This document shows, in pieces, positions 1 to 64,000 of a DNA stretch of 64,000 nucleotides. Made by a program: the position numbers and the translations under genes. The notes beneath the pieces are model-generated. The model was not told where the DNA came from and searched no databases. It saw only the letters and a program-made list of their open reading frames with translations. The DNA comes from Candidatus Thioglobus sp. (GTDB lineage: Bacteria > Pseudomonadota > Gammaproteobacteria > PS1 > Pseudothioglobaceae). The stretch is taken from positions 1-64,000 of the forward strand of contig JAOMCO010000005.1 in NCBI GenBank assembly GCA_028345055.1, given 5' to 3'. Numbering within the stretch: position 1 is the stretch's first letter; each line of letters begins with the position of its first letter.

Positions 1-2474
1 TTGAGGACATCAAGAATGTTGTCATTAAATCAAGTTTTGATGGTCCAGTCATTAGACTAAATGATATAGCAGAGGTCTTTAGAGGACAAGAAGAAGAAAC
101 CTCAATTACCCGTGTTAATGGAACAAAGGGTTTTGTACTTCAGGTAAAAAAACAGCCACAAGCAGATATTATTAGAACTGTTAAAAGGGTTAGAGAGCGT
201 GTTGGTGAATTACAAAAAAATATCCCAGATGATATTAATATTTTCTATACTGATGACTCATCAGAAGCTGTTGCAAACCGGCTTGATATCATTATAAAAA
301 ATGGCTACATTGGTTTAGCACTAGTCTTAATTGTTCTTGGAGTGTTCCTGTCATTAAAAACAGCTTTTTGGGTAGCAGTGAGTATACCAGTGACTCTCTT
401 GGGAGCTGTGTTTGGACTTGGGCTCACAGGAAATACTATTAACCTCATTTCTCTCTCAGGATTTATTCTTGTTCTTGGCATTGTTGTGGACGATAGTATT
501 GTGATTGCTGAAAGTATTCACCACTATAAATCAAAAGAAGGTAATCTCTACAAAAATGTTGTGATGGGTTTAAAGAGAGTTATCATGCCCGTAGTAACTA
601 CAATCATTTCTACTATGCTTGTAATGTCATCATTTTTCTTGATGTCTGGGGTACTAGGTAAATTCATCTATGTATTGCCTGTTGTAGTTCTATTCGCTCT
701 AGCCATCTCTTTTCTAGAAATTACTTTTGCTCTTCCGGCTCACTTGGCATCTAAGAAAGTTGAGAAACAAAAGACATGGTTTGTCCCTTTTGAAAATTTA
801 TACAATAGGGGTATGGTGCGTATCTTAAAGTGGCGCTATCTTATAGTTCCTATATTTATTGGTATTCTGGTTTATTCCGCAATGTTTGCTATGAAGAATA
901 TCCCATTTAATTTGTTTCCATCTAGAGGTGCTACAGTTATGTTTGCAAACATTGAGGCTCCTAATGGAAGTTCAGCATCTTACACAGAAAAAATTGTCAT
1001 TGATGTGGAAAATTTGATCGTTAATGAAATTGGCGATGACTTGAAGTCTTACACTAGCAAAATTGATGCATTTTTTACAAATAAAGCTGACATAGAGATT
1101 GCTCTTACACCTACTAGTGACAGAGAGCGTGCTGCTGAAGATATGCAAGAAAAGCTTAAAGAGTTGGTACAAAATGTTGAAGGTGCTGAAGAAATAAGAA
1201 TATCCTTACTTAGGCCTGGGCCACCTCAAGGTGCAGATATTGAGGTTACATTAGTCTCAGCTAACGATGCTCAGCGAGTATTAGCTGCTGATAGGCTTGA
1301 GGAAATTCTAAATTCAATTAATGGCGTTGATAACATTAATAGAAATGACGAGATTGGTAAACCAAGAATTGAAACCGTTCTTGATTTTGATGAAATGGCT
1401 CGTCTTGGAGTTGACTATCAATCTGTCTACAGGCATCTTAGAACTGCTTTTTCAGGCTCCTATGTAACTGATGCCACAATTGCAGGCAAAGAAGAAGCTG
1501 TTAGGATATATATCGGTGAGAATGATTACACTGAAAACTTCATTCAAAATACTGCAGTGAAGAATCGTCAAGGCAACTTAATACCAATGAGTCAGTTCTC
1601 AACCTTACGAGAAATTGAAGGTGAGCCAGATTACAACCACTTGGATGGTGATCGCTCTATTAAAGTTACAGCAAGTATTGCTGATGGGCGTCCTCGAGGG
1701 CGACCTAATAAAGTTGAGGAAAATTCTACAACTGCTGACAGTGATTCAGTTAGTGTCACTTCAAATGATTCAGATTCAAGTACAGCTCAGCCAGCAAGAA
1801 GAGGTCCTCCACCATCAAAGACTATCATTTTAGCTAAGGCGTTAAAAGAACTAAATGCATCTGTTGATTATCCGCAAGTATCTATCGTTACGGCTGGAGG
1901 TGCACAAGAATCGATTGAATCACTTCAAGACTTTCTAAGGGCTTTTGTCGTAGCAATTATTGGAATTTTTCTGCTTCTTGCTATACTCTTTAATTCTTAT
2001 TCTCAGCCTATGCTTGTCTTAGCAGCCGTTCCATTTTCACTCATTGGAGTTATTTGGGCTTTCTATTTCCATGGTGAGCCGCTCAGCTTTTTTGCATTGA
2101 CTGGATCTCTAGCTTTAATGGGCGTTATTGTGAATGACTCCTTAGTTATGGTTAGTCACCTAAATTACATAAGGGATAAGAGTGCTCAATTAGAAGACAA
2201 GACGGTATGGATTGCCAGAGGTTCAAGAGATCGTTTGAGGGCTGTCGTATTAACTACGCTGACGACAATGGCCGGTGTATTGCCTCTAGCTTATGGTATT
2301 GGAGGTACTGATGTGTTTTTACAGCCAATGGTGCTTGCGCTTGGCTATGGACTTATATTTGGAACATTTCTGACTTTGATTCTTTTGCCTTGTATGTACC
2401 TTATGAACTATGACTTTATTAATATGCTTAGTAGGATTGGTGTAAGATTTTCAAGGAAAAAAGCCGCAGCTTAA
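1..2474 (+). CDS. RND-family efflux transporter, inner-membrane pump (5'-truncated by window)
   Basis: This is the C-terminal 823 residues of a proton-driven AcrB/MdtB-type resistance-nodulation-division pump; the reading frame is open from base 3, so the GTG at 342 is not the real start. The visible part begins late in the first periplasmic loop, then runs through TM2-6, the second periplasmic (porter/docking) loop and TM8-12. TM4 carries the acidic pair in 'GIVVDDSIVIAES', the proton-relay site of the family. A second 'IVNDSLVMV' motif lies in TM10. An unusual Ser/Asp/Thr-rich, Arg/Pro-flanked stretch (about 1686-1820) interrupts the second periplasmic domain. The partner membrane-fusion protein is presumably upstream, outside the window. 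Substrate cannot be told. The gene ends directly against the convergent ruvA. Confidence 0.93.
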   Translation, partial: EDIKNVVIKSSFDGPVIRLNDIAEVFRGQEEETSITRVNGTKGFVLQVKKQPQADIIRTVKRVRERVGELQKNIPDDINIFYTDDSSEAVANRLDIIIKNGYIGLALVLIVLGVFLSLKTAFWVAVSIPVTLLGAVFGLGLTGNTINLISLSGFILVLGIVVDDSIVIAESIHHYKSKEGNLYKNVVMGLKRVIMPVVTTIISTMLVMSSFFLMSGVLGKFIYVLPVVVLFALAISFLEITFALPAHLASKKVEKQKTWFVPFENLYNRGMVRILKWRYLIVPIFIGILVYSAMFAMKNIPFNLFPSRGATVMFANIEAPNGSSASYTEKIVIDVENLIVNEIGDDLKSYTSKIDAFFTNKADIEIALTPTSDRERAAEDMQEKLKELVQNVEGAEEIRISLLRPGPPQGADIEVTLVSANDAQRVLAADRLEEILNSINGVDNINRNDEIGKPRIETVLDFDEMARLGVDYQSVYRHLRTAFSGSYVTDATIAGKEEAVRIYIGENDYTENFIQNTAVKNRQGNLIPMSQFSTLREIEGEPDYNHLDGDRSIKVTASIADGRPRGRPNKVEENSTTADSDSVSVTSNDSDSSTAQPARRGPPPSKTIILAKALKELNASVDYPQVSIVTAGGAQESIESLQDFLRAFVVAIIGIFLLLAILFNSYSQPMLVLAAVPFSLIGVIWAFYFHGEPLSFFALTGSLALMGVIVNDSLVMVSHLNYIRDKSAQLEDKTVWIARGSRDRLRAVVLTTLTTMAGVLPLAYGIGGTDVFLQPMVLALGYGLIFGTFLTLILLPCMYLMNYDFINMLSRIGVRFSRKKAAA

Positions 2475-3068
2475 TTACTTGTTTTGAAGTGCTAGTCGAA
2501 TTAACTGCTCGGTACTAAGTTCTTTGTCTTCAATTTTTGAAACCATTCTATTAGCTTCTCTGGCTTTGAAGCCAAGAGATTGAAGCGCTTCAATGGCTTG
2601 TTTAGAATTTGGGTTTGAGTTCTGCTTTATTTCACTCGAATTGGCTAAACTACCTGTTAGATCAAGTTTGCTAAGTCGATCTTGCAGCTCAACTATAAGT
2701 TTGAGAGCGGTTTTTTTGCCAATTCCAGGAGTTTTTGCAAGTAAATCAGCATCCTCTGTAGAAATGCACGCAACCAGAGAGTGAACACTTAAGTTTGAAA
2801 GTATCGCGAGAGCTACCTTAGGGCCTACGCCATTAACTCTGATTAATTCTCTAAAAACGTTCTTTTCATCTTTTGTAATGAAACCAAATAAAGTGTGAGC
2901 GTCCTCTTTAATACTAAGATGGGTGAATAACAGAACATCATCAGACAAGTTATCTAATTCATAGAAGGTTGACATTGGGCAAAGTACTTCGTACCCAATT
3001 CCTTGAACTTCAAGGAGAACTTGAGGTGGGCTCTTGCTAATAATTTTGCCTTTAAGGTGTCCAATCAT
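2475..3068 (-). CDS. ruvA: Holliday junction DNA helicase subunit RuvA
   Basis: RuvA binds four-way junctions as a tetramer and recruits the RuvB motor for branch migration in recombinational repair. The 197-residue product has the family length (about 200). It shows an N-terminal OB fold starting MIGHLKGKI, two helix-hairpin-helix motifs ([13 protein letters not shown] at about 78-90 and [13 protein letters not shown] at about 113-125) and the RuvB-contacting C-terminal domain (about 155-197, '[11 protein letters not shown]'). Its ATG overlaps the leuD stop as ATGA, so it is translationally coupled to leucine genes rather than sitting in the usual ruvC-ruvA-ruvB cluster; neither ruvB nor ruvC is in the window. 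Its stop abuts that of the RND gene with no gap. Confidence 0.96.
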
Positions 3069-3679
3069 AACCAGGTAAACTTAGCAAAGTGCTTTTTTTC
3101 AAATGAACGAATCTTGCTCTCATGTTGTAATGTTAAACCAATATCATCCAAACCATTTATGAGTCTTCTCTTTCTTTCAGGATCAACCTCAAAATTATAG
3201 GATTGATCATTTGTTTCAACCGTCTGTTTATCTAAATCTATAGATAATTGTCCATTATAGTTAAATAAGTTATCTACAATTTCAGTGCTCAGGGAAATTG
3301 GAAGCAGACCATTCTTAAAGCAATTGTTATAGAATATATCAGCAAAACTTGGTGCAATGATTGCCCTAAAGCCATAATCATCAAGCGCCCAGGGTGCATG
3401 TTCCCTTGAAGATCCACATCCAAAATTTCTACGAGTGAGAAGAATTTGAGCTTCTGAATATCTTGGGTCATTTAAAACAAACTCAGGATTTATTGGGCGC
3501 TTTGAATTATCCATACCTGGCTCACCATGGTCTAGATAGCGCCACTCATCAAATAAGTTTGGTCCAAAGCCACTTCTTTTGATTGACTTTAAGAATTGCT
3601 TTGGAATGATAGCGTCTGTATCTATATTGGCGCGGTCAAGTGGCATTGCAATAGAGCTGATAGAGGTAAATTTTTTCAT
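3065..3679 (-). CDS. leuD: 3-isopropylmalate dehydratase small subunit LeuD
   Basis: LeuD pairs with LeuC to isomerise 2-isopropylmalate to 3-isopropylmalate in leucine biosynthesis (cytoplasm). The 204-residue protein has the swivel-domain signature '[15 protein letters not shown]' at about residues 71-85 and the N-terminal '[16 protein letters not shown]' motif, both typical of the family. The ATG overlaps the leuC stop by 4 bases and its own stop overlaps the ruvA start by 4 bases, giving a tightly coupled leuC-leuD-ruvA unit. leuB, the next enzyme and the usual operon partner, is absent from this window. Confidence 0.97.
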
Positions 3680-5079
3680 GAATCTACTCCCGAAAAACGA
3701 CCTGCTATTGCTGTTGCAGCAGCAATTGTTGGGCTTACAAGATGAGTAAACGAGCCTTGACCTTGGCGACCCTCAAAGTTTCGATTAGAGGTACTCGCAC
3801 ATCTTTCCCCTGCTTCAAGCTTGTCTGCATTCATTGCAAGGCACATCGAGCAACCAGGTTCTCTCCACTCAAAACCAGCATCTTTAAAAATCTGATCAAG
3901 ACCCTCTTCTTCAGCTTGCTTTTTTACAAGCCCAGAGCCAGGAACAACAAGCGCTAATTTAACATTTTTAGCAATTTTCTTGCCTTTTGCAACTATAGCT
4001 GCGGCTCTCAAATCTTCAATTCTTGAGTTTGTGCAGGATCCAATAAAAACCTTATCTATTTCAATTGAACTCATTAAAGTGTTCGGCTTTAGATGAATAT
4101 ACTTGAGTGCATTGCGAATACTTTCAGCCTTGACTTCATCTTTTTCTAACTTTGGATCAGGCGTAGAGCCATGAATATCGACAACCATTTCTGGTGAAGT
4201 TCCCCAAGTGACCTGAGGCTTAATTTGATTTGCATCAATTAAGATCGAATCATCAAAATGAGATTCTGGGTCGCTATGAAGAGTATGCCAATATTCAAGT
4301 GCTGAGTCCCAAGTATCTCCTGTTGGAGAGAAAGGTCTCCCTTTGACGTATTCAATTGTTTTATTATCAACTGCGACAAGACCTACTTTGGCTCCAGCCT
4401 CTATTGACATATTACAAAGCGTCATTCTTCCCTCAATACTCATCTCTTGGATTGTATCTCCACAAAACTCAATTGCGTATCCTGTTCCACCAGCGGTCCC
4501 AATTTTCCCAATAATGTATAGTGCAAGATCTTTCGCGCTGACATTACTAGCCAACTCTCCACTAATTTCAATTTGCATATTTTTGGCTTTATTTTGCCAA
4601 AGGCATCCTGTTGCAAGCACATGCTCTACCTCAGAGGTTCCTATTCCAAATGCTAGAGCTCCAAGGGCGCCATGAGTTGTTGTGTGGGAGTCACCACAAA
4701 CTATACTCATTCCTGGTAAAGTTGCTCCTTGCTCTGGTCCAATGACATGAACAATGCCTTGGCGCACATCATTCATATGGATTTCATTGATACCAAATGT
4801 CTCGCAGTTCTTATCTAAAGTTTCAACTTGAAGTCTAGAAACAGGATCAGAAATACTGCTAACACCACTTGACCTGTCAGTAGTTGGCACATTGTGATCT
4901 GGTACTGCAAGATTAGATTTATTGCGCCAAATTTTTCTATCAGCTAGAGAAAGGCCTTCAAAGGCTTGTGGAGATGTGACCTCATGAATCAATTGACGGT
5001 CAATATAAATGAGCGTCGAGCCATCTTGCTCTAAAACTTTGTGTGTACTCATTAGTTTGTCGTATAGTGTTTGAGGCAT
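3676..5079 (-). CDS. leuC: 3-isopropylmalate dehydratase large subunit LeuC
   Basis: LeuC is the catalytic, [4Fe-4S]-bearing aconitase-family subunit of isopropylmalate isomerase. The 467 residues match the usual length. The three cluster ligands are visible: Cys349 in '[12 protein letters not shown]' and Cys410/Cys413 in '[11 protein letters not shown]'. The '[19 protein letters not shown]' substrate-binding stretch is also intact. It is the first gene of the leuC-leuD-ruvA unit and diverges from the amidotransferase gene at 5213; the 133-base gap must hold both promoters. No leucine-rich leader peptide was found in that gap. Confidence 0.97.
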
Positions 5080-5212
5080 TTTGAATAGTAATACTTGATA
5101 AAATGACTATTTTACATTTTTTAAAATAACCCACATTACAGAAATAGTTATCAAATATCTATATTTTGAGTAATGCATTTATTTTAAATTTAAACTTTAG
5201 GACTTAAATTTT

Positions 5213-6985
5213 ATGTGTGGTATCTGTGGTCAGTTTCGCTTTGATGGAAGAGAGGTCACATCAGAGTCACTTGATAATATGATGTTAAAGCTAGCTAAAC
5301 GAGGCCCTGACTCAAGTGGTCAATGGACTGCTCAGCAGATTGGGTTTGGACATCAGCGACTCAGTATTATTGACTTATCAAGCTATGGCTCTCAGCCGAT
5401 GGTCGATGATAAGCTTGAACTAACCTTAGTTTTTAACGGAACAATATATAACTATAAATCACTTCGTTCCCAATTATTAAAGAAGGGCTATATTTTTTTC
5501 TCGAATTCAGATACTGAAGTTATTATTAAAGCTTACCATTTCTGGGGTGAAAACTGTCTAGAGCATTTAGATGGTATGTTTGCGTTTGCTATTTGGGATC
5601 ACACAACTAAAAAATTATTTGTTGCAAGGGATAGAATGGGCATTAAACCACTCTACTTTAATTCTACTTCGAAAGCATTTACTTTCGCATCAAATTCACA
5701 GGCACTTCTCACACAAGAAATTGATAGGAGTATTAATCCTGTTGCTCTGCAACAGCAATTATCTTTACATGGAGTCGTTCCAGCGCCAAACACAATTATT
5801 AATGGTATTCATAAGTTAAAGCCTGGTAGCTATATGATTCTGAAATCTGATGGTCAAATCCAAGAAAAAACATACTGGAGACCAAATGCTAAAAGACCTG
5901 ATCATGAGGTTAGTAATGAAGAATATATCGAGAGGACTCATGAGCTATTAACAGCTGCAGTTACAAAAAGAATGAACGCTTCTGATGTTCCAATTGGGGT
6001 CTTGCTTTCTGGTGGCCTTGATTCATCCTTAATTGTTGCACTGCTTAAGGAGGCTGGTCATGAGAGGATCAGAACCTTCTCTATTGGTTTTGAAGATATT
6101 GATGATGAGGCCGGCAGTGAGTTTGAGTACTCAGATCAAATTGTCTCTAGATTTGAAACTGATCATAAAAAGTACAAAGTGAGCAATCAAGAAGTCCTGC
6201 CAAGATTATCTGAGGCAGTATTAAACATGGCTGAACCAATGGTTGGTCAAGATGCAGTTGCATTTTATTTACTCTCAGAACAGGTCTCAAAGCACACTAA
6301 AGTTGTTCTTTCTGGACAAGGTGCTGATGAAGCTTTTGCAGGCTACTTTTGGTATCCAAGAATGGCAGAGGAGTATGGGGATGAGGTAAATCGTTTTTCA
6401 AAACACTATGTTGATAGGCCTCATAAAGAGTATTTACAAACCGTAGCATCTAAATATCACGGAGATAATCATACGCATAATTGGCTCAACAAAGAATTTA
6501 CCAAGCCTGGTGCTGACTCTTTTATTGATAAGGTGTTCAGGACAGATATGACTCGTCTGATTGTTGATGATCCAGTGAAGCGAGTTGATAATATGACTAT
6601 GGCATGGGGTCTTGAGGCTAGAGTACCATTTATGGATACTGAGCTAGTTGAGTGGGCATTAAGTATTCCACCAGTATTAAAAATGAGAGAGGAGGGCAAG
6701 TATCCACTTAAGAAAATATCAAGAGGGCTTCTACCCAACTCGGTGATTGATCGAAAAAAAGGCTATTTCCCAATGCCCGCACTAAAGTATATTCAGGGAG
6801 AATTTTTAGAATTTATGTCTGATATACTTTTATCAGATGCTTGTCGAAATAGATGTATTTTTGATGAGCATTATGTTAAGAAAGTAATTGATTCACCCAG
6901 AGAATATATGACTGCACTTAATGGATCAAGATTATGGCACTTGGCACTTCTTGAATATTGGTTTCAGGTTAATGTAGATAATTAA
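5213..6985 (+). CDS. Glutamine-dependent amidotransferase, asparagine synthase family, probable N-acetylglutaminylglutamine amide (NAGGN) type
   Basis: The 590-residue protein has an N-terminal class-II glutaminase domain with catalytic Cys2 (MCGICGQFRFDG) and a C-terminal ATP-pyrophosphatase synthetase domain with the PP-loop 'SGGLDSS' at about residue 266. It transfers Gln-derived ammonia to a carboxylate. Generic tools would call it AsnB. From memory, segments such as 'VVPAP', 'SIGFED..DEAGSEFEYSD', 'DDPVKRVDNMTMAWGLEAR' and 'DRKKGYFPMPALK' fit the amidotransferase that makes the osmoprotectant dipeptide amide NAGGN better than housekeeping AsnB. The usual partner acetyltransferase/ligase is not adjacent; the next gene, 3 bases on, is rnhA. 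The family (asparagine-synthase fold) is secure; the NAGGN assignment is a moderately confident inference. Confidence 0.85.
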   Translation: MCGICGQFRFDGREVTSESLDNMMLKLAKRGPDSSGQWTAQQIGFGHQRLSIIDLSSYGSQPMVDDKLELTLVFNGTIYNYKSLRSQLLKKGYIFFSNSDTEVIIKAYHFWGENCLEHLDGMFAFAIWDHTTKKLFVARDRMGIKPLYFNSTSKAFTFASNSQALLTQEIDRSINPVALQQQLSLHGVVPAPNTIINGIHKLKPGSYMILKSDGQIQEKTYWRPNAKRPDHEVSNEEYIERTHELLTAAVTKRMNASDVPIGVLLSGGLDSSLIVALLKEAGHERIRTFSIGFEDIDDEAGSEFEYSDQIVSRFETDHKKYKVSNQEVLPRLSEAVLNMAEPMVGQDAVAFYLLSEQVSKHTKVVLSGQGADEAFAGYFWYPRMAEEYGDEVNRFSKHYVDRPHKEYLQTVASKYHGDNHTHNWLNKEFTKPGADSFIDKVFRTDMTRLIVDDPVKRVDNMTMAWGLEARVPFMDTELVEWALSIPPVLKMREEGKYPLKKISRGLLPNSVIDRKKGYFPMPALKYIQGEFLEFMSDILLSDACRNRCIFDEHYVKKVIDSPREYMTALNGSRLWHLALLEYWFQVNVDN

Positions 6986-6988
6986 CTT

Positions 6989-7426
6989 ATGGATAAGATT
7001 GTAATTTATACGGATGGTGGTTGCCGAGGAAATCCTGGAGTGGGTGGATGGGGTGTGTGGCTTCGATACAAAGATCATGATAAAAAGTTAAAAGGCTCAG
7101 AACATAACACGACGAATAATAAAATGGAGCTGACAGCTGCTATTAGAGCCTTGGAGGCTCTTAAATCAATTGATATTTCTGTAGACTTATATACTGACTC
7201 GAAATATGTCATTCAAGGAATCAATGAATGGATTGAGGGCTGGAAATCAAAAGACTGGAAGACTGCAAATAAAAAGCCAGTGAAAAATGTTGAGCTCTGG
7301 AAGCAATTGGATGTTCTCAATGAAAAATTCAGTATCAACTGGCACTGGGTTAAGGGCCATAGTGATGATCCAGGAAATGATATGGCAGATCTTTTAGCGA
7401 ATCAAGCGATGGATGAAATTGGTTAA
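6989..7426 (+). CDS. rnhA: Ribonuclease HI
   Basis: RnhA cleaves the RNA strand of RNA-DNA hybrids, removing primers and R-loops. The 145-residue product has all catalytic residues of the family: Asp9 ([12 protein letters not shown]), Glu47 (NNKMELTAA), Asp70 (LYTDSKYVI) and Asp131 ([10 protein letters not shown]), plus His124 in 'VKGHSDD'. The basic protrusion (about residues 80-100, '[20 protein letters not shown]') is present as in the E. coli enzyme. It starts 3 bases after the amidotransferase stop, so the two are probably co-transcribed, and it converges with the DUF455 gene with one base between stops. Confidence 0.97.
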
Positions 7427-7427
7427 T

Positions 7428-8216
7428 TTAAATTCGCTCAGGGTTCTCTAAATATTCCAATTCATCTAGACTAAAATTCGAAAGCAGTCTTGCTTCGGTA
7501 TTGAATGGACCTCTCAAACTTGAACCAATATGTTTCTTTATAAGTTCATCAAATGTTTTAACCAGGTCAATATCCCTTTTGTTGCATAAATACCTGTACC
7601 AATAATTACCAATCTTTACATGCCCAATCTCATCTTCAAAAATAATATCTAATATATCAACCATTCTAGAGAACTTTGATCCACTAAATTTTTTTTTAAT
7701 GCTAGGGGTTACATCTAAACCTCTTGCTTCTAGGACTCTTGGAACAAGAGCCATTCTGACTAAAACATCATAGTCAGTATCTACAGACATTTGCCATAAA
7801 CCATTGTGTGCATCAAAGTCTCCATAATGATAGCCGAGCTCCTCAAGATATTCTTTAAGTAGTGAAAAATGATAGGATTCTTCAGTTGCAACCTTAATCC
7901 AATCAAGATAGTACTGAAGAGGCATTTCTTGAAATCTATATATCGCATCAAGAGCTAAATTTATGGCATTAAATTCAATATGACAAATAGCATGAATATT
8001 TTTAATCATACCAAGGTCTGATTTGTCTCTTTTTGGTACCCTATCGAAGCTCACTAATTTTGGTTTTATTGGGCGCCCAGGAGACAGTACTTTTTTTACT
8101 TCACACAGAGACCCTAAATCTTGTTTTTGGAATTTGAGAAGCTGGTTAGTTAGATAGATCTTTTCATCTGTATCATTGCATATTAGTGCAGAATATGACT
8201 CTTTAAAGAGAGACAT
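7428..8216 (-). CDS. Ferritin-like DUF455 family protein
   Basis: A 262-residue protein of the uncharacterised DUF455 family, which has a ferritin-like four-helix fold. Conserved carboxylate/histidine motifs that would bind a di-metal centre are visible: 'CHIEFNAINLALD', 'ATEESYHFSLL' and 'FEDEIGHVKIG'. The highly conserved 'RMALVPRVLEARGLDVTP' stretch is also there. No signal peptide, so cytoplasmic. Its start overlaps the end of the pseudouridine synthase gene by 14 bases, giving an apparent ratA-rluE-like-DUF455 operon. The biochemical role is unknown; tRNA-modifying diiron hydroxylases (MiaE) share the fold, and the RNA-linked neighbours (rnhA, pseudouridine synthase) make an RNA role worth testing, but that is only suggestion. 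Confidence 0.85.
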   Translation of the reverse strand: MSLFKESYSALICNDTDEKIYLTNQLLKFQKQDLGSLCEVKKVLSPGRPIKPKLVSFDRVPKRDKSDLGMIKNIHAICHIEFNAINLALDAIYRFQEMPLQYYLDWIKVATEESYHFSLLKEYLEELGYHYGDFDAHNGLWQMSVDTDYDVLVRMALVPRVLEARGLDVTPSIKKKFSGSKFSRMVDILDIIFEDEIGHVKIGNYWYRYLCNKRDIDLVKTFDELIKKHIGSSLRGPFNTEARLLSNFSLDELEYLENPERI

Positions 8217-8733
8217 AGGAGCCCACCTTAATGTTTCCTAGTTTCCATTTATCAATTTGTATTCTTATTAATCTTAAAGTTGGAAATCCAACGTTTGCAG
8301 TCATTCTTCGAATCTGCCTATTTCTTCCTTCAGTGATAGAGATTTCAGCCCAAGAGGTTGGGATGAGTTTTCTTTTTCGAACTGAGGGTGTTCTATTCCA
8401 GAGCCATTCTGGCTCTTTTATTTTTTTAATAAAAGCTGGTTTTGTTAACCCATCTTTTAGATTGACTCCTGCTTTAAGATCATTTATTGCCTCTTCAGTT
8501 ATTTCCCCCTCCATCTGAACAATGTAGATTTTTGATTTATTATTTTTTGGATTAGAGATTTTATTTTGAAGATTTCCATCATCAGTTAATATGACAAGTC
8601 CTTCAGAGTCTTTGTCCAATCTTCCTACTGGGTAAATACTTTGAATATTTATGTAGTTGGCCAGAGTATCTCCCTCACCACTAAACTGACAAATAACACC
8701 AAAAGGCTTATTGAAGGCTATGACCTTAGCCAT
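8203..8733 (-). CDS. RsuA/RluE-family pseudouridine synthase (likely 23S rRNA)
   Basis: Isomerises a specific uridine to pseudouridine in rRNA. The catalytic Asp lies in 'GRLDKDSEGLVILTDDG' and the C-terminal motif 'EGRNRQIRRMTANVGFPTLRL' is characteristic of the RsuA/RluE branch. At 176 residues with no S4 RNA-binding domain it resembles RluE, which acts on the large-subunit RNA. I chose the ATG at 8733 (product starting [13 protein letters not shown]) over a longer ATG at 8763: the longer form adds ten residues unlike the family and would overlap ratA by 38 rather than 8 bases. Target uridine is not deducible from sequence alone. Confidence 0.88.
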   Translation of the reverse strand: MAKVIAFNKPFGVICQFSGEGDTLANYINIQSIYPVGRLDKDSEGLVILTDDGNLQNKISNPKNNKSKIYIVQMEGEITEEAINDLKAGVNLKDGLTKPAFIKKIKEPEWLWNRTPSVRKRKLIPTSWAEISITEGRNRQIRRMTANVGFPTLRLIRIQIDKWKLGNIKVGSYVSL

Positions 8734-9157
8734 AAATATGTTTAGCTCTTTCAACAAATGCATCTAATTGTGAATTCGCAATGCTTTTAAATAATGGAGA
8801 CATCGTCATATCAGCAATTCTTGATTTAAAGCTAAACTCAAGATCTAAATAAACTTTTGATGCATTATCTCCAAGAGATTCGAAATGCCATTCTCCACTC
8901 AGCTTATCAAATGGTCCATCAAAAAGTTCCATCTTGATTGATTCAAAGGGTGAAGATGTATTAATTGTTGTAAAGCCTTGTTTGAATCCATTTTTATTTA
9001 TCTGGACCGAGGCAGTAATTTGATTCCCAGTTTCATTTAAAATAGATGAAGAGTCACACCAGCTAAGAAAATTCGAGTAGTCATTAATGTTACTGACCAG
9101 CTCAAACATTTGCTGGGGTGAATATGGAACTATTGCACTTTTTGAAATACGATGCAT
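8726..9157 (-). CDS. ratA: RatA/Coq10-like START-domain protein
   Basis: A 143-residue single-domain polyketide-cyclase/START protein, of the family that includes E. coli RatA and mitochondrial Coq10, a ubiquinone-binding chaperone. The opening '[21 protein letters not shown]' and 'DYSNFLSWC' are typical, as is the ending '[14 protein letters not shown]'. RatA has been described as a ribosome-association toxin, but no antitoxin is next to it here and a housekeeping role in quinone handling is more likely. It sits back to back with smpB, a common gammaproteobacterial arrangement. The two start codons share the tetranucleotide CATG (9155-9158), so each gene's promoter must lie inside the other gene. 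Confidence 0.9.
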
Positions 9158-9632
9158 GGCAAAAAATAAAAAAGATAATTCAAATACTATCGCCTTGAAT
9201 AAAAAAGCAAGGCATGACTATTTTATCGAACAAAGTCTCGAGGCTGGCCTTAGTTTGCTTGGCTGGGAAGTTAAAAGTTTGAGGGAAAATAAAGTTCAAA
9301 TAAAAGAGAGTTATGTGATTTATAAAAATAATGAACTCTTTCTTTTTGGGGCTCATATATCACCTTTGAAATCTGCATCAAGCCATATAGAATGTGATCC
9401 AATAAGAACTAGAAAGCTTCTTCTAAATAAGCTTGAAATTAATAAACTTAAAGAAAAAATTACTCAAAAAGGATTAACCGTAGTTCCGCTTAAACTATAT
9501 TGGGCTAAAGGTAAAGTCAAGCTAGAGATTGGAGTTGCCAAAGGTAAAAAAGCACACGATAAGAGGCAAGACATTAAGGAAAAAGATTGGAAATTAGACA
9601 AAGCGAGAGCCTTAAAAGAAACTAATAGATAA
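9156..9632 (+). CDS. smpB: SsrA-binding protein SmpB
   Basis: SmpB binds tmRNA and brings it to stalled ribosomes for trans-translation. The 158 residues fit the family. Conserved segments include '[20 protein letters not shown]', '[19 protein letters not shown]', '[20 protein letters not shown]' and the basic tail '[16 protein letters not shown]'. A longer open frame extends upstream to 9087, but that is the antisense of ratA; the ATG at 9156 (MAKNKKDN) gives the canonical N-terminus. No tmRNA gene is next to it. The product is strongly lysine-rich, as expected for the RNA-binding protein. Confidence 0.96.
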
Positions 9633-9811
9633 AATAAAATATTTTTTTTAAATTATTTTTCAAATAGCTTTATTTTGATAGTACAATATTCATTAGGTAC
9701 AGCGTTGGAGGCAGATGGTTTCTTTTGATTCTTTCCTCCTGAAATAGGTGTAAAAGTTACCTCTTCCGCTCTATCTATTTTTTTAACAAACTTTTATTGG
9801 AGAGAATTAAA
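9633..9811. other. Intergenic leader upstream of HU gene
   Basis: This 179-base AT-rich gap separates smpB from the HU gene. It holds a GGAGG (about 9705-9709) that can pair with a CCTCC (about 9735-9739), and a weak second inverted repeat (AGGT..ACCT) around 9746-9762. No ORF, tRNA or tmRNA was recognised. The HU ribosome-binding site (GGAGAG) is at 9799-9804. It probably contains the HU promoter and a 5' leader, but no clear -35/-10 pair could be fixed. Confidence 0.35.
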
Positions 9812-10084
9812 ATGAATAAATCAGAATTAATTGATGCAATCGCTTCAGGTGCAAACTTATCTAAAGCTGATGCAGCTAGAGCATTAAATGCTACTACAGG
9901 TGCAATCACTTCAGCAATGGCTAGTGGTGATGGAGTTCAGCTAACTGGATTCGGTAGCTTTGTAGTTAGAAGCCGTGCAGCTCGCACTGGCCGTAACCCA
10001 CAAACTGGAGCAACTATTCAGATTAAAGCTTCTAATGTGGCAGCATTCAAAGCTGGTAAAGCATTAAAAGATGCATGTAACTAA
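9812..10084 (+). CDS. HU-family nucleoid DNA-binding protein
   Basis: HU is a small dimeric histone-like protein that bends DNA and compacts the nucleoid. The 90-residue product begins [20 protein letters not shown] and carries the '[21 protein letters not shown]' beta-arm signature at about residues 46-66, including the intercalating proline. A TTG start 15 bases upstream is possible, but GGAGAG at 9799-9804 sits eight bases from the ATG and the family N-terminus is MNKS/MNKT. It is monocistronic: a strong intrinsic terminator follows. hupA/hupB cannot be told apart by sequence. Confidence 0.96.
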
Positions 10085-10105
10085 TTAAGTTATTTTGTTT
10101 CTTTG

Positions 10106-10134
10106 AAAAAAGGCGCTATTTGCGCCTTTTTTTT
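10106..10134 (+). terminator. Intrinsic terminator after HU gene
   Basis: Stem AGGCGC (10111-10116) / GCGCCT (10122-10127) with loop TATTT, extended by flanking A and T runs (AAAAAA on the left, eight T on the right). This is a textbook rho-independent terminator. The following 210 bases to the next gene are AT-rich and show no recognisable gene. Confidence 0.93.
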
Positions 10135-10344
10135 ATTTACTTAAAAATGATTCATCAAAAAAAAATAATTACTAGCAAAATTTATTTTTCTAAATCAGCA
10201 TTTATTTTATGAATCAAATAATATTTAAAGTTTTATTCAATCAATAGAATCTAAAGAAAATTAAATTTGATATTGGAAATATTTAATTTTAATTTTTTAA
10301 AGGTTGATATACTTTATTTAAGTTAACTAACTTTAATTATTTTT

Positions 10345-11652
10345 ATGACTAAGTTCTTTCCTTTTTGGTGGGAAAACCAGCCTAACTATTCAGAAAGCAA
10401 TGGGCTAACAAAGAATACTGATGTTGTAGTTGTTGGCGCTGGTTTTACTGGTTTAAGTGCAGCAATTACTTTAGCAAAATCTGGTGTTTCGGTTGTTGTT
10501 TTTGATTCCGAAGAGTTAGGTAATGGAGCAAGTACAAGGAATGGCGGGATGTTGGGCTCTGGTCATAAAGTATCACCCCAACAAGCAGAAGAAAAATATG
10601 GTTTAGATGTTGCTGGACAAATCCATAAAGAAGCAAATGCATCACTCGCTTTTACTACGAACTTAATTAAAGAAAACAATATTGATTGTGATCTCCAGAT
10701 TTGTGGCCGATTAAGGGCCTCATGGATACCTCAGGACCAATTCAGCATGTCTGAGAATCTAAAAAAATTAAAAACTATTGACGATTTTAATTCTAGAATG
10801 ATTGATTCTTCCAAAATGTCTGAGTCAATTAACACGGACTTATATTTTGGAGGCCAATACTACGAAGATCATGGCTCAGTCCAGCCTAGAAAGTTTCATT
10901 ATGGTCTTCATCAACTGGCTATAAATTCTGGTGCAAAGGTTTTTGGAAATATGCCAGTAAAGCAAATCACTCAATTGTCAGCCGATGAAGGAGCTGGCTT
11001 TATTGTTTCTGTTGCTAATGAATTCATAAGTTGTAAGGATGTTTTGATTGCAACCAACGGATATACTCGATCATCTCTTTCAAAGTATTTGTCTAGACGA
11101 ATTTTGCCTGTACCTAGCTTTATAATAACTACTGATGAAATTGGCGCTGAAAGAGTAAATTCATTAATACCTGGAGGTCATTGCATAGTTGAAACAAGAA
11201 AGCGGTATTGTTATTATCGACCAACGCCCTGTGGAAAAAGAATAATGATTGGAACAAGAGCTGCTATGCATTCAATGTCAGCAGAAAAAGCACTTCCTGT
11301 TCTTAAAAAAACGTTATCTGAGATTTTTCCTGAGCTGGATGGAGTTAATATAAGTCATTGTTGGACTGGTTTCACAGGGTTTAGTTTTAGTATGCTTCCT
11401 AACTTAGGATGTCATGATGGAATATATTCAGCAATGGGGTATTGTGGAAATGGTGTAGCGATGGCACCATATTTAGGTCATATGGCTGCATTAAAGATTC
11501 TAGAGCCAGATAAAAAAGTAACTGTATTCGAAGGCACATCATTACAGACTCGTCCATATTACTATGGTTTTCCTTGGTTTCTTCCAATTGTGAGTGTTTA
11601 CTTTAATGTTTATGATAAATTTGATAACTATCGCAGAAGAAAAAATTTATAA
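10345..11652 (+). CDS. FAD-dependent oxidoreductase, DAO/gamma-glutamylputrescine oxidase-like
   Basis: A 435-residue flavoprotein of the glycine/D-amino-acid oxidase (DAO) superfamily. The N-terminal Rossmann motif for FAD is 'VVVVGAGFTGLSAAITLAKSG' (about residues 30-50), followed by 'ELGNGASTRNGGMLGSGHK', typical of the PuuB/ordL-type amine oxidases that oxidise an amino or polyamine substrate with O2 or a quinone. The C-terminal part 'YSAMGYCGNGVAMAPYLGHMAA' closes the FAD site. The start ATG is at 10345. It stands alone between HU and ndk, with no polyamine or glutamylation genes nearby, so substrate cannot be inferred. A hydrophobic/aromatic C-terminus (YYYGFPWFLPIVSVYF) is seen, possibly a membrane contact. 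Confidence 0.82.
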   Translation: MTKFFPFWWENQPNYSESNGLTKNTDVVVVGAGFTGLSAAITLAKSGVSVVVFDSEELGNGASTRNGGMLGSGHKVSPQQAEEKYGLDVAGQIHKEANASLAFTTNLIKENNIDCDLQICGRLRASWIPQDQFSMSENLKKLKTIDDFNSRMIDSSKMSESINTDLYFGGQYYEDHGSVQPRKFHYGLHQLAINSGAKVFGNMPVKQITQLSADEGAGFIVSVANEFISCKDVLIATNGYTRSSLSKYLSRRILPVPSFIITTDEIGAERVNSLIPGGHCIVETRKRYCYYRPTPCGKRIMIGTRAAMHSMSAEKALPVLKKTLSEIFPELDGVNISHCWTGFTGFSFSMLPNLGCHDGIYSAMGYCGNGVAMAPYLGHMAALKILEPDKKVTVFEGTSLQTRPYYYGFPWFLPIVSVYFNVYDKFDNYRRRKNL

Positions 11653-11754
11653 AATATTTTGAGTTTGACTTTTGTCAGCTTATCTCTCCATAATCCCTTG
11701 AAATAAGTATCTGCATGGTAAAATAGCCGCTTTTTGAATAATTGGAGATTGTCC

Positions 11755-12180
11755 ATGGAGCAAACTTTATCAATAATTAAGCCAGACGCGGTAGCTAAAG
11801 ATGTCATCGGTCAAATTTACTCAAGATTTGAAAATGCTGGATTTAGAATTGTGGCATCTAAAATGATACATTTAAATCAAGAAATGGCTGAAGGTTTTTA
11901 TGCTGTTCATAAGGATAGGCCTTTCTTCAAAGATCTAATGACTTTTATGACTTCAGGCCCTGTAATGGTTCAAGTCCTAGAGGGTGAAAACGCTGTTGCT
12001 AAGCATCGTAAGATCATGGGGGCAACAAATCCACTAGAGGCTGATGCAGGAACTATCAGAGCAGATTTTGCAGAGTCTCTAGATGAAAATGCAGTCCATG
12101 GTTCAGATTCACTAGAAAATGCAGTAATTGAAATTGCTTATTTCTTTGGTAAAGATGGTGTTTGTCCAAGAACTCGATAA
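11755..12180 (+). CDS. ndk: Nucleoside diphosphate kinase
   Basis: Ndk passes the gamma phosphate of ATP to nucleoside diphosphates via a phosphohistidine. The 141-residue protein has the catalytic histidine in '[20 protein letters not shown]' and opens [15 protein letters not shown], the family N-terminus. The ATG at 11755 is preferred over an in-frame upstream start at 11734 because GGAG at 11744-11747 fits it and the seven extra residues are not family-like. It heads a plus-strand run ndk-rlmN-small gene-ispG, a conserved gammaproteobacterial order. Confidence 0.97.
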
Positions 12181-12198
12181 AAATAGATAACTATTCTC

Positions 12199-13281
12199 AT
12201 GTTGAAAAAACAAAACCTACTCGGACTCACTCAAAGTAAGTTTAAGGAGTTTTTTTCTGACTTGAATGAAAAGCCCTATCGTACTAAACAAATTATGCAA
12301 TGGATTTATCATCAAGGGATTAATGACTTTGATGATATGCATAATTTTTCAAAAGATTTAAGACAAAAACTTAATGCAATTGCTTCTTTAGAGCTTCCAG
12401 AGGTTATTTCAATGAGTAATTCAAGAGATGGGGTTATCAAGTGGATTATTAAACTTGGTGAAGAGAATAATATTGAAACTGTTTATATCCCTCAAAAAGA
12501 TAGAGGCACTCTTTGTATTTCTTCACAAGTTGGCTGCTCACTGGCTTGCACTTTTTGTTCAACTGGCTATCAGGGCTTTAATAGAAATCTTGCCACGCAC
12601 GAGATAATAGGCCAAGTCCTCATTGCTCAAAATCATTTAAGTGAAGAGAATATGCGCATCTCTAATGTGGTATTTATGGGTATGGGAGAGCCTCTTCTAA
12701 ATGAGTCTCCAGTTTATGATGCTTGTGAAATTTTTTTAGATGATTGGGCTTTTGGTCTATCAAGGCGACGTGTGACAGTATCATCCTCTGGTATTGTTCC
12801 TGCTTTAATGAGAATGTCTGATAAAGTTCCAGTTAGTCTAGCTATCTCTTTACATGCACCTAATGATAAATTAAGAGATATACTTGTTCCAATAAATAAA
12901 AAATATCCAATCAAAGAATTAATGAAAGCCTGTCATTACTATCTAAATGCTGGAACCCAAGAGAGGCATATATTATTTGAGTATGTCATGCTTGAGGATG
13001 TAAATGATTCTTTGGAAAATGCAAAATCACTTTCAAAGTTATTAAACTTTTGGTTTGAGCAGGAGTCTGCTAAAGTTAATCTAATTCCTTTTAATCCATT
13101 TCCAGAAACTCAGTATAAAACCTCAAAAAATACTACTATACAAAAGTTTCAAGATGTCTTGCATCGTTCAGGAATACGAACTACAACAAGAAGAACTAGA
13201 GGTGATGATGTCGATGCAGCTTGTGGTCAGCTTGCAGGAAAAGTATTGGATAAGAGTAGAAGACATGCTGGACGGAATTAA
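12199..13281 (+). CDS. rlmN: Dual-specificity 23S rRNA/tRNA A2503/A37 C2-methyltransferase RlmN
   Basis: RlmN is a radical-SAM enzyme that methylates C2 of A2503 in 23S rRNA and A37 in some tRNAs. The 360-residue product has the iron-sulfur motif 'VGCSLACTFCSTGYQGF' (CxxxCxxC, near residues 113-120), 'NVVFMGMGEPLLN' and the late catalytic cysteine region 'TRGDDVDAACGQLAGK', in which the Cys acts in methyl transfer. Length and N-terminal 'KPYRTKQIMQWIYHQG' agree with the family. It lies 18 bases after ndk; its last 17 bases overlap the following small membrane gene. Confidence 0.96.
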   Translation: MLKKQNLLGLTQSKFKEFFSDLNEKPYRTKQIMQWIYHQGINDFDDMHNFSKDLRQKLNAIASLELPEVISMSNSRDGVIKWIIKLGEENNIETVYIPQKDRGTLCISSQVGCSLACTFCSTGYQGFNRNLATHEIIGQVLIAQNHLSEENMRISNVVFMGMGEPLLNESPVYDACEIFLDDWAFGLSRRRVTVSSSGIVPALMRMSDKVPVSLAISLHAPNDKLRDILVPINKKYPIKELMKACHYYLNAGTQERHILFEYVMLEDVNDSLENAKSLSKLLNFWFEQESAKVNLIPFNPFPETQYKTSKNTTIQKFQDVLHRSGIRTTTRRTRGDDVDAACGQLAGKVLDKSRRHAGRN

Positions 13282-13558
13282 TTACTATCCTAAAAAGAAA
13301 AAACGAATCTTTGGAAAATTAATCTGGTTATTTTTGTTTTTATTGTTTTTGGGAACTATGTGGTATTATTTTCAAGATATAGATTTTAGCCAAAATAAAT
13401 CTAGCTCAATAATCATTAGTCAGCCATCTGATTATATTGATAATGAGAATCAAGCTATTGAAAATACTAAAGAAACAATTACTCCAGAATTGCCAGAGTC
13501 TAATGAAGAGAGTCTTGATGAGATTATAAGTAATTATGAAACAAATTCACAAAATTAA
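13265..13558 (+). CDS. Small single-pass membrane protein in the rodZ position
   Basis: A 97-residue protein with a basic N-terminus ([12 protein letters not shown]), one transmembrane helix ('[18 protein letters not shown]', about residues 19-36) and an acidic, Asn/Ser/Glu-rich tail predicted to lie in the periplasm. No domain was recognised. In many gammaproteobacteria the gene between rlmN(-pilF) and ispG is rodZ, which has an HTH domain, a single TM and a periplasmic tail. This product could be a degenerate or minimal equivalent lacking the HTH, or unrelated. I took ATG 13265, overlapping rlmN by 17 bases; the open frame continues upstream only inside rlmN. It overlaps ispG by 23 bases. 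Confidence 0.6.
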
Positions 13559-14618
13559 AAGAAGGCCTTCTAGACAAATATTTGTTGGCAACGTCGCAAT
13601 TGGTGGTGATGCTCCAATCAGTGTTCAAAGTATGACTAATACTGACACTTGTGATGTTGACTCTACTATTTCTCAAATAGTCTCTCTTGAAGTTGCAGGT
13701 GCAGATATGGTAAGAGTTTCTATACCCACTATGGATGCGGCTGAAGCTTTTAAAAAGATTAAAAAATCAGTAAATATACCTTTAATTACTGACATTCATT
13801 TTGATTATAAGATAGCTTTAAAAGTTGCGGAATATGGTGCTGATTGCCTCAGAATTAATCCTGGTAATATTGGAAAGGTAGACCGGATAAGAGAGGTTGT
13901 TGCTTCTGCAAAAGATCATGGCATACCAATAAGGGTTGGAGTTAATGCTGGCTCTCTTGAAAAGGATTTGCAAAAAAAATATACAGAGCCCACTCCAGAA
14001 GCAATGGTTGAATCTGCTTTTAGGCATGTTGACATTTTAGATAATTTAAATTTTAATAATTTTAAAGTTTCTCTTAAAGCCTCCGAAGTATTTATGACTG
14101 TTTTTGCCTATCGCCAACTTGCATCACAGATTGATAATCCACTTCACTTAGGTATTACTGAAGCTGGTTCTTTTCGATCGGGTACTGTGAAATCTTCAAT
14201 TGGAATGGGGATGTTATTAAGTGAAGGTATAGGTGACACTATTAGAGTCTCACTAGCCTCTGATCCAGTAGATGAAGTTAAAGTAGGATTTGATATTTTA
14301 AAATCACTTCATTTAAGAAAAAAAGGGGTAAATTTAATAGCTTGTCCATCTTGTTCTAGACAAAAGTTTGATGTAATTTCAGTAGTTAATGAACTCGAAT
14401 CTCGCCTTGAAGATATTAATGAATCAATTGATGTTGCTGTTATAGGTTGTGTGGTTAACGGACCAGGAGAGGCTAAAGAAGTGAGTGTAGGTCTTACAGG
14501 AGGCTCACCAAACTTACTATATATTGATGGTAAGACTCATAGTAAAGTTGACAATGAGTCTCTAGTTGATACTCTTGAGATGCAGATTAGAAGACGAATA
14601 CCTATTTCCAACGCATGA
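13536..14618 (+). CDS. ispG: 4-hydroxy-3-methylbut-2-en-1-yl diphosphate synthase (flavodoxin) IspG
   Basis: IspG is the [4Fe-4S] enzyme of the MEP isoprenoid pathway, converting MEcPP to HMBPP. The 360-residue protein shows '[16 protein letters not shown]' at the N-terminus and the cluster ligands Cys270/Cys273 in '[12 protein letters not shown]' together with '[14 protein letters not shown]' at about 305. The compact bacterial (two-domain) length is normal. Its start lies inside the preceding small membrane gene and its 3' end overlaps the convergent DUF2062 gene by 17 bases. dxs, the first enzyme of the same pathway, is just beyond on the opposite strand. Confidence 0.97.
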
Positions 14619-15087
14619 CTCGTTTAACTGCTTTATATTTATAGATTGCAATGATTGAGTAATAACCAATTATTGCTGAAATTGTCGAGGCGATTAATCC
14701 TCCCACCCAAAATGCAATAGTCGCATTTCCAAAATTTTCAATTAGATACGAAAAAGTAAATTCAAATTCTGGATCCATTTCAATTCCCATAATTGAAGCC
14801 CCTAGTTTGTAGGTAAAGAAATAGAAAGGCACCATAGTAATTGGGTTATTGACCCAAACAACAAGAATTGAAAGGAGAATGTTTGCAGAGAAAAATACTG
14901 CAAAGATTGCTACTAATAAAGTGTGCATTGGAAGAGGGATAAATGCAAAAAAAAGGCCAATAGCAAATGCTCTGGAAATTGATTTCTTATTCCATTTCCA
15001 AATGTTTGGATCTGTTAAATACTTGTTAAACCATCCCAAGTTGAGATTTTCAGGTTTGGGGCTGTATTTTTTTAAAATCTCTTTCAC
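14602..15087 (-). CDS. DUF2062 family membrane protein
   Basis: A 161-residue inner-membrane protein of the DUF2062 family. It has a short cytoplasmic N-terminus ([18 protein letters not shown]), then hydrophobic segments at about 43-60 ('[18 protein letters not shown]'), 62-80, and 120-145. The '[16 protein letters not shown]' and '[16 protein letters not shown]' motifs are typical of the family. Function unknown. The start is GTG at 15087, sharing its last base region with the dxs stop (TAGTG overlap), so it is translationally coupled to dxs; the stop lies 17 bases inside ispG on the other strand. Confidence 0.87.
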
Positions 15088-16892
15088 TATTTTTTCGAGA
15101 CCTCAATAATATTATCTGACGTTAATCCATAAAGTTCATACAGTTCAGATTGCGAGCCATGCTCAGTAACATTATCAGGAACACCTAAAATATGCAGTTT
15201 AGTTTTAATACTTTTCTTTTGAAGGTATTCATTTATCGCACTTCCTGCTCCTCCATTCAAGGTATTGTCTTCAATTGATATAAGAGTTTTAGAATTATTT
15301 GCAATTTTGGTTATTAAATCTTCATCTAAGGGTTTAACAAACCTCATATCTACAACAGTTGCATTAATCTTTTCAGAGGCATCAAGAGCAATTTCAAGCA
15401 TATTTCCAAATGAAAAAATAGTTATATCCTCTCCAGTTCTGACAATGTTACCTTTACCAATTTCAACTGAAGATTCAGTGACGAACTCTTCGATTTTAGA
15501 TTTCCCCCTTGGAAATCTTATACAAACTGGACCTTCAAAATGGTTTGCAAAGTTGAGTGCTTTGTACATTTCTAAGGAGGAACTAGGTGCTATGATTGTA
15601 ATGTTTGGTATGCATCTTAGATAACTTAAGTCAAAAATACCAGCGTGAGTTGCGCCATCAGCACCGACAAGTCCTGCCCTATCAATGGCAAAAGTTACAT
15701 TTAAATTTTGCAATGCAATGTCATGAATGAATTGATCATATCCTCGTTGTAAAAAAGTTGAGTATATTGCTACAATTGGCTTTAATCCCCTAATAGCCAT
15801 TCCACCGGCGAGAGTAACTGCATGTTGCTCAGCAATAGCAACATCTACAAAACGATCAGGAAATTTATTTGCAAAGTCAACCATCCCTGAGCCTTCAGAC
15901 ATTGCTGGAGTAATTCCTACAACCTTTTCATCACTCTCTGCATTATTGCAAAGCCATGCTCCAAATACATTACTATAGCTTGGGTAGTTATTGCTAGATG
16001 ATGAGGGCGGTGAAATTCCGTGAAACTTAAGAGGGTTCTCTTCAGCTACGTCAAGCCCATGTCCTTTTTTAGAAATAATATGGAGAATTCTAGGTTTTTT
16101 AAGATTTTTAAGATTTTCTAGAGTTTTAATTAATATTGAAATATCATGACCATCAATTGGCCCAAAGTAATCGACACCTAACTCCTCAAAAAGAGTTCCT
16201 GGAAGAATCATCCCTTTTAAGTGTTCTTCTGAACGTTTAGCAAATTGTTGAATACGCGGTAATCTCTCTAAAAACTCAAGTGATTTTGATTTCATTGTCG
16301 AATATATCTTTCCAGAAATAAGTCTAGTTAGATATTTACTAAGTGCCCCAACATTTTTGGAGATTGACATATCATTATCGTTAAGAATAATCAGAAGATT
16401 TGCATCCGTATCTCCAGCATGATTCAGTGCTTCAAATGACATTCCTCCAGTTAGAGCACCATCCCCAATAACAGCTATAGAAGTATCTGGCTCATTATTA
16501 AGTTTGTTTGCAAGTGCAATCCCCAGTGCTGCACTTATTGAGGTTGATGAGTGTCCCGCTCCAAAGACATCATGTTCACTTTCACTTCTTTTTGTAAAAC
16601 CTGACAGGCCATCTTTTTGTCGAAGCGTTGACATCATGTCTTTTCTTCCAGTTAAGACTTTGTGAGTATAGGATTGATGTCCAACATCCCAAACAAAAGT
16701 ATCATTTGGGCTATCAAAAACATAATGCATTGCTAGTGTTAATTCAATTGTTCCAAGATTAGAGCTCAAATGTCCTCCAGTCTTTTCAATGCTTTCAATT
16801 AAAAATAGCCTAATCTCTTCTGCAAGTGCATTTAACTCTTCAATAGTTAAATTTTTAAAATCACTTGGATTTTGAATTTGATCTAAGAACAT
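15087..16892 (-). CDS. dxs: 1-deoxy-D-xylulose-5-phosphate synthase
   Basis: Dxs condenses pyruvate and glyceraldehyde-3-phosphate with TPP to give DXP, the entry step of the MEP pathway (also used for thiamine and pyridoxal). The 601 residues are slightly short of the usual 620. Seen: 'SSNLGTIELTLAMHYVF', TPP motif 'VIGDGALTGGMSFEALNHAG' near residue 145, 'NDNDMSISKNVGALS', and 'DRAGLVGADGATHAGIFDLS' in the transketolase-like second domain. It is transcribed with the DUF2062 gene. The upstream gap to trhO (175 bases) holds divergent promoters. Confidence 0.97.
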   Translation of the reverse strand: MFLDQIQNPSDFKNLTIEELNALAEEIRLFLIESIEKTGGHLSSNLGTIELTLAMHYVFDSPNDTFVWDVGHQSYTHKVLTGRKDMMSTLRQKDGLSGFTKRSESEHDVFGAGHSSTSISAALGIALANKLNNEPDTSIAVIGDGALTGGMSFEALNHAGDTDANLLIILNDNDMSISKNVGALSKYLTRLISGKIYSTMKSKSLEFLERLPRIQQFAKRSEEHLKGMILPGTLFEELGVDYFGPIDGHDISILIKTLENLKNLKKPRILHIISKKGHGLDVAEENPLKFHGISPPSSSSNNYPSYSNVFGAWLCNNAESDEKVVGITPAMSEGSGMVDFANKFPDRFVDVAIAEQHAVTLAGGMAIRGLKPIVAIYSTFLQRGYDQFIHDIALQNLNVTFAIDRAGLVGADGATHAGIFDLSYLRCIPNITIIAPSSSLEMYKALNFANHFEGPVCIRFPRGKSKIEEFVTESSVEIGKGNIVRTGEDITIFSFGNMLEIALDASEKINATVVDMRFVKPLDEDLITKIANNSKTLISIEDNTLNGGAGSAINEYLQKKSIKTKLHILGVPDNVTEHGSQSELYELYGLTSDNIIEVSKK

Positions 16893-17067
16893 ATAAAAAA
16901 AATATTGCTAAAATTGAATTGAAAGAACTGAAGAATTATACACTTCTCATTGCTAATTAAAGTGAAGCACATATGGAGTTTTTATGTTTATTTGTACCTC
17001 AAATAAACTAAAATTTATAGTTATGGCAAGTAAAATTAATATTTTTTAAGCCAATATCTTTAAAAAA

Positions 17068-18000
17068 ATGCATTCTATATGTGCTTTATATAAATTTACA
17101 AGACTTGATGACTTTGAGTCTATTCAATTGCCTCTTAAGATATATCTTGATTCTCTATGTATTCGCGGGACTGTTTTGCTAGCGCGAGAAGGAATAAATG
17201 GAACTATTTCAGGCAGCAAAGTTGATTTAGAAAAAGTGCTTAATTATTTGCAATCTGACTCAAGATTTCTGGGTTTAGAATTTAAATACTCATTTAGTAA
17301 TAAAATTCCATTTAAAAGACTTAAGGTTAAATTAAAAAAAGAAATAGTCACCATGGGTCTGGCTGAGATTGATCCAACCCATTCAGCTGGAACTTATGTT
17401 AAGCCAAAGGATTGGAATGAATTGATTAATGATCCTGAAGTAGTTTTAATTGATACTCGGAACAACTATGAATATGAAATTGGAAGTTTTAAAGGTGCTA
17501 TTAATCCCAATACAGAAACTTTTAGAGAATTCCCAAGCTTTACAGAAAATAGTTTAGAGAAGTATAGAAATAAAAAGATTGCTATGTTTTGTACTGGTGG
17601 AATTCGCTGTGAAAAATCAACAGCTTATCTTAAGTCAAAAGGATATGAAAATGTTTTTCATCTGCAAGGAGGAATCCTTAAGTATTTAGAAGATGTTGGT
17701 GAAAATGAAAGTTTATGGGAAGGTGAATGCTTTGTTTTTGACGATAGAGTTGCAGTTAAACATAATTTGGAACAGGGCAGATATGATCAATGTCATGCTT
17801 GCCGGTTTCCAATTACAAAAGAAGATACAATGCATCCTCATTATGAGAAAGGAGCATCATGTCCTAGATGCTTCGGGACTAAAAATTCAAATCAAATGAA
17901 CCGCTACAGAGAAAGAGAAAAACAAGTTCAACTAGCTAAAAAAAGAGGTGAAGAGCATATTGGGGATGGTGCTATTGTAGTAAAAAATAATCACAGGTAA
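17068..18000 (+). CDS. trhO: tRNA uridine(34) hydroxylase TrhO (YceA, rhodanese-like)
   Basis: TrhO hydroxylates U34 of certain tRNAs using oxygen, on the way to 5-(carboxy)methoxyuridine. The 310-residue protein has the N-terminal acylphosphatase-like domain ('[14 protein letters not shown]'), a rhodanese domain with the active-site loop '[15 protein letters not shown]' (Cys near residue 175) and a C-terminal cysteine-rich segment '[12 protein letters not shown]...SCPRCF', which fits the family. A methyltransferase gene follows 22 bases later. A 21-codon ORF with its own GGAG lies just upstream (16984-17049) and may be chance. Confidence 0.93.
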
Positions 18001-18022
18001 TTATTTATAGAAAAGGTTTTCA

Positions 18023-18613
18023 ATGTTTAAAAGAAAAGATATTTCAAAGCTAAAAAAAGACATAATTTTAGATGTTGAGTTATTGGGTACTAAATTTAAT
18101 TTACACACTCGATGGGGAGTTTTTAGCCCCCGGTCAATTGATGATGGCACTCTTTTACTAATGAAATATATTAGTGCTGATGAGAGTGATGTATGTTTAG
18201 ATTTGGGTTGTGGCTATGGACCTATTGGACTTGCTTTGGCAAGACAGTGCTATAATGGCCAAGTGCATATGGTTGATAAGGATTTTATTGCTGTTGAGCT
18301 TGCAAATGATAATGCAAAAAGAAATGGCGTTACTAATGCAAAAGCTTATCTGTCAGATGCATTTACGAATGTTCCAAGCGAGATAAAGTTTAATCAAATA
18401 ATTTCAAATATTCCAGCAAAGGTTGGAAGAGAGCAGCTTTCAATCATACTTTATGATGCCTACGATGCCCTTGAGTCAGGGGGTAAAATTACAGTTGTTA
18501 CCATCAATGGGCTAAAAGACTTTATTAAAAGTAACTTTAAGTCAGTTTTTGGCAATTATAAAAAAATAAAGCAAGGTCAAAGATACATAATTTCACAAGC
18601 TGTAAAAGAATAA
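18023..18613 (+). CDS. Class I SAM-dependent methyltransferase, RsmC/MTS-type (small)
   Basis: A 196-residue single-domain methyltransferase. The SAM-binding motif I is 'VCLDLGCGYGPIGLALARQ' (about residues 53-71) and motif II is 'VHMVDKDFIAVELANDNAK'. Where N6-adenine or N2-guanine MTases have NPPY/NPPF, this has 'ISNIPAKVGREQL', as in a subgroup of small MTS-domain proteins. It lacks the N-terminal duplicate domain of E. coli RsmC. Likely an rRNA or protein methyltransferase; substrate unknown. It sits between trhO (tRNA modification) and grxD. Confidence 0.82.
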   Translation: MFKRKDISKLKKDIILDVELLGTKFNLHTRWGVFSPRSIDDGTLLLMKYISADESDVCLDLGCGYGPIGLALARQCYNGQVHMVDKDFIAVELANDNAKRNGVTNAKAYLSDAFTNVPSEIKFNQIISNIPAKVGREQLSIILYDAYDALESGGKITVVTINGLKDFIKSNFKSVFGNYKKIKQGQRYIISQAVKE

Positions 18614-18682
18614 TTCTTGATTGATTCTTCTACAGTTATTTGAATACTAGATTAAAATATAAAAAAAAATTGGAGAAATAAA

Positions 18683-19009
18683 TTGGAAGTATTAGAAAAA
18701 ATTCAAAAGCAAGTTGATAGTGCTGCAATTGTCATCTATATGAAAGGCACACCGCAATTCCCTCAGTGTGGTTTTTCTGCTCGAGCTTCTCAAACCCTTG
18801 CTTCTACTGGGGTAGAGTTTGCTTATGTTAATGTTTTTGAAGATCAGGAGGTTTTTCAGAGCCTACCTGATTTTGCTGATTGGCCGACTTTTCCTCAAAT
18901 ATATTTCAATTCTGAGCTTGTTGGTGGTGGAGATATAATCATAGAAATGGCAGAGCAAGACACCCTTAAGGATGCGATGACAGAAGCAGTTGAAAAGTTT
19001 AATAATTAA
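18683..19009 (+). CDS. grxD: Monothiol glutaredoxin, Grx4 family
   Basis: A 108-residue CGFS-type monothiol glutaredoxin. These bind a [2Fe-2S] cluster with glutathione and deliver it to target proteins. Visible: 'VIYMKGTPQFPQCGFSARA' with the active site CGFS at about residues 30-33, then 'WPTFPQIYFNSELVGGGDII', the GSH-binding TFPQ and GG motifs. The start codon is TTG at 18683: GGAGAA at 18672-18677 is correctly spaced and no in-frame ATG exists before the conserved region. Together with nfuA elsewhere in the window it belongs to Fe-S cluster trafficking. Confidence 0.95.
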   Translation: MEVLEKIQKQVDSAAIVIYMKGTPQFPQCGFSARASQTLASTGVEFAYVNVFEDQEVFQSLPDFADWPTFPQIYFNSELVGGGDIIIEMAEQDTLKDAMTEAVEKFNN

Positions 19010-19016
19010 TTTACTA

Positions 19017-19676
19017 CTAAACTTTTCTTAATTTGTAACCATTCGCTTTAAGCCATTGCTTGTGCTCTTTGTAGTCAGGCATTATTGATTCCACTGAGCT
19101 CCAGAAATCAAAAGAGTGATTCCTATGAATTGTGTGAGCTAATTCATGAACTATGACGTAGTCAATGACCTCTATAGGAGCCATTATTAATAGGTAATTA
19201 AGGTTAATGTTGTTTTTTGAAGAGCATGACCCCCACATTGTTTTTTGGTTTTTTATTCTGACCTGATTGATTGTCAATTTATGTTGCTGAACATAATAAG
19301 CAACCCTTGGAAGCGCTATCTCTCTGAATTTATTTTTGTACCATGCTTTTATTAATAGTGAGAGAGACGTTGGCTCAATTGAATTAGCAATAAACTCATC
19401 GCCCGTAAAGATTAATTCTTTTGATGTATTCTGTTTTATTTTGATTGGAAAAAGTGAGCCCAAATAGAGAAGCTTATTTTTATTATTCGTTATGTCTTTT
19501 ATTTGATTTTCGATTAATCTTTTTTTTCTATTAATCCAGTTTTCTTTTTCATTAATAAAATCTTGAATTTTTTTAATTGGCAATTTTAAAGGAGCACGAA
19601 TAACTAACTCAGCATTCTCATTAATCGTTAAGCTTAATGTTTTACGCTTACTTCTAATTATTTTATTTGGCTTCAT
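19017..19676 (-). CDS. YgjP/M48-like zinc metallopeptidase (DUF45)
   Basis: About 219 residues of the YgjP-like (DUF45) metallopeptidase family, predicted cytoplasmic. The zinc site is 'VIVHELAHTIHRNHSFDFW' (HExxH plus a downstream His), preceded by the diagnostic 'KTMWGSCSSKNNINLNYLL'. Start is uncertain: ATG 19676 (MKPNKIIRSKRKTLSL) matches the family but has a weak ribosome site; ATG 19709 or TTG 19715, inside the end of purL, has a GAGGA about ten bases upstream and would add 11-13 residues. Function unclear; relatives are thought to process proteins or peptides. It follows purL on the same strand. Confidence 0.82.
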   Translation of the reverse strand: MKPNKIIRSKRKTLSLTINENAELVIRAPLKLPIKKIQDFINEKENWINRKKRLIENQIKDITNNKNKLLYLGSLFPIKIKQNTSKELIFTGDEFIANSIEPTSLSLLIKAWYKNKFREIALPRVAYYVQQHKLTINQVRIKNQKTMWGSCSSKNNINLNYLLIMAPIEVIDYVIVHELAHTIHRNHSFDFWSSVESIMPDYKEHKQWLKANGYKLRKV

Positions 19677-19686
19677 AAAATTAAAA

Positions 19687-22600
19687 TTATTTGATCCATT
19701 CCCTTGCATTTTCAAACATCCTCATCCATGGTGAGCGCTCTTCCCAGTCATGAGGATGCCAAGAGTTTTGGATTGCTCTAAAAACCCTCTCAGGATGAGG
19801 CATCATAATTGTAATTCTTCCAGTTTCATCACAAATCGCTGCAACTGCATTTTTAGAACCATTTGGGTTATGTGGATAAATTTGAGAGGGGCTTCCAAAA
19901 TGATCAACATATTGCATTGAAATATTATTAAAAGGTATTTTTGACTTGAAGGTTGCTTTACCCTCGCCATGAGCAATGGCAATTGGCATAATTGAGTCCT
20001 GCATTCCATCAAATAATATTGATTTTGAATCATTAATTTTAACTCCAGTAAATCTAGCCTCAAACTGTTCGGAAGCATTCCTTTCAAATGAAGGCCAATC
20101 ATCAGTTCCAGGAATAATTTCTCGAAGATTTGAAATCATTTGACAGCCATTACAGACCCCAAGAGTAAAACTGTCATTTCTTAGAAAGTATTCTGAAAAC
20201 TCATCTTTGGCTCTGTGGTTTAATAGAATGGAGTTAGCCCATCCTCTGCCTGCTCCAAGAACATCACCATATGAGAATCCTCCACAAGCAGCCAATCCTT
20301 TAAATCTTGATAAAGAAATCTCTCCTGATAGAATTTGACTCATATGCACATCAGTTGCTTCGAAACCAACTTTTGAAAATGCTGCTGCCATTTCAATGTG
20401 GCCGTTGATTCCTTGCTCTCTCAGTATTGCAATTTTTGGCTTGACCTTTAGGTTAAGATAAGGCATACCGATAGTTTCATTGATGTCAAAACTTGTTGAG
20501 ATTTTGAGGCCATTTGAAGTTTTAGACAGCTCTGAGTTTTCAGAGTAAGCACAATCTGGATTGTCTCTTAGTTTTGATATTTGATAAGAAGTTGAAGACC
20601 AAAGGTTTTGGAGATTATCTCTCTTATCTTGAAAAACCTTATTACCACCCTGATAGATTGTAATTTCATCAGTATTAGTAACCTTAGCAATTGATTTTGT
20701 GTTCTCTTTGAGTCCAATACTAGCTAAATCATTTAAAACAATTTCTCGATTATGATTACTGACTTGAATGATACATCCAAGTTCTTCATTAAATAGATCA
20801 AATATAAGATCTGACACTTTAATATCTAAACCACATCTTGATGCAAATGCCATTTCTAATAATGCAATTAGTGCACCTCCATCTGATCGATCATGATAAG
20901 CGTTAACCAAGCCCCTCTCATTAAAAGTATTTATCAAAGAGAAGAATTTACAAAAAAGATCTGGATCATCTAGGTCAGGAGCCTCATTTCCAATTTGATT
21001 ATAAACTTGTGCAAGTGAAGAGCCTCCCATCCTGTTCTTACCTAGACCAAGATCAATGAGAAATAACTCAGAATCAATTTCTGTATCGAGTAAAGGAGTG
21101 ATTTGAAGCCTTGCATCAGGAGTTTTTGAGAAGGCGCTGATGATTAGTGATAAAGGAGCAGTTACAGATTTTTCTTTATCACCTTCTCTCCATGAACTCT
21201 TCATAGACATTGAGTCTTTTCCAACTGGAATTGTTAAACCAAGCTGAGGACAAAGCTCCATACCAATTGATTTCACTGCTTCAAAAAGTTTTGCGTCTTC
21301 TCCAGGATGTCCACTTGCACACATCCAGTTTGCTGAAAGATTGATATGGCTAATATCTTCAATATAGGCACCCAGTAAATTCGTTAAAGCTTCTCCAACA
21401 CTCATCCTTGCAGCAGCAGCAGCATTAATCAGTGATATTGGAGTCTTTTCTCCAATTGACATGGCTTCACCTTGGTAGCCCAGATAGTCTGAAAGTGAAA
21501 TAGCACAGTCAGCGACAGGAACTTGCCATGGCCCAATCATTTGATCCCTTGCAATGAGACCAGTCACGGATCGATCAGTAATGGTAATTAAGAAGTTTTT
21601 GCTAGCAATCGTTGGAAGATTAAGTAAGCGGTGTATTGCATCTTCAATTTCAATATTACTAGTAATAAAAGCATCTTCAATATTAGGTATAGACTTAACG
21701 TCTTTATGAATTTTTGGAGATGACCCAAATAGAAGTGACATTTCAAGATCAATCGGATTGTTGTTAAAGTGAGAGTCTTCCAAAAGCAAATGCTGATCCT
21801 CTGTTGCGCTTCCTAAAACAGCATAGGGGGCTCTTTCTTTCAGGCAAATTTCATCAAAAATACTAATACTTTTTTCTTTTATCGCGATGACGTATCTCTC
21901 TTGCGACTCATTACACCAAATTTCAAGTGGAGACATTTTAAGCTCATCATTTGGTATTGATCTTAATTGAAGCTTAGCACCTTTTTTTGAGTCATTGACT
22001 AGCTCAGGAATTCCATTTGATAGGCCACCTGCGCCAATATCATGTATAGATATAATTGGATTCTTAATACCAAGATTAGTACAAGCGCTAATGACTTCTT
22101 GAGATCGTCTTTGCATTTCTGGATTTGCCCTTTGGACAGAGGCAAAGTCAAGATTTTCATTTTGATCTCCACTACCAATACTTGAGGCTGCTCCTCCACC
22201 GAGTCCAATAAGCATAGCAGGACCTCCCAGAACAATTATTTTATCTCCATCAGAAATCAAACCCTTTTCAACATGATTTTTTTTGATATTACCAATGCCA
22301 CCGGCCAGCATAATTGGCTTGTGATAACCTCTAATATCATTATTTTTTGTTTTCTGTTCATAAGTTCTGAAATAACCACAAGTGTTGGGCCTCCCAAATT
22401 CATTATTAAATGATGCAGCACCAATAGGCCCATCAATCATGATTTCTAATGCAGAGGAAATTTGACTGGGCTTGCCATAATCTATTTCCCATGGGTGAAT
22501 TGAATTTGGTAGCTTTAGATTTGATACAGAAAAGCCACATAAGCCAGTTTTTGGATTAGAGCCCCTGCCTGTTGCTCCCTCATCTCTGATTTCTCCACCT

Positions 22601-23526
22601 GAGCCTGTAGCAGCTCCAGGATGTGGAGCTATTGCTGTTGGATGATTATGAGTTTCAACCTTCATCAGGACTGCTTTTTCCCCAATAGAGCTCTGATATA
22701 TCCCTTTTTCATTTGCTTCAAAGTAGCTTGAAGAATAACCATTCATTACTGCAGAATTATCGCTGAAGACTGATAAAAGTCCTTCAGGGTTTTGTTTGTA
22801 AGTATTTTTAATCATTCCAAAAAGAGAAATTGCTTGTTTTTCTGAATCTATAGTCCAGTCTGCATTGAAAATTTTATGTCTACAGTGCTCTGAGTTTGCT
22901 TGAGCAAACATCATTAGTTCTATATCTCTTGGATTTCTACCTATGACAACGAAGCTCTCAAAAAGATAATTTATCTCACTCTGATTCAATGCGAGTCCAA
23001 GTTCATTATTGGCCTTAGTAATTGCAGATTTGCCCTGACCCAAGAGATCTATGGTGTTGAATTCATTAGGCATAAATTCCTTAAATAATAAATCTGAATC
23101 ATTAATATTATTGAGATGGGATTCAGTCATCTTATCCATTACTAGCTCTAATATAGTGACTAATTCATGGGTATTAATGGTTCGATCGAAATGATAGTTA
23201 ATTCCTCTCTCTAGTCTTGTAACTAATGATAAGCCACAAATTTTGCATATATCTGATGCCTTTGAGGACCATGGAGAAATGGTACCAATTCGAGGGGTAA
23301 TAGTAACTTTATATTTAGAATTTATTAAATTAACTTTTGGAGAGTAATTTAAAAGTTTATGAAGTATTTTTTTGTTAAATTGACTTAAATCTCTATCTGA
23401 CTCAATAAAGTGAATATATTCAGTTCCAATAAGTTCTAAATCTGGGATTAAAGTCTTAATTCTTTGATTGAGGAAGTTGACTTTGAATTTTCTGAGTGCT
23501 TGAATCCCAGAGTGAAAAGAAATCAT
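19687..23526 (-). CDS. purL: Phosphoribosylformylglycinamidine synthase (large, single-chain)
   Basis: PurL makes FGAM from FGAR, Gln and ATP in purine synthesis. At 1279 residues it is the long gammaproteobacterial form with all domains fused. Seen in order: N-terminal PurS-like region, FGAM-synthase domain with '[20 protein letters not shown]', linker and second ATP-binding half with '[16 protein letters not shown]', and a C-terminal class-I glutaminase with the nucleophile in '[13 protein letters not shown]' and '[12 protein letters not shown]' (His/Glu triad). The ATG overlaps the YebC stop by 4 bases, so the two are coupled. Confidence 0.97.
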
Positions 23527-24263
23527 AGGTCAGACAAGATCTCATCTGAAATATCAGCATTATGATAGACGTCTTGCGTGTCATCAAGATCTTCAAGTCT
23601 TTCTATAAGTTTCATAAATTTTTCTGCATCTTCTAAATTAAGCTCAACTCTGTTAGCTGGCTCCATAGTAATTTGAGAATGGTCTGGAGTTAAATCTTTG
23701 GCTAGTAGTGCATCTTTAACAGTAAAAAAATTCTCAGGTGAAGTAACTACATCAATAGAGTTATCATCATTGATAACTATATCTTCGGCGCCAGATTCAA
23801 TTGCTATTTCCATAATGGTATCTTCATCCCCCGATGCAAAGCTTATAAAGCCTTGTTTGGAAAACATGTAGGAGACAGATCCATCTGTACCAAGATTTCC
23901 TCCGTGCTTAGAAAAGGCATGCCTGACATCAGATACAGTTCGATTCTTGTTATCTGTTAGGCAATCAACCATTATGGCTGTTCCTCCAAGCCCATAACCC
24001 TCGTAACGAATTTCCTCATAGTATTCACCTTCAAGATCACCTGAGCCTCTTTTAACTGCGTTATCGATTGTATCTCTCTTCATGTTAGCAGCTAAAGCTT
24101 TATCAATTACTACTCTCAGTGATGGGTTGTTTTCTATAACGCCACCACCCATCTTTGCAGCCACTACAATTTCTTTGATTAGTTTTGTGAAAATTTTTCC
24201 ACGTTTAGCATCTTGTGCACCTTTTCTATGCTGGATATTGTGCCATTTACTATGTCCTGCCAT
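23523..24263 (-). CDS. YebC/PmpR/TACO1-family protein
   Basis: A 246-residue protein of the YebC family, annotated as a probable transcriptional regulator; recent work on relatives supports a role in relieving ribosome stalling at proline-rich stretches. The opening '[25 protein letters not shown]' region is nearly invariant in the family, and '[23 protein letters not shown]' is the second hallmark. In many gammaproteobacteria yebC is next to ruvC-ruvA-ruvB and aspS; here aspS is two genes upstream and ruvA is elsewhere in this window. purL follows with an ATGA overlap. Confidence 0.94.
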
Positions 24264-24290
24264 TTTTTATCTCTACCTCGAATAAAAAAG

Positions 24291-25259
24291 TTATTTTGTA
24301 AAGTCTAGCAAGCGTTGAATTGAGTATTTTGCTCTATCGATTACATTTCGATCTATGAGAATTTCATTTTGTCCAGTGTTTAGAGTTTCAAGGCACTTTT
24401 CAAGACTATTCATTGCCATCCAGTTGCAATGAGCGCATGACTCACAGTCTGCTCCTTCTCCCATAGTGGGTGCCTCAATAAGTTTCTTATGAGGAGCGAC
24501 TTCCTTCATTTTATGGAAAATGCCATTATCTGTTGCCACAATAAAAGTGGTTTCTGATCTTGAAGATACGGCATTAATTAGTTGAGTAGTTGAACCAACA
24601 ACATCTGCAAGAGCAATAACTTCTTTAGGTGATTCAGGATGAACTAGAATACCAGCTTCTGGATGAAGCTCCATAAGTCTTTTTAAGCCTTCTGCTTTAA
24701 ATTCCTCATGAACAATACAGGCTCCATCCCACATCAGCATTTCAACTCCTGTCATAGATTGAACATAATGACCAAGGTGCTTGTCGGGTGCCCAGAGCAC
24801 TTTTTTTCCTTCACTATGTAATTTCTGAACTACTTTCAGTGCACTACCTGATGTAACTACCCAGTCCGCTCTAGCTTTTACTTCTGCGGATGTATTAGCA
24901 TAGACAACCACAACGTGATCTGGATTTTGATCACAAAATTCTGAAAAATCTTTGATTGGACATGACAGATCCAGCGAGCATGTAGCTTTTTCATCAAGAA
25001 CCAGAACTCTTTTTTCAGGAGACAAAATCTTAGCAGTCTCCCCCATAAATTTAACTCCTGCAACAATAATGGTTTCAGATTTACTATTCTGACCATACCT
25101 AGCCATTTCAAGCGAGTCTGATACTATACCACCAGTCTCTTCAGCTAAAGTTTGAAGATCAGCACTTACATAATAGTGAGCTACTAAAGTAGCATTATTA
25201 CTTTTGAGAGCTTCTTTAATTGTATCTTGAATAGGTTGATCTATAACTATGTTTTGCAT
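24291..25259 (-). CDS. nadA: Quinolinate synthase
   Basis: NadA condenses iminoaspartate with dihydroxyacetone phosphate to quinolinate in NAD synthesis, using an oxygen-sensitive [4Fe-4S] cluster. The 322-residue protein has the conserved cysteines in '[13 protein letters not shown]', '[11 protein letters not shown]' and '[20 protein letters not shown]'. Other hallmarks are '[19 protein letters not shown]' and '[13 protein letters not shown]'. It starts 2 bases after the aspS stop and is followed by yebC 27 bases on, so DUF502-aspS-nadA-yebC-purL looks like one operon. nadB is not in the window. Confidence 0.96.
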
Positions 25260-25261
25260 AA

Positions 25262-27016
25262 TTAAGCTTTTTTTGGCAGTGTAACCTTAATATTTAATTC
25301 TTTAAGTTGATCCGTGGAGATATTCGAAGGAGCATCCGTCAAAAGACATGCAGCCGTTTGAGTTTTAGGAAATGCAATAACATCTCTAATGGATTCAGTA
25401 TTGCTAAGAGTCATGACTAGTCTGTCAAGACCAAATGCAATACCACCATGAGGAGGACATCCATAATCAAGAGCATCCAGAAGAAATCCAAATTTTTCTT
25501 TTGCTTCATCATCATCAATGCCTAGAAGACCAAGAACGGTTCTTTGCATTTCACTTTGGTGAATTCTTATAGATCCACCTCCAACTTCAGAACCATTAAT
25601 TACTAGATCATATGCTCTTGAGAGTGATTCTTCAGGATTTTTAAGAAGAGCTTTCAAATCTGAACTTGGGGCAGTAAAAGGGTGATGTATGGCATCTAAT
25701 GAGCCATCATCTGAAACCTCAAACATAGGAAAGTCCACTACCCAAACTGGTGCCCATTCTTTATTGAATAAATTTAAATCATGACCCAGTTTTTCTCTAA
25801 GGTTTCCCAGCGCCTCATTGACAACTTTAGCTTTGTCAGCACCAAAAAAGATAATGTCTCCAGTTTTAGCTTCAGTCAAATCTATAACTTTTTGAGTGAC
25901 ATCATCTCCTAAGAATTTAATGATCGGTGAGGAAGGACCATCTTCATTCAGCTTAATATATGCAAGTCCTTTAGCGCCATAAATGCTGACAAACTTTGTG
26001 TAATCATCAATTTGTTTGCGACTAATAGAAGCGCCACCACAAACTTTAAGCGCTGCAACCCTTCCTTTAATGTCATTCGCTGGTCCAGAGAAGACTTTAA
26101 ATTCAACATCTTTCATAATTTCATTAATATCGACCATTTGAAGTGTAATTCTCAAATCAGGACGATCAATGCCATAGAGTTTAATTGCATCATCATAAGT
26201 AATACAAGGAAATTTAGATGGCAGATCAACATTTGCAACCTCTGCAAAAAGTCCTCTAATCATCTCCTCCATGAGCGCTGTAATTTCTTCCTCATTCATA
26301 AATGATGTCTCAACATCTAGCTGAGTGAATTCTGGTTGTCTATCAGCCCTTAAGTCTTCATCCCTAAAGCATTTAACAATTTGGTAATATCTCTCAAAGC
26401 CAGACATCATCAAGAGCTGCTTAAATAACTGAGGTGATTGTGGAAGGGCAAAAAAACTGCCTTCGTGAGTTCTTGATGGAACTAAATAATCCCTAGCACC
26501 CTCAGGGGTTGCTTTAGTTAGAAAGGGCGTCTCTATATCAAGAAAGTCATTCTTATGCATAAATTCTCGCATGAAATGAGTTACTTTAGATCTGAGGCGA
26601 AGTCTTTTTTGCATTTCATCTCTTCTGAGATCTAGATATCGATATTTAAGTCTGACTTCCTCTGACGTTTCCATAGAATCCAGCTGAAATGGCATTGGTT
26701 TTGAGTTATTTAAGATCTCAATCTGATCAGCAAGAACCTCAATTTCACCAGTTGGAATTTTATTATTGACCATCTCTGTTTCTCTAGCAAGAACTTTGCC
26801 TGTGATTTTTAGTACAAACTCGTTTCTAATAGTTTCAGCAACCTTAAAAGTCTCAACTGTTTCTGGATTAATAACTACTTGAGCAATGCCTTTTTTATCA
26901 CGAATATCGAGAAAAATTACGCCACCATGATCTCGCCTTCTATTAACCCAACCACAAAGTTTTATTTCATTATTAAGATTATCCTTGGTTAATTCTCCAC
27001 AAAAATGTGTCCTCAT
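25262..27016 (-). CDS. aspS: Aspartyl-tRNA synthetase
   Basis: Class IIb synthetase charging tRNA-Asp. The 584 residues comprise an N-terminal OB anticodon-binding domain ('[20 protein letters not shown]'), the catalytic core with motif 2 ('[18 protein letters not shown]'), the bacterial GAD insertion (about 290-400), and motif 3 '[15 protein letters not shown]'. Length and domain order are those of bacterial AspRS. Whether it is discriminating (Asp only) or also charges tRNA-Asn cannot be settled here; no gatCAB genes are visible. Its start overlaps the DUF502 gene stop by 4 bases. Confidence 0.97.
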
Positions 27017-27630
27017 TTCTGATCCTTAAGCTTTAAATTTTCAGGAGTTACAACACCTGCAGATATAACTAATTTGAATGCCTCCTCGACAGTCATCTGT
27101 AACTCATATGCATCTTTTTTTGGCATCATGACAAAAAAACCTGAGGTAGGATTTGGCGTCGTTGGGACAAATAGGTTGATTACTTCGCCTCCAATGATAT
27201 CTTTGACTTCTCCCTCATAATCTCCAGATTGAAATGCAACAACCCAAATTCCTTTGCTTGGATATTGGATTAAAAAAGCCTTTCTAAAGCTGTCACTTGA
27301 TGTATTTAGAACTGTTGAAGATATCTTCTTTAATGCATTATAAATATTTCTAAAGCCAGGTATTTTGTTGAGAGCTCTCTCCCAGAGATCTACTATCTTT
27401 CTTCCTAATATATTGGTGACCAAAGCCCCCGTGATAAGAATTATTAAAATAACAAGAATAATTCCTGAGCCAGGGATAGTGGTATCAAGATTGAGTAGTG
27501 ATTCAGGGAGAAGCTTAGCTGGTACTAAATTATTAACAACTTCTAAAAAGAATTTAATAACAAGTACACTTAATGCTAGCGGAATCCAAAATAGGAGACC
27601 AGATATAAAGTAATTTCTTAAGCGCTTCAC
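27013..27630 (-). CDS. DUF502 family membrane protein
   Basis: A 205-residue inner-membrane protein of the DUF502 family. Two hydrophobic helices are visible: about residues 9-33 ('[21 protein letters not shown]') and 52-74 ('[19 protein letters not shown]'). Then a cytoplasmic domain follows with the family motifs '[18 protein letters not shown]', '[11 protein letters not shown]' and '[12 protein letters not shown]'-like '[18 protein letters not shown]'. Function unknown. The adjacency DUF502-aspS is common in proteobacteria, and here the stop/start overlap (ATGA) supports co-translation. Confidence 0.88.
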
Positions 27631-27715
27631 TGAACTAAATAAGTAAGTCTAAAAAAGGATTATTTTAACACAAGCTGAAGTGCCAATTTGATTCTCAAAA
27701 AGTTAATCTATAAGG

Positions 27716-28495
27716 TTATAAATTTCGCTCTTCATCACGAAGTGTTAAGACTTCGTGCCCTGTTTCTGTCACTAAGATTGTATGCTCCCATTGCGCCGAA
27801 AGTGATCTATCTTTAGTAGTAACTGTCCACCCATCAATTCTTGATGTGATAACTTCATATCCACCAAGATTAACCATAGGCTCTATTGTAAAAGTCATTC
27901 CAGGCTCTAAAATTGGACTTTGTTCAATTCTGCCATCATCATAATGAATAACTTGTGGAAGCTCATGAAAAACCTCCCCAATACCATGCCCACAATAGTC
28001 TCGAACGACTGAGCAGTTTTTAGTCCGAGCATAATCACCAATAACTTTTCCAATCTCACCAAGACGAATACCAGGTCTCACCATTTCAATTCCTAACATC
28101 ATTGATTCTCTAGCTACACTGCATATTTTTAAGGCTTTTACGCTGGGTTTTCCCACTATAAACATTTTAGAGGTATCACCATGAAAGCCATCTTTGATAA
28201 TAGTAATATCGATGTTGATAATATCCCCTTTTTTTAATTTTTTTTCACTTGGAATGCCGTGACAAACAACATTATTAACTGAGGTACATATTGATTTTGG
28301 AAAACCATTATAGTTAAGCGGTGCTGGAATTGATTCAAGATCATTGACAATGAAATCATGACAAATTTGATCAAGCTTTTCTGTAGTTACTCCAGTTCTT
28401 ACATAATCACTTATCATCTCTAGAACACTTGAAGCTAGTGTTCCAGCAACACGCATCTTTTCAATCTGATCTGGATTCTTTATAGATATTGACAT
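27716..28495 (-). CDS. map: Type I methionine aminopeptidase
   Basis: Map removes the initiator methionine from nascent proteins with a di-metal centre. The 259-residue product has the metal ligands in 'NIDITIIKDGFHGDTSKMF' (two Asp), 'YCGHGIGEVFHE' (His), 'TFTIEPMVN' (Glu) and 'WEHTILVTETG' (Glu), as in the E. coli type I enzyme of 264 residues. ATG 28495 gives MSISIKNPDQIEKM, a normal start. It is about 85 bases upstream of the DUF502 gene on the same strand; rpsB/tsf, often next to map, are not here. Confidence 0.97.
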   Translation of the reverse strand: MSISIKNPDQIEKMRVAGTLASSVLEMISDYVRTGVTTEKLDQICHDFIVNDLESIPAPLNYNGFPKSICTSVNNVVCHGIPSEKKLKKGDIINIDITIIKDGFHGDTSKMFIVGKPSVKALKICSVARESMMLGIEMVRPGIRLGEIGKVIGDYARTKNCSVVRDYCGHGIGEVFHELPQVIHYDDGRIEQSPILEPGMTFTIEPMVNLGGYEVITSRIDGWTVTTKDRSLSAQWEHTILVTETGHEVLTLRDEERNL

Positions 28496-28507
28496 TTAAA
28501 TCTTAAA

Positions 28508-28684
28508 TTAAGAATTTTTTTTACTTTTATTAGAGTCCTTATTTTTATAGGGAATATATGAACTCCATCTAATTCTATTATCTCTATTCGTCTGCTTACT
28601 AGATGCTTTGAATTTAAGAAGATAAAAGAAAACGAAAACAGACAAAAGGCCTATTAATCCTAAAAAAATTGTTAAATACGACAT
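28508..28684 (-). CDS. Small single-TM membrane protein (58 aa), hypothetical
   Basis: A 58-residue ORF that starts two bases after the stop of the Bax-inhibitor-like gene. It has one N-terminal hydrophobic helix (YLTIFLGLIGLLSVFVFFYL, residues 3-22) followed by a basic, Lys/Asn/Ser-rich tail (KASSKQTNRDNRIRW...KSKKNS). Such a helix plus positive tail suggests an inner-membrane protein with a cytoplasmic C-terminus. No homology recognised. The spacing (stop TAA, two bases, ATG) suggests translational coupling, which is why I accept it as real, but it could be spurious. Confidence 0.5.
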   Translation of the reverse strand: MSYLTIFLGLIGLLSVFVFFYLLKFKASSKQTNRDNRIRWSSYIPYKNKDSNKSKKNS

Positions 28685-28686
28685 TA

Positions 28687-29478
28687 TTATCTACTTCGCA
28701 TCTTCATTAACAACCTAAGAATTTCTATGTATAACCATACTAAGGTTGCCATTAGAGCCATAGCTCCAAACCATTCCATATACTTTGGTGCTCCTTGTTC
28801 AGCGGATTGCTCAATGATATCAAAATCTAATACAAGATTTAGAGCTGCGATACCAATGATAAATAAACTAATACCAATTCCCATTGCTCCATTGCCTGTG
28901 AAAATAATAAAGTTTTCACCCGTGAATAAAAAATAAATAAGATTTGCTATATAAGTTAAAAATATACCCATAGTAGCTGAAAAAATAATAAGTAAGAAGT
29001 TTTGGGTAGGTTTAATAACTCCAGTCTTATATGCAATTAAAAGAGAAGCTGCCACAAAGAATGTTAAAGATACAGCTTGAATAACTATTCCAGGATACAT
29101 GCTTTCAGCTGTTTGAGATATTAATCCAATAAAGAAGCCCATACCAATAGAGTAAATTGGAGCAGTTTTAGTTGCATTATAAGGTCTTGGTTTGACTATC
29201 CAGCCTACAAAGAAAAAATAAAAACCAAACGTCATTATTCCTGATATGAATGCTGCAAGCATTCCAATAGAAGATATGATGCTAATTAAAGGTCCTTGAA
29301 AATTCCAACTAATAGTTGCAGCAATTACAGTTAAGAAAAGCATAATACCAGTTTTATTTACAGCACCCTCTAAAGACATTTTATCTTCACTTGCAGAAAC
29401 TCTATCTTGAAAAGCTGCTGATCTAATTATAGGATTCCCAGATCGTCCAAATCTATCTAATGTTTTGTGTTGAGACAT
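28687..29478 (-). CDS. Bax inhibitor-1/YccA-like seven-TM membrane protein
   Basis: A 263-residue integral membrane protein of the Bax-inhibitor-1-like group (BaxI_1/YccA relatives). A soluble N-terminus (about 40 residues) precedes seven hydrophobic helices, and the last helices contain the family signatures 'LNLVLDFDIIEQSAEQGAP' with acidic residues implicated in H+/Ca2+ sensing in this superfamily, and 'YMEWFGAMALMATLVWLYIEILRLL'. The start ATG has a good AAGGA site. The bacterial function is not well defined (relatives affect membrane-protein quality control or calcium leak). It is followed by the small membrane ORF and then map. Confidence 0.87.
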   Translation of the reverse strand: MSQHKTLDRFGRSGNPIIRSAAFQDRVSASEDKMSLEGAVNKTGIMLFLTVIAATISWNFQGPLISIISSIGMLAAFISGIMTFGFYFFFVGWIVKPRPYNATKTAPIYSIGMGFFIGLISQTAESMYPGIVIQAVSLTFFVAASLLIAYKTGVIKPTQNFLLIIFSATMGIFLTYIANLIYFLFTGENFIIFTGNGAMGIGISLFIIGIAALNLVLDFDIIEQSAEQGAPKYMEWFGAMALMATLVWLYIEILRLLMKMRSR

Positions 29479-29543
29479 TTTATTTCCTTCTTAAATTTAT
29501 AAAATTATATATATTTAGACACTATTTTTTTACTTTGTTCGAA

Positions 29544-30050
29544 TTACTTTCCAGGCCACATCATGCGTGTTTCAGTCATTGTGCAGCTTTTATCTCCTGA
29601 AGAAGTTAGGATTACCTGAAAAGATTCATCCAAAGGTGTAAGAATAGTAAAATTTCCATCCGCATAAACAGAAACTTTTAAGTTTTGATCACTATCAACT
29701 TTAATTTTTGTAATTTCAGAACAAGACTGGCCATTTAATGAAGTTACTTGAACGGTCGAAAGATAACAATATTCTCCATCAGGAGTTAATGTTGCTGAAA
29801 AAGATGAGCTACCATTATTATATTTTTGTGTTGAAATATGAAGAGAAGGAAGATCCAATGGGTTTTCTGGGTGTGCAAATGTTATATTTAAACCTTTAAG
29901 TCCATAGGACTGCTCTATTTGACTTAAATAGTTAGAGCAAACATCACTTATTCCCCTATTTAATGCATCTTCAGACAAAGAAGAGGCAAAAGAGTTGACT
30001 GATGTAAATAAAATCAAAAATGCAACTAATATTCTCAAATGCTCTTTCAT
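29544..30050 (-). CDS. Hypothetical secreted protein
   Basis: A 168-residue protein with a clear Sec signal peptide (KEHLRILVAFLILFTSVNSFA, cleavage probably after 'SFA' near residue 22). The mature part is Ser/Thr-rich, beta-strand-like, with four or five cysteines ('DVCSNYLS', 'DGEYCYLS', 'GQSCSEITK', 'GDKSCTMTETRM') that could form disulfides. No family recognised. It probably resides in the periplasm or outer membrane. It precedes the Bax-inhibitor-like gene by about 65 bases on the same strand. Confidence 0.65.
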   Translation of the reverse strand: MKEHLRILVAFLILFTSVNSFASSLSEDALNRGISDVCSNYLSQIEQSYGLKGLNITFAHPENPLDLPSLHISTQKYNNGSSSFSATLTPDGEYCYLSTVQVTSLNGQSCSEITKIKVDSDQNLKVSVYADGNFTILTPLDESFQVILTSSGDKSCTMTETRMMWPGK

Positions 30051-30206
30051 ATTTAATGCTGAATTATATATATCTTCTTGTCAATATACTCTTATTGAAA
30101 AAAATAAAAAGAAATTATTAATGATTTAAGATTTTATTAATTTGATTGGATATGTAAATTAAAGTACTTTATAATAAAAATTCGAATATTTCTAGGAGTT
30201 CAAAAA

Positions 30207-30353
30207 ATGAAGTTAAGATTTTTATTTGTTGCTGTTTTAGCGTTGCTTATTAGTGGCTGTATGGACACTATTATGGCAGTTCCCGCTGCAGCAGTTAGTG
30301 GAGTTGGAAATGTAGTTGGTGGTGTTTGGGGAGCTGTAACAAGTATTTTTTAA
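30207..30353 (+). CDS. Small lipoprotein (48 aa)
   Basis: A 48-residue protein with a classic lipoprotein signal: basic N-terminus MKLR, hydrophobic stretch FLFVAVLALL, and lipobox L-I-S-G-C with Cys18 as the lipidation site. The mature part (about 31 residues) is Val/Gly/Ala-rich ('VPAAAVSGVGNVVGGVWGAV') and amphipathic-looking, superficially like the entericidin-type small lipoproteins, though I cannot claim homology. A strong AGGAG (30194-30198) lies nine bases before the ATG, and a terminator-like hairpin follows the stop, which supports a real monocistronic gene. Asp at +2 after Cys would favour inner-membrane retention in enterics. Confidence 0.75.
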   Translation: MKLRFLFVAVLALLISGCMDTIMAVPAAAVSGVGNVVGGVWGAVTSIF

Positions 30354-30377
30354 TACTCTCTTATAAAGTTTTAAGAT

Positions 30378-30410
30378 ATCCCATAAAGATTTCATTTTTT
30401 ATGGGATCTT
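30378..30410 (+). terminator. Hairpin between convergent genes, probable terminator
   Basis: Ten-base stem ATCCCATAAA (30378-30387) / TTTATGGGAT (30398-30407) with a ten-base loop, sitting 24 bases after the small lipoprotein stop and a few bases before the convergent DUF2628 stop. The right-hand flank (CTTT) is a weak T tract, so efficiency is uncertain; it could serve both strands. Confidence 0.65.
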
Positions 30411-30412
30411 TC

Positions 30413-30838
30413 CTAGTAAATTACGTCATAATCAATTTTTTTGTTTTGAGCTAACTTAAGAGCTTCTTTTTTGCTTGAAGCTTGAACTGTAAATGAAACT
30501 TTATATCCCCTACTTATCAAATTTTGAGATGTCCATTCATTCCCTTTAAACGCTGGTAATAGAAGAATAACCATTTCAATAATTACAATAATGATTTGAA
30601 GATCATTTGCATTTGAAAAATTAAAAAAACCTAGCTCTCCATATATTTCATAATCAATACTTGCAAGAATGAGAATAGTTAATATATAGGCAATGAAAAT
30701 TTTCCAAAGACCACGAAATAGAAACCATGCTGGAAGAAAAGGAAGAAATGTAACAAATGGAATCGCAAGCCATGCAAAACCAGTTTTAACAGCTTTAACT
30801 TCTTTTAATGGATGACTAAAAACTTTATAGGTTTTCAT
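30413..30838 (-). CDS. DUF2628-like small membrane protein
   Basis: A 141-residue protein with a short N-terminus 'MKTYKVFSHPLKEVKAVKTGFAW', three hydrophobic segments (about 24-42, 48-62 and 82-96) and a C-terminal soluble part with 'FKGNEWTSQNLISRGYKVSFTVQASSKKEAL'. The pattern VK.GF.W ... GNEW...L..RGY is that of DUF2628 membrane proteins. No known function. It stands alone, converging with the small lipoprotein gene and lying downstream of the tRNA operon on the same strand. Confidence 0.7.
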   Translation of the reverse strand: MKTYKVFSHPLKEVKAVKTGFAWLAIPFVTFLPFLPAWFLFRGLWKIFIAYILTILILASIDYEIYGELGFFNFSNANDLQIIIVIIEMVILLLPAFKGNEWTSQNLISRGYKVSFTVQASSKKEALKLAQNKKIDYDVIY

Positions 30839-30899
30839 TAGGAGCTAAGATAAATTTTTTTCTTATTAAGAAAGTATACCAAAAAAAATGAAGATGGTA

Positions 30900-30976
30900 T
30901 GGGGCGAGAAACGGGGCTCGAACCCGCGACAACCGGAATCACAATCCGGGGCTCTACCAACTGAGCTATTCCCGCC
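30900..30976 (-). tRNA. tRNA-His(GTG)
   Basis: Cloverleaf on the minus strand: acceptor GCGGGAA pairs with the 3' side, D-loop AGCTCAGTTGGTAGAGC, anticodon arm CCGGA-TTGTGAT-TCCGG giving anticodon GTG, T-arm with GGTTCGAGCCC. The extra G at position -1 paired to the C discriminator, the identity element of tRNA-His, is encoded. The 3' CCA is encoded at 30902-30900. Third gene of the Pro-Arg-His transcript. Confidence 0.98.
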
Positions 30977-30987
30977 ATAAAAAAAAG

Positions 30988-31064
30988 TGGCGCGCCCAAT
31001 ACGATTCGAACGTATGACCTACGGCTTAGAAGGCCGTTGCTCTATCCAGCTGAGCTATGGGCGC
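30988..31064 (-). tRNA. tRNA-Arg(TCT)
   Basis: Minus-strand cloverleaf with acceptor GCGCCCA, D-arm AGCTCAGCTGGATAGAGC, anticodon arm ACGGC-CTTCTAA-GCCGT giving anticodon TCT (reads AGA/AGG), T-arm with ACGTTCGAATCGT, G discriminator and encoded CCA. AGA is a frequent arginine codon in this AT-rich genome, so this is a major tRNA here. It lies 11 bases upstream of tRNA-His. Confidence 0.98.
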
Positions 31065-31114
31065 GATAACTTTGCTTTAATAAAGTTTAGGCTTGCACTT
31101 TTATAAATAAATTT

Positions 31115-31191
31115 TGGTCGGAGTGGAGGGATTTGAACCCCCGACCACCTGGTCCCAAACCAGATACGCTACCAGACTGCGCTACACTCCG
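31115..31191 (-). tRNA. tRNA-Pro(TGG)
   Basis: Minus-strand cloverleaf with acceptor CGGAGTG (C1-G72 pair), D-arm, anticodon arm CTGG-TTTGGGA-CCAG giving anticodon TGG (reads CCN by wobble, mainly CCA/CCT), T-arm GGGGTTCAAATCCC, A discriminator and encoded CCA. First gene of the three-tRNA transcript, directly downstream of a near-consensus promoter. Confidence 0.98.
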
Positions 31192-31201
31192 AAGGTGAGT
31201 A

Positions 31202-31229
31202 ATTATACTGTCATACCCCTCTTAGTCAA
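31202..31229 (-). promoter_or_regulatory. Sigma-70-type promoter of the tRNA-Pro/Arg/His operon
   Basis: On the minus strand TTGACT (31229-31224) and TATAAT (31207-31202) are separated by 16 bases, ending ten bases before the tRNA-Pro 5' end. Near-consensus hexamers and placement fit a strong stable-RNA promoter. Confidence 0.88.
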
Positions 31230-31275
31230 TGCCTAATTAAATCAAATTTGAGCTAAATATTTAAGGTAAATTGGA

Positions 31276-31941
31276 TTAATTTTTAAAATAATTATGATGA
31301 AGTTCAGTTTCTGTTTTATTTGCAAAAACTACTTTAATTTTTTCTTTATTTGACTGATTCTTATTTATCACTGAAGAACTGATAATTTGAGGTTCATTAT
31401 TATGTGTTTCTTGAAAAAGGTTTGATTGACCTCCAGTCATTGCAATATATACTTTTGCAAGTATTTGAGCATCAAGAAGCGCACCATGTCTTGTTCTTGC
31501 ACTTGTATCAATTCCGAATCTTCTGCAAAGAGCATCTAAATTATGCATAGTGCCTGGTCTTTGCTCTTTTGATAGTTCAAGAGTATCGATAACTTGGCAT
31601 AAATCTTCAACTTTGATTTTCACTCCATTGAGTTTAAATTCGTGATTAAGGAATCCAAGATCAAATGGTGCGTTATGAATAATTAAAGTTGACCCCTCAA
31701 TAAAAGAAATAAGATCATCTGAAATTTGACTAAATTGAGGTTTATTTATTAAAAATTTATCAGTAATACCATGAACTCTTACTGAATCACCAACTGTTCG
31801 ATTTGGTTGAATATATTTGTGAAATTCTATATTTGTAATTTCTCTATTATCAATTTGAACAGCTCCTACTTCTATAATACGATGACCCTCCTTTGGATCA
31901 ATGCCTGTAGTCTCAGTATCAAGTACAATAAGTCTTTCCAT
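31276..31941 (-). CDS. dnaQ: DNA polymerase III epsilon subunit (3'-5' proofreading exonuclease)
   Basis: DnaQ is the proofreading exonuclease of the replicase core. The 221-residue DEDDh protein has ExoI 'VLDTETTGIDPKEGHRIIEVGAV', ExoII 'LIIHNAPFDLGFLNHE' and ExoIII 'RHGALLDAQILAKVY'. The C-terminal part ('GGQSNLF' onward), which binds the alpha subunit, follows after a short linker. Slightly shorter than the E. coli form (243). It is divergent from rpoZ with a 61-base gap; rnhA, its usual divergent partner in enterics, is elsewhere in this window. Confidence 0.96.
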   Translation of the reverse strand: MERLIVLDTETTGIDPKEGHRIIEVGAVQIDNREITNIEFHKYIQPNRTVGDSVRVHGITDKFLINKPQFSQISDDLISFIEGSTLIIHNAPFDLGFLNHEFKLNGVKIKVEDLCQVIDTLELSKEQRPGTMHNLDALCRRFGIDTSARTRHGALLDAQILAKVYIAMTGGQSNLFQETHNNEPQIISSSVINKNQSNKEKIKVVFANKTETELHHNYFKN

Positions 31942-32002
31942 GTATAGTGTATTGAAGTAAAATGATTCATTTTATCATCCACTCCTTAAGGTTAATAAGA
32001 TT

Positions 32003-32344
32003 ATGGCAAGAGTAACAGTAGAAGATTGTTTAGATAAGGTTCAGAATAGATTTGAATTAGTTTTGGTTGCTGCAAAGAGGGCGCACCAATTGAATTCAGG
32101 CGGCTTTAGGTCTACTCTTGATGTTGCTAAAGACAAGCCTACTGTTTTAGCATTAAGAGAAATTGAAGCTGGCTTAATAGATGCCTCAATACTTACTGAA
32201 GAGTATGCCATGGAAGAAGAGTTAAATGCTCAGGAAAAATTGGCTGATGATGCTAAGAAAATTGAGGTCAATGAAGAATTGTCTGATGCTTCTCTTGATA
32301 AAGAAGTAGAATCTGATAACTTAGAAATTAAGGAAGAGGATTAG
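32003..32344 (+). CDS. rpoZ: RNA polymerase omega subunit
   Basis: Omega helps fold and assemble the beta-prime subunit. The 113-residue product starts [21 protein letters not shown] and has '[12 protein letters not shown]' and '[14 protein letters not shown]', the conserved core. The acidic, Lys/Glu-rich C-terminal tail (after residue about 75) is longer than in E. coli (91 aa). spoT and gmk, the common operon partners, are not present: a strong terminator follows, so the gene appears monocistronic. Confidence 0.95.
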
Positions 32345-32363
32345 TAAAGTTAATTCACCTTCC

Positions 32364-32398
32364 AAAAAAAAATGACGCATTTGCGTCATTTTTTTTTA
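32364..32398 (+). terminator. Intrinsic terminator after rpoZ
   Basis: Stem AATGACGC (32371-32378) / GCGTCATT (32383-32390) with a four-base loop, preceded by an A run and followed by about nine T. Strong rho-independent terminator, nearly symmetric. Confidence 0.93.
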
Positions 32399-32480
32399 AC
32401 TAAACAAAATTTTTTTTTCGGCCAAGTCGTTGAGTTTGGTAACATGAGATTTTTTACGAATTGATTAATCGGAGTTTTAG

Positions 32481-34397
32481 ATGCAATATCCAATCATGAA
32501 AAGCAATAGAAAGCCATTAATAGATTCAGACAAATATGAATCAATGTATCAGCATTCAATGGCTAATCCAGATGAATTTTGGTCTGAGCAAGCACAAGAA
32601 TTTATTAGCTGGGATAGAAAATGGAATAGGGTTTCAGATGTAGATTTTACAAAAGGGAAAATTTCATGGTTCGAAGGTGCGACTCTTAATGTTTCTTATA
32701 ACTGTTTGGATCGCCATCTTAATAATCACGCAGATCAAGTTGCAATTATTTGGGAAGGTGATGACCCTAATTCCAGTATGTCAATTACTTACCAAGAGCT
32801 ATATGAGATGGTTTGTAAATTTGCAAATGGTATGAAGAGTTTAGGTGTAGAAAAAGGTGATAGGATTTGTCTTTATATGCCAATGATTATTGAAGCAACC
32901 GTTGCGATGTTAGCATGTGCAAGACTTGGTGCAATTCACTCAGTAGTATTCGGTGGCTTTTCTCCAGATGCACTTCGAGATAGAATTCTAGATAGTGAAT
33001 GTAAGTTAGTTATTACTGCTGATGAAGGTGTGCGTGGAGGAAAATCAATCCCTTTGAAAGCTAATGTTGATATAGCTGTAGAAGAATGTGACTGCGTAGA
33101 AAAAATAGTTATTGTAAAAAGAACTGGTAATGAAATTAGTCAGAAAAATAGAGATGTTTGGTATCACGAGCTTGTGAAAGATGCTTCTATAGAGTGCCCA
33201 TGCGAGATGTTTGATGCTGAGACACCTCTATTTATTCTTTATACCTCAGGGTCAACAGGAAAGCCAAAAGGAGTTCTTCATACTTCAGGTGGCTACCTTT
33301 TATATGCAGCCATGACACACAAATATACATTTGATTATCAGGATGGAGATATATATTGGTGTACTGCTGATGTTGGCTGGGTAACAGGACATTCCTATAT
33401 TGTTTATGGACCTCTTGCAAATGGAGCAACTTCTCTTATGTTTGAGGGGGTTCCTAATTATCCAGATGCCTCAAGATTCTGGCAGGTAGTGGATAAGCAT
33501 CAGGTTAATATTTTTTATACAGCGCCAACAGCAATAAGGGCATTAATGGGTGCTGGGAATGAGCTTGTTCAAAACACATCAAGATCTAGTTTAAAGATTT
33601 TGGGGACTGTTGGAGAGCCAATCAATCCAGAGGCCTGGGAGTGGTACTATAGCATTGTCGGTGAGGAGAGATGTCCAGTCGTTGATACTTGGTGGCAAAC
33701 TGAAACAGGAGGTCACATGATAACCCCTATGCCATTTGCAACACCTCTCAAACCTGGATCCGCAACTAGACCTTTTTTTGGAGTGGAGCCGCAGGTTTTA
33801 TCTGAGAGTGGAGAGGTGCTTGAAGGTGAAGCATCAGGTGTTCTTGTCCTGGCTCGCTCTTGGCCGGGACAAATGAGGACCTTGTATAACAATCATGAGC
33901 GCTTTATGGAGGCTTATTTTTCAACATTCTCAGGAAAGTATTTTGCTGGTGATGGTGTTAAAAGAGATGCTGATGGCTATTACTGGATTACAGGAAGAGT
34001 AGATGATGTCCTTAACATTTCTGGACATAGACTCGGAACTGCTGAAATAGAATCAGCACTCGTTCTTCATAGTGATGTAAGTGAGGCGGCAGTTGTAGGA
34101 ATGCCTCATGATATTAAAGGTCAAGGAATCTATGCTTATGTTTCTCTTATGAGTGAAGCTGAAGAATCTGAAGATTTGAAAAAGAATCTTGTGGCACTTG
34201 TAAGAAAAGAAATTGGCCCTATTGCAACGGTTGATAAGATTCAATTTGCTCAAGGATTACCTAAAACTAGATCGGGCAAAATTATGAGACGAATTTTGAG
34301 AAAAATTGCAGAGGATGATTATGCAGATCTTGGTGATACATCGACCCTAGCAGAGCCTGGTGTAGTCGATGATTTGATTTCCAATCGAGTTCAATAA
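32481..34397 (+). CDS. acs: Acetyl-CoA synthetase (AMP-forming)
   Basis: Acs activates acetate to acetyl-CoA via acetyl-AMP. The 638-residue enzyme has the AMP-binding P-loop '[19 protein letters not shown]' (near residue 255), '[14 protein letters not shown]' with the acyl-pocket Trp, '[19 protein letters not shown]' hinge, and the C-terminal '[17 protein letters not shown]' containing the regulatory lysine that is acetylated in many bacteria. GGAG at 32471-32474 supports ATG 32481. The gene implies acetate use or salvage. A deacetylase-family gene that could reactivate acetylated Acs is at 45288. Confidence 0.97.
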
Positions 34398-34422
34398 AGA
34401 CTTTAATCTAATTTAACAAAAA

Positions 34423-35304
34423 ATGAACGCTTTCCTCTACTTTGTTGTGCTTTTGGCATGGGGTTCCTCGTGGTTTGCAATTAGTTTTCAACTTGGTGAA
34501 GTTGCTCCACAAGTATCTATAGCTTGGCGTTTTTTAATGGCATCAATAATACTTTTTATTTGGTGCTATCTCCGAGGATTAAGACTTTCATTTCCATGGC
34601 GTGATCATACAAGTTGGATTTTACTTGGATTTTTTCTATTTTGTATCAACTATATTTGTGCCTACTTTGGTACTTTTTATCTTGCTTCTGGTTTGATTTG
34701 TCTTATCTTCTCAACCCTGACCTTGTTTACAGTCTTTAATGGTTTTATTTTTTTTAAAAAGCCCATCAGACTTCCTATCCTGATAGGAGCTGTTGTTGGT
34801 ATTGCAGGGCTTTCAATCATTTTTTCAAATGAAATAAGTAATACTGACTGGTCTTTTGAATCGGGCGTTGTTAAAGGGTTTTTATGGATGATACTTGCCA
34901 CTTTTTTTGCGTCTATTGGTATGCTTCTATCAGGACAATTTCAGGCTCGTAAAATGCCACTTGTTCAAAGCAATGCATATAGTATGCTCTATGGTTCAAT
35001 TATTTTAATTCTATATATCAGTTTGAGTGATGTCAGATTCAGTTTTGATTCGAGTTTTAGTTATGTTGTATCTCTTGTATATCTTGCTATAGTGGCCTCA
35101 GTAATTGGATTTGGTGTTTATCTTAAACTTGTAGGAAATATTGGCGCTGATAAGGCTTCATATGTTAATATTTTCACGCCAACAATAGCCCTACTTTTAT
35201 CTACTTTATTTGAAAATTATCAGTGGAGTTGGATTGGAATAATAGGGGTATTATTAATCATTGTGGGTAATGTTATAGTTCTTTATGCAAGGCCTGTTAA
35301 TTAA
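34423..35304 (+). CDS. EamA/DMT-family permease
   Basis: A 293-residue protein with about ten transmembrane helices in two EamA repeats, of the drug/metabolite transporter superfamily. The opening 'FLYFVVLLAWGSSWFAISFQLGEVAPQVSIAWRF' region holds the typical W-G-S/W-R motifs of the first repeat, and the second repeat ends 'GVLLIIVGNVIVLYARP'. Cytoplasmic membrane exporter of unknown metabolites, perhaps amino acids. It follows acs by 25 bases and precedes the nitroreductase by a similar gap, so the three may be co-transcribed. Confidence 0.88.
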   Translation: MNAFLYFVVLLAWGSSWFAISFQLGEVAPQVSIAWRFLMASIILFIWCYLRGLRLSFPWRDHTSWILLGFFLFCINYICAYFGTFYLASGLICLIFSTLTLFTVFNGFIFFKKPIRLPILIGAVVGIAGLSIIFSNEISNTDWSFESGVVKGFLWMILATFFASIGMLLSGQFQARKMPLVQSNAYSMLYGSIILILYISLSDVRFSFDSSFSYVVSLVYLAIVASVIGFGVYLKLVGNIGADKASYVNIFTPTIALLLSTLFENYQWSWIGIIGVLLIIVGNVIVLYARPVN

Positions 35305-35333
35305 TAATTAACCATTCGAAAATGGAGCAAGAA

Positions 35334-35999
35334 ATGGACGTAAAAAGTGCTTTACTTAAGCGAAAGTCGACTAGAGCCTTCTTAGATAAAAAGGTCCCAG
35401 TTGAAACTATAAATGCAATTATTGAGCAATCTAAAACTGCACCATCAGGAGTCAATACTCAACCATGGCAAGTGGCTGTAATTACTGGAGAAAGTAAAAA
35501 TAAGCTTTGTAATATGTTTGAGAAAGCATTTAGAGATGGCATAAAAGGATCAATGGATTATAAATATTATCCTATTGAATGGAAGGACGAATACAAGGCA
35601 AGAAGAAAGGAGTGCGGTTTATTGCTTTATTCGACGCTTCAAATTACTCGTGAAGAGATAGAGAAGCAAGCTGATCAATGGGCTCTCAATTACCAAGCAT
35701 TTAATGCACCAGTCATCTTTCTTTTTTTTATTGATAAGACAATGGAAAAGGGCTCTTTTATGGACTATGGAATGTTTATACAATCCATCATGCTCTCGGC
35801 CATAGAATATGGACTTGCAACCTGCCCTCAAGCTGCTTTAGGAGAGTATCCAGATATTATTCGCAAAGAATTTCCAGAGTACAAGGATAAGCTTGTTCTT
35901 TGTGGTCTAGCCTTAGGATATGAGGATAAAAAAAATATCGTTAACTCATATAGAACAACAAGAGAGGATTTGGATAAATTTGTGAATTATTTTAGTTAA
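35334..35999 (+). CDS. Nitroreductase-family FMN oxidoreductase
   Basis: A 221-residue FMN-dependent nitroreductase-fold protein. It has the phosphate/FMN motif 'KRKSTRAFLDKKVP' near the N-terminus, 'APSGVNTQPWQVAVITG', and the C-terminal 'CGLALGYEDKK' FMN motif. Members reduce nitroaromatics, quinones or flavins with NAD(P)H; the true substrate is unknown. I chose ATG 35334 rather than 35322 because GGAG inside the upstream codons (35324-35327) is spaced six bases from it. The neighbouring permease could be related but nothing proves it. Confidence 0.85.
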   Translation: MDVKSALLKRKSTRAFLDKKVPVETINAIIEQSKTAPSGVNTQPWQVAVITGESKNKLCNMFEKAFRDGIKGSMDYKYYPIEWKDEYKARRKECGLLLYSTLQITREEIEKQADQWALNYQAFNAPVIFLFFIDKTMEKGSFMDYGMFIQSIMLSAIEYGLATCPQAALGEYPDIIRKEFPEYKDKLVLCGLALGYEDKKNIVNSYRTTREDLDKFVNYFS

Positions 36000-36021
36000 G
36001 ATCTTAGTGATATTTTGAATG

Positions 36022-36411
36022 CTATTCTTTTAAAAGTTCGAGTTCAAATCGACTTATCTCAAGTTTAATAAGAGCAGAATCTAATTGATTATTTAGAGAT
36101 TTTATTTCTTTCTCATTAACACCTTTAGATGATTCTAATTCTTCTTCAAGGACTTGTACCTTGCTGGATGAAAGGATTACATTTTTGCTGGCTTTGTTAA
36201 GTTTATCAAGCGAATCAATTAGCTGATTGTCAAGCTCCTCAAGTTGCATTTGAAGATTTTTAAGATCAGCTTGATAACCCTTAATTTCTTCCGAATTATC
36301 AATTGTAATAATAACTGGTTTAGAAGGTTCTAGATTAAATTGAGAATAGGAATAACCAATAAAAAAAACAAAAATAATTGAAATTAAATAGAATGCAAAT
36401 TTTTGATTCAT
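36022..36411 (-). CDS. Hypothetical membrane-anchored coiled-coil protein
   Basis: A 129-residue protein with an N-terminal transmembrane helix ('FAFYLISIIFVFFIGYSYS', residues 5-23) followed by a long, charged coiled coil with heptads of Leu and Asp/Glu/Lys ('LQMQLEELDNQLIDSLDKLN', 'KVQVLEEELESSKGVNEKE'). No family recognised. It starts 28 bases after the hemB stop on the same strand, so it is likely the second gene of a hemB transcript. Its architecture is like that of FtsB/FtsL- or YhcB-type single-pass coiled-coil proteins, but no sequence signature supports that. Confidence 0.6.
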   Translation of the reverse strand: MNQKFAFYLISIIFVFFIGYSYSQFNLEPSKPVIITIDNSEEIKGYQADLKNLQMQLEELDNQLIDSLDKLNKASKNVILSSSKVQVLEEELESSKGVNEKEIKSLNNQLDSALIKLEISRFELELLKE

Positions 36412-36439
36412 TTTGATGTTTTTCTAAACAGTTTATTCA

Positions 36440-39336
<2,897 letters not shown>

Positions 39337-39348
39337 GATTTATTTAAG

Positions 39349-40608
39349 CTAGGGTTTTAGGAGAGGCTTAATTAAATTAAGAGTTTTGTTAACTGCTCCT
39401 TGATTATCATCGAAGAATTTTCTTGCATTAGCGCCAAGCTCCTGCCTTCTTAAATCGTTTGTTAGAAGCTCAGTAATAGTTCTCATTAACTCGTCAGCAT
39501 TAGCTACCTCAATTGATGCATCATTATCTAAAAGCTGTTTAGAAACCTCTTCAAAGTTGTAGGTGCTAGGTCCAAAAATGATTGGCTTTGATAATGAGGC
39601 TGCCTCCAGCATGTTTTGACCTCCATTATCACTAAGACTTCCACCAATGAAGGCAATATCACTAATTGAGTAATACCCCATCATCTCACCCATGCTGTCT
39701 CCTATAAGGATATCTGTATCTTCACTGCATTTTGAATCAATTGACTTTCTTTTGACTTTGAGTCCAGCATCTCTTGCAATATTAAAAGCTATATCAAATC
39801 TTTCAGGATGTCTTGGAACAATAACAAGGAGCGGTTTAAGACTCTCCTTAAACTTGAGATAACTATCAATTATTAATTTTTCTTCACCATCTCTCGTACT
39901 CGCAAAAACCACAACTTTTCTCTCACCTATCATCTGTCTTAAGGTATTGTTTAGTTCGTTATCAATTGACTCATTACTGTCAAATTTAAGACTTCCAGTG
40001 GTCGATAATTTTTCCTCATTTGCACCTAGAGAGACCAGCCGCTCTGATGAAAATATATTTTGAGAGCAGATTAAACTCAGATTTTTTAGAGATTCACTGA
40101 TTAATTTTGAAGAAAATCTTTGATATTTATGAAAAGACTTTTCTGATAAACGAGCATTGATCAGAGCTACAGGTACATTTTTAATCTTTAATTGATTTAT
40201 TAGGTTTGGCCAAATTTCAGTTTCAATCAAAATACAAATTTCAGGGTTAATTTTTTTAAGAAAGGATTTAATAATCAGTTCTGAATCAAATGGGAAAAAG
40301 CAGTGAGTCACTTTACTTTTATAATGATTTTTTACTGCTAAGGAGCCTGTCATAGTAGTCGTAGAGATAACTATTTTATGACTTGGATAGTGCACAAAAA
40401 GAAGATCAACTAAAGACTTAGAGGCATTAAACTCACCTACAGATACGCTATGAATCCAGATAACCTTTCCTGATATTTTTTTTACAAGTCCCAACTGATT
40501 TCTAACTTTAACTTTCCATGATGGGTGACGAGAATCTTTAACAATTATCTTTAAAAGAGCAATAGGAATACTAAACCAAACGATGAAAGAGTATAGAAAT
40601 CTATTCAT
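39349..40608 (-). CDS. waaA: Kdo transferase WaaA
   Basis: WaaA (KdtA) transfers Kdo from CMP-Kdo to lipid IVA, so the organism makes LPS. The 419-residue GT30-family enzyme has an N-terminal membrane-anchoring segment (RFLYSFIVWFSIPIALLKII), the catalytic-glutamate region 'WIHSVSVGEFNASKSLVD', the second-Glu 'ETEIWPNLI', and the C-terminal nucleotide-sugar site 'AFIGGSLSDNGGQNMLEAAS'. Length is normal. It is convergent with thiC (12 bases apart). No other LPS genes are near. Confidence 0.94.
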   Translation of the reverse strand: MNRFLYSFIVWFSIPIALLKIIVKDSRHPSWKVKVRNQLGLVKKISGKVIWIHSVSVGEFNASKSLVDLLFVHYPSHKIVISTTTMTGSLAVKNHYKSKVTHCFFPFDSELIIKSFLKKINPEICILIETEIWPNLINQLKIKNVPVALINARLSEKSFHKYQRFSSKLISESLKNLSLICSQNIFSSERLVSLGANEEKLSTTGSLKFDSNESIDNELNNTLRQMIGERKVVVFASTRDGEEKLIIDSYLKFKESLKPLLVIVPRHPERFDIAFNIARDAGLKVKRKSIDSKCSEDTDILIGDSMGEMMGYYSISDIAFIGGSLSDNGGQNMLEAASLSKPIIFGPSTYNFEEVSKQLLDNDASIEVANADELMRTITELLTNDLRRQELGANARKFFDDNQGAVNKTLNLIKPLLKP

Positions 40609-40697
40609 TAAATGACTCGGTTAGATAATATTTCTGGATATTCATGTACTTAAATCTTTGAATTCTCTTCAAAAGGGCTTATGAAAGGCAAAAAAGG

Positions 40698-40703
40698 TAT
40701 AAT
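40698..40703 (+). promoter_or_regulatory. Possible -10 element of the obgE transcript
   Basis: A perfect TATAAT lies 110 bases before the obgE ATG. No good -35 hexamer is visible at the right distance (GGGCTT at best), so this is a candidate only. The long leader that would result (about 100 bases, AT-rich, no ORF recognised) might carry regulation. In many proteobacteria rplU-rpmA precede obgE; they are not here. Confidence 0.4.
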
Positions 40704-40809
40704 AGTTCGCTGATATTATAGCTTTATCGCGCAACTTTCATCACATCTATTTATCTCAGATTGTTTCGTTGCTATGATCTTAGTTAGAATTTATTTTGAT
40801 TATTTATAA

Positions 40810-42579
<1,770 letters not shown>

Positions 42580-42586
<7 letters not shown>

Positions 42587-43053
42587 CATTCATAGGATTA
42601 GGTTCGAACCTTGAGAATCCGAAGATACAAATTGAGAATGCTCTCAAAACTTTGAATAAGGATGATGAAATAGACGTTAGAAGCATTTCAAGTATGTATG
42701 AATCTAAGCCACTTCTTGATATGCCAGGTCCAAACTACATTAACGCAGTCTGTAAAATTGATACCACTCTTAGGGCTTATGACTTATTGGATGTTTGTCA
42801 GTCTATAGAAGATAATCAAAAAAGAATTAGAGAGGTAAAATGGGGTTCAAGGACAATTGATTTGGATATACTTCTCTATGGACAACAGGTTATTTCTAGT
42901 GATCGATTATCTATCCCTCACCCTGAAATGATTAATAGGGCTTTTGTCATGGTTCCTTTGCATGAAATTGATAAAGAAATTAATGTACCCTTATTGGGGC
43001 CAGTAAAAAAATTAATAGGCAGAATTAACAGACTTGATGTAAAAAAAATATGA
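42580..43053 (+). CDS. folK: 6-hydroxymethyl-7,8-dihydropterin pyrophosphokinase (HPPK)
   Basis: FolK transfers pyrophosphate from ATP to the pterin in folate synthesis. The 157-residue protein has 'LAFIGLGSNLENP', 'MYESKPLLDMPGPNYINAV', the metal site 'WGSRTIDLDILLYG' and 'IPHPEMINRAFVMVPL'. The start is TTG at 42580: no ATG precedes the conserved region, and the frame there continues from just inside proB (7-base overlap). A GGGAC lies about eight bases upstream. Confidence 0.93.
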
Positions 43054-43832
43054 AGCATTCTGAGTTAAGTGTATTCAAAGAAAATCAGCATAAAATTAGC
43101 TGTCTTACCGCCTATGATGCTTCAATGGCTAAACTCCTTGATCAGGCAGGCGTTGATGCTATATTAATTGGTGATTCCCTCGGAATGGTTATTCAAGGGG
43201 CGGAGAACACACAATCAGTTTCAATGCACGATATGATCTATCATACTTCTATTGTTTCCAAAGTTTGCAGTGATGCCCTAATAATTGCAGATATGCCCTT
43301 TAAAAGTTATGACAACTCTGAGGATGCACTTAATAATGCAAAAGCATTAATAGATGTTGGAGCAAGGATGGTTAAGTTAGAAGGGGGAAGTGAACACTCA
43401 GAGGTGATTAAAACTTTAATTTCAAACAATATTAATATCTGTGGGCATTTAGGGCTTCAACCTCAGTTAGTAGTTAGCTCTGATGACTATAGAGTTCAAG
43501 GCAGAGATGAGAGCTCTGCGAGGGAAATCATTAGTAATGCTTCTTGTTTAGAGTCTCTTGGAGTGAGTGCCCTAGTTCTTGAGTGTATCCCAAGTAATTT
43601 AGCAAAAACAGTAAGTGAAAAATTAAAAATACCAACTATTGGAATAGGTGCTGGAAGGGATTGTGATGGACAAGTTCTCGTCAGTTATGATATGTTAGGA
43701 ATTACTTCTGGAAAGCAGCCGAGATTTGTTCGTAATTTTCTTAAAAATCAAAATACAATTTCCGATGCATTAGAATCGTTTGTTGCGGAGGTTAAAGAAG
43801 GAACTTTTCCTTTGCAAAGTGAGAGTTATTAA
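43050..43832 (+). CDS. panB: 3-methyl-2-oxobutanoate hydroxymethyltransferase PanB
   Basis: PanB forms ketopantoate from ketoisovalerate for pantothenate/CoA. The 260-residue product shows 'CLTAYDASMAKLLDQAGVD', 'ILIGDSLGMVIQGAENTQSV', 'MVKLEGG' and 'TIGIGAGRDCDGQVLV'. Its ATG overlaps the folK stop (ATGA), and its stop overlaps the panC start by one base (TAATG). panD is absent from the window. Confidence 0.97.
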   Translation: MKHSELSVFKENQHKISCLTAYDASMAKLLDQAGVDAILIGDSLGMVIQGAENTQSVSMHDMIYHTSIVSKVCSDALIIADMPFKSYDNSEDALNNAKALIDVGARMVKLEGGSEHSEVIKTLISNNINICGHLGLQPQLVVSSDDYRVQGRDESSAREIISNASCLESLGVSALVLECIPSNLAKTVSEKLKIPTIGIGAGRDCDGQVLVSYDMLGITSGKQPRFVRNFLKNQNTISDALESFVAEVKEGTFPLQSESY

Positions 43833-44677
43833 TGCAAATTTTTAAAAAGCAGAAAGATCTGAATCTCTTTTTAGAAAGTGAACGAGAAAAAAGTAACTTC
43901 ATTGCCCTTGTTCCGACTATGGGAGGGCTTCATGATGGGCATCTTTCATTAGTTGCCAAGGCAAAAAATCTAGCTGAAATTGTTGTTGTAAGTATTTTTG
44001 TTAATCCCACTCAGTTTGCTCGAGGTGAGGATTTTGATGACTATCCAAATACCTTTGAAAATGATAAATTCCTTTTGGAATCTAAAAAGATAGACGTTTT
44101 ATTTATTCCTTCAAAAGAAGAAATCTACCCTCATGGAACTGAATCTGACTATAAGGTTGGAGCCATCGGTCAAATACTATGTGGCGCTTTTCGGCCTTCT
44201 CATTTTGATGGGGTTGCACAAGTTGTCAAAAGGTTTTTCGAAATTGTTAAACCGAACTATGCAGTCTTTGGCGAAAAAGATTTTCAGCAGCTCCTAATAA
44301 TTAAATCATTAGTTAAGAATCTTCATTTAGATATAAAAATTGATTCAATGCCAACACAAAGAGAGCACGATGGCTTGGCAATGAGTACAAGAAATCAGTA
44401 TTTAAGTGATATTGATCGAGAGAGGGCGCCGCATTTTTATTCTGTACTGATTGCTACAAGAGATTTAATTCTAGGTGGAAAGGCTATATCTGAGGCAAGA
44501 GAGATGGCGACTAATTCATTGAGTAAAAGCTTTGAAGTTGAGTATTTTGATGTATTAAATGCAAATAACCTTACACAAATCGAGACTAAAACCTCAGAAA
44601 TTATTATAATATCTGCAATAAGGTTTGGTGGAACTCGCCTTATTGATAATCTTGTATTTAGGAGGAAGAATGTTTAG
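43832..44677 (+). CDS. panC: Pantothenate synthetase PanC
   Basis: PanC ligates pantoate and beta-alanine with ATP. The 281-residue protein has the nucleotidyltransferase motif 'VPTMGGLHDGHLSLV' (HxGH), 'VVSIFVNPTQFARGEDFDDYP', 'FGEKDFQQLLIIK' and the KMSKS-like 'MSTRNQYLS'. It starts on the last base of the panB stop and its final eight bases overlap nfuA. The folK-panB-panC order is widespread in gammaproteobacteria. Confidence 0.97.
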   Translation: MQIFKKQKDLNLFLESEREKSNFIALVPTMGGLHDGHLSLVAKAKNLAEIVVVSIFVNPTQFARGEDFDDYPNTFENDKFLLESKKIDVLFIPSKEEIYPHGTESDYKVGAIGQILCGAFRPSHFDGVAQVVKRFFEIVKPNYAVFGEKDFQQLLIIKSLVKNLHLDIKIDSMPTQREHDGLAMSTRNQYLSDIDRERAPHFYSVLIATRDLILGGKAISEAREMATNSLSKSFEVEYFDVLNANNLTQIETKTSEIIIISAIRFGGTRLIDNLVFRRKNV

Positions 44678-45248
44678 TATCACTGAAGAAGCAGAAATTT
44701 ATGTTGCAGATCTTTTTGAGCAGCAAGATGAAAAAGACCTTGGTTTAAAGGTAGATGTTGAAAAGCCTGGGACACCAGTTGCAACTGTGACATTTAACTT
44801 TTGTATCAAAAGTGACCTTCCTGATAGCTTCCAAGAATTTCCATTTGTGGGTTTTAGTGCCTTTATTGACGAATCTAATAATCAATATCTAAGCGAATCT
44901 CATGTTGCTTTAAAGGTTGATGGAACTAACAAAAAATTAACGATTACTGCTCCTAATGCAAAAGGAGAAGCTCCAAAAGATGATGCGCCATTAGAAGAAA
45001 AAGTTCTTTTTACTATTGTTACTGAAGTTAATCCAAGTCTTCAATCTCATGGCGGATTTGTTGATCTTGTTGAAATTACGAAGAAGAAGGAGGTTGTTCT
45101 CAATTTTGGTGGAGGTTGTCAGGGCTGCAGTTCAGTTAATATGACACTTAAAGATGGAGTAGAAAAGCAGTTGAAGTCTCTGTATCCTGAAATTTCTGCT
45201 GTTCTTGATGCTACTGATCACTCTTACAAGGAAAACGCCTACATGTAG
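44670..45248 (+). CDS. nfuA: Fe/S biogenesis protein NfuA
   Basis: NfuA is a carrier that delivers [4Fe-4S] clusters to enzymes such as aconitase and lipoyl synthase. The 192-residue product has an N-terminal degenerate A-type domain ('MFSITEEAEIYVADLFEQQ') and a C-terminal NifU domain with the CxxC ligand motif 'FGGGCQGCSSVNMTLKDG' (about residue 150). GGAGGA at 44661-44666 places the start at ATG 44670, overlapping panC by eight bases. This window encodes many cluster clients (leuC, ispG, nadA, thiC, rlmN). Confidence 0.95.
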   Translation: MFSITEEAEIYVADLFEQQDEKDLGLKVDVEKPGTPVATVTFNFCIKSDLPDSFQEFPFVGFSAFIDESNNQYLSESHVALKVDGTNKKLTITAPNAKGEAPKDDAPLEEKVLFTIVTEVNPSLQSHGGFVDLVEITKKKEVVLNFGGGCQGCSSVNMTLKDGVEKQLKSLYPEISAVLDATDHSYKENAYM

Positions 45249-45287
45249 TTTCCTAGCAATCTGATGCTGGATAATTAAAGGAGATGA

Positions 45288-46226
45288 ATGGAAAATATAA
45301 CTGTTTATTCTCATTCTGCATGCCTTTCAAAAGAAAACGGTGAGGGTCATCCTGAAAGAAAAGAGCGTCTAGAATCTATACTTGAAGCAATACAAAGAAT
45401 TGATGAGATTCCTATCGATTTAAAAGAGTCTCCAATAGCTCAATACTCAGATATTAATTTGGTTCATCCACAGGCATATCTAGATGAGATTTTTTCAATG
45501 ATTCCTAGTGAGGGCCTTGTTGGCGTTGAGAAGGAGCCTTATGCTGATACTCTTCTATGTCCAAACTCAAAGGAGGCTATCCTAAGAGCTTGTGGCTCTG
45601 GAATAAGTGCTTCAAAAGACTTGATGAATGGCAACTCTAAGAGAATTTTTTGCGCTGTAAGGCCGCCTGGGCATCACGCTGAAACCTCTAGAGTTAATGG
45701 ATTTTGTTTTATCAATAATGCCGCAGTTGCAACTCGTTTTATGCAGTCTCACTTCAATATAAAAAAAATAGCTATTATTGATTTTGATGTTCATCATGGT
45801 AATGGGACGCAAGAGATTTTTTATGACGATGAGACGGTGCTCTATGGCTCAATTCATCAGCATCCATTATTTCCTGGTACGGGTTTAGAATCTGAGACTG
45901 GTGTTGGAAATATATTTAATGCACCAATTGACTCAGGAACAACTAGTGAGGCATTTTTAAAGACTTTTAAAGAAAAAATTCTTTTCAACGTCAATCTATT
46001 TGAGCCTGAGGTAATTATTATCTCCGCTGGCTTTGATGCTCACCAAAGGGACCCTTTAGCAGCAATTAATTTAAATTCTGAGGATTACTTTAGTATGACT
46101 CAAGATATTGTTGAAATAGCTAATCGCCATAGTAAAGGCAGAGTGATTTCTTTTTTAGAGGGTGGTTATGACTTGGTAGCGCTCTCAGAGTCAATTAACG
46201 CCCACTTTAAAGGGCTTAGTCTCTAA
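45288..46226 (+). CDS. Histone-deacetylase-family (AcuC/acetylpolyamine amidohydrolase-like) hydrolase
   Basis: A 312-residue zinc hydrolase of the class I/II HDAC superfamily. The catalytic features are seen: 'RPPGHHAETSRVNGFCFINN' (paired His), 'IAIIDFDVHHGNGTQEIF' (Asp/His metal ligands) and 'IISAGFDAHQRDPLA' (Asp ligand), with 'FLEGGYDL' near the end. Bacterial members deacetylate acetyl-lysine (AcuC, acting on Acs), polyamines or small amides; the substrate is not deducible. AAGGAG at 45278-45283 precedes the ATG. It lies between nfuA and thiL in the obgE run. Confidence 0.9.
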   Translation: MENITVYSHSACLSKENGEGHPERKERLESILEAIQRIDEIPIDLKESPIAQYSDINLVHPQAYLDEIFSMIPSEGLVGVEKEPYADTLLCPNSKEAILRACGSGISASKDLMNGNSKRIFCAVRPPGHHAETSRVNGFCFINNAAVATRFMQSHFNIKKIAIIDFDVHHGNGTQEIFYDDETVLYGSIHQHPLFPGTGLESETGVGNIFNAPIDSGTTSEAFLKTFKEKILFNVNLFEPEVIIISAGFDAHQRDPLAAINLNSEDYFSMTQDIVEIANRHSKGRVISFLEGGYDLVALSESINAHFKGLSL

Positions 46227-46230
46227 TCTT

Positions 46231-47160
46231 ATGAATGAGTTTGATTTAATTCAAAGCTACTTTAATTGGCAAATAACGGACCAAGCTATTGATCTAGGAG
46301 TGGGCGATGATGCTGCTCTTTTTAATCTTGAGCCTGGTCATCAACTTGTAACCTCAACGGACACCCTTGTTGAAGGCGTTCATTTCTTTAAAGATTCTTC
46401 ACCTGCTGATATTGCCTACAAAGCCTTGGCAGTTAATTTAAGTGACATAGCTGCAATGGGTGCAGTTGCTAAATGTTATACGCTTTCCCTGACACTCCCC
46501 AAGATTAATCAAAACTGGCTAAAGGAGTTTTCATCTTCTCTTAAAGGGTCATCTAGACTTTTTAATGTCAACTTGGTTGGTGGTGATACGACAAGAGGGC
46601 CTCTCAATATTACAATATCAATGATGGGTTCTATAGAAATTGATAGCCCTATTCTAAGGTCAGGTGCAAGAGTTGAAGATGATATTTATGTAACTGGTGA
46701 TCTTGGAACTGCAGCCTTATGCCTTAAAAAAATTGAGGAGGGGGTTAAGCCCTCTCAAAATGAGCTAAATAAGCTTAATAGGCCTATCCCTAGATTAGAG
46801 TTAGGCTCTGCATTAAAAAAATTAGCTAACTCCTGTATTGATGTTTCAGATGGACTTGAGCAGGACTTATCTCACATACTTAAATCTTCAGATATGGGCG
46901 CTGTAATTGAAATTCAAAAGCTACCTATAGATGATTCAGTTGGTAAATATATCAATAAAACTCATGATTGGTCATTACCGTTAAGTGGTGGAGATGATTA
47001 TGAACTCTGCTTTACAGCGGATATTTCGAGCAGAGATAAAATCATGAAATTATCACAAGAGCTTAAGATTAAGGTTACAAAGATTGGGGTGATTAATAGT
47101 TCAAAGAAGCTAGTTATAGATGGCTATGATGGACAAACCTCTTCATACCAGCATTTCTAA
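46231..47160 (+). CDS. thiL: Thiamine-monophosphate kinase ThiL
   Basis: ThiL phosphorylates thiamine monophosphate to the active cofactor TPP. The 309-residue product has 'DLGVGDDAALFNLEPGHQL' and 'STDTLVEGVHFF' near the N-terminus, 'LVGGDTTRGPLNITISMMG', and 'CIDVSDGLEQDLSHIL' of the PurM-like fold. It begins 4 bases after the deacetylase stop and is the last gene of the run. nusB and pgpA, its usual neighbours, are not here. The gap to convergent dksA is 18 bases with no strong terminator. Confidence 0.95.
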   Translation: MNEFDLIQSYFNWQITDQAIDLGVGDDAALFNLEPGHQLVTSTDTLVEGVHFFKDSSPADIAYKALAVNLSDIAAMGAVAKCYTLSLTLPKINQNWLKEFSSSLKGSSRLFNVNLVGGDTTRGPLNITISMMGSIEIDSPILRSGARVEDDIYVTGDLGTAALCLKKIEEGVKPSQNELNKLNRPIPRLELGSALKKLANSCIDVSDGLEQDLSHILKSSDMGAVIEIQKLPIDDSVGKYINKTHDWSLPLSGGDDYELCFTADISSRDKIMKLSQELKIKVTKIGVINSSKKLVIDGYDGQTSSYQHF

Positions 47161-47178
47161 GTAAATTTAAAAAAGGCT

Positions 47179-47589
47179 TTAGATTTCTTTTCTTTCTTCT
47201 ACAGTTTTGCAATCAATGCATTGATCGGCAGTTGGGCGAGCTTCGAGTCGGTTTAGAGCTATCTCAATGCCACAGGTTTTACAGTAGCCGTAATCTCCCA
47301 TGTCAATACTGTGAAGCGTCTTATCTATTTTGTTAATAAGCTTTCTCTCACGATCTCTTGTTCTTAGCTCAAGAGCGAACTCCTCTTCAATTGTTGCTCT
47401 ATCGTTAATATCGGCCACTGGAGTTGAGTCCTCCTGGATATGATTAATGGTTGATTCAGCCTCAGAAACTAACTGCTCTCTCCAAACATTTAGCTTGTAG
47501 ATAAAGTGCTTAATTTGGCCAGTTGACATAAACTCCTCGCCTTTTTTTGCGATATATGCAGGAATTTCATCAAAGTTCGGATCTACCAT
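47179..47589 (-). CDS. dksA: RNA polymerase-binding regulator DksA
   Basis: DksA binds the secondary channel of RNA polymerase and with ppGpp mediates the stringent response. The 136-residue protein has the coiled-coil tip motif 'DINDRATIEEEFALELRTRD' (DxxDxA acidic tip) and the C-terminal four-cysteine zinc finger 'CKTCGIEIALNRLEA' ... 'CIDC'. Size is slightly shorter than the E. coli protein (151). It stands alone; its promoter lies in the 142-base gap shared with ilvA. relA/spoT are outside the window. Confidence 0.95.
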   Translation of the reverse strand: MVDPNFDEIPAYIAKKGEEFMSTGQIKHFIYKLNVWREQLVSEAESTINHIQEDSTPVADINDRATIEEEFALELRTRDRERKLINKIDKTLHSIDMGDYGYCKTCGIEIALNRLEARPTADQCIDCKTVEERKEI

Positions 47590-47731
47590 TATGGTTAGTT
47601 TATTAAAAAAATGTAGTTTTTACCAAAAATTGCCTAAAATAGCAATCATTTTTGACATATTATCAAATTAAACTTATCACTAATGCCAAACAATCATACA
47701 ATGATACTTGAGGTTTTTTTAAGGGAGCTTT

Positions 47732-49225
47732 ATGAGTGAACTAATTAATTTAGCTGACAATAGCAATGTCTATGATGTTGCAAAAGTTTCAGCACTGTCG
47801 ATTGCTCCTCAACTCTCTAAAAGGTTTGATAATCAAATCTATTTGAAGCGGGAAGATGATCAGGTCATACACTCCTTCAAGCTACGAGGTGCCTATCAAA
47901 AAATGAGCTCAATGAGTGATGAACAAAAAAGTAAAGGTGTTATTGCCTCTTCTGCTGGTAATCATGCTCAAGGTGTTGCTCTTGGAGCTAGTAAATTAAA
48001 TATTAAGGCAATCATTGTGATGCCGACAAGCACCCCAAAAATTAAAGTTCAAGCAGTTGAGCAGCTAGGAGCTGAGGTGATTCTTCATGGAGATGTTTAT
48101 GATGATGCGTTTCAGCATGCAAAAAAATTAGTATCAGAGCATGATTTGTGTTTTATTAGCCCTTATGATGATTTTGAGGTTATAGCAGGCCAAGCAACCG
48201 TTGCCAAAGAGATATTATCTCAACTCGAGGAAATTGATTATGTATTTTCTCCAGTTGGGGGTGGGGGTTTGATTTCTGGAATGGCGAGTTATATCAAACA
48301 TTATGCCCCTCATATTAAGGTTATTGGAGTTGAGCCAGTGGACTCACCAACTCTATATAAAGCCTTAGAGGCGAACGAGAGAGTGGTTTTGGATGATGTA
48401 GGAAGGTTTGCTGATGGTGTTGCAGTAAAGCAGATTGGAGCACTTCCATTTGAAATTGCTAAAGAGTCAGTTGATGACGTGGTTCTGGTAAGTAATGATG
48501 AAATGTGTGCTGCCATTAAAGATATCTATGAAGATGTTCGCTCGGTCTCTGAGCCTGCCGGCGCTTTATCAACTGCAGGTGTTAAAAAATATATCTTAGA
48601 GCATGAACTTCAGGGAAAAAATATTGTTTCTGTAGTATCAGGCGCAAACGTCAACTTTGACAGACTAAGGTACATCGCTGAAAGGGCTGATTTAGGCGAG
48701 CTTAATGAGGCCATTGTTGCAGTGACAATACCTGAGGAGCCTGGAAGCTTCCTAAGGTTTTGTGAGCTTTTAGATAACTCTTCAATTACAGAGTTTAACT
48801 ATCGGTATGCGGCAGAAAAAGATGCGCATATTTTTGTAGGCATAAAGCTATCAAAGGGCGTCAGCGAAAAACAAGCACTAATCAGCAGACTCAGTAAATC
48901 CTTTGAGGTGATTGATATGAGTGATAATTCGATGGCAAAAACTCACATTAGATACATGGTTGGTGGTCATGCCAATGCGAAAAATGAAGTGATTTACAGG
49001 TTTGAATTTCCAGAGAGACCAGGTGCACTTTTGAATTTCCTAAAAAAAGTGAAGACTAAATGGAATATTTCTCTGTTCCATTATCGAAATCATGGCGCTG
49101 ATTTTGGACGCGTTTTGATTGGACTTCAGGTAGATGATGTTGCAGATTTAGAGTCTAGATTTGATGAAATTGGTTACTACTACCAAAACGAAACTGATAA
49201 CAAGGCCTATCAGTATTTCCTTTAA
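47732..49225 (+). CDS. ilvA: Threonine ammonia-lyase, biosynthetic
   Basis: IlvA deaminates threonine to 2-oxobutanoate, the first step to isoleucine; PLP dependent. The 497-residue enzyme has the PLP lysine in 'QVIHSFKLRGAYQKM', 'IASSAGNHAQGVALGA', the glycine-rich 'VFSPVGGGGLISGMA', and two C-terminal ACT-like regulatory domains (about 325-400 and 420-497), so it should be feedback regulated by isoleucine. AGGGAG six bases or so before the ATG. rimI overlaps its 3' end. leuCD elsewhere supports a full branched-chain pathway. Confidence 0.97.
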   Translation: MSELINLADNSNVYDVAKVSALSIAPQLSKRFDNQIYLKREDDQVIHSFKLRGAYQKMSSMSDEQKSKGVIASSAGNHAQGVALGASKLNIKAIIVMPTSTPKIKVQAVEQLGAEVILHGDVYDDAFQHAKKLVSEHDLCFISPYDDFEVIAGQATVAKEILSQLEEIDYVFSPVGGGGLISGMASYIKHYAPHIKVIGVEPVDSPTLYKALEANERVVLDDVGRFADGVAVKQIGALPFEIAKESVDDVVLVSNDEMCAAIKDIYEDVRSVSEPAGALSTAGVKKYILEHELQGKNIVSVVSGANVNFDRLRYIAERADLGELNEAIVAVTIPEEPGSFLRFCELLDNSSITEFNYRYAAEKDAHIFVGIKLSKGVSEKQALISRLSKSFEVIDMSDNSMAKTHIRYMVGGHANAKNEVIYRFEFPERPGALLNFLKKVKTKWNISLFHYRNHGADFGRVLIGLQVDDVADLESRFDEIGYYYQNETDNKAYQYFL

Positions 49226-49673
49226 AAAATTTAGTCACAATGAGATTGAAACGATTGCTTCAATAGAGAGCGAGAGTTCAGAATTTCCCTGGAGCATAAA
49301 TCAACTTTTTGAAAGCATTTTAAATCTTAATAATCTTTGCTATGCAGTTTCAGTTAAATCTCAGATTGTAGGGTACGTCATTGCAATGCCAGCAGCTGAT
49401 AGTGCAGATATTTTAAATATCACTATCCACAAAGATTTTAAAAGAAAAGGCTATGGATCCTCTTTGATAGATTACTTAACTAAAGAGCTGATTAGTAAAG
49501 GTATTAAGACTATTTTTTTGGAAGTAAGAAGAGGAAATTTTGCCGCTATTTCGTTGTATTCAAGCCTTGGTTTTGCAGAGATTTCAGTTAGAAAAAATTA
49601 CTATACGAAAAACTCAAATCAACTTTCGAGAAGAGAAGACGGTATAATAATGTGTCTAGAATTATCAACTTAA
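49164..49673 (+). CDS. rimI: RimI-type ribosomal-protein-S18 alanine N-acetyltransferase (GNAT)
   Basis: A GNAT-fold protein of about 169 residues, most like RimI, which acetylates the N-terminus of ribosomal protein S18. Typical elements: 'ESSEFPWSINQLFESI', the acetyl-CoA loop 'HKDFKRKGYGSSLIDYL' (R/Q-x-x-G-x-G/A) and 'LEVRRGNFAAISLYSSLGF'. The exact start is unsure: ATG 49164 lies 62 bases inside ilvA and gives a ~20-residue extension before the recognised domain; a TTG at 49170 is an alternative. rimI is usually with tsaB; here it is between ilvA and icd. Confidence 0.82.
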   Translation: MKLVTTTKTKLITRPISISFKKFSHNEIETIASIESESSEFPWSINQLFESILNLNNLCYAVSVKSQIVGYVIAMPAADSADILNITIHKDFKRKGYGSSLIDYLTKELISKGIKTIFLEVRRGNFAAISLYSSLGFAEISVRKNYYTKNSNQLSRREDGIIMCLELST

Positions 49674-49684
49674 TTTAAAAAATA

Positions 49685-50935
49685 ATGACCTATAAAAAAA
49701 TTACCATCCCAACTACTGGAAAGCCAATTACTCTTGAAAATAAAGCACTAAAAGTTCCAAATAATCCAATCATAACTTATATTGAGGGTGACGGCATTGG
49801 TATCGATATCACTCCTGTAATGCTTAATGTGGTCAATACCGCAGTTAAAAAGGCCTATGGTGGTGAAAGAGAGATACACTGGATGGAAATTTATGCTGGT
49901 GAGAAAGCCGACAGCATTTATGGTGAATATTTGCCTGAAGAGACGGTTGAGGCAATTAAAGAGTTTTCAGTAGCTATTAAAGGCCCATTGACTACACCAG
50001 TTGGCGGTGGAATGAGGTCACTAAACGTTGCTATTAGGCAAATCCTTGATCTCTATATCTGTCAAAGACCTGTTCAATATTTTGATGGAACTCCCTCTCC
50101 TGTCAGGCACCCTGAAAAAGTTGATATGGTCATCTTTAGAGAAAACTCTGAAGACATCTATGCTGGAATAGAATTCCCTGTCGGCTCGAAGGAAGTGAAT
50201 AAGGTCATTGATTTTCTGCAAGATGAAATGGGAGCCACTAAGATTCGCTTTCCTGAGACATCAGGTATTGGAATTAAGCCAGTCTCTACTGAGGGCACTT
50301 CAAGACTTGTAAGAGCTGCAATTCAATACGCGATTGATAATGATAAACCCTCAGTCACGCTTGTTCATAAAGGGAATATTATGAAGTTTACTGAGGGCCT
50401 TTTTCGAGACACAGGGTATCAGCTAGCTAAAGACGAATTTGGAGCTAAAGAGATAGACGATGGGCCATGGTGCAGCTTTACCAATCCTAATACTGGAAAA
50501 GAAATTATCATCAACGACACAATCGCTGACGCCTTTTTACAACAAATTCTACTGCGTCCATCCGAGTACTCAGTGATTGCTACTTTAAACCTTAATGGTG
50601 ATTATATTTCAGATGCTTTAGCAGCCCAAGTTGGTGGAATCGGAATCGCTCCTGGTGCTAACCTATCTGACAGTGTTGGAGTTTTTGAGGCTACACATGG
50701 AACCGCTCCTGGTTATGCTGGAAAAGACAAAGTTAATCCATCCTCTTTGGTTCTCTCTGCTGAAATGATGCTGAGACATATGGGCTGGACAGAAGCTGCA
50801 GATCTCATAGTAAATGCGATGTCAAAAACCATCAAAAATAAGACGGTTACTTATGACTTAGAGAGACTAATTGATGACGCAACTTTACTCTCTTGCAGTG
50901 AGTTTGGAAAGGCCCTAGAGGATTCAATAAATTGA
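49685..50935 (+). CDS. icd: Isocitrate dehydrogenase (NADP+)
   Basis: Icd oxidises isocitrate to 2-oxoglutarate in the TCA cycle. The 416-residue enzyme is the E. coli type: '[19 protein letters not shown]' has the substrate Ser that AceK phosphorylates in enterics, '[24 protein letters not shown]' binds isocitrate, and '[21 protein letters not shown]' is the cofactor/metal end. It starts 11 bases after rimI. With acs and the thiolase it marks an acetyl-CoA/TCA-based carbon metabolism. Confidence 0.97.
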
Positions 50936-50981
50936 GTCAAAAGTTTATTAATATTTAAGGACTATAAAAACAAAGATTTGA

Positions 50982-51010
50982 TTGACTCAAAATTCATAGC
51001 TCGTTATAAT
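50982..51010 (+). promoter_or_regulatory. Consensus promoter of tRNA-Asn
   Basis: TTGACT (50982-50987), 17-base spacer, TATAAT (51005-51010), placed ten bases before the tRNA 5' end. Perfect -10 and near-perfect -35 with optimal spacing: a strong stable-RNA promoter. Confidence 0.93.
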
Positions 51011-51020
51011 CTCTCGCTAT

Positions 51021-51096
51021 TCCCTGATAGCTCAGTTGGTAGAGCAACGGACTGTTAATCCGTTTGTCCCTGGTTCGAGCCCAGGTCAGGGAGCCA
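51021..51096 (+). tRNA. tRNA-Asn(GTT)
   Basis: Cloverleaf with acceptor TCCCTGA/TCAGGGA, D-arm AGCTCAGTTGGTAGAGC, anticodon arm ACGGA-CTGTTAA-TCCGT giving anticodon GTT, T-arm CCTGGTTCGAGCCCAGG, G discriminator and encoded CCA. It is monocistronic, with its own promoter and terminator. Confidence 0.98.
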
Positions 51097-51107
51097 ATTT
51101 TTATACT

Positions 51108-51132
51108 AAAGGCATCTTCGGATGTCTTTTTT
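51108..51132 (+). terminator. Intrinsic terminator after tRNA-Asn (UUCG tetraloop)
   Basis: Stem AAGGCATC (51109-51116) closed by a stable TTCG loop with GATGTCTT (51121-51128), followed by further T residues. Good rho-independent terminator for the tRNA. Confidence 0.88.
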
Positions 51133-51154
51133 GTAAGTGCAGTAACCTTTTAAT

Positions 51155-51679
51155 ATGATTACCTATCAAAAACTTGCCAAAATAGCCTCTAAATTCATAT
51201 CTAAATCGAAAGTTATGAAGTATGGATTTAATCTATCCCCAATGTATCGCAGAACCTCTGCAAAAGTTACCTATATTTCAGAAGATTTCTCAAAGATACA
51301 AATTAAACTTCCATACAGCTATAAGAATGCAAACTATGTTAATACAATATTTGGTGGCAGTATGTTCTCAGCAGTTGATCCATTTCCGATGACTCAGCTA
51401 ATGAATTTAATTGGAGATGATTATGTCATTTGGGATAAGGCTGCTGAAATATTTTTTAGAAGGCCTGCAAAGGAAGATTTATATGCCGAATTTACCTACT
51501 CCATTGAAGAGCTAGATGAGATAAAGCAAAAAGCAAAGGAAAACAACGAATTTGAAATCATTAAAACGACTCAACTCACAAATAAAGATAAAAGTATTGT
51601 CTTTTGTGAAGTTCGAAAAAAAGTTTATATTGCCAATAAATCCTTCTTTAAGGCTAAGCGCTCTAAGAGAGTGTCTTAA
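51155..51679 (+). CDS. DUF4442 family (hotdog thioesterase-like) protein
   Basis: A 174-residue protein of the DUF4442 family, related to hotdog-fold acyl-CoA thioesterases. Signature: 'NYVNTIFGGSMFSAVDPFPM' (about residues 63-82) and 'DDYVIWDKAAEIFFRRPAKED'. The Asp of 'VDPF' may correspond to the thioesterase acid. No catalytic activity is established. It is monocistronic, after tRNA-Asn's terminator and convergent with the hydrolase gene of the glycerol-phosphate cluster. Confidence 0.82.
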   Translation: MITYQKLAKIASKFISKSKVMKYGFNLSPMYRRTSAKVTYISEDFSKIQIKLPYSYKNANYVNTIFGGSMFSAVDPFPMTQLMNLIGDDYVIWDKAAEIFFRRPAKEDLYAEFTYSIEELDEIKQKAKENNEFEIIKTTQLTNKDKSIVFCEVRKKVYIANKSFFKAKRSKRVS

Positions 51680-51691
51680 AGAAATATTCTA

Positions 51692-52546
51692 TTAATTATC
51701 TGAGATTGATAATACAAAAGGTTGGTGATCTGAAGCATCTGTTTCTTCATTAACAGCAAAACTATTAACATTACTTTTAAGATTATCACTTATGAAAGCA
51801 AAGTCTCTGCAATGAGCACCTTCCGGCCATTGTTTCTTATCAAAAATTCCGCAGGTTGGTGCATGTTCGATTTTAGGATTTAATTGCCTCCAAGCGTCAA
51901 TTAGGCCATCCTTACTTTTACTATTATTTGTAAGAAGATTGTATTCTTTAGAGTCTAACTCAAAGTTAAAGTCTCCACAAAGAATGAGCTTATTAGATCT
52001 TTCAAGTTTGGCATAAGGCCCACGCTGTTGAATCTTGGCAGGGTTTAGAGATAATTTATCTATATCATCTTTAATTTCAAGAATGCGCTTTACCTGTGCA
52101 TAGCGTTGATCTTGAGATCCATACTCTAAGTGGGTAGTCATTATGCATATTGGATAAAAAGAGGTCTTAACAGTAACTTCTGAAACCTGTCTTGGCATAT
52201 GTCTGAAACTGCTATCTGTTGGCTGAGGGAGAATATGATTAAAGGATGATAATATTGGTAATTTTGAAAGGATGATATTTCCAAACTGCTCCCTTTCTCT
52301 CTCACCTGGCCTAAGAACATTGTACGCAGGGCCAAAAAATGGCTCATATTCTTTAAAGATGTCTGACAGTTGATTCAATTGATCAGGCTGAGTTCCGTCC
52401 TTTAGCTCACAATTTCGAGACACCTCTTGAAGGCAAATAATATCAGGCGAACAAATGCTAAAAATAGTATCAGCAATTCTCTCTAAGGAGATTATTCCAT
52501 CTACACCCTCTCCATTTTGTATATTCCAGCTTAGAACTTGAATCAT
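51692..52546 (-). CDS. Endonuclease/exonuclease/phosphatase (EEP) family metal hydrolase
   Basis: A 284-residue hydrolase of the DNase I/EEP fold, a Mg-dependent phosphodiesterase or phosphatase. Visible motifs: 'VLSWNIQNGEG' (Asn metal ligand), 'PDIICLQEVS' (catalytic Glu), 'THLEYGSQDQRYAQVKRI', 'ILCGDFNFELDS' (DxN) and 'DASDHQPFVLS' (SDH). No signal peptide, so cytoplasmic. The frame is open further to 52654, but ATG 52546 overlaps the permease stop (ATGA) and starts directly at the domain. It is the last gene of the glycerol-phosphate-type ABC operon, so it may cleave the imported phosphodiester to release glycerol-3-phosphate; this is inference. Confidence 0.86.
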   Translation of the reverse strand: MIQVLSWNIQNGEGVDGIISLERIADTIFSICSPDIICLQEVSRNCELKDGTQPDQLNQLSDIFKEYEPFFGPAYNVLRPGEREREQFGNIILSKLPILSSFNHILPQPTDSSFRHMPRQVSEVTVKTSFYPICIMTTHLEYGSQDQRYAQVKRILEIKDDIDKLSLNPAKIQQRGPYAKLERSNKLILCGDFNFELDSKEYNLLTNNSKSKDGLIDAWRQLNPKIEHAPTCGIFDKKQWPEGAHCRDFAFISDNLKSNVNSFAVNEETDASDHQPFVLSISDN

Positions 52547-53361
52547 TTGATTCCAGCTTGCATGAATGACTGAACAAACTGTTTTTGAAATATTAAGAAA
52601 GCAACCAATAGGGGGGCGACTGACATAAGTGTGGCGGCTGATAAAATCGACCATTCAACTCCAGACTCTGGAGCAGCAAAAATACCGAGACCTACAGTTA
52701 AGGGTCTTGTCTCAACTGAATTTGAAATGATGAGTGGCCATAAGAAGTTATTCCAGTGATGACTTACAGAAACTAAAGAGAATGCAATATATGTTGGGGT
52801 AGCAAGAGGAACATAAACCTTCCAAAGTATAGCCATAGTGCCGCAACCTTCAAGCTCAGCTGCATCCTCTAATTCTTTTGGAATCGATTTAAATGCTTGA
52901 CGTAAAAGAAAGATACAAAACGCACTTGCAATATAAGGTAGCCCCATGCCAGAAATCGTATCCACTAAGCCCAATTTTGAAAGTGTAACATAGTTTTGAA
53001 CTATTAATATTTCGGGCGTTATCATTAACTGCACTAGTACTAGCGCAAATGCAATATTGGCGCCCGTAAACTTAAAGCGAACAAAGGCATACGCTGCTAA
53101 TGTTGAAATTAAGAGCTGACCGGGCAAAATAAATGAAACTAGTAAAAAAGTATTTAGACTGAATCTGGCAAAAGGAGCCTGGCTCCATGCTTCACGGAAA
53201 TTATCTAGCGTGAGTGGTGAAAATATATCGAAATGCATCGCATCACTGCTTGAGTGAAAAGCTGCCCAAAAAGCATATAACAATGGAAGAATCCAAAATC
53301 CAGCTAGGATATATGCGCCTATGAGCTCAACACTTGTTTGTATTCGGTTTCTATAAGTCAT
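52543..53361 (-). CDS. ABC transporter permease, UgpE/MalG-like
   Basis: A 272-residue binding-protein-dependent permease with six transmembrane helices and the EAA loop 'LEDAAELEGCGTMAILWKVYVPLATP' region (about 173-198), in which E-A-A...G contacts the ATPase. It most resembles UgpE, the second permease of sn-glycerol-3-phosphate ABC importers (CUT1 class), though sugar permeases are close. It starts with an ATGA overlap to the first permease and ends with an ATGA overlap to the EEP hydrolase. Confidence 0.88.
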   Translation of the reverse strand: MTYRNRIQTSVELIGAYILAGFWILPLLYAFWAAFHSSSDAMHFDIFSPLTLDNFREAWSQAPFARFSLNTFLLVSFILPGQLLISTLAAYAFVRFKFTGANIAFALVLVQLMITPEILIVQNYVTLSKLGLVDTISGMGLPYIASAFCIFLLRQAFKSIPKELEDAAELEGCGTMAILWKVYVPLATPTYIAFSLVSVSHHWNNFLWPLIISNSVETRPLTVGLGIFAAPESGVEWSILSAATLMSVAPLLVAFLIFQKQFVQSFMQAGIK

Positions 53362-54233
53362 CGGTAATGAGTACGTCTATCTAAAAAGAAAAATTGTGCT
53401 AATGCAGTTAATGCAAGTAGAGCCAATAAAAATATGGTTAAAGCAGATGCATAAGAGATGTCTAAAAATGAGAAAGCTGTTTCATAAATATAGTAAAGAA
53501 TTAAATTACTTGCATTATCAGGACCACCTTTGGTTAAAACAAATAAATGATCAACAAGCTTAAATGAATTAAGGAAGGCGTTAATCAAAACAAATAATGT
53601 TGTTGGAAGGAGTAAAGGGAACTGGATGCGCCAAAAATAATTCCAACGAGATGAGCCCTCAAGCTTTGATGCCTCCTCGAGCTCAGGAGAAATGGTTTGC
53701 AGGCCAGCTAAATAAAAGACCATAAATAAGCCAGCTTCCTTCCAGACAGTCATCACTATGATGGATGGAAGAACGGTTGAAGGGTTTCCAAGCCAATTAT
53801 TGCCCTCAAATCCAAATATTTCAAGTACTTTATCTATTAATCCAATATCTGGTGCGTAGAAAAACAACCAAATATTAGCAACTGCAATCATTGGTAGCAT
53901 GGTTGGTGTGAAGTAAGCCATTCTCAGAAATCCTCTACCTGGAATAGCCTTATTAACAATTAAAGCCATCAGGATTGCAATACCTATAGAGGTTGGAATA
54001 GTTCCAAGTGCAAGCCACATATTATTTACAAAAACTTTCCAAAATATGGGGTCACTAAACATGCTCTCGTAGGCCTCAACTCCAGAGAATCTTCTAGGCC
54101 TTATGATTGATTTATTGGTATATAAACTTTGAAAAAAAGTTGTTACAGTGGGGTAGTGCGTAAACGCCAAAAGTAATATTGCTGCAGGAGTAAATAACAG
54201 CCAACCTTGAATATTTCGAACACTATCTTTCAT
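53358..54233 (-). CDS. ABC transporter permease, UgpA/MalF-like
   Basis: A 291-residue inner-membrane permease, six helices, CUT1 class. The EAA motif 'ELEEASKLEGSSRWNYFWRI' is at about residue 180-199. It forms a heterodimer with the next permease. Start ATG 54233; it is separated from the binding-protein gene by 67 bases that hold a strong terminator-like hairpin, so its expression relative to the binding protein is probably lowered. Confidence 0.88.
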   Translation of the reverse strand: MKDSVRNIQGWLLFTPAAILLLAFTHYPTVTTFFQSLYTNKSIIRPRRFSGVEAYESMFSDPIFWKVFVNNMWLALGTIPTSIGIAILMALIVNKAIPGRGFLRMAYFTPTMLPMIAVANIWLFFYAPDIGLIDKVLEIFGFEGNNWLGNPSTVLPSIIVMTVWKEAGLFMVFYLAGLQTISPELEEASKLEGSSRWNYFWRIQFPLLLPTTLFVLINAFLNSFKLVDHLFVLTKGGPDNASNLILYYIYETAFSFLDISYASALTIFLLALLALTALAQFFFLDRRTHYR

Positions 54234-54254
54234 TATTTTTTACTTTTGAAGTCT

Positions 54255-54293
54255 AAAAAATAATTGGCGGATGTGATTACACATCCGCCAATT
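54255..54293 (-). terminator. Strong intercistronic hairpin with T-tract (partial terminator) between binding protein and permeases
   Basis: On the minus strand a 14-bp perfect stem (54293-54280 pairing with 54275-54262, loop TAAT; core GGCGGATGTG/CACATCCGCC) starts eight bases after the binding-protein stop and is followed by a TTTTTT tract (54260-54255). Permease translation begins about 20 bases later. It has every mark of an intrinsic terminator; leakage through it would make excess binding protein over the membrane components. Confidence 0.9.
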
Positions 54294-54300
54294 TACCGAA

Positions 54301-55578
54301 TTAACGATAAGGTTTTAAAATACGCTCAGCAGCGGCTTGCGCCTCTGAAAGAGCTTCTTTTGGAGTTTTACTTCCTACAAGTGCAGCTTGGATTGCATCA
54401 TTCAATCCTTTTTTAACACGACTTGTTTGGTAAGTTGAAAACTCGGCAGTAGCATACGCTAATTGATCACGAGCAACTGCTGCTGGTGGGAACTCTGCTA
54501 CATAAGATGATAATGCATCAGTCTCATATGCATCAGAGCTAACACCCATATAGCCAGTAGCTACTGACCAAGCTGCTGATTGCTCAGGTGAAGTCATAAA
54601 CTTAATTAGTTTCATAGATGCTTCACGCTCTTCCGCAGAAGTATCCTTAAACATGTAGAAGTTACCACCGCCTGTAGGAGTTCCACGACGTTTTCCAGCT
54701 GGAAGCATTGCTACTCCAAAATCAAAGCTAGCATTGTTCTTAACAGTAGTTAAGTTTCCAGTAGAGTGCCACATCATTGCAGTTTTTCCCTCTAGGAAGT
54801 TTTGACGAAGAGTACCCCACTCGATTGTGCCTTCAGGCATAATCTTGTGCTCAGATCCCATAGCTTTCCAAACTTCTAAAGCTTCAACTACATCAGGATG
54901 ATCAAAGTTAGTCTTATCACCACTCGTCATTAGAGTTTGGCCATTTTGCATAGCAAGCGCACCAAACATCCAGTATGGATAACCCGTTGATGGAATCATA
55001 AGACCCCACTGTGAGCCATCATCTTTAGTTAATGCTTTCGCCGCAGCAATAAGCCCACCCCAAGTTGATGGAGGTGTTTCTGGATCTAAGCCAGCTTCAC
55101 GATAGGCATCTTTGTTATAGTACATAACAATAGTTGAACGTTGGAAAGGGATACCCCAAGTTTTTCCAGCTGCCATTCCATTTTCCATTAGTGATGGGTA
55201 AAAAGAATTCAACCATGCCTTTTCTTCAGCTGTTGAAACAACATCATCAAAAGGGATAATTGCATCAAGCTCACGAAGTTCATGAACATCAATTGAGAAC
55301 ATTACTGATAACTGAGCAGGTTTTCCACTCTCAAGAGCTGCAAGAGCTTTAATTCTTGTATCGTCATAGTTACCAGAATAAATTGCATTAACTTCAATGT
55401 CAGGATTTTCTGCCATAAAGTCTGCAACTATCGAATCAACGGCTTGTGTTAGTTTGCCGCCGACAGCGATAGGGTAGTACATTGTTAATTCCGTTTTTGC
55501 AATAGCCGCACTTGAAAACATAGATATACCAAGTGCAACAGTTAAGCAATAGGAAATTTTAGTAAACATTTTTTTCAT
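54301..55578 (-). CDS. Periplasmic solute-binding protein, UgpB-like
   Basis: A 425-residue ABC importer receptor with a Sec signal peptide (residues 1-27, 'MKKMFTKISYCLTVALGISM', cleavage after 'AIAKT'-adjacent Ala). The mature part is the extracellular-solute-binding family 1 fold. The pattern of UgpB is seen from the start: 'TELTMYYPIAVGGKLTQAV' and 'FMAENPDIEVNAIYSGNYDD', then 'MYYNKDAYREAGLDPETPP', as in glycerol-3-phosphate receptors, though the ligand cannot be proven. ATG 55578 has GGAGA before it (GAAACAAATG). It is the third gene of the operon and is followed by the hairpin. Confidence 0.87.
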   Translation of the reverse strand: MKKMFTKISYCLTVALGISMFSSAAIAKTELTMYYPIAVGGKLTQAVDSIVADFMAENPDIEVNAIYSGNYDDTRIKALAALESGKPAQLSVMFSIDVHELRELDAIIPFDDVVSTAEEKAWLNSFYPSLMENGMAAGKTWGIPFQRSTIVMYYNKDAYREAGLDPETPPSTWGGLIAAAKALTKDDGSQWGLMIPSTGYPYWMFGALAMQNGQTLMTSGDKTNFDHPDVVEALEVWKAMGSEHKIMPEGTIEWGTLRQNFLEGKTAMMWHSTGNLTTVKNNASFDFGVAMLPAGKRRGTPTGGGNFYMFKDTSAEEREASMKLIKFMTSPEQSAAWSVATGYMGVSSDAYETDALSSYVAEFPPAAVARDQLAYATAEFSTYQTSRVKKGLNDAIQAALVGSKTPKEALSEAQAAAERILKPYR

Positions 55579-55630
55579 TTGTTTCTCCTATTTAATCGTA
55601 GTGTTAAACATTTGTTATTGATAAGCGTTC

Positions 55631-56668
55631 CTACGACTTTAAACGCTGATCATTTTTATCAAACAAATACATATCATCTAGGCTCCAGCTAACGCATAGC
55701 TTATCTCCTAGTTGAATTTTGGGTTGTCTCGGCTCACGAAGAAAAAAGTCCTTCTCTTTATGAGTTAGTTTGAATACAGTTTCACCACCGAAGTAATCAA
55801 TACTTTTCACTATGACTGAAAGACCTTTTTTTGAGAACACTATGTGCTCAGGTCTAACTCCAATATCCTTAATATTTTTATTTGAGTCTACTTCTGAATA
55901 TATTTTCGAATCTAAGCTAGAGATATCTATTTCATTTATATTCAGAATATTCATTGGCGGAAGTCCAATGAATTGAGCACTAAAAACGCTATTTGGTGAA
56001 TTATAAATTTCCTCTGGAGCCCCAACTTGAACAATTTTTCCCAATTTAAGTAGAATAATTTGGTCTGCCATAGACATCGCTTCAACCTGGTCATGAGTTA
56101 CATAAACTACAGTTAATCCCAATCTTTTTTGAAGGTCTCTAATTTCATCTCGCATTTCTGCACGCAGTTTTGAGTCTAGGTTTGATAATGGCTCATCCAT
56201 CAGGCATACTGACTGATCAGATACAATAGAGCGTGCTAGTGCAACTCTCTGGCGCTGACCACCTGATAGGTTGGCGGGCTTTCGATCTAACAAATCAGTA
56301 AGTCCCACTGCATTGGCTGCTTCTTTGACCTTTTTTTCCCTTTCTTCAGAAGGAACTTTACGAACTTTGAGACCAAATTGAATATTTTCTTTGACATTTA
56401 AGTGAGGAAATAAGGCATATGACTGAAACACCATAGAAACGCCTCTTTTAGAGGCCTCTACATCAGTAACATCTGCTCCAGCAATATTGATAATGCCATG
56501 AGTCACCTTTTCAAGTCCTGACAACATCTTAAGAATTGTCGATTTACCGCATCCAGATGGGCCAAGAAGCACAGTAAAAGATTTTTCAGGAACAGTAAAC
56601 GATACATCTTTTACAGCTTCAATATCACCATAACTTCTTGAAAGATTTTTTACTTCAATTGCACTCAC
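55631..56668 (-). CDS. ABC transporter ATP-binding protein, UgpC/MalK-like
   Basis: A 345-residue CUT1-type ATPase. Walker A 'LLGPSGCGKSTILKM' (near residue 35), signature 'LSGGQRQRVALARSI', Walker B 'VCLMDEPLSNLDS', and His-loop 'VYVTHDQVEA' are intact. The C-terminal TOBE/regulatory region ('GVRPEHIVFSKKGLSVIV') is present, so it may bind regulators as MalK does. It overlaps the upstream regulator gene by 4 bases, unusual in that the ATPase precedes the binding protein. Drives both permeases. Confidence 0.9.
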   Translation of the reverse strand: MSAIEVKNLSRSYGDIEAVKDVSFTVPEKSFTVLLGPSGCGKSTILKMLSGLEKVTHGIINIAGADVTDVEASKRGVSMVFQSYALFPHLNVKENIQFGLKVRKVPSEEREKKVKEAANAVGLTDLLDRKPANLSGGQRQRVALARSIVSDQSVCLMDEPLSNLDSKLRAEMRDEIRDLQKRLGLTVVYVTHDQVEAMSMADQIILLKLGKIVQVGAPEEIYNSPNSVFSAQFIGLPPMNILNINEIDISSLDSKIYSEVDSNKNIKDIGVRPEHIVFSKKGLSVIVKSIDYFGGETVFKLTHKEKDFFLREPRQPKIQLGDKLCVSWSLDDMYLFDKNDQRLKS

Positions 56669-57438
56669 ATTAACTCCTTGTCACAAACTACAAATTCTGC
56701 CTCTGAATCAATAATAATTTGAGAGACATCAGAAGGAGGGCTTTGATCACAAAAGACTTTAGTGACTTCTTGAATTTGACCTCCACGAACATGTGCAACA
56801 CGACCAAATTTCTCATGATCTAAAACCAGAAGGCTTTCGCGACAGTTATCTAGAATGACTCTTCTAATTTGAACTTCTTCATCTGAGAAGTCAAGTAATG
56901 CTCCATCCATATCAACTCCAGCAACACCAAAGATCCCAAAGTCTGTCTTGTACGAGTTAAAGAAGTTTTCTACTGGACTTCCTACCATATCAAAGTCACC
57001 ACTTCTTATTCTGCCACCAGAGCAATAAACTTCAAAACTTGGGTTTGTGCTTGCAGTTTGAGCAATGATTAAGTTATTGGTATAAATTTTTAAATTTTGG
57101 TGTTTTAATAATGATCTAACAACCATCTCAGGGGTGGTTCCAATTCCCAAAGAGATTGAACTTCCATTTGGAATTAGACTTGCAACTTCTTTTGCGATTG
57201 ATCTTTTGGCGACTCTATTGAGAACTTGTCTTGTGCCATAAGCTAAATTTCCATCTGTAGATAAAGGAACTACACCACCATGCTTTCTTCTTGCTTGACC
57301 ATAATCGCATAGTGCATTAATATCTCTTCTGACAGTTTGGGTTGTTACATTAAACTTGTCAGCAAGACTCTCAACAGTTAAAAATTCCTCTTGACGTAAA
57401 AGGTCAGAAATTTCTGCTTGTCTAGCAGTTAAATCCAT
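56665..57438 (-). CDS. DeoR/GlpR-family transcriptional repressor
   Basis: A 257-residue regulator with an N-terminal DeoR HTH ('RQAEISDLLRQEEFLTVESL', 'VTTQTVRRDINALCDYGQA') and a C-terminal sugar-phosphate-sensing domain ('RSIAKEVASLIPNGSSISLG'). The closest known type is GlpR, which represses glycerol-3-phosphate genes and is released by glycerol-3-phosphate; this is supported by the adjacent glpD and transporter. GGAG at 57445-57448 precedes the ATG. It is co-transcribed with the ATPase and probably autoregulated through sites in the upstream divergent region. Confidence 0.88.
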   Translation of the reverse strand: MDLTARQAEISDLLRQEEFLTVESLADKFNVTTQTVRRDINALCDYGQARRKHGGVVPLSTDGNLAYGTRQVLNRVAKRSIAKEVASLIPNGSSISLGIGTTPEMVVRSLLKHQNLKIYTNNLIIAQTASTNPSFEVYCSGGRIRSGDFDMVGSPVENFFNSYKTDFGIFGVAGVDMDGALLDFSDEEVQIRRVILDNCRESLLVLDHEKFGRVAHVRGGQIQEVTKVFCDQSPPSDVSQIIIDSEAEFVVCDKELM

Positions 57439-57453
57439 TCAAATCTCCAAATT

Positions 57454-57621
57454 GTTCATTTGAACTATAAGTCTAACATAAAATTCAAAAACGAACAATA
57501 ATTTTTAATCATCTGAATATTTTTAGTTAATATAGCTAATATCATGCTAAAATAAACATATATATGTTCATATGAAAATAATTATTTTCACTTTGATTAT
57601 TATGCTGAACATGATTGTTTA
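57454..57621. promoter_or_regulatory. Divergent regulatory region with GlpR-like palindromes
   Basis: The 205-base gap between the regulator and the HAD gene contains repeated TGTTCA/TGAACA-type half sites. These are: palindrome GTTCATTTGAAC (57454-57465), ACGAACAAT (57491-57499), overlapping palindromes AACATATATATGTT (57555-57568) and GTTCATATGAA (57566-57576), and TGAACATGATTGTTT (57606-57620). E. coli GlpR operators are built from TGTTCG/CGAACA half sites, so these are plausible binding sites of the adjacent regulator, placed to control both transcripts. Binding is inferred, not shown. Confidence 0.6.
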
Positions 57622-57643
57622 TTATCAATTCTGAGGAGTCTTA

Positions 57644-58438
57644 ATGAAAAATTTGTCATCAATGCCATTATCTCAGTTGCAAGATACCAAGTTCATTCTT
57701 ACAGATATTGATGATACTTTAACCTCAGATGGAAGATTAAAAAGTAATGCTTATGTCGCCATGGAAAACCTATCTAATGAGGGTTACATAATTATTCCGG
57801 TTACTGGACGCTGTGCTGGCTGGTGTGATCATATCGCTAGGATGTGGCCAGTTGATGGAGTTGTTGGTGAAAATGGTGCTTTTTTCTTTAGTTATGATCA
57901 TGATAGTAAAAAAATGAATAGTTCATATAGTCAGAATGAGAGTGAAAGAGAAAAGAACTTAGCATTTTTAAATCAACTTAAAAATAAAATTCTCGATAAA
58001 GTGCCTGGAACTGCAGAGGCATCTGATCAAGAATATCGAATTACAGACTTAGCTATCGATTTTGCTGAAGATGTTCCTAAACTTTCAGAAAATAAGATTA
58101 CTGAAATTGTTCAGATTGCTGAACAAAATGGAGCAATTGCCAAGGTAAGTTCCATACATGTTAATTGCTGGATTGGAACTCATAATAAACTTACAACCAG
58201 CCTAAAAATGCTTAAGCAGAACTTTGGACTTAGTGATAATGAAATTCAAAATAATGTCGTATTTATTGGTGACTCACCAAATGATTCAACAATGTTTGGT
58301 TTTTTTAAAAATTCAGTTGGCGTCGCCAACGTAGTTGACCTAATAAGCAGTATTGAAAATCCACCAAAATATATTACATCTAATTTCTCGGGTGATGGCT
58401 TTGTTGAGCTTGCAGATTTCATAATTAATAATAAATAA
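57644..58438 (+). CDS. HAD-superfamily (Cof/IIB type) phosphatase
   Basis: A 264-residue HAD hydrolase. Motif I 'LTDIDDTLTSDGRL' (DxDxT), motif II region 'IIPVTGRCAGWCDH', and motif III/IV 'VVFIGDSPNDSTMFGFF' (GDxxND) are all present, with a capping domain between that marks subclass IIB (sugar-phosphate type). ATG 57644 has GGAG nicely placed. It overlaps no gene but abuts glpD, whose ATG follows its stop directly. Likely acts on glycerol-phosphate-related or sugar phosphate; substrate not deducible. Confidence 0.85.
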   Translation: MKNLSSMPLSQLQDTKFILTDIDDTLTSDGRLKSNAYVAMENLSNEGYIIIPVTGRCAGWCDHIARMWPVDGVVGENGAFFFSYDHDSKKMNSSYSQNESEREKNLAFLNQLKNKILDKVPGTAEASDQEYRITDLAIDFAEDVPKLSENKITEIVQIAEQNGAIAKVSSIHVNCWIGTHNKLTTSLKMLKQNFGLSDNEIQNNVVFIGDSPNDSTMFGFFKNSVGVANVVDLISSIENPPKYITSNFSGDGFVELADFIINNK

Positions 58439-60001
58439 ATGCCAGAACACTCAGAAAAAATTTATGATATTTTTATAGCTGGTGGCGGCATTAATGGAAT
58501 TGGAGTAGCTAGAGATGCGGCAGGCAGAGGCTACTCAGTTTGTCTATGCGAAATGAATGATTTTGCTTCAGGGACTTCTTCTAACTCTACAAAATTAATC
58601 CATGGTGGTCTACGATACCTTGAGTATTATAAATTTCGTTTAGTTCAAGAATCATTAAAGGAACGTGAAGTCCTCCTTAAAATGGCGCCACATATCATTT
58701 GGCCTATGAGATTTATTCTTCCACATTCAAAAGGTATGAGACCTGCTTGGCTTTTAAGGTTGGGCTTATTTCTTTATGATCATTTAGGTTTTAGAAAAAT
58801 TCTTCCTGGAACTAGTCATATTAAGCTCAATAAAAGTGTATTTGGTTCTCCTCTTAAGAGTAATTTTAAATTTGGATATGAATATTCTGATTGTTGGGTA
58901 GATGACTCAAGATTAGTAATCTTAAATGCTATTGATGCAGCTTCAAAAGGTGCAAATATACAAAATTATTGTAAAGTAACCAATGTTAGTAAATCTGATG
59001 GATTGTGGTCAATAACTACAACCAATTCAATTGATGGTAAACAGAGGGTATCTAAAGCAAAGAGCTTTATTAATGCTTCAGGGCCATGGATTGATGATGT
59101 TTTAGAGAGCTCTTTTAAAAAGAAAAACTCAAAAAATGTTCGACTTGTAAGGGGAAGCCATATTGTCGTCAATAAGTTATTTGATCATGACAGGTCCTAT
59201 ATATGTCAGAACAATGATAATCGAATTTTTTTTATGATCCCGTATGAAGATAAATTTACTTTGATTGGAACTACAGATATTGACCATGGGCAATCAGCTG
59301 GAAAGGTTGAGATTAGTGAAGAAGAGCAGCTTTATATTTGTAAATCAGCTAATGAATATTTAAATACAGAGATTAGTTTAAAAGATATTGTTTGGAGTTA
59401 CTCAGGAGTTAGGCCTCTATATGATGATGGTGCAAGTGAGGCGCAAGATGCTACTCGTGACTATGTAATCAAAGTAGAAGAGCAGGATTCATCACTGATG
59501 GTCAACATTTTTGGAGGAAAAATTACAACCTATCGTCGTCTATCAGAATCTATTCTTAAACATGTTGAAGGGTTTCTTGGTAAGCGAGGCAATGCTTGGA
59601 CTGAAAAGTCTTCACTTCCTGGAGGAGACATAGCTGTTGATGGTCAAATTGATTTAAATACTAAACTTCATAAGAAATATCCTTTTTTAACTGAAGAGAC
59701 CATCAAGCGACTAGTTCGCTCTTATGGAACTATTTCGTTTGATATTTTTGGTGGTGCAGAAAATTTAGAATCACTTGGAGAGCATTTTGGTTCTGGTCTT
59801 TATGAAAGGGAGGTTAACTATTTAATTCAAGAAGAATGGTCCCGCACTTCAGATGACATTTTGTTCAGAAGATCTAAACTTGGATTATCCTTTTCTAAAG
59901 ATAAAATAAAAAAACTAGATCTATATCTGGATGATTTTTTCAAAGCCAGCAGTCATTCAAAAAATGATGAACTAAAAAGCAAAATGGTTGAAAAAGTATG
60001 A
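58439..60001 (+). CDS. glpD: Aerobic glycerol-3-phosphate dehydrogenase
   Basis: GlpD oxidises glycerol-3-phosphate to DHAP, passing electrons to the quinone pool at the membrane. The 520-residue flavoenzyme has the FAD motif 'DIFIAGGGINGIGVARDAAGRG' region, 'GTSSNSTKLIHGGLRYLEYY', 'FINASGPWIDDV', 'IFFMIPYEDKFTLIGTTDID' and 'SGVRPLYDDGASEAQDATRD', all typical. The C-terminal domain is intact. Start codon immediately after the HAD stop; its stop overlaps the Na/Pi protein start (ATGA). It anchors the interpretation of the cluster as glycerol-phosphate catabolism. Confidence 0.95.
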   Translation: MPEHSEKIYDIFIAGGGINGIGVARDAAGRGYSVCLCEMNDFASGTSSNSTKLIHGGLRYLEYYKFRLVQESLKEREVLLKMAPHIIWPMRFILPHSKGMRPAWLLRLGLFLYDHLGFRKILPGTSHIKLNKSVFGSPLKSNFKFGYEYSDCWVDDSRLVILNAIDAASKGANIQNYCKVTNVSKSDGLWSITTTNSIDGKQRVSKAKSFINASGPWIDDVLESSFKKKNSKNVRLVRGSHIVVNKLFDHDRSYICQNNDNRIFFMIPYEDKFTLIGTTDIDHGQSAGKVEISEEEQLYICKSANEYLNTEISLKDIVWSYSGVRPLYDDGASEAQDATRDYVIKVEEQDSSLMVNIFGGKITTYRRLSESILKHVEGFLGKRGNAWTEKSSLPGGDIAVDGQIDLNTKLHKKYPFLTEETIKRLVRSYGTISFDIFGGAENLESLGEHFGSGLYEREVNYLIQEEWSRTSDDILFRRSKLGLSFSKDKIKKLDLYLDDFFKASSHSKNDELKSKMVEKV

Positions 60002-61644
60002 CGCTCCTTATAGAACTCTTAGGATCAATAGCTATACTTTTATGGGGCCTAAGAATGGTTCGAACTGGTGTTATGCGTTCATATGGTACTAATATTAAAA
60101 GATTTGCTCGCCGTTCTGAAGGCAAAATTTTCCCTGCATTTTTATCTGGATTAATTGTTGCAGCGCTATTACAGAGTAGTACAGCTGCTGTATTAATTTC
60201 TGCATCGTTTGCAGGTCAAAGCCTCATTGGAGTTAGTACAGCATTTATTTCAATGTTGGGAGCTGATATTGGAACTTCTATTGCGGTTCTTATTGCTTCT
60301 CAAAAATTCACAACTTTAGCTCCACTTCTTCTCGCTGCAGGTATTTTTGGTTTTATCGCTTCTAAAGAAAATAAACGTCAAAATGTTTTTCGTGCAATTA
60401 GTGGCTTGGGAATGATTCTGCTGGCACTTATTTTAATTTCCTCTACAGCAGGCGATTTAGCAGAATTAAGAGAATTTAAATCTCTCCTTGAAGTATTTAA
60501 CAATCAGCCAGTGTTCTTCGTTTTGTTAGCTTTAGTATTGACCTATCTTTCATATTCAAGTTTGGCCATTGTTTTACTTTCGGTTAGTTTTTTGGCTACA
60601 GGTGTTATAGGTTTAAATGAGAGTTTATATATTGTATTGGGCGCCAATCTTGGTAGCGGTATGTTGCCCCTTATTTCAAGTTGGAATTCCTCTGATTTGG
60701 AGAAAAATCCAATCATAGCTAACCTAATAGTTAGGTCACTTTGTATTGTTCTTTTTTATCCTTTTGTTTCCATATTTTCTAATTTTTTAATTGCATTTAT
60801 TTCTACTGAATTAGTTCCCGCTATTTATCATCTATCATTAAATATATTTGTAGCCATTATAGGAATTATTTTTTCAAAACAATTTCTTAATATTTCTTTT
60901 AGCTTATTTTCTGAAAACAAAATTCAGGGTCATTTGAATAATCATAATATTCTTGGGTCAGATGACTTTTCTATGCCAGCTGTATCTCTTGCTAATGCTA
61001 AAAGAGAGGCTCTAAGAATGGCAGAAGTTTCACAGAACATGGTTGTATCCTCACTGGCAGTAATTAAAGATGATAATGAGATGTTGCGCCATGAAATTAT
61101 AAAAAATGAGGATACCGTAGATGAATTTTATGACTCAATAAAGCTTTATATAGCTAGAATTTTACAAGAGGAGCTTTCACCTAAGGAGAGTCAACAAGCG
61201 CTAAACATTCTAAACTTTACAACGAATATGGAGCATATTGGAGACATTGTAAATAATAGCTTAATGGAGATTTCTGGTAGAAAAATTGCAAAGCATATTC
61301 ATTTTTCAAAAGAAGGTTTTAGTGAGATTATTTCGATTCATGAGGAAGTTTGCGCAAACTATGATCTTGCTATCAATACATTCGTTTCTAATGATTGTGA
61401 ATTAGCTAAAGTTCTATATGAAAAGAAGCAGGAGCTTCATAAGCTTGAAAAGCGCTCTGTTTCTCAGCACCTTCAACGAATTGGTAAGGGAGTAGCAGAT
61501 AGTTTGGATACAAGCTCAATGCACATTGATGTTGTGAGAGACTATAAAAGAGTTAATAGTCTTTTATCATCTATTGCTTATCCAATACTATTTGCATCAG
61601 GTGAAATGCTTGAAACAAGGTTAAAGCAAAATACCCAATCTTAA
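59998..61644 (+). CDS. Na/Pi-cotransporter family protein with PhoU-like domain
   Basis: A 548-residue membrane protein of the NptA/YjbB type. Two Na_Pi_cotrans repeats of hydrophobic helices span about residues 1-310, the first with the QSST motif in 'ALLQSSTAAVLISASFAGQS' and 'MLGADIGTSIAV', the second with 'VLGANLGSGMLPLI'. A C-terminal PhoU-like helical domain (about 345-540) follows. E. coli YjbB exports phosphate. The ATGA overlap with glpD suggests the protein disposes of phosphate released from imported glycerol-phosphate. Import cannot be excluded from sequence. Confidence 0.88.
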   Translation: MTLLIELLGSIAILLWGLRMVRTGVMRSYGTNIKRFARRSEGKIFPAFLSGLIVAALLQSSTAAVLISASFAGQSLIGVSTAFISMLGADIGTSIAVLIASQKFTTLAPLLLAAGIFGFIASKENKRQNVFRAISGLGMILLALILISSTAGDLAELREFKSLLEVFNNQPVFFVLLALVLTYLSYSSLAIVLLSVSFLATGVIGLNESLYIVLGANLGSGMLPLISSWNSSDLEKNPIIANLIVRSLCIVLFYPFVSIFSNFLIAFISTELVPAIYHLSLNIFVAIIGIIFSKQFLNISFSLFSENKIQGHLNNHNILGSDDFSMPAVSLANAKREALRMAEVSQNMVVSSLAVIKDDNEMLRHEIIKNEDTVDEFYDSIKLYIARILQEELSPKESQQALNILNFTTNMEHIGDIVNNSLMEISGRKIAKHIHFSKEGFSEIISIHEEVCANYDLAINTFVSNDCELAKVLYEKKQELHKLEKRSVSQHLQRIGKGVADSLDTSSMHIDVVRDYKRVNSLLSSIAYPILFASGEMLETRLKQNTQS

Positions 61645-61727
61645 AAGTTTGTCTTTGAGAGAATATGAGGGCATTTATTTTTTTTCAAGCTCTATAATAA
61701 TTGCATTAAAAATAATTAATGTAGATT

Positions 61728-62915
61728 ATGAATCACGAAATAGTTATTGTTGCAGCTACAAGAACTGCTCTTGGTTCTTTTGGGGGCTCCCTTTCTAAAA
61801 TACCTGCGCATAAACTAGGCTCTGCAGTTATTTCATCTTTAATTCAAAAGACTGGAGTGGATAATAATCAAGTTGATGAGGTTATCCTTGGCCAGGTTTT
61901 AACTGCTGGAAGTGGGCAGAATCCAGCTAGGCAGGCAGCAATGGATGCGGGTCTTTCTGAAATAACTCCAGCAATGACAATTAATAAAGTCTGCGGAAGT
62001 GGATTAAAGGCAGTCCAGCTTGCATTTCAAGCTGTTGCTTGCGGCGATGCTGAAATAGTAATTGCGGGTGGCCAAGAAAATATGAGTCTCTCTGGACATG
62101 TTTTGCCGCGTTCAAGGGATGGTAAAAAAATGGGCCCATGGGAGATGGTTGATACTATGGTTGTAGATGGTTTATGGTGCGCATTTAATGACTATCATAT
62201 GGGCGTTACGGCTGAAAATATTGCATCTAAGTTTGACTATACAAGAGAAGATCAGGATCAATTTGCAGCGTCGTCTCAACAGAAAACTGAATCTGCACAA
62301 ATCTCAGATCTTTTCCAAGATGAGATAACCCCAATTACAATTCCTCAAAGAAGGGGTGATGATGTTGTTTTTGATACAGATGAATATCCTAGACATGGAA
62401 CTACAGAAGAATCACTTTCAAAACTCAAACCAGCATTTAAAAAAGATGGAACTGTTTCAGCTGGAAATGCATCGGGCATTAATGACGGTGCAGCAGCAGT
62501 TATGGTTATGAGTTCTGCCAAAGCAAAAGAACTTGGGCTTAAACCAATGGCTAGAATTGTCTCTTATGCAAGTGCAGGGGTCGATCCAAAAATTATGGGA
62601 ACGGGCCCAATTCCAGCAAGTTCTAAGTGCTTGGAAAAAGCGCGTTGGAAAGCCTCTGATTTAGATCGAATTGAGGCTAATGAAGCTTTTGCAGCTCAGG
62701 CTATGTCTGTGAATGATTCTCTTGGCCTTGATAAGTCTAAAGTAAACGTCACAGGAGGAGCTATTGCTCTTGGTCATCCCATAGGAGCTTCTGGAGCAAG
62801 AATATTGGTAACACTTCTTTATGGTATGCAGCGTGATAAAGTCAACAAGGGCCTTGCAACTCTGTGCGTTGGAGGTGGAATGGGCGTTGCTATGGCAGTT
62901 GAAAGAATTCAGTAG
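61728..62915 (+). CDS. Acetyl-CoA C-acetyltransferase (thiolase)
   Basis: A 395-residue biosynthetic-type thiolase (AtoB/PhaA class) that reversibly condenses two acetyl-CoA. The acyl-accepting Cys89 lies in '[18 protein letters not shown]', and the C-terminal His and Cys in '[15 protein letters not shown]' and '[16 protein letters not shown]'. Length is the usual one. No phaB/phaC or HMG-CoA genes are adjacent, so direction and pathway (acetoacetate degradation, PHB, other) are open. A TATAAT (61693-61698) lies 30 bases upstream of the ATG as a possible -10. The gene is preceded by the Na/Pi gene on the same strand but with an 83-base gap. Confidence 0.93.
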
Positions 62916-63088
62916 CTAACTAAGCTATTAATAAATCATTTTTTTAAGATTAAATAAATAATTCATATTGACATACAATATTTAATTTTTAAATAAAACA
63001 TCTTAAATTATCTTAATGATTGTCATCAATTGTTATGTTATTATGTGGCACAATATCGTAAAAATCCATAGGGAGTTAAATTAAAAAA

Positions 63089-63117
63089 AGGCTTGGAAAC
63101 AGGAAATTGTTCAGCCT
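63089..63117 (+). other. Stem-loop 1 in the leader of the BMP transporter gene
   Basis: AGGCT (63089-63093) pairs with AGCCT (63113-63117), and an inner stem GAA-CA/TGTTC (63096-63112, one bulge) closes over a small loop. It lies about 100 bases before the BMP start codon, in a leader without ORF. It does not have a following T run, so it is not a terminator. Could be part of an aptamer or mRNA-stabilising structure. Confidence 0.4.
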
Positions 63118-63149
63118 CTTAATATATTTTTGAGACTGAATGAGAGGGG

Positions 63150-63186
63150 GTAATACTTCTGCATTATTTAGTAATGCTTGTATTAC
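63150..63186 (+). other. Stem-loop 2 (nested hairpin) next to the BMP ribosome site
   Basis: Outer stem GTAATAC (63150-63156) / GTATTAC (63180-63186) encloses an inner stem GCATTA (63161-63166) / TAATGC (63172-63177) with a five-base loop. The hairpin ends 17 bases before GGAG (63204-63207), so it may control translation or serve as an attenuator (a short ATTTTA follows). The strand-symmetric pairing over 13 base pairs is much more than expected by chance in a non-coding leader. Confidence 0.55.
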
Positions 63187-63213
63187 ATTTTATAAACAAT
63201 AAAGGAGTAAATA

Positions 63214-64000
63214 ATGAAAATAGGAAGTTTTAGTAAACTATTAATCATAGCCTTATCTAGCTTTGTTTTGTCAGGTCAGGTATTTGCTGACAAAATAAAA
63301 GTTGCAGGTGTCTACACTCAGCCACTTCAGCAAAAATGGGATGCAAGGTTACATCTAGCATTGCAAGCTGCAGCAGATAGAGGTGAAATCGATTATGTAA
63401 ACTCAGAAAAAGTTTCAAACACAGACTATGTTAGGGTTTTAAGGGAATATTCTGAAAGCGGAGTAGACCTTATAGTTGGTGAGGCTTTTGGAATAAGTGC
63501 TGAGGCTAGAAAGGTAGCTGATGACTATCCAAACATAGCGTATCTAATGGGAGATCCTGGAAGTGGATATGGTGGAGAGCATGGAAGTAATTTTTCAGTA
63601 TTTGATAATTATATTCATGAGCCTTGCTATTTGATGGGGATTATTGCTGGAGGCATGACTGAAACCAATAAAATTGGTATGGTAGGTGGTTATGCAATTG
63701 GTGAAGTAAACCGCTTGTTCCATGCATTTATGGCTGGTGCAAGGTCAGTTAATCCAGACGTTGAGTTTAAAGTAAGCTTTATTGGCTCTTGGTATGATCC
63801 ACCGAAAGCAAAAGAAGCAGCATTTGCTCAAATTGAAGCTGGTGTTGATGTACTTTATGCAGAGCGTGCTGGTGTAGTGGATGCTGCTAGAGAGAAAGGC
63901 ATACTTGCATTCGGTAACGTTAATGATATGAATAAAGAGGAAAATGGCACAGATGTTGTTGTCACATCAGCTTTATGGCATATGGAAAATGCAATTGATC
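63214..64000 (+). CDS. BMP-family ABC transporter substrate-binding protein (3'-truncated)
   Basis: The window ends within this gene; 262 residues are visible. The N-terminus is a Sec signal peptide (MKIGSFSKLLIIALSSFVLS, cleavage after 'VFA'). The mature part has the BMP/PnrA fold: 'KIKVAGVYTQPLQQKWDARL', 'GVDLIVGEAFGISAEARKVA', 'YLMGDPG' and 'NKIGMVGGYAIGEVNRLFHAFMAG'. BMP proteins bind nucleosides or related bases and work with a nucleoside-type ABC importer expected downstream. GGAG (63204-63207) precedes ATG 63214. The 298-base upstream gap holds the two hairpins listed separately. Confidence 0.9.
   Translation, partial: MKIGSFSKLLIIALSSFVLSGQVFADKIKVAGVYTQPLQQKWDARLHLALQAAADRGEIDYVNSEKVSNTDYVRVLREYSESGVDLIVGEAFGISAEARKVADDYPNIAYLMGDPGSGYGGEHGSNFSVFDNYIHEPCYLMGIIAGGMTETNKIGMVGGYAIGEVNRLFHAFMAGARSVNPDVEFKVSFIGSWYDPPKAKEAAFAQIEAGVDVLYAERAGVVDAAREKGILAFGNVNDMNKEENGTDVVVTSALWHMENAID

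Follow-up and report, generated by a model that had tools for sequence, protein, structure and literature searches.

A covarying two-hairpin leader ahead of a putative pyrimidine-catabolism operon in the Pseudothioglobus lineage

The window, that is, the whole stretch of 64,000 nucleotides analysed here, comes from a genome of 1.31 Mb in 54 contigs. Close to its end a thiolase ORF (61728-62915) is followed by a gap of 298 nt (62916-63213), and this gap by an ORF that starts at the ATG at 63214 and encodes a BMP/PnrA-type substrate-binding protein (63214-64000, + strand; PF02608, E 1.2e-32), the first gene of an operon. The 298 bases that the first-pass annotation had placed upstream of the BMP gene were thus confirmed. 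The BMP gene runs beyond the window, to contig position 64218, the full ORF having 334 aa (locus L041). Among the named proteins closest to its product (90-99% identical) are those of the PS1 clade, Candidatus Thioglobus autotrophicus and Candidatus Pseudothioglobus aerophilus, and for this reason the genus was taken as Pseudothioglobus. In one genome of the genus, G009, the BMP gene was found in two frames (L048:6256-7260) while the rest of the operon was continuous; this split gene is either an assembly error or a recent pseudogene.

In G000 and in G028, a genome assembled as one contig, the operon starts with the BMP gene, an ABC ATPase, two permeases, a cytosine deaminase and an omega-aminotransferase. 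It continues with a methylmalonate-semialdehyde dehydrogenase, a carbamoyl-amide hydrolase, an NMT1-type ABC importer and a dihydropyrimidinase-like amidohydrolase, and ends with two dihydropyrimidine dehydrogenase-like subunits followed by a TetR regulator carrying a YcdC C-terminal domain. This gene set suggests that the operon is devoted to reductive pyrimidine catabolism. The absence of parts of the operon means little in G000, G018, G012, G004 and G022, because contig ends cut it in these genomes. An import of nucleosides had been proposed from the BMP family, and with it a leader sensing such ligands; a BMP gene on the + strand does head the operon, but the guess about the ligand needs changing, as the genes are those of pyrimidine breakdown with a RutR-like regulator of their own.

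RutR is described as the repressor of the rut operon, its box being a palindrome of approximately 16 bp (PMC10891134). The TetR gene that closes the operon is RutR-like and recalls this control of pyrimidine use, with the differences that RutR acts at the DNA level and not through a leader, and that the match (~145-155 bits) is far below the cut-off of 368 of the RutR family (TIGR03613); the protein is perhaps a divergent uracil-responsive repressor. Its gene lies ~18 kb downstream of the leader, on the same strand, in G028, G009, G002 and G016, and it was found in 10 of the 29 genus genomes, seven of them with the leader. The gene occupies L145:8424-9083 in G028 and is similar in G009, G002, G016, G017, G003, G007, G022, G012 and G004. 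A search for RutR boxes with a strict 16-bp pattern examined 73 loci (L057-L129) with more distant BMP genes from other proteobacteria and detected a RutR-type palindrome, TTGACCNNNNGGTCAA, in 8 of them; these eight (L060, L062, L065, L080, L081, L089, L097 and L129) carry it 77-228 nt upstream of the BMP match. The same strict pattern was absent from the genus loci L041-L049, where the RutR operator may have been lost or changed. Because no RutR-type operator was found in the genus loci, we infer control by the RutR-like regulator from gene position only.

Within the gap, the element shared by the genus spans 63104-63216 (all features on the + strand) and comprises two hairpins, P1 and P2, an AU-rich spacer and the AAAGGAG-ATG start region. 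P1 (63107-63143) pairs 63107-63118 with 63132-63143, and 10-12 of its 12 pairs are kept in all nine genus genomes that carry the leader; AAAUU is invariant before and at the base of P1 in the nine. P2 (63150-63186) has an outer stem of 7 bp (63150-63156/63180-63186, GTAATAC/GTATTAC) and an inner stem of 6 bp (63161-63166/63172-63177, GCATTA/TAATGC), with 100% and 86% of the alignment cells paired, respectively, and its length ranges from 35 to 48 nt across relatives. The single-stranded spacer that follows (63187-63200) has 7 of 14 columns invariant among the nine genomes, and the Shine-Dalgarno sequence AAAGGAG (63201-63207) is invariant in 9/9. The 13-bp nested hairpin of the first-pass annotation is therefore P2, 7 bp plus 6 bp as it had stated. 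Its other stem-loop, at 63089-63117 (AGGCT/AGCCT, 5 bp), did not hold: just 3 of the 9 relatives aligned have all of its pairs, and its 3' arm is actually the 5' arm of P1, which takes up the same AGCCTC, so that this first stem must be redrawn as P1.

Upstream of the two hairpins we read from the sequence a candidate extended -10 promoter, TGTTATTAT (63036-63044, + strand), which is identical in G028 and is not listed by a promoter consensus scan; RNA from this candidate would begin near 63051, upstream of both hairpins. Four relatives (G018, G007, G003 and G016) show TTGACA-N17-TAnCCT at a roughly corresponding position. A small GNRA-type hairpin, P0 (CUUG-GAAA-CAGG; 63092-63103, + strand), keeps 4/4 pairs in 7 of 9 relatives and 3/4 in G003, and is deleted in G007; strong covariation was not found in P0 among the nine relatives.

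Folding of the segment from -110 to -27 (63104-63186) gave z = -3.3 against dinucleotide shuffles, the best value for the matching segment upstream of 22 other window genes being -2.13; the entire 298-nt gap folded unremarkably (z = -0.30). Far stronger evidence came from comparison among relatives. In the alignment of the nine genus orthologs (A4), 93.2% of the 236 pair cells of P1 and P2 were canonical, and both-side changes occurred in 6 of 27 pairs and in 14 cells, counts that lean towards structure because A4 was fitted to the fold of G017, from which the structure was taken. No shuffle matched the count of both-side changes by cells (0/500) and 13/500 matched it by pairs; further pair types were no more numerous than in shuffles (206/500). 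Sliding the partner by 1-3 columns brought pairing down to 32-46%. Both-side changes were seen in 1 of 7 pairs of the outer stem of P2 and in 3 of 8 of its inner stem. P1 pair 9/36 occurs as GU, GC, UG and CG, with at least eight substitutions on the gene tree, and is paired in all nine genomes, and P2 pair 59/86 has undergone at least four changes between AU and GC. Pairing fails at some positions: two rows break P1 pair 12/33, four break the lowest inner pair of P2, and G009 and G002 break the top pairs of P1. The RNAalifold consensus energy was -21.1 kcal/mol, against -0.96 +/- 1.2 for column shuffles that did not keep dinucleotides, none of which was as low (0/300).

From the covariation and the shuffles it follows that P1 and P2 are conserved as a real RNA structure. 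The leader is thus long and structured, as had been claimed, and covariation, whose absence from related genomes was to count against that claim, is present among the nine relatives. The covarying stems keep their position ahead of one and the same gene, as expected of a conserved cis-acting 5' UTR element. That the hairpins formed by chance in an AT-rich gap, or are the decayed remains of an upstream gene's 3' end, is extremely improbable and largely refuted: an ORF of 72 aa does cover the P1 region in G002, and short open frames are common in the leaders, but the G002 frame is interrupted in its nearest relative, G009, start and stop positions are unconserved among the nine, and chance is rejected by the covariation and shuffles. 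A protein-coding remnant was discarded since the 72-aa ORF is limited to G002. The outer arms of P2 form a 7-bp inverted repeat, paired in all nine genomes, which might be read as a DNA operator for a transcription factor instead of RNA. We regard this as very unlikely, as the spacing of the arms varies with the length of P2, compensatory changes make both P1 and the inner stem covary, and the free use of G-U pairs fits RNA.

The distribution of the element follows that of the BMP gene. A DNA search of 95 relatives returned leader matches in nine genus genomes, including the window's own; a tenth match, in G077 (E 6.8e-4, 40 bases), was short and dropped as chance. By protein search, BMP orthologs (75-100% identity) occur in 9 of the 29 genus genomes, while each of the remaining genomes has either paralogs alone, at 32-37%, or no match. 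The covariance model R1, constructed on the nine leaders, detected the same 9 of 29 genomes with E below 1e-13, one copy each and always ending at the BMP start codon, so that the element is found in 9/9 genus genomes with a BMP ortholog and in 0/20 without one; two weak R1 matches in the genus (G022 and G001, E about 0.5) were attributed to chance. Searched against 83 genomes of the order, R1 had no match outside the genus; its best match among the 73 more remote BMP loci, which come from alpha-, gamma- and other proteobacteria, was at chance level (21.2 bits, E 2.6); and in 369 genomes of the class, under strict filters, the window's own genome was the only match among the rows listed (21 of 369). 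The element is genus-specific and occurs within the genus only with this operon.

The leader of the window and the DNA upstream of it are closest to G028 (88%), whereas the BMP-ATPase gene tree groups the window's genome with G018 (L002/L042, L003/L043), which makes recombination likely, with a break between the leader and the coding region.

An Rfam scan of the window returned four tRNAs only. In the leader, with E allowed up to 10, the best matches had 18.3 and 17.6 bits, far below thresholds, and eight relatives gave one chance-level match, located outside the leader. The best riboswitch match, preQ1-II (RF01054; 17.6 bits and E 2.7, where the gathering score is 47), overlaps P2 and the Shine-Dalgarno sequence, but it has several broken pairs and was rejected, the leader not being a member of this class. 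The lack of a match to known riboswitches reported by the first-pass annotation was accordingly upheld with Rfam.

Aptamers conserve their unpaired bases. Across the nine genomes, invariant unpaired columns numbered 3 of 14 in the P1 loop, 1 of 14 in the P2 loop, 1 of 6 in the linker and 0 of 3 in the P2 internal loop, and conserved aptamer-like unpaired positions were not found in the leader. Out of 28 genome pairs, identity exceeded that of 4-fold sites in 22 for the stems, in 8 for the unpaired hairpin positions and in 27 for the spacer plus Shine-Dalgarno sequence, counting a gap against a letter as a mismatch and omitting G009, because its BMP gene is broken. We did not find a terminator in the leader of the window, nor a short ORF common to the nine leaders, and an attenuator with a leader peptide was therefore rejected. 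As for the ribosome site, the nine leaders yielded no supported helix that masks it. The native fold beat shuffled hairpins for access to the Shine-Dalgarno sequence in >50/60 trials in only 4 of 9 genomes, the other five being near average or below; the hairpins thus show no consistent effect on the site, whether masking or freeing it.

These results bear on whether the leader could act as a riboswitch at the level of translation, with a pyrimidine as its ligand (uracil, cytosine, dihydrouracil or thymine) and with P1 and P2 forming or framing an aptamer that gates ribosome access. Such a switch would fit with a conserved structured leader that precedes only the opening gene of an operon for importing and degrading pyrimidines, and also with an alternative helix between the 5' arm of P1 (AUUGUU) and the bases just before the Shine-Dalgarno sequence (AACAAU), which is possible in 96% of cells and appears in the minimum-energy fold of G028. 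However, this helix shows no both-side change, 201/500 shuffles score as high and a second helix with the same P1 arm scores equal to it; moreover, the element is limited to one genus and the operon already contains a RutR-like regulator. Since the loops, linker and internal loop, with their few invariant bases, drift like synonymous sites, a riboswitch is unsupported on present evidence, and the first-pass proposal of a riboswitch or attenuator did not stand. We consider the pyrimidine riboswitch improbable, and its more specific form, a new class for a pyrimidine base or breakdown product in which a ligand-dependent exchange between P1 and the pre-Shine-Dalgarno helix would set translation of the importer, still less probable. 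Two riboswitch reviews contain neither of the terms uracil and cytosine (PMC10043782, PMC7266159), and a literature search returned no report that links a riboswitch to both uracil and pyrimidine catabolism, or to both pyrimidines and basic membrane proteins, and none on pyrimidine use in Pseudothioglobus; if the leader did bind a ligand, it would define a class of pyrimidine-base riboswitches. As the operon ends, where assembled, in the RutR-like gene, it is more likely that uracil would be sensed at the DNA, via the RutR-like protein.

The main rival to a role of the hairpins by themselves is that an RNA or an RNA-binding protein acts on the leader in trans, for example Hfq with an sRNA, or RNase III by processing at P1/P2. 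The long conserved double-stranded stems and the invariant AAAUU are typical targets of such factors, and structure is kept while loops drift, but the hairpin loops hold no conserved single-stranded seed, and CsrA, the sole factor tested, was not found in the genus genomes. Control by CsrA, suggested by GGA motifs in some loops, was rejected, csrA being found in 0 of the 29 genus genomes (G000-G028) by a search that did detect it in E. coli, B. subtilis and T. maritima. We regard a trans-acting factor as possible, though unlikely.

With moderate confidence we favour a lineage-specific 5' UTR element that would act by its shape, in mRNA protection or ribosome loading, and not as a metabolite sensor. 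The two tandem hairpins end at -27, just above the AU-rich spacer and a strong Shine-Dalgarno sequence, and would act by shape and not by metabolite binding. They probably shield the 5' end of the ~18-kb pyrimidine-catabolism mRNA from RNase entry, slowing its decay, and probably hold the ribosome-loading site of the first gene free of long-range pairing; ABC importers need their binding protein in excess. Transcription of the operon is probably controlled apart, at the promoter, by the RutR-like TetR regulator encoded at the 3' end. In the computed folds, however, the hairpins insulate the ribosome site only weakly, which counts against the proposed role.

Stabilising stem-loops of the ompA type are found in the 5' UTRs of enterobacterial mRNAs. 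The present leader resembles them in having stem-loops near the putative 5' end, above an unstructured ribosome site, with loops free to vary, and would likewise prolong half-life; it differs in that it has no sequence relation to them. With this work a streamlined marine lineage gains an RNA element that is supported by covariation, is lacking in the copy of Rfam 15 searched and is linked to the uptake and breakdown of pyrimidines. Comparable orphan leader motifs are the ffh and rhtB elements of Candidatus Pelagibacter (PMC2704228). These belong to Alphaproteobacteria and precede other genes, and some Pelagibacter elements have conserved loops or a terminator, whereas the P1-P2 leader has neither; like it, the ffh and rhtB elements are described as small covarying hairpins placed before genes in a streamlined, AT-rich marine genome (PMC2704228).
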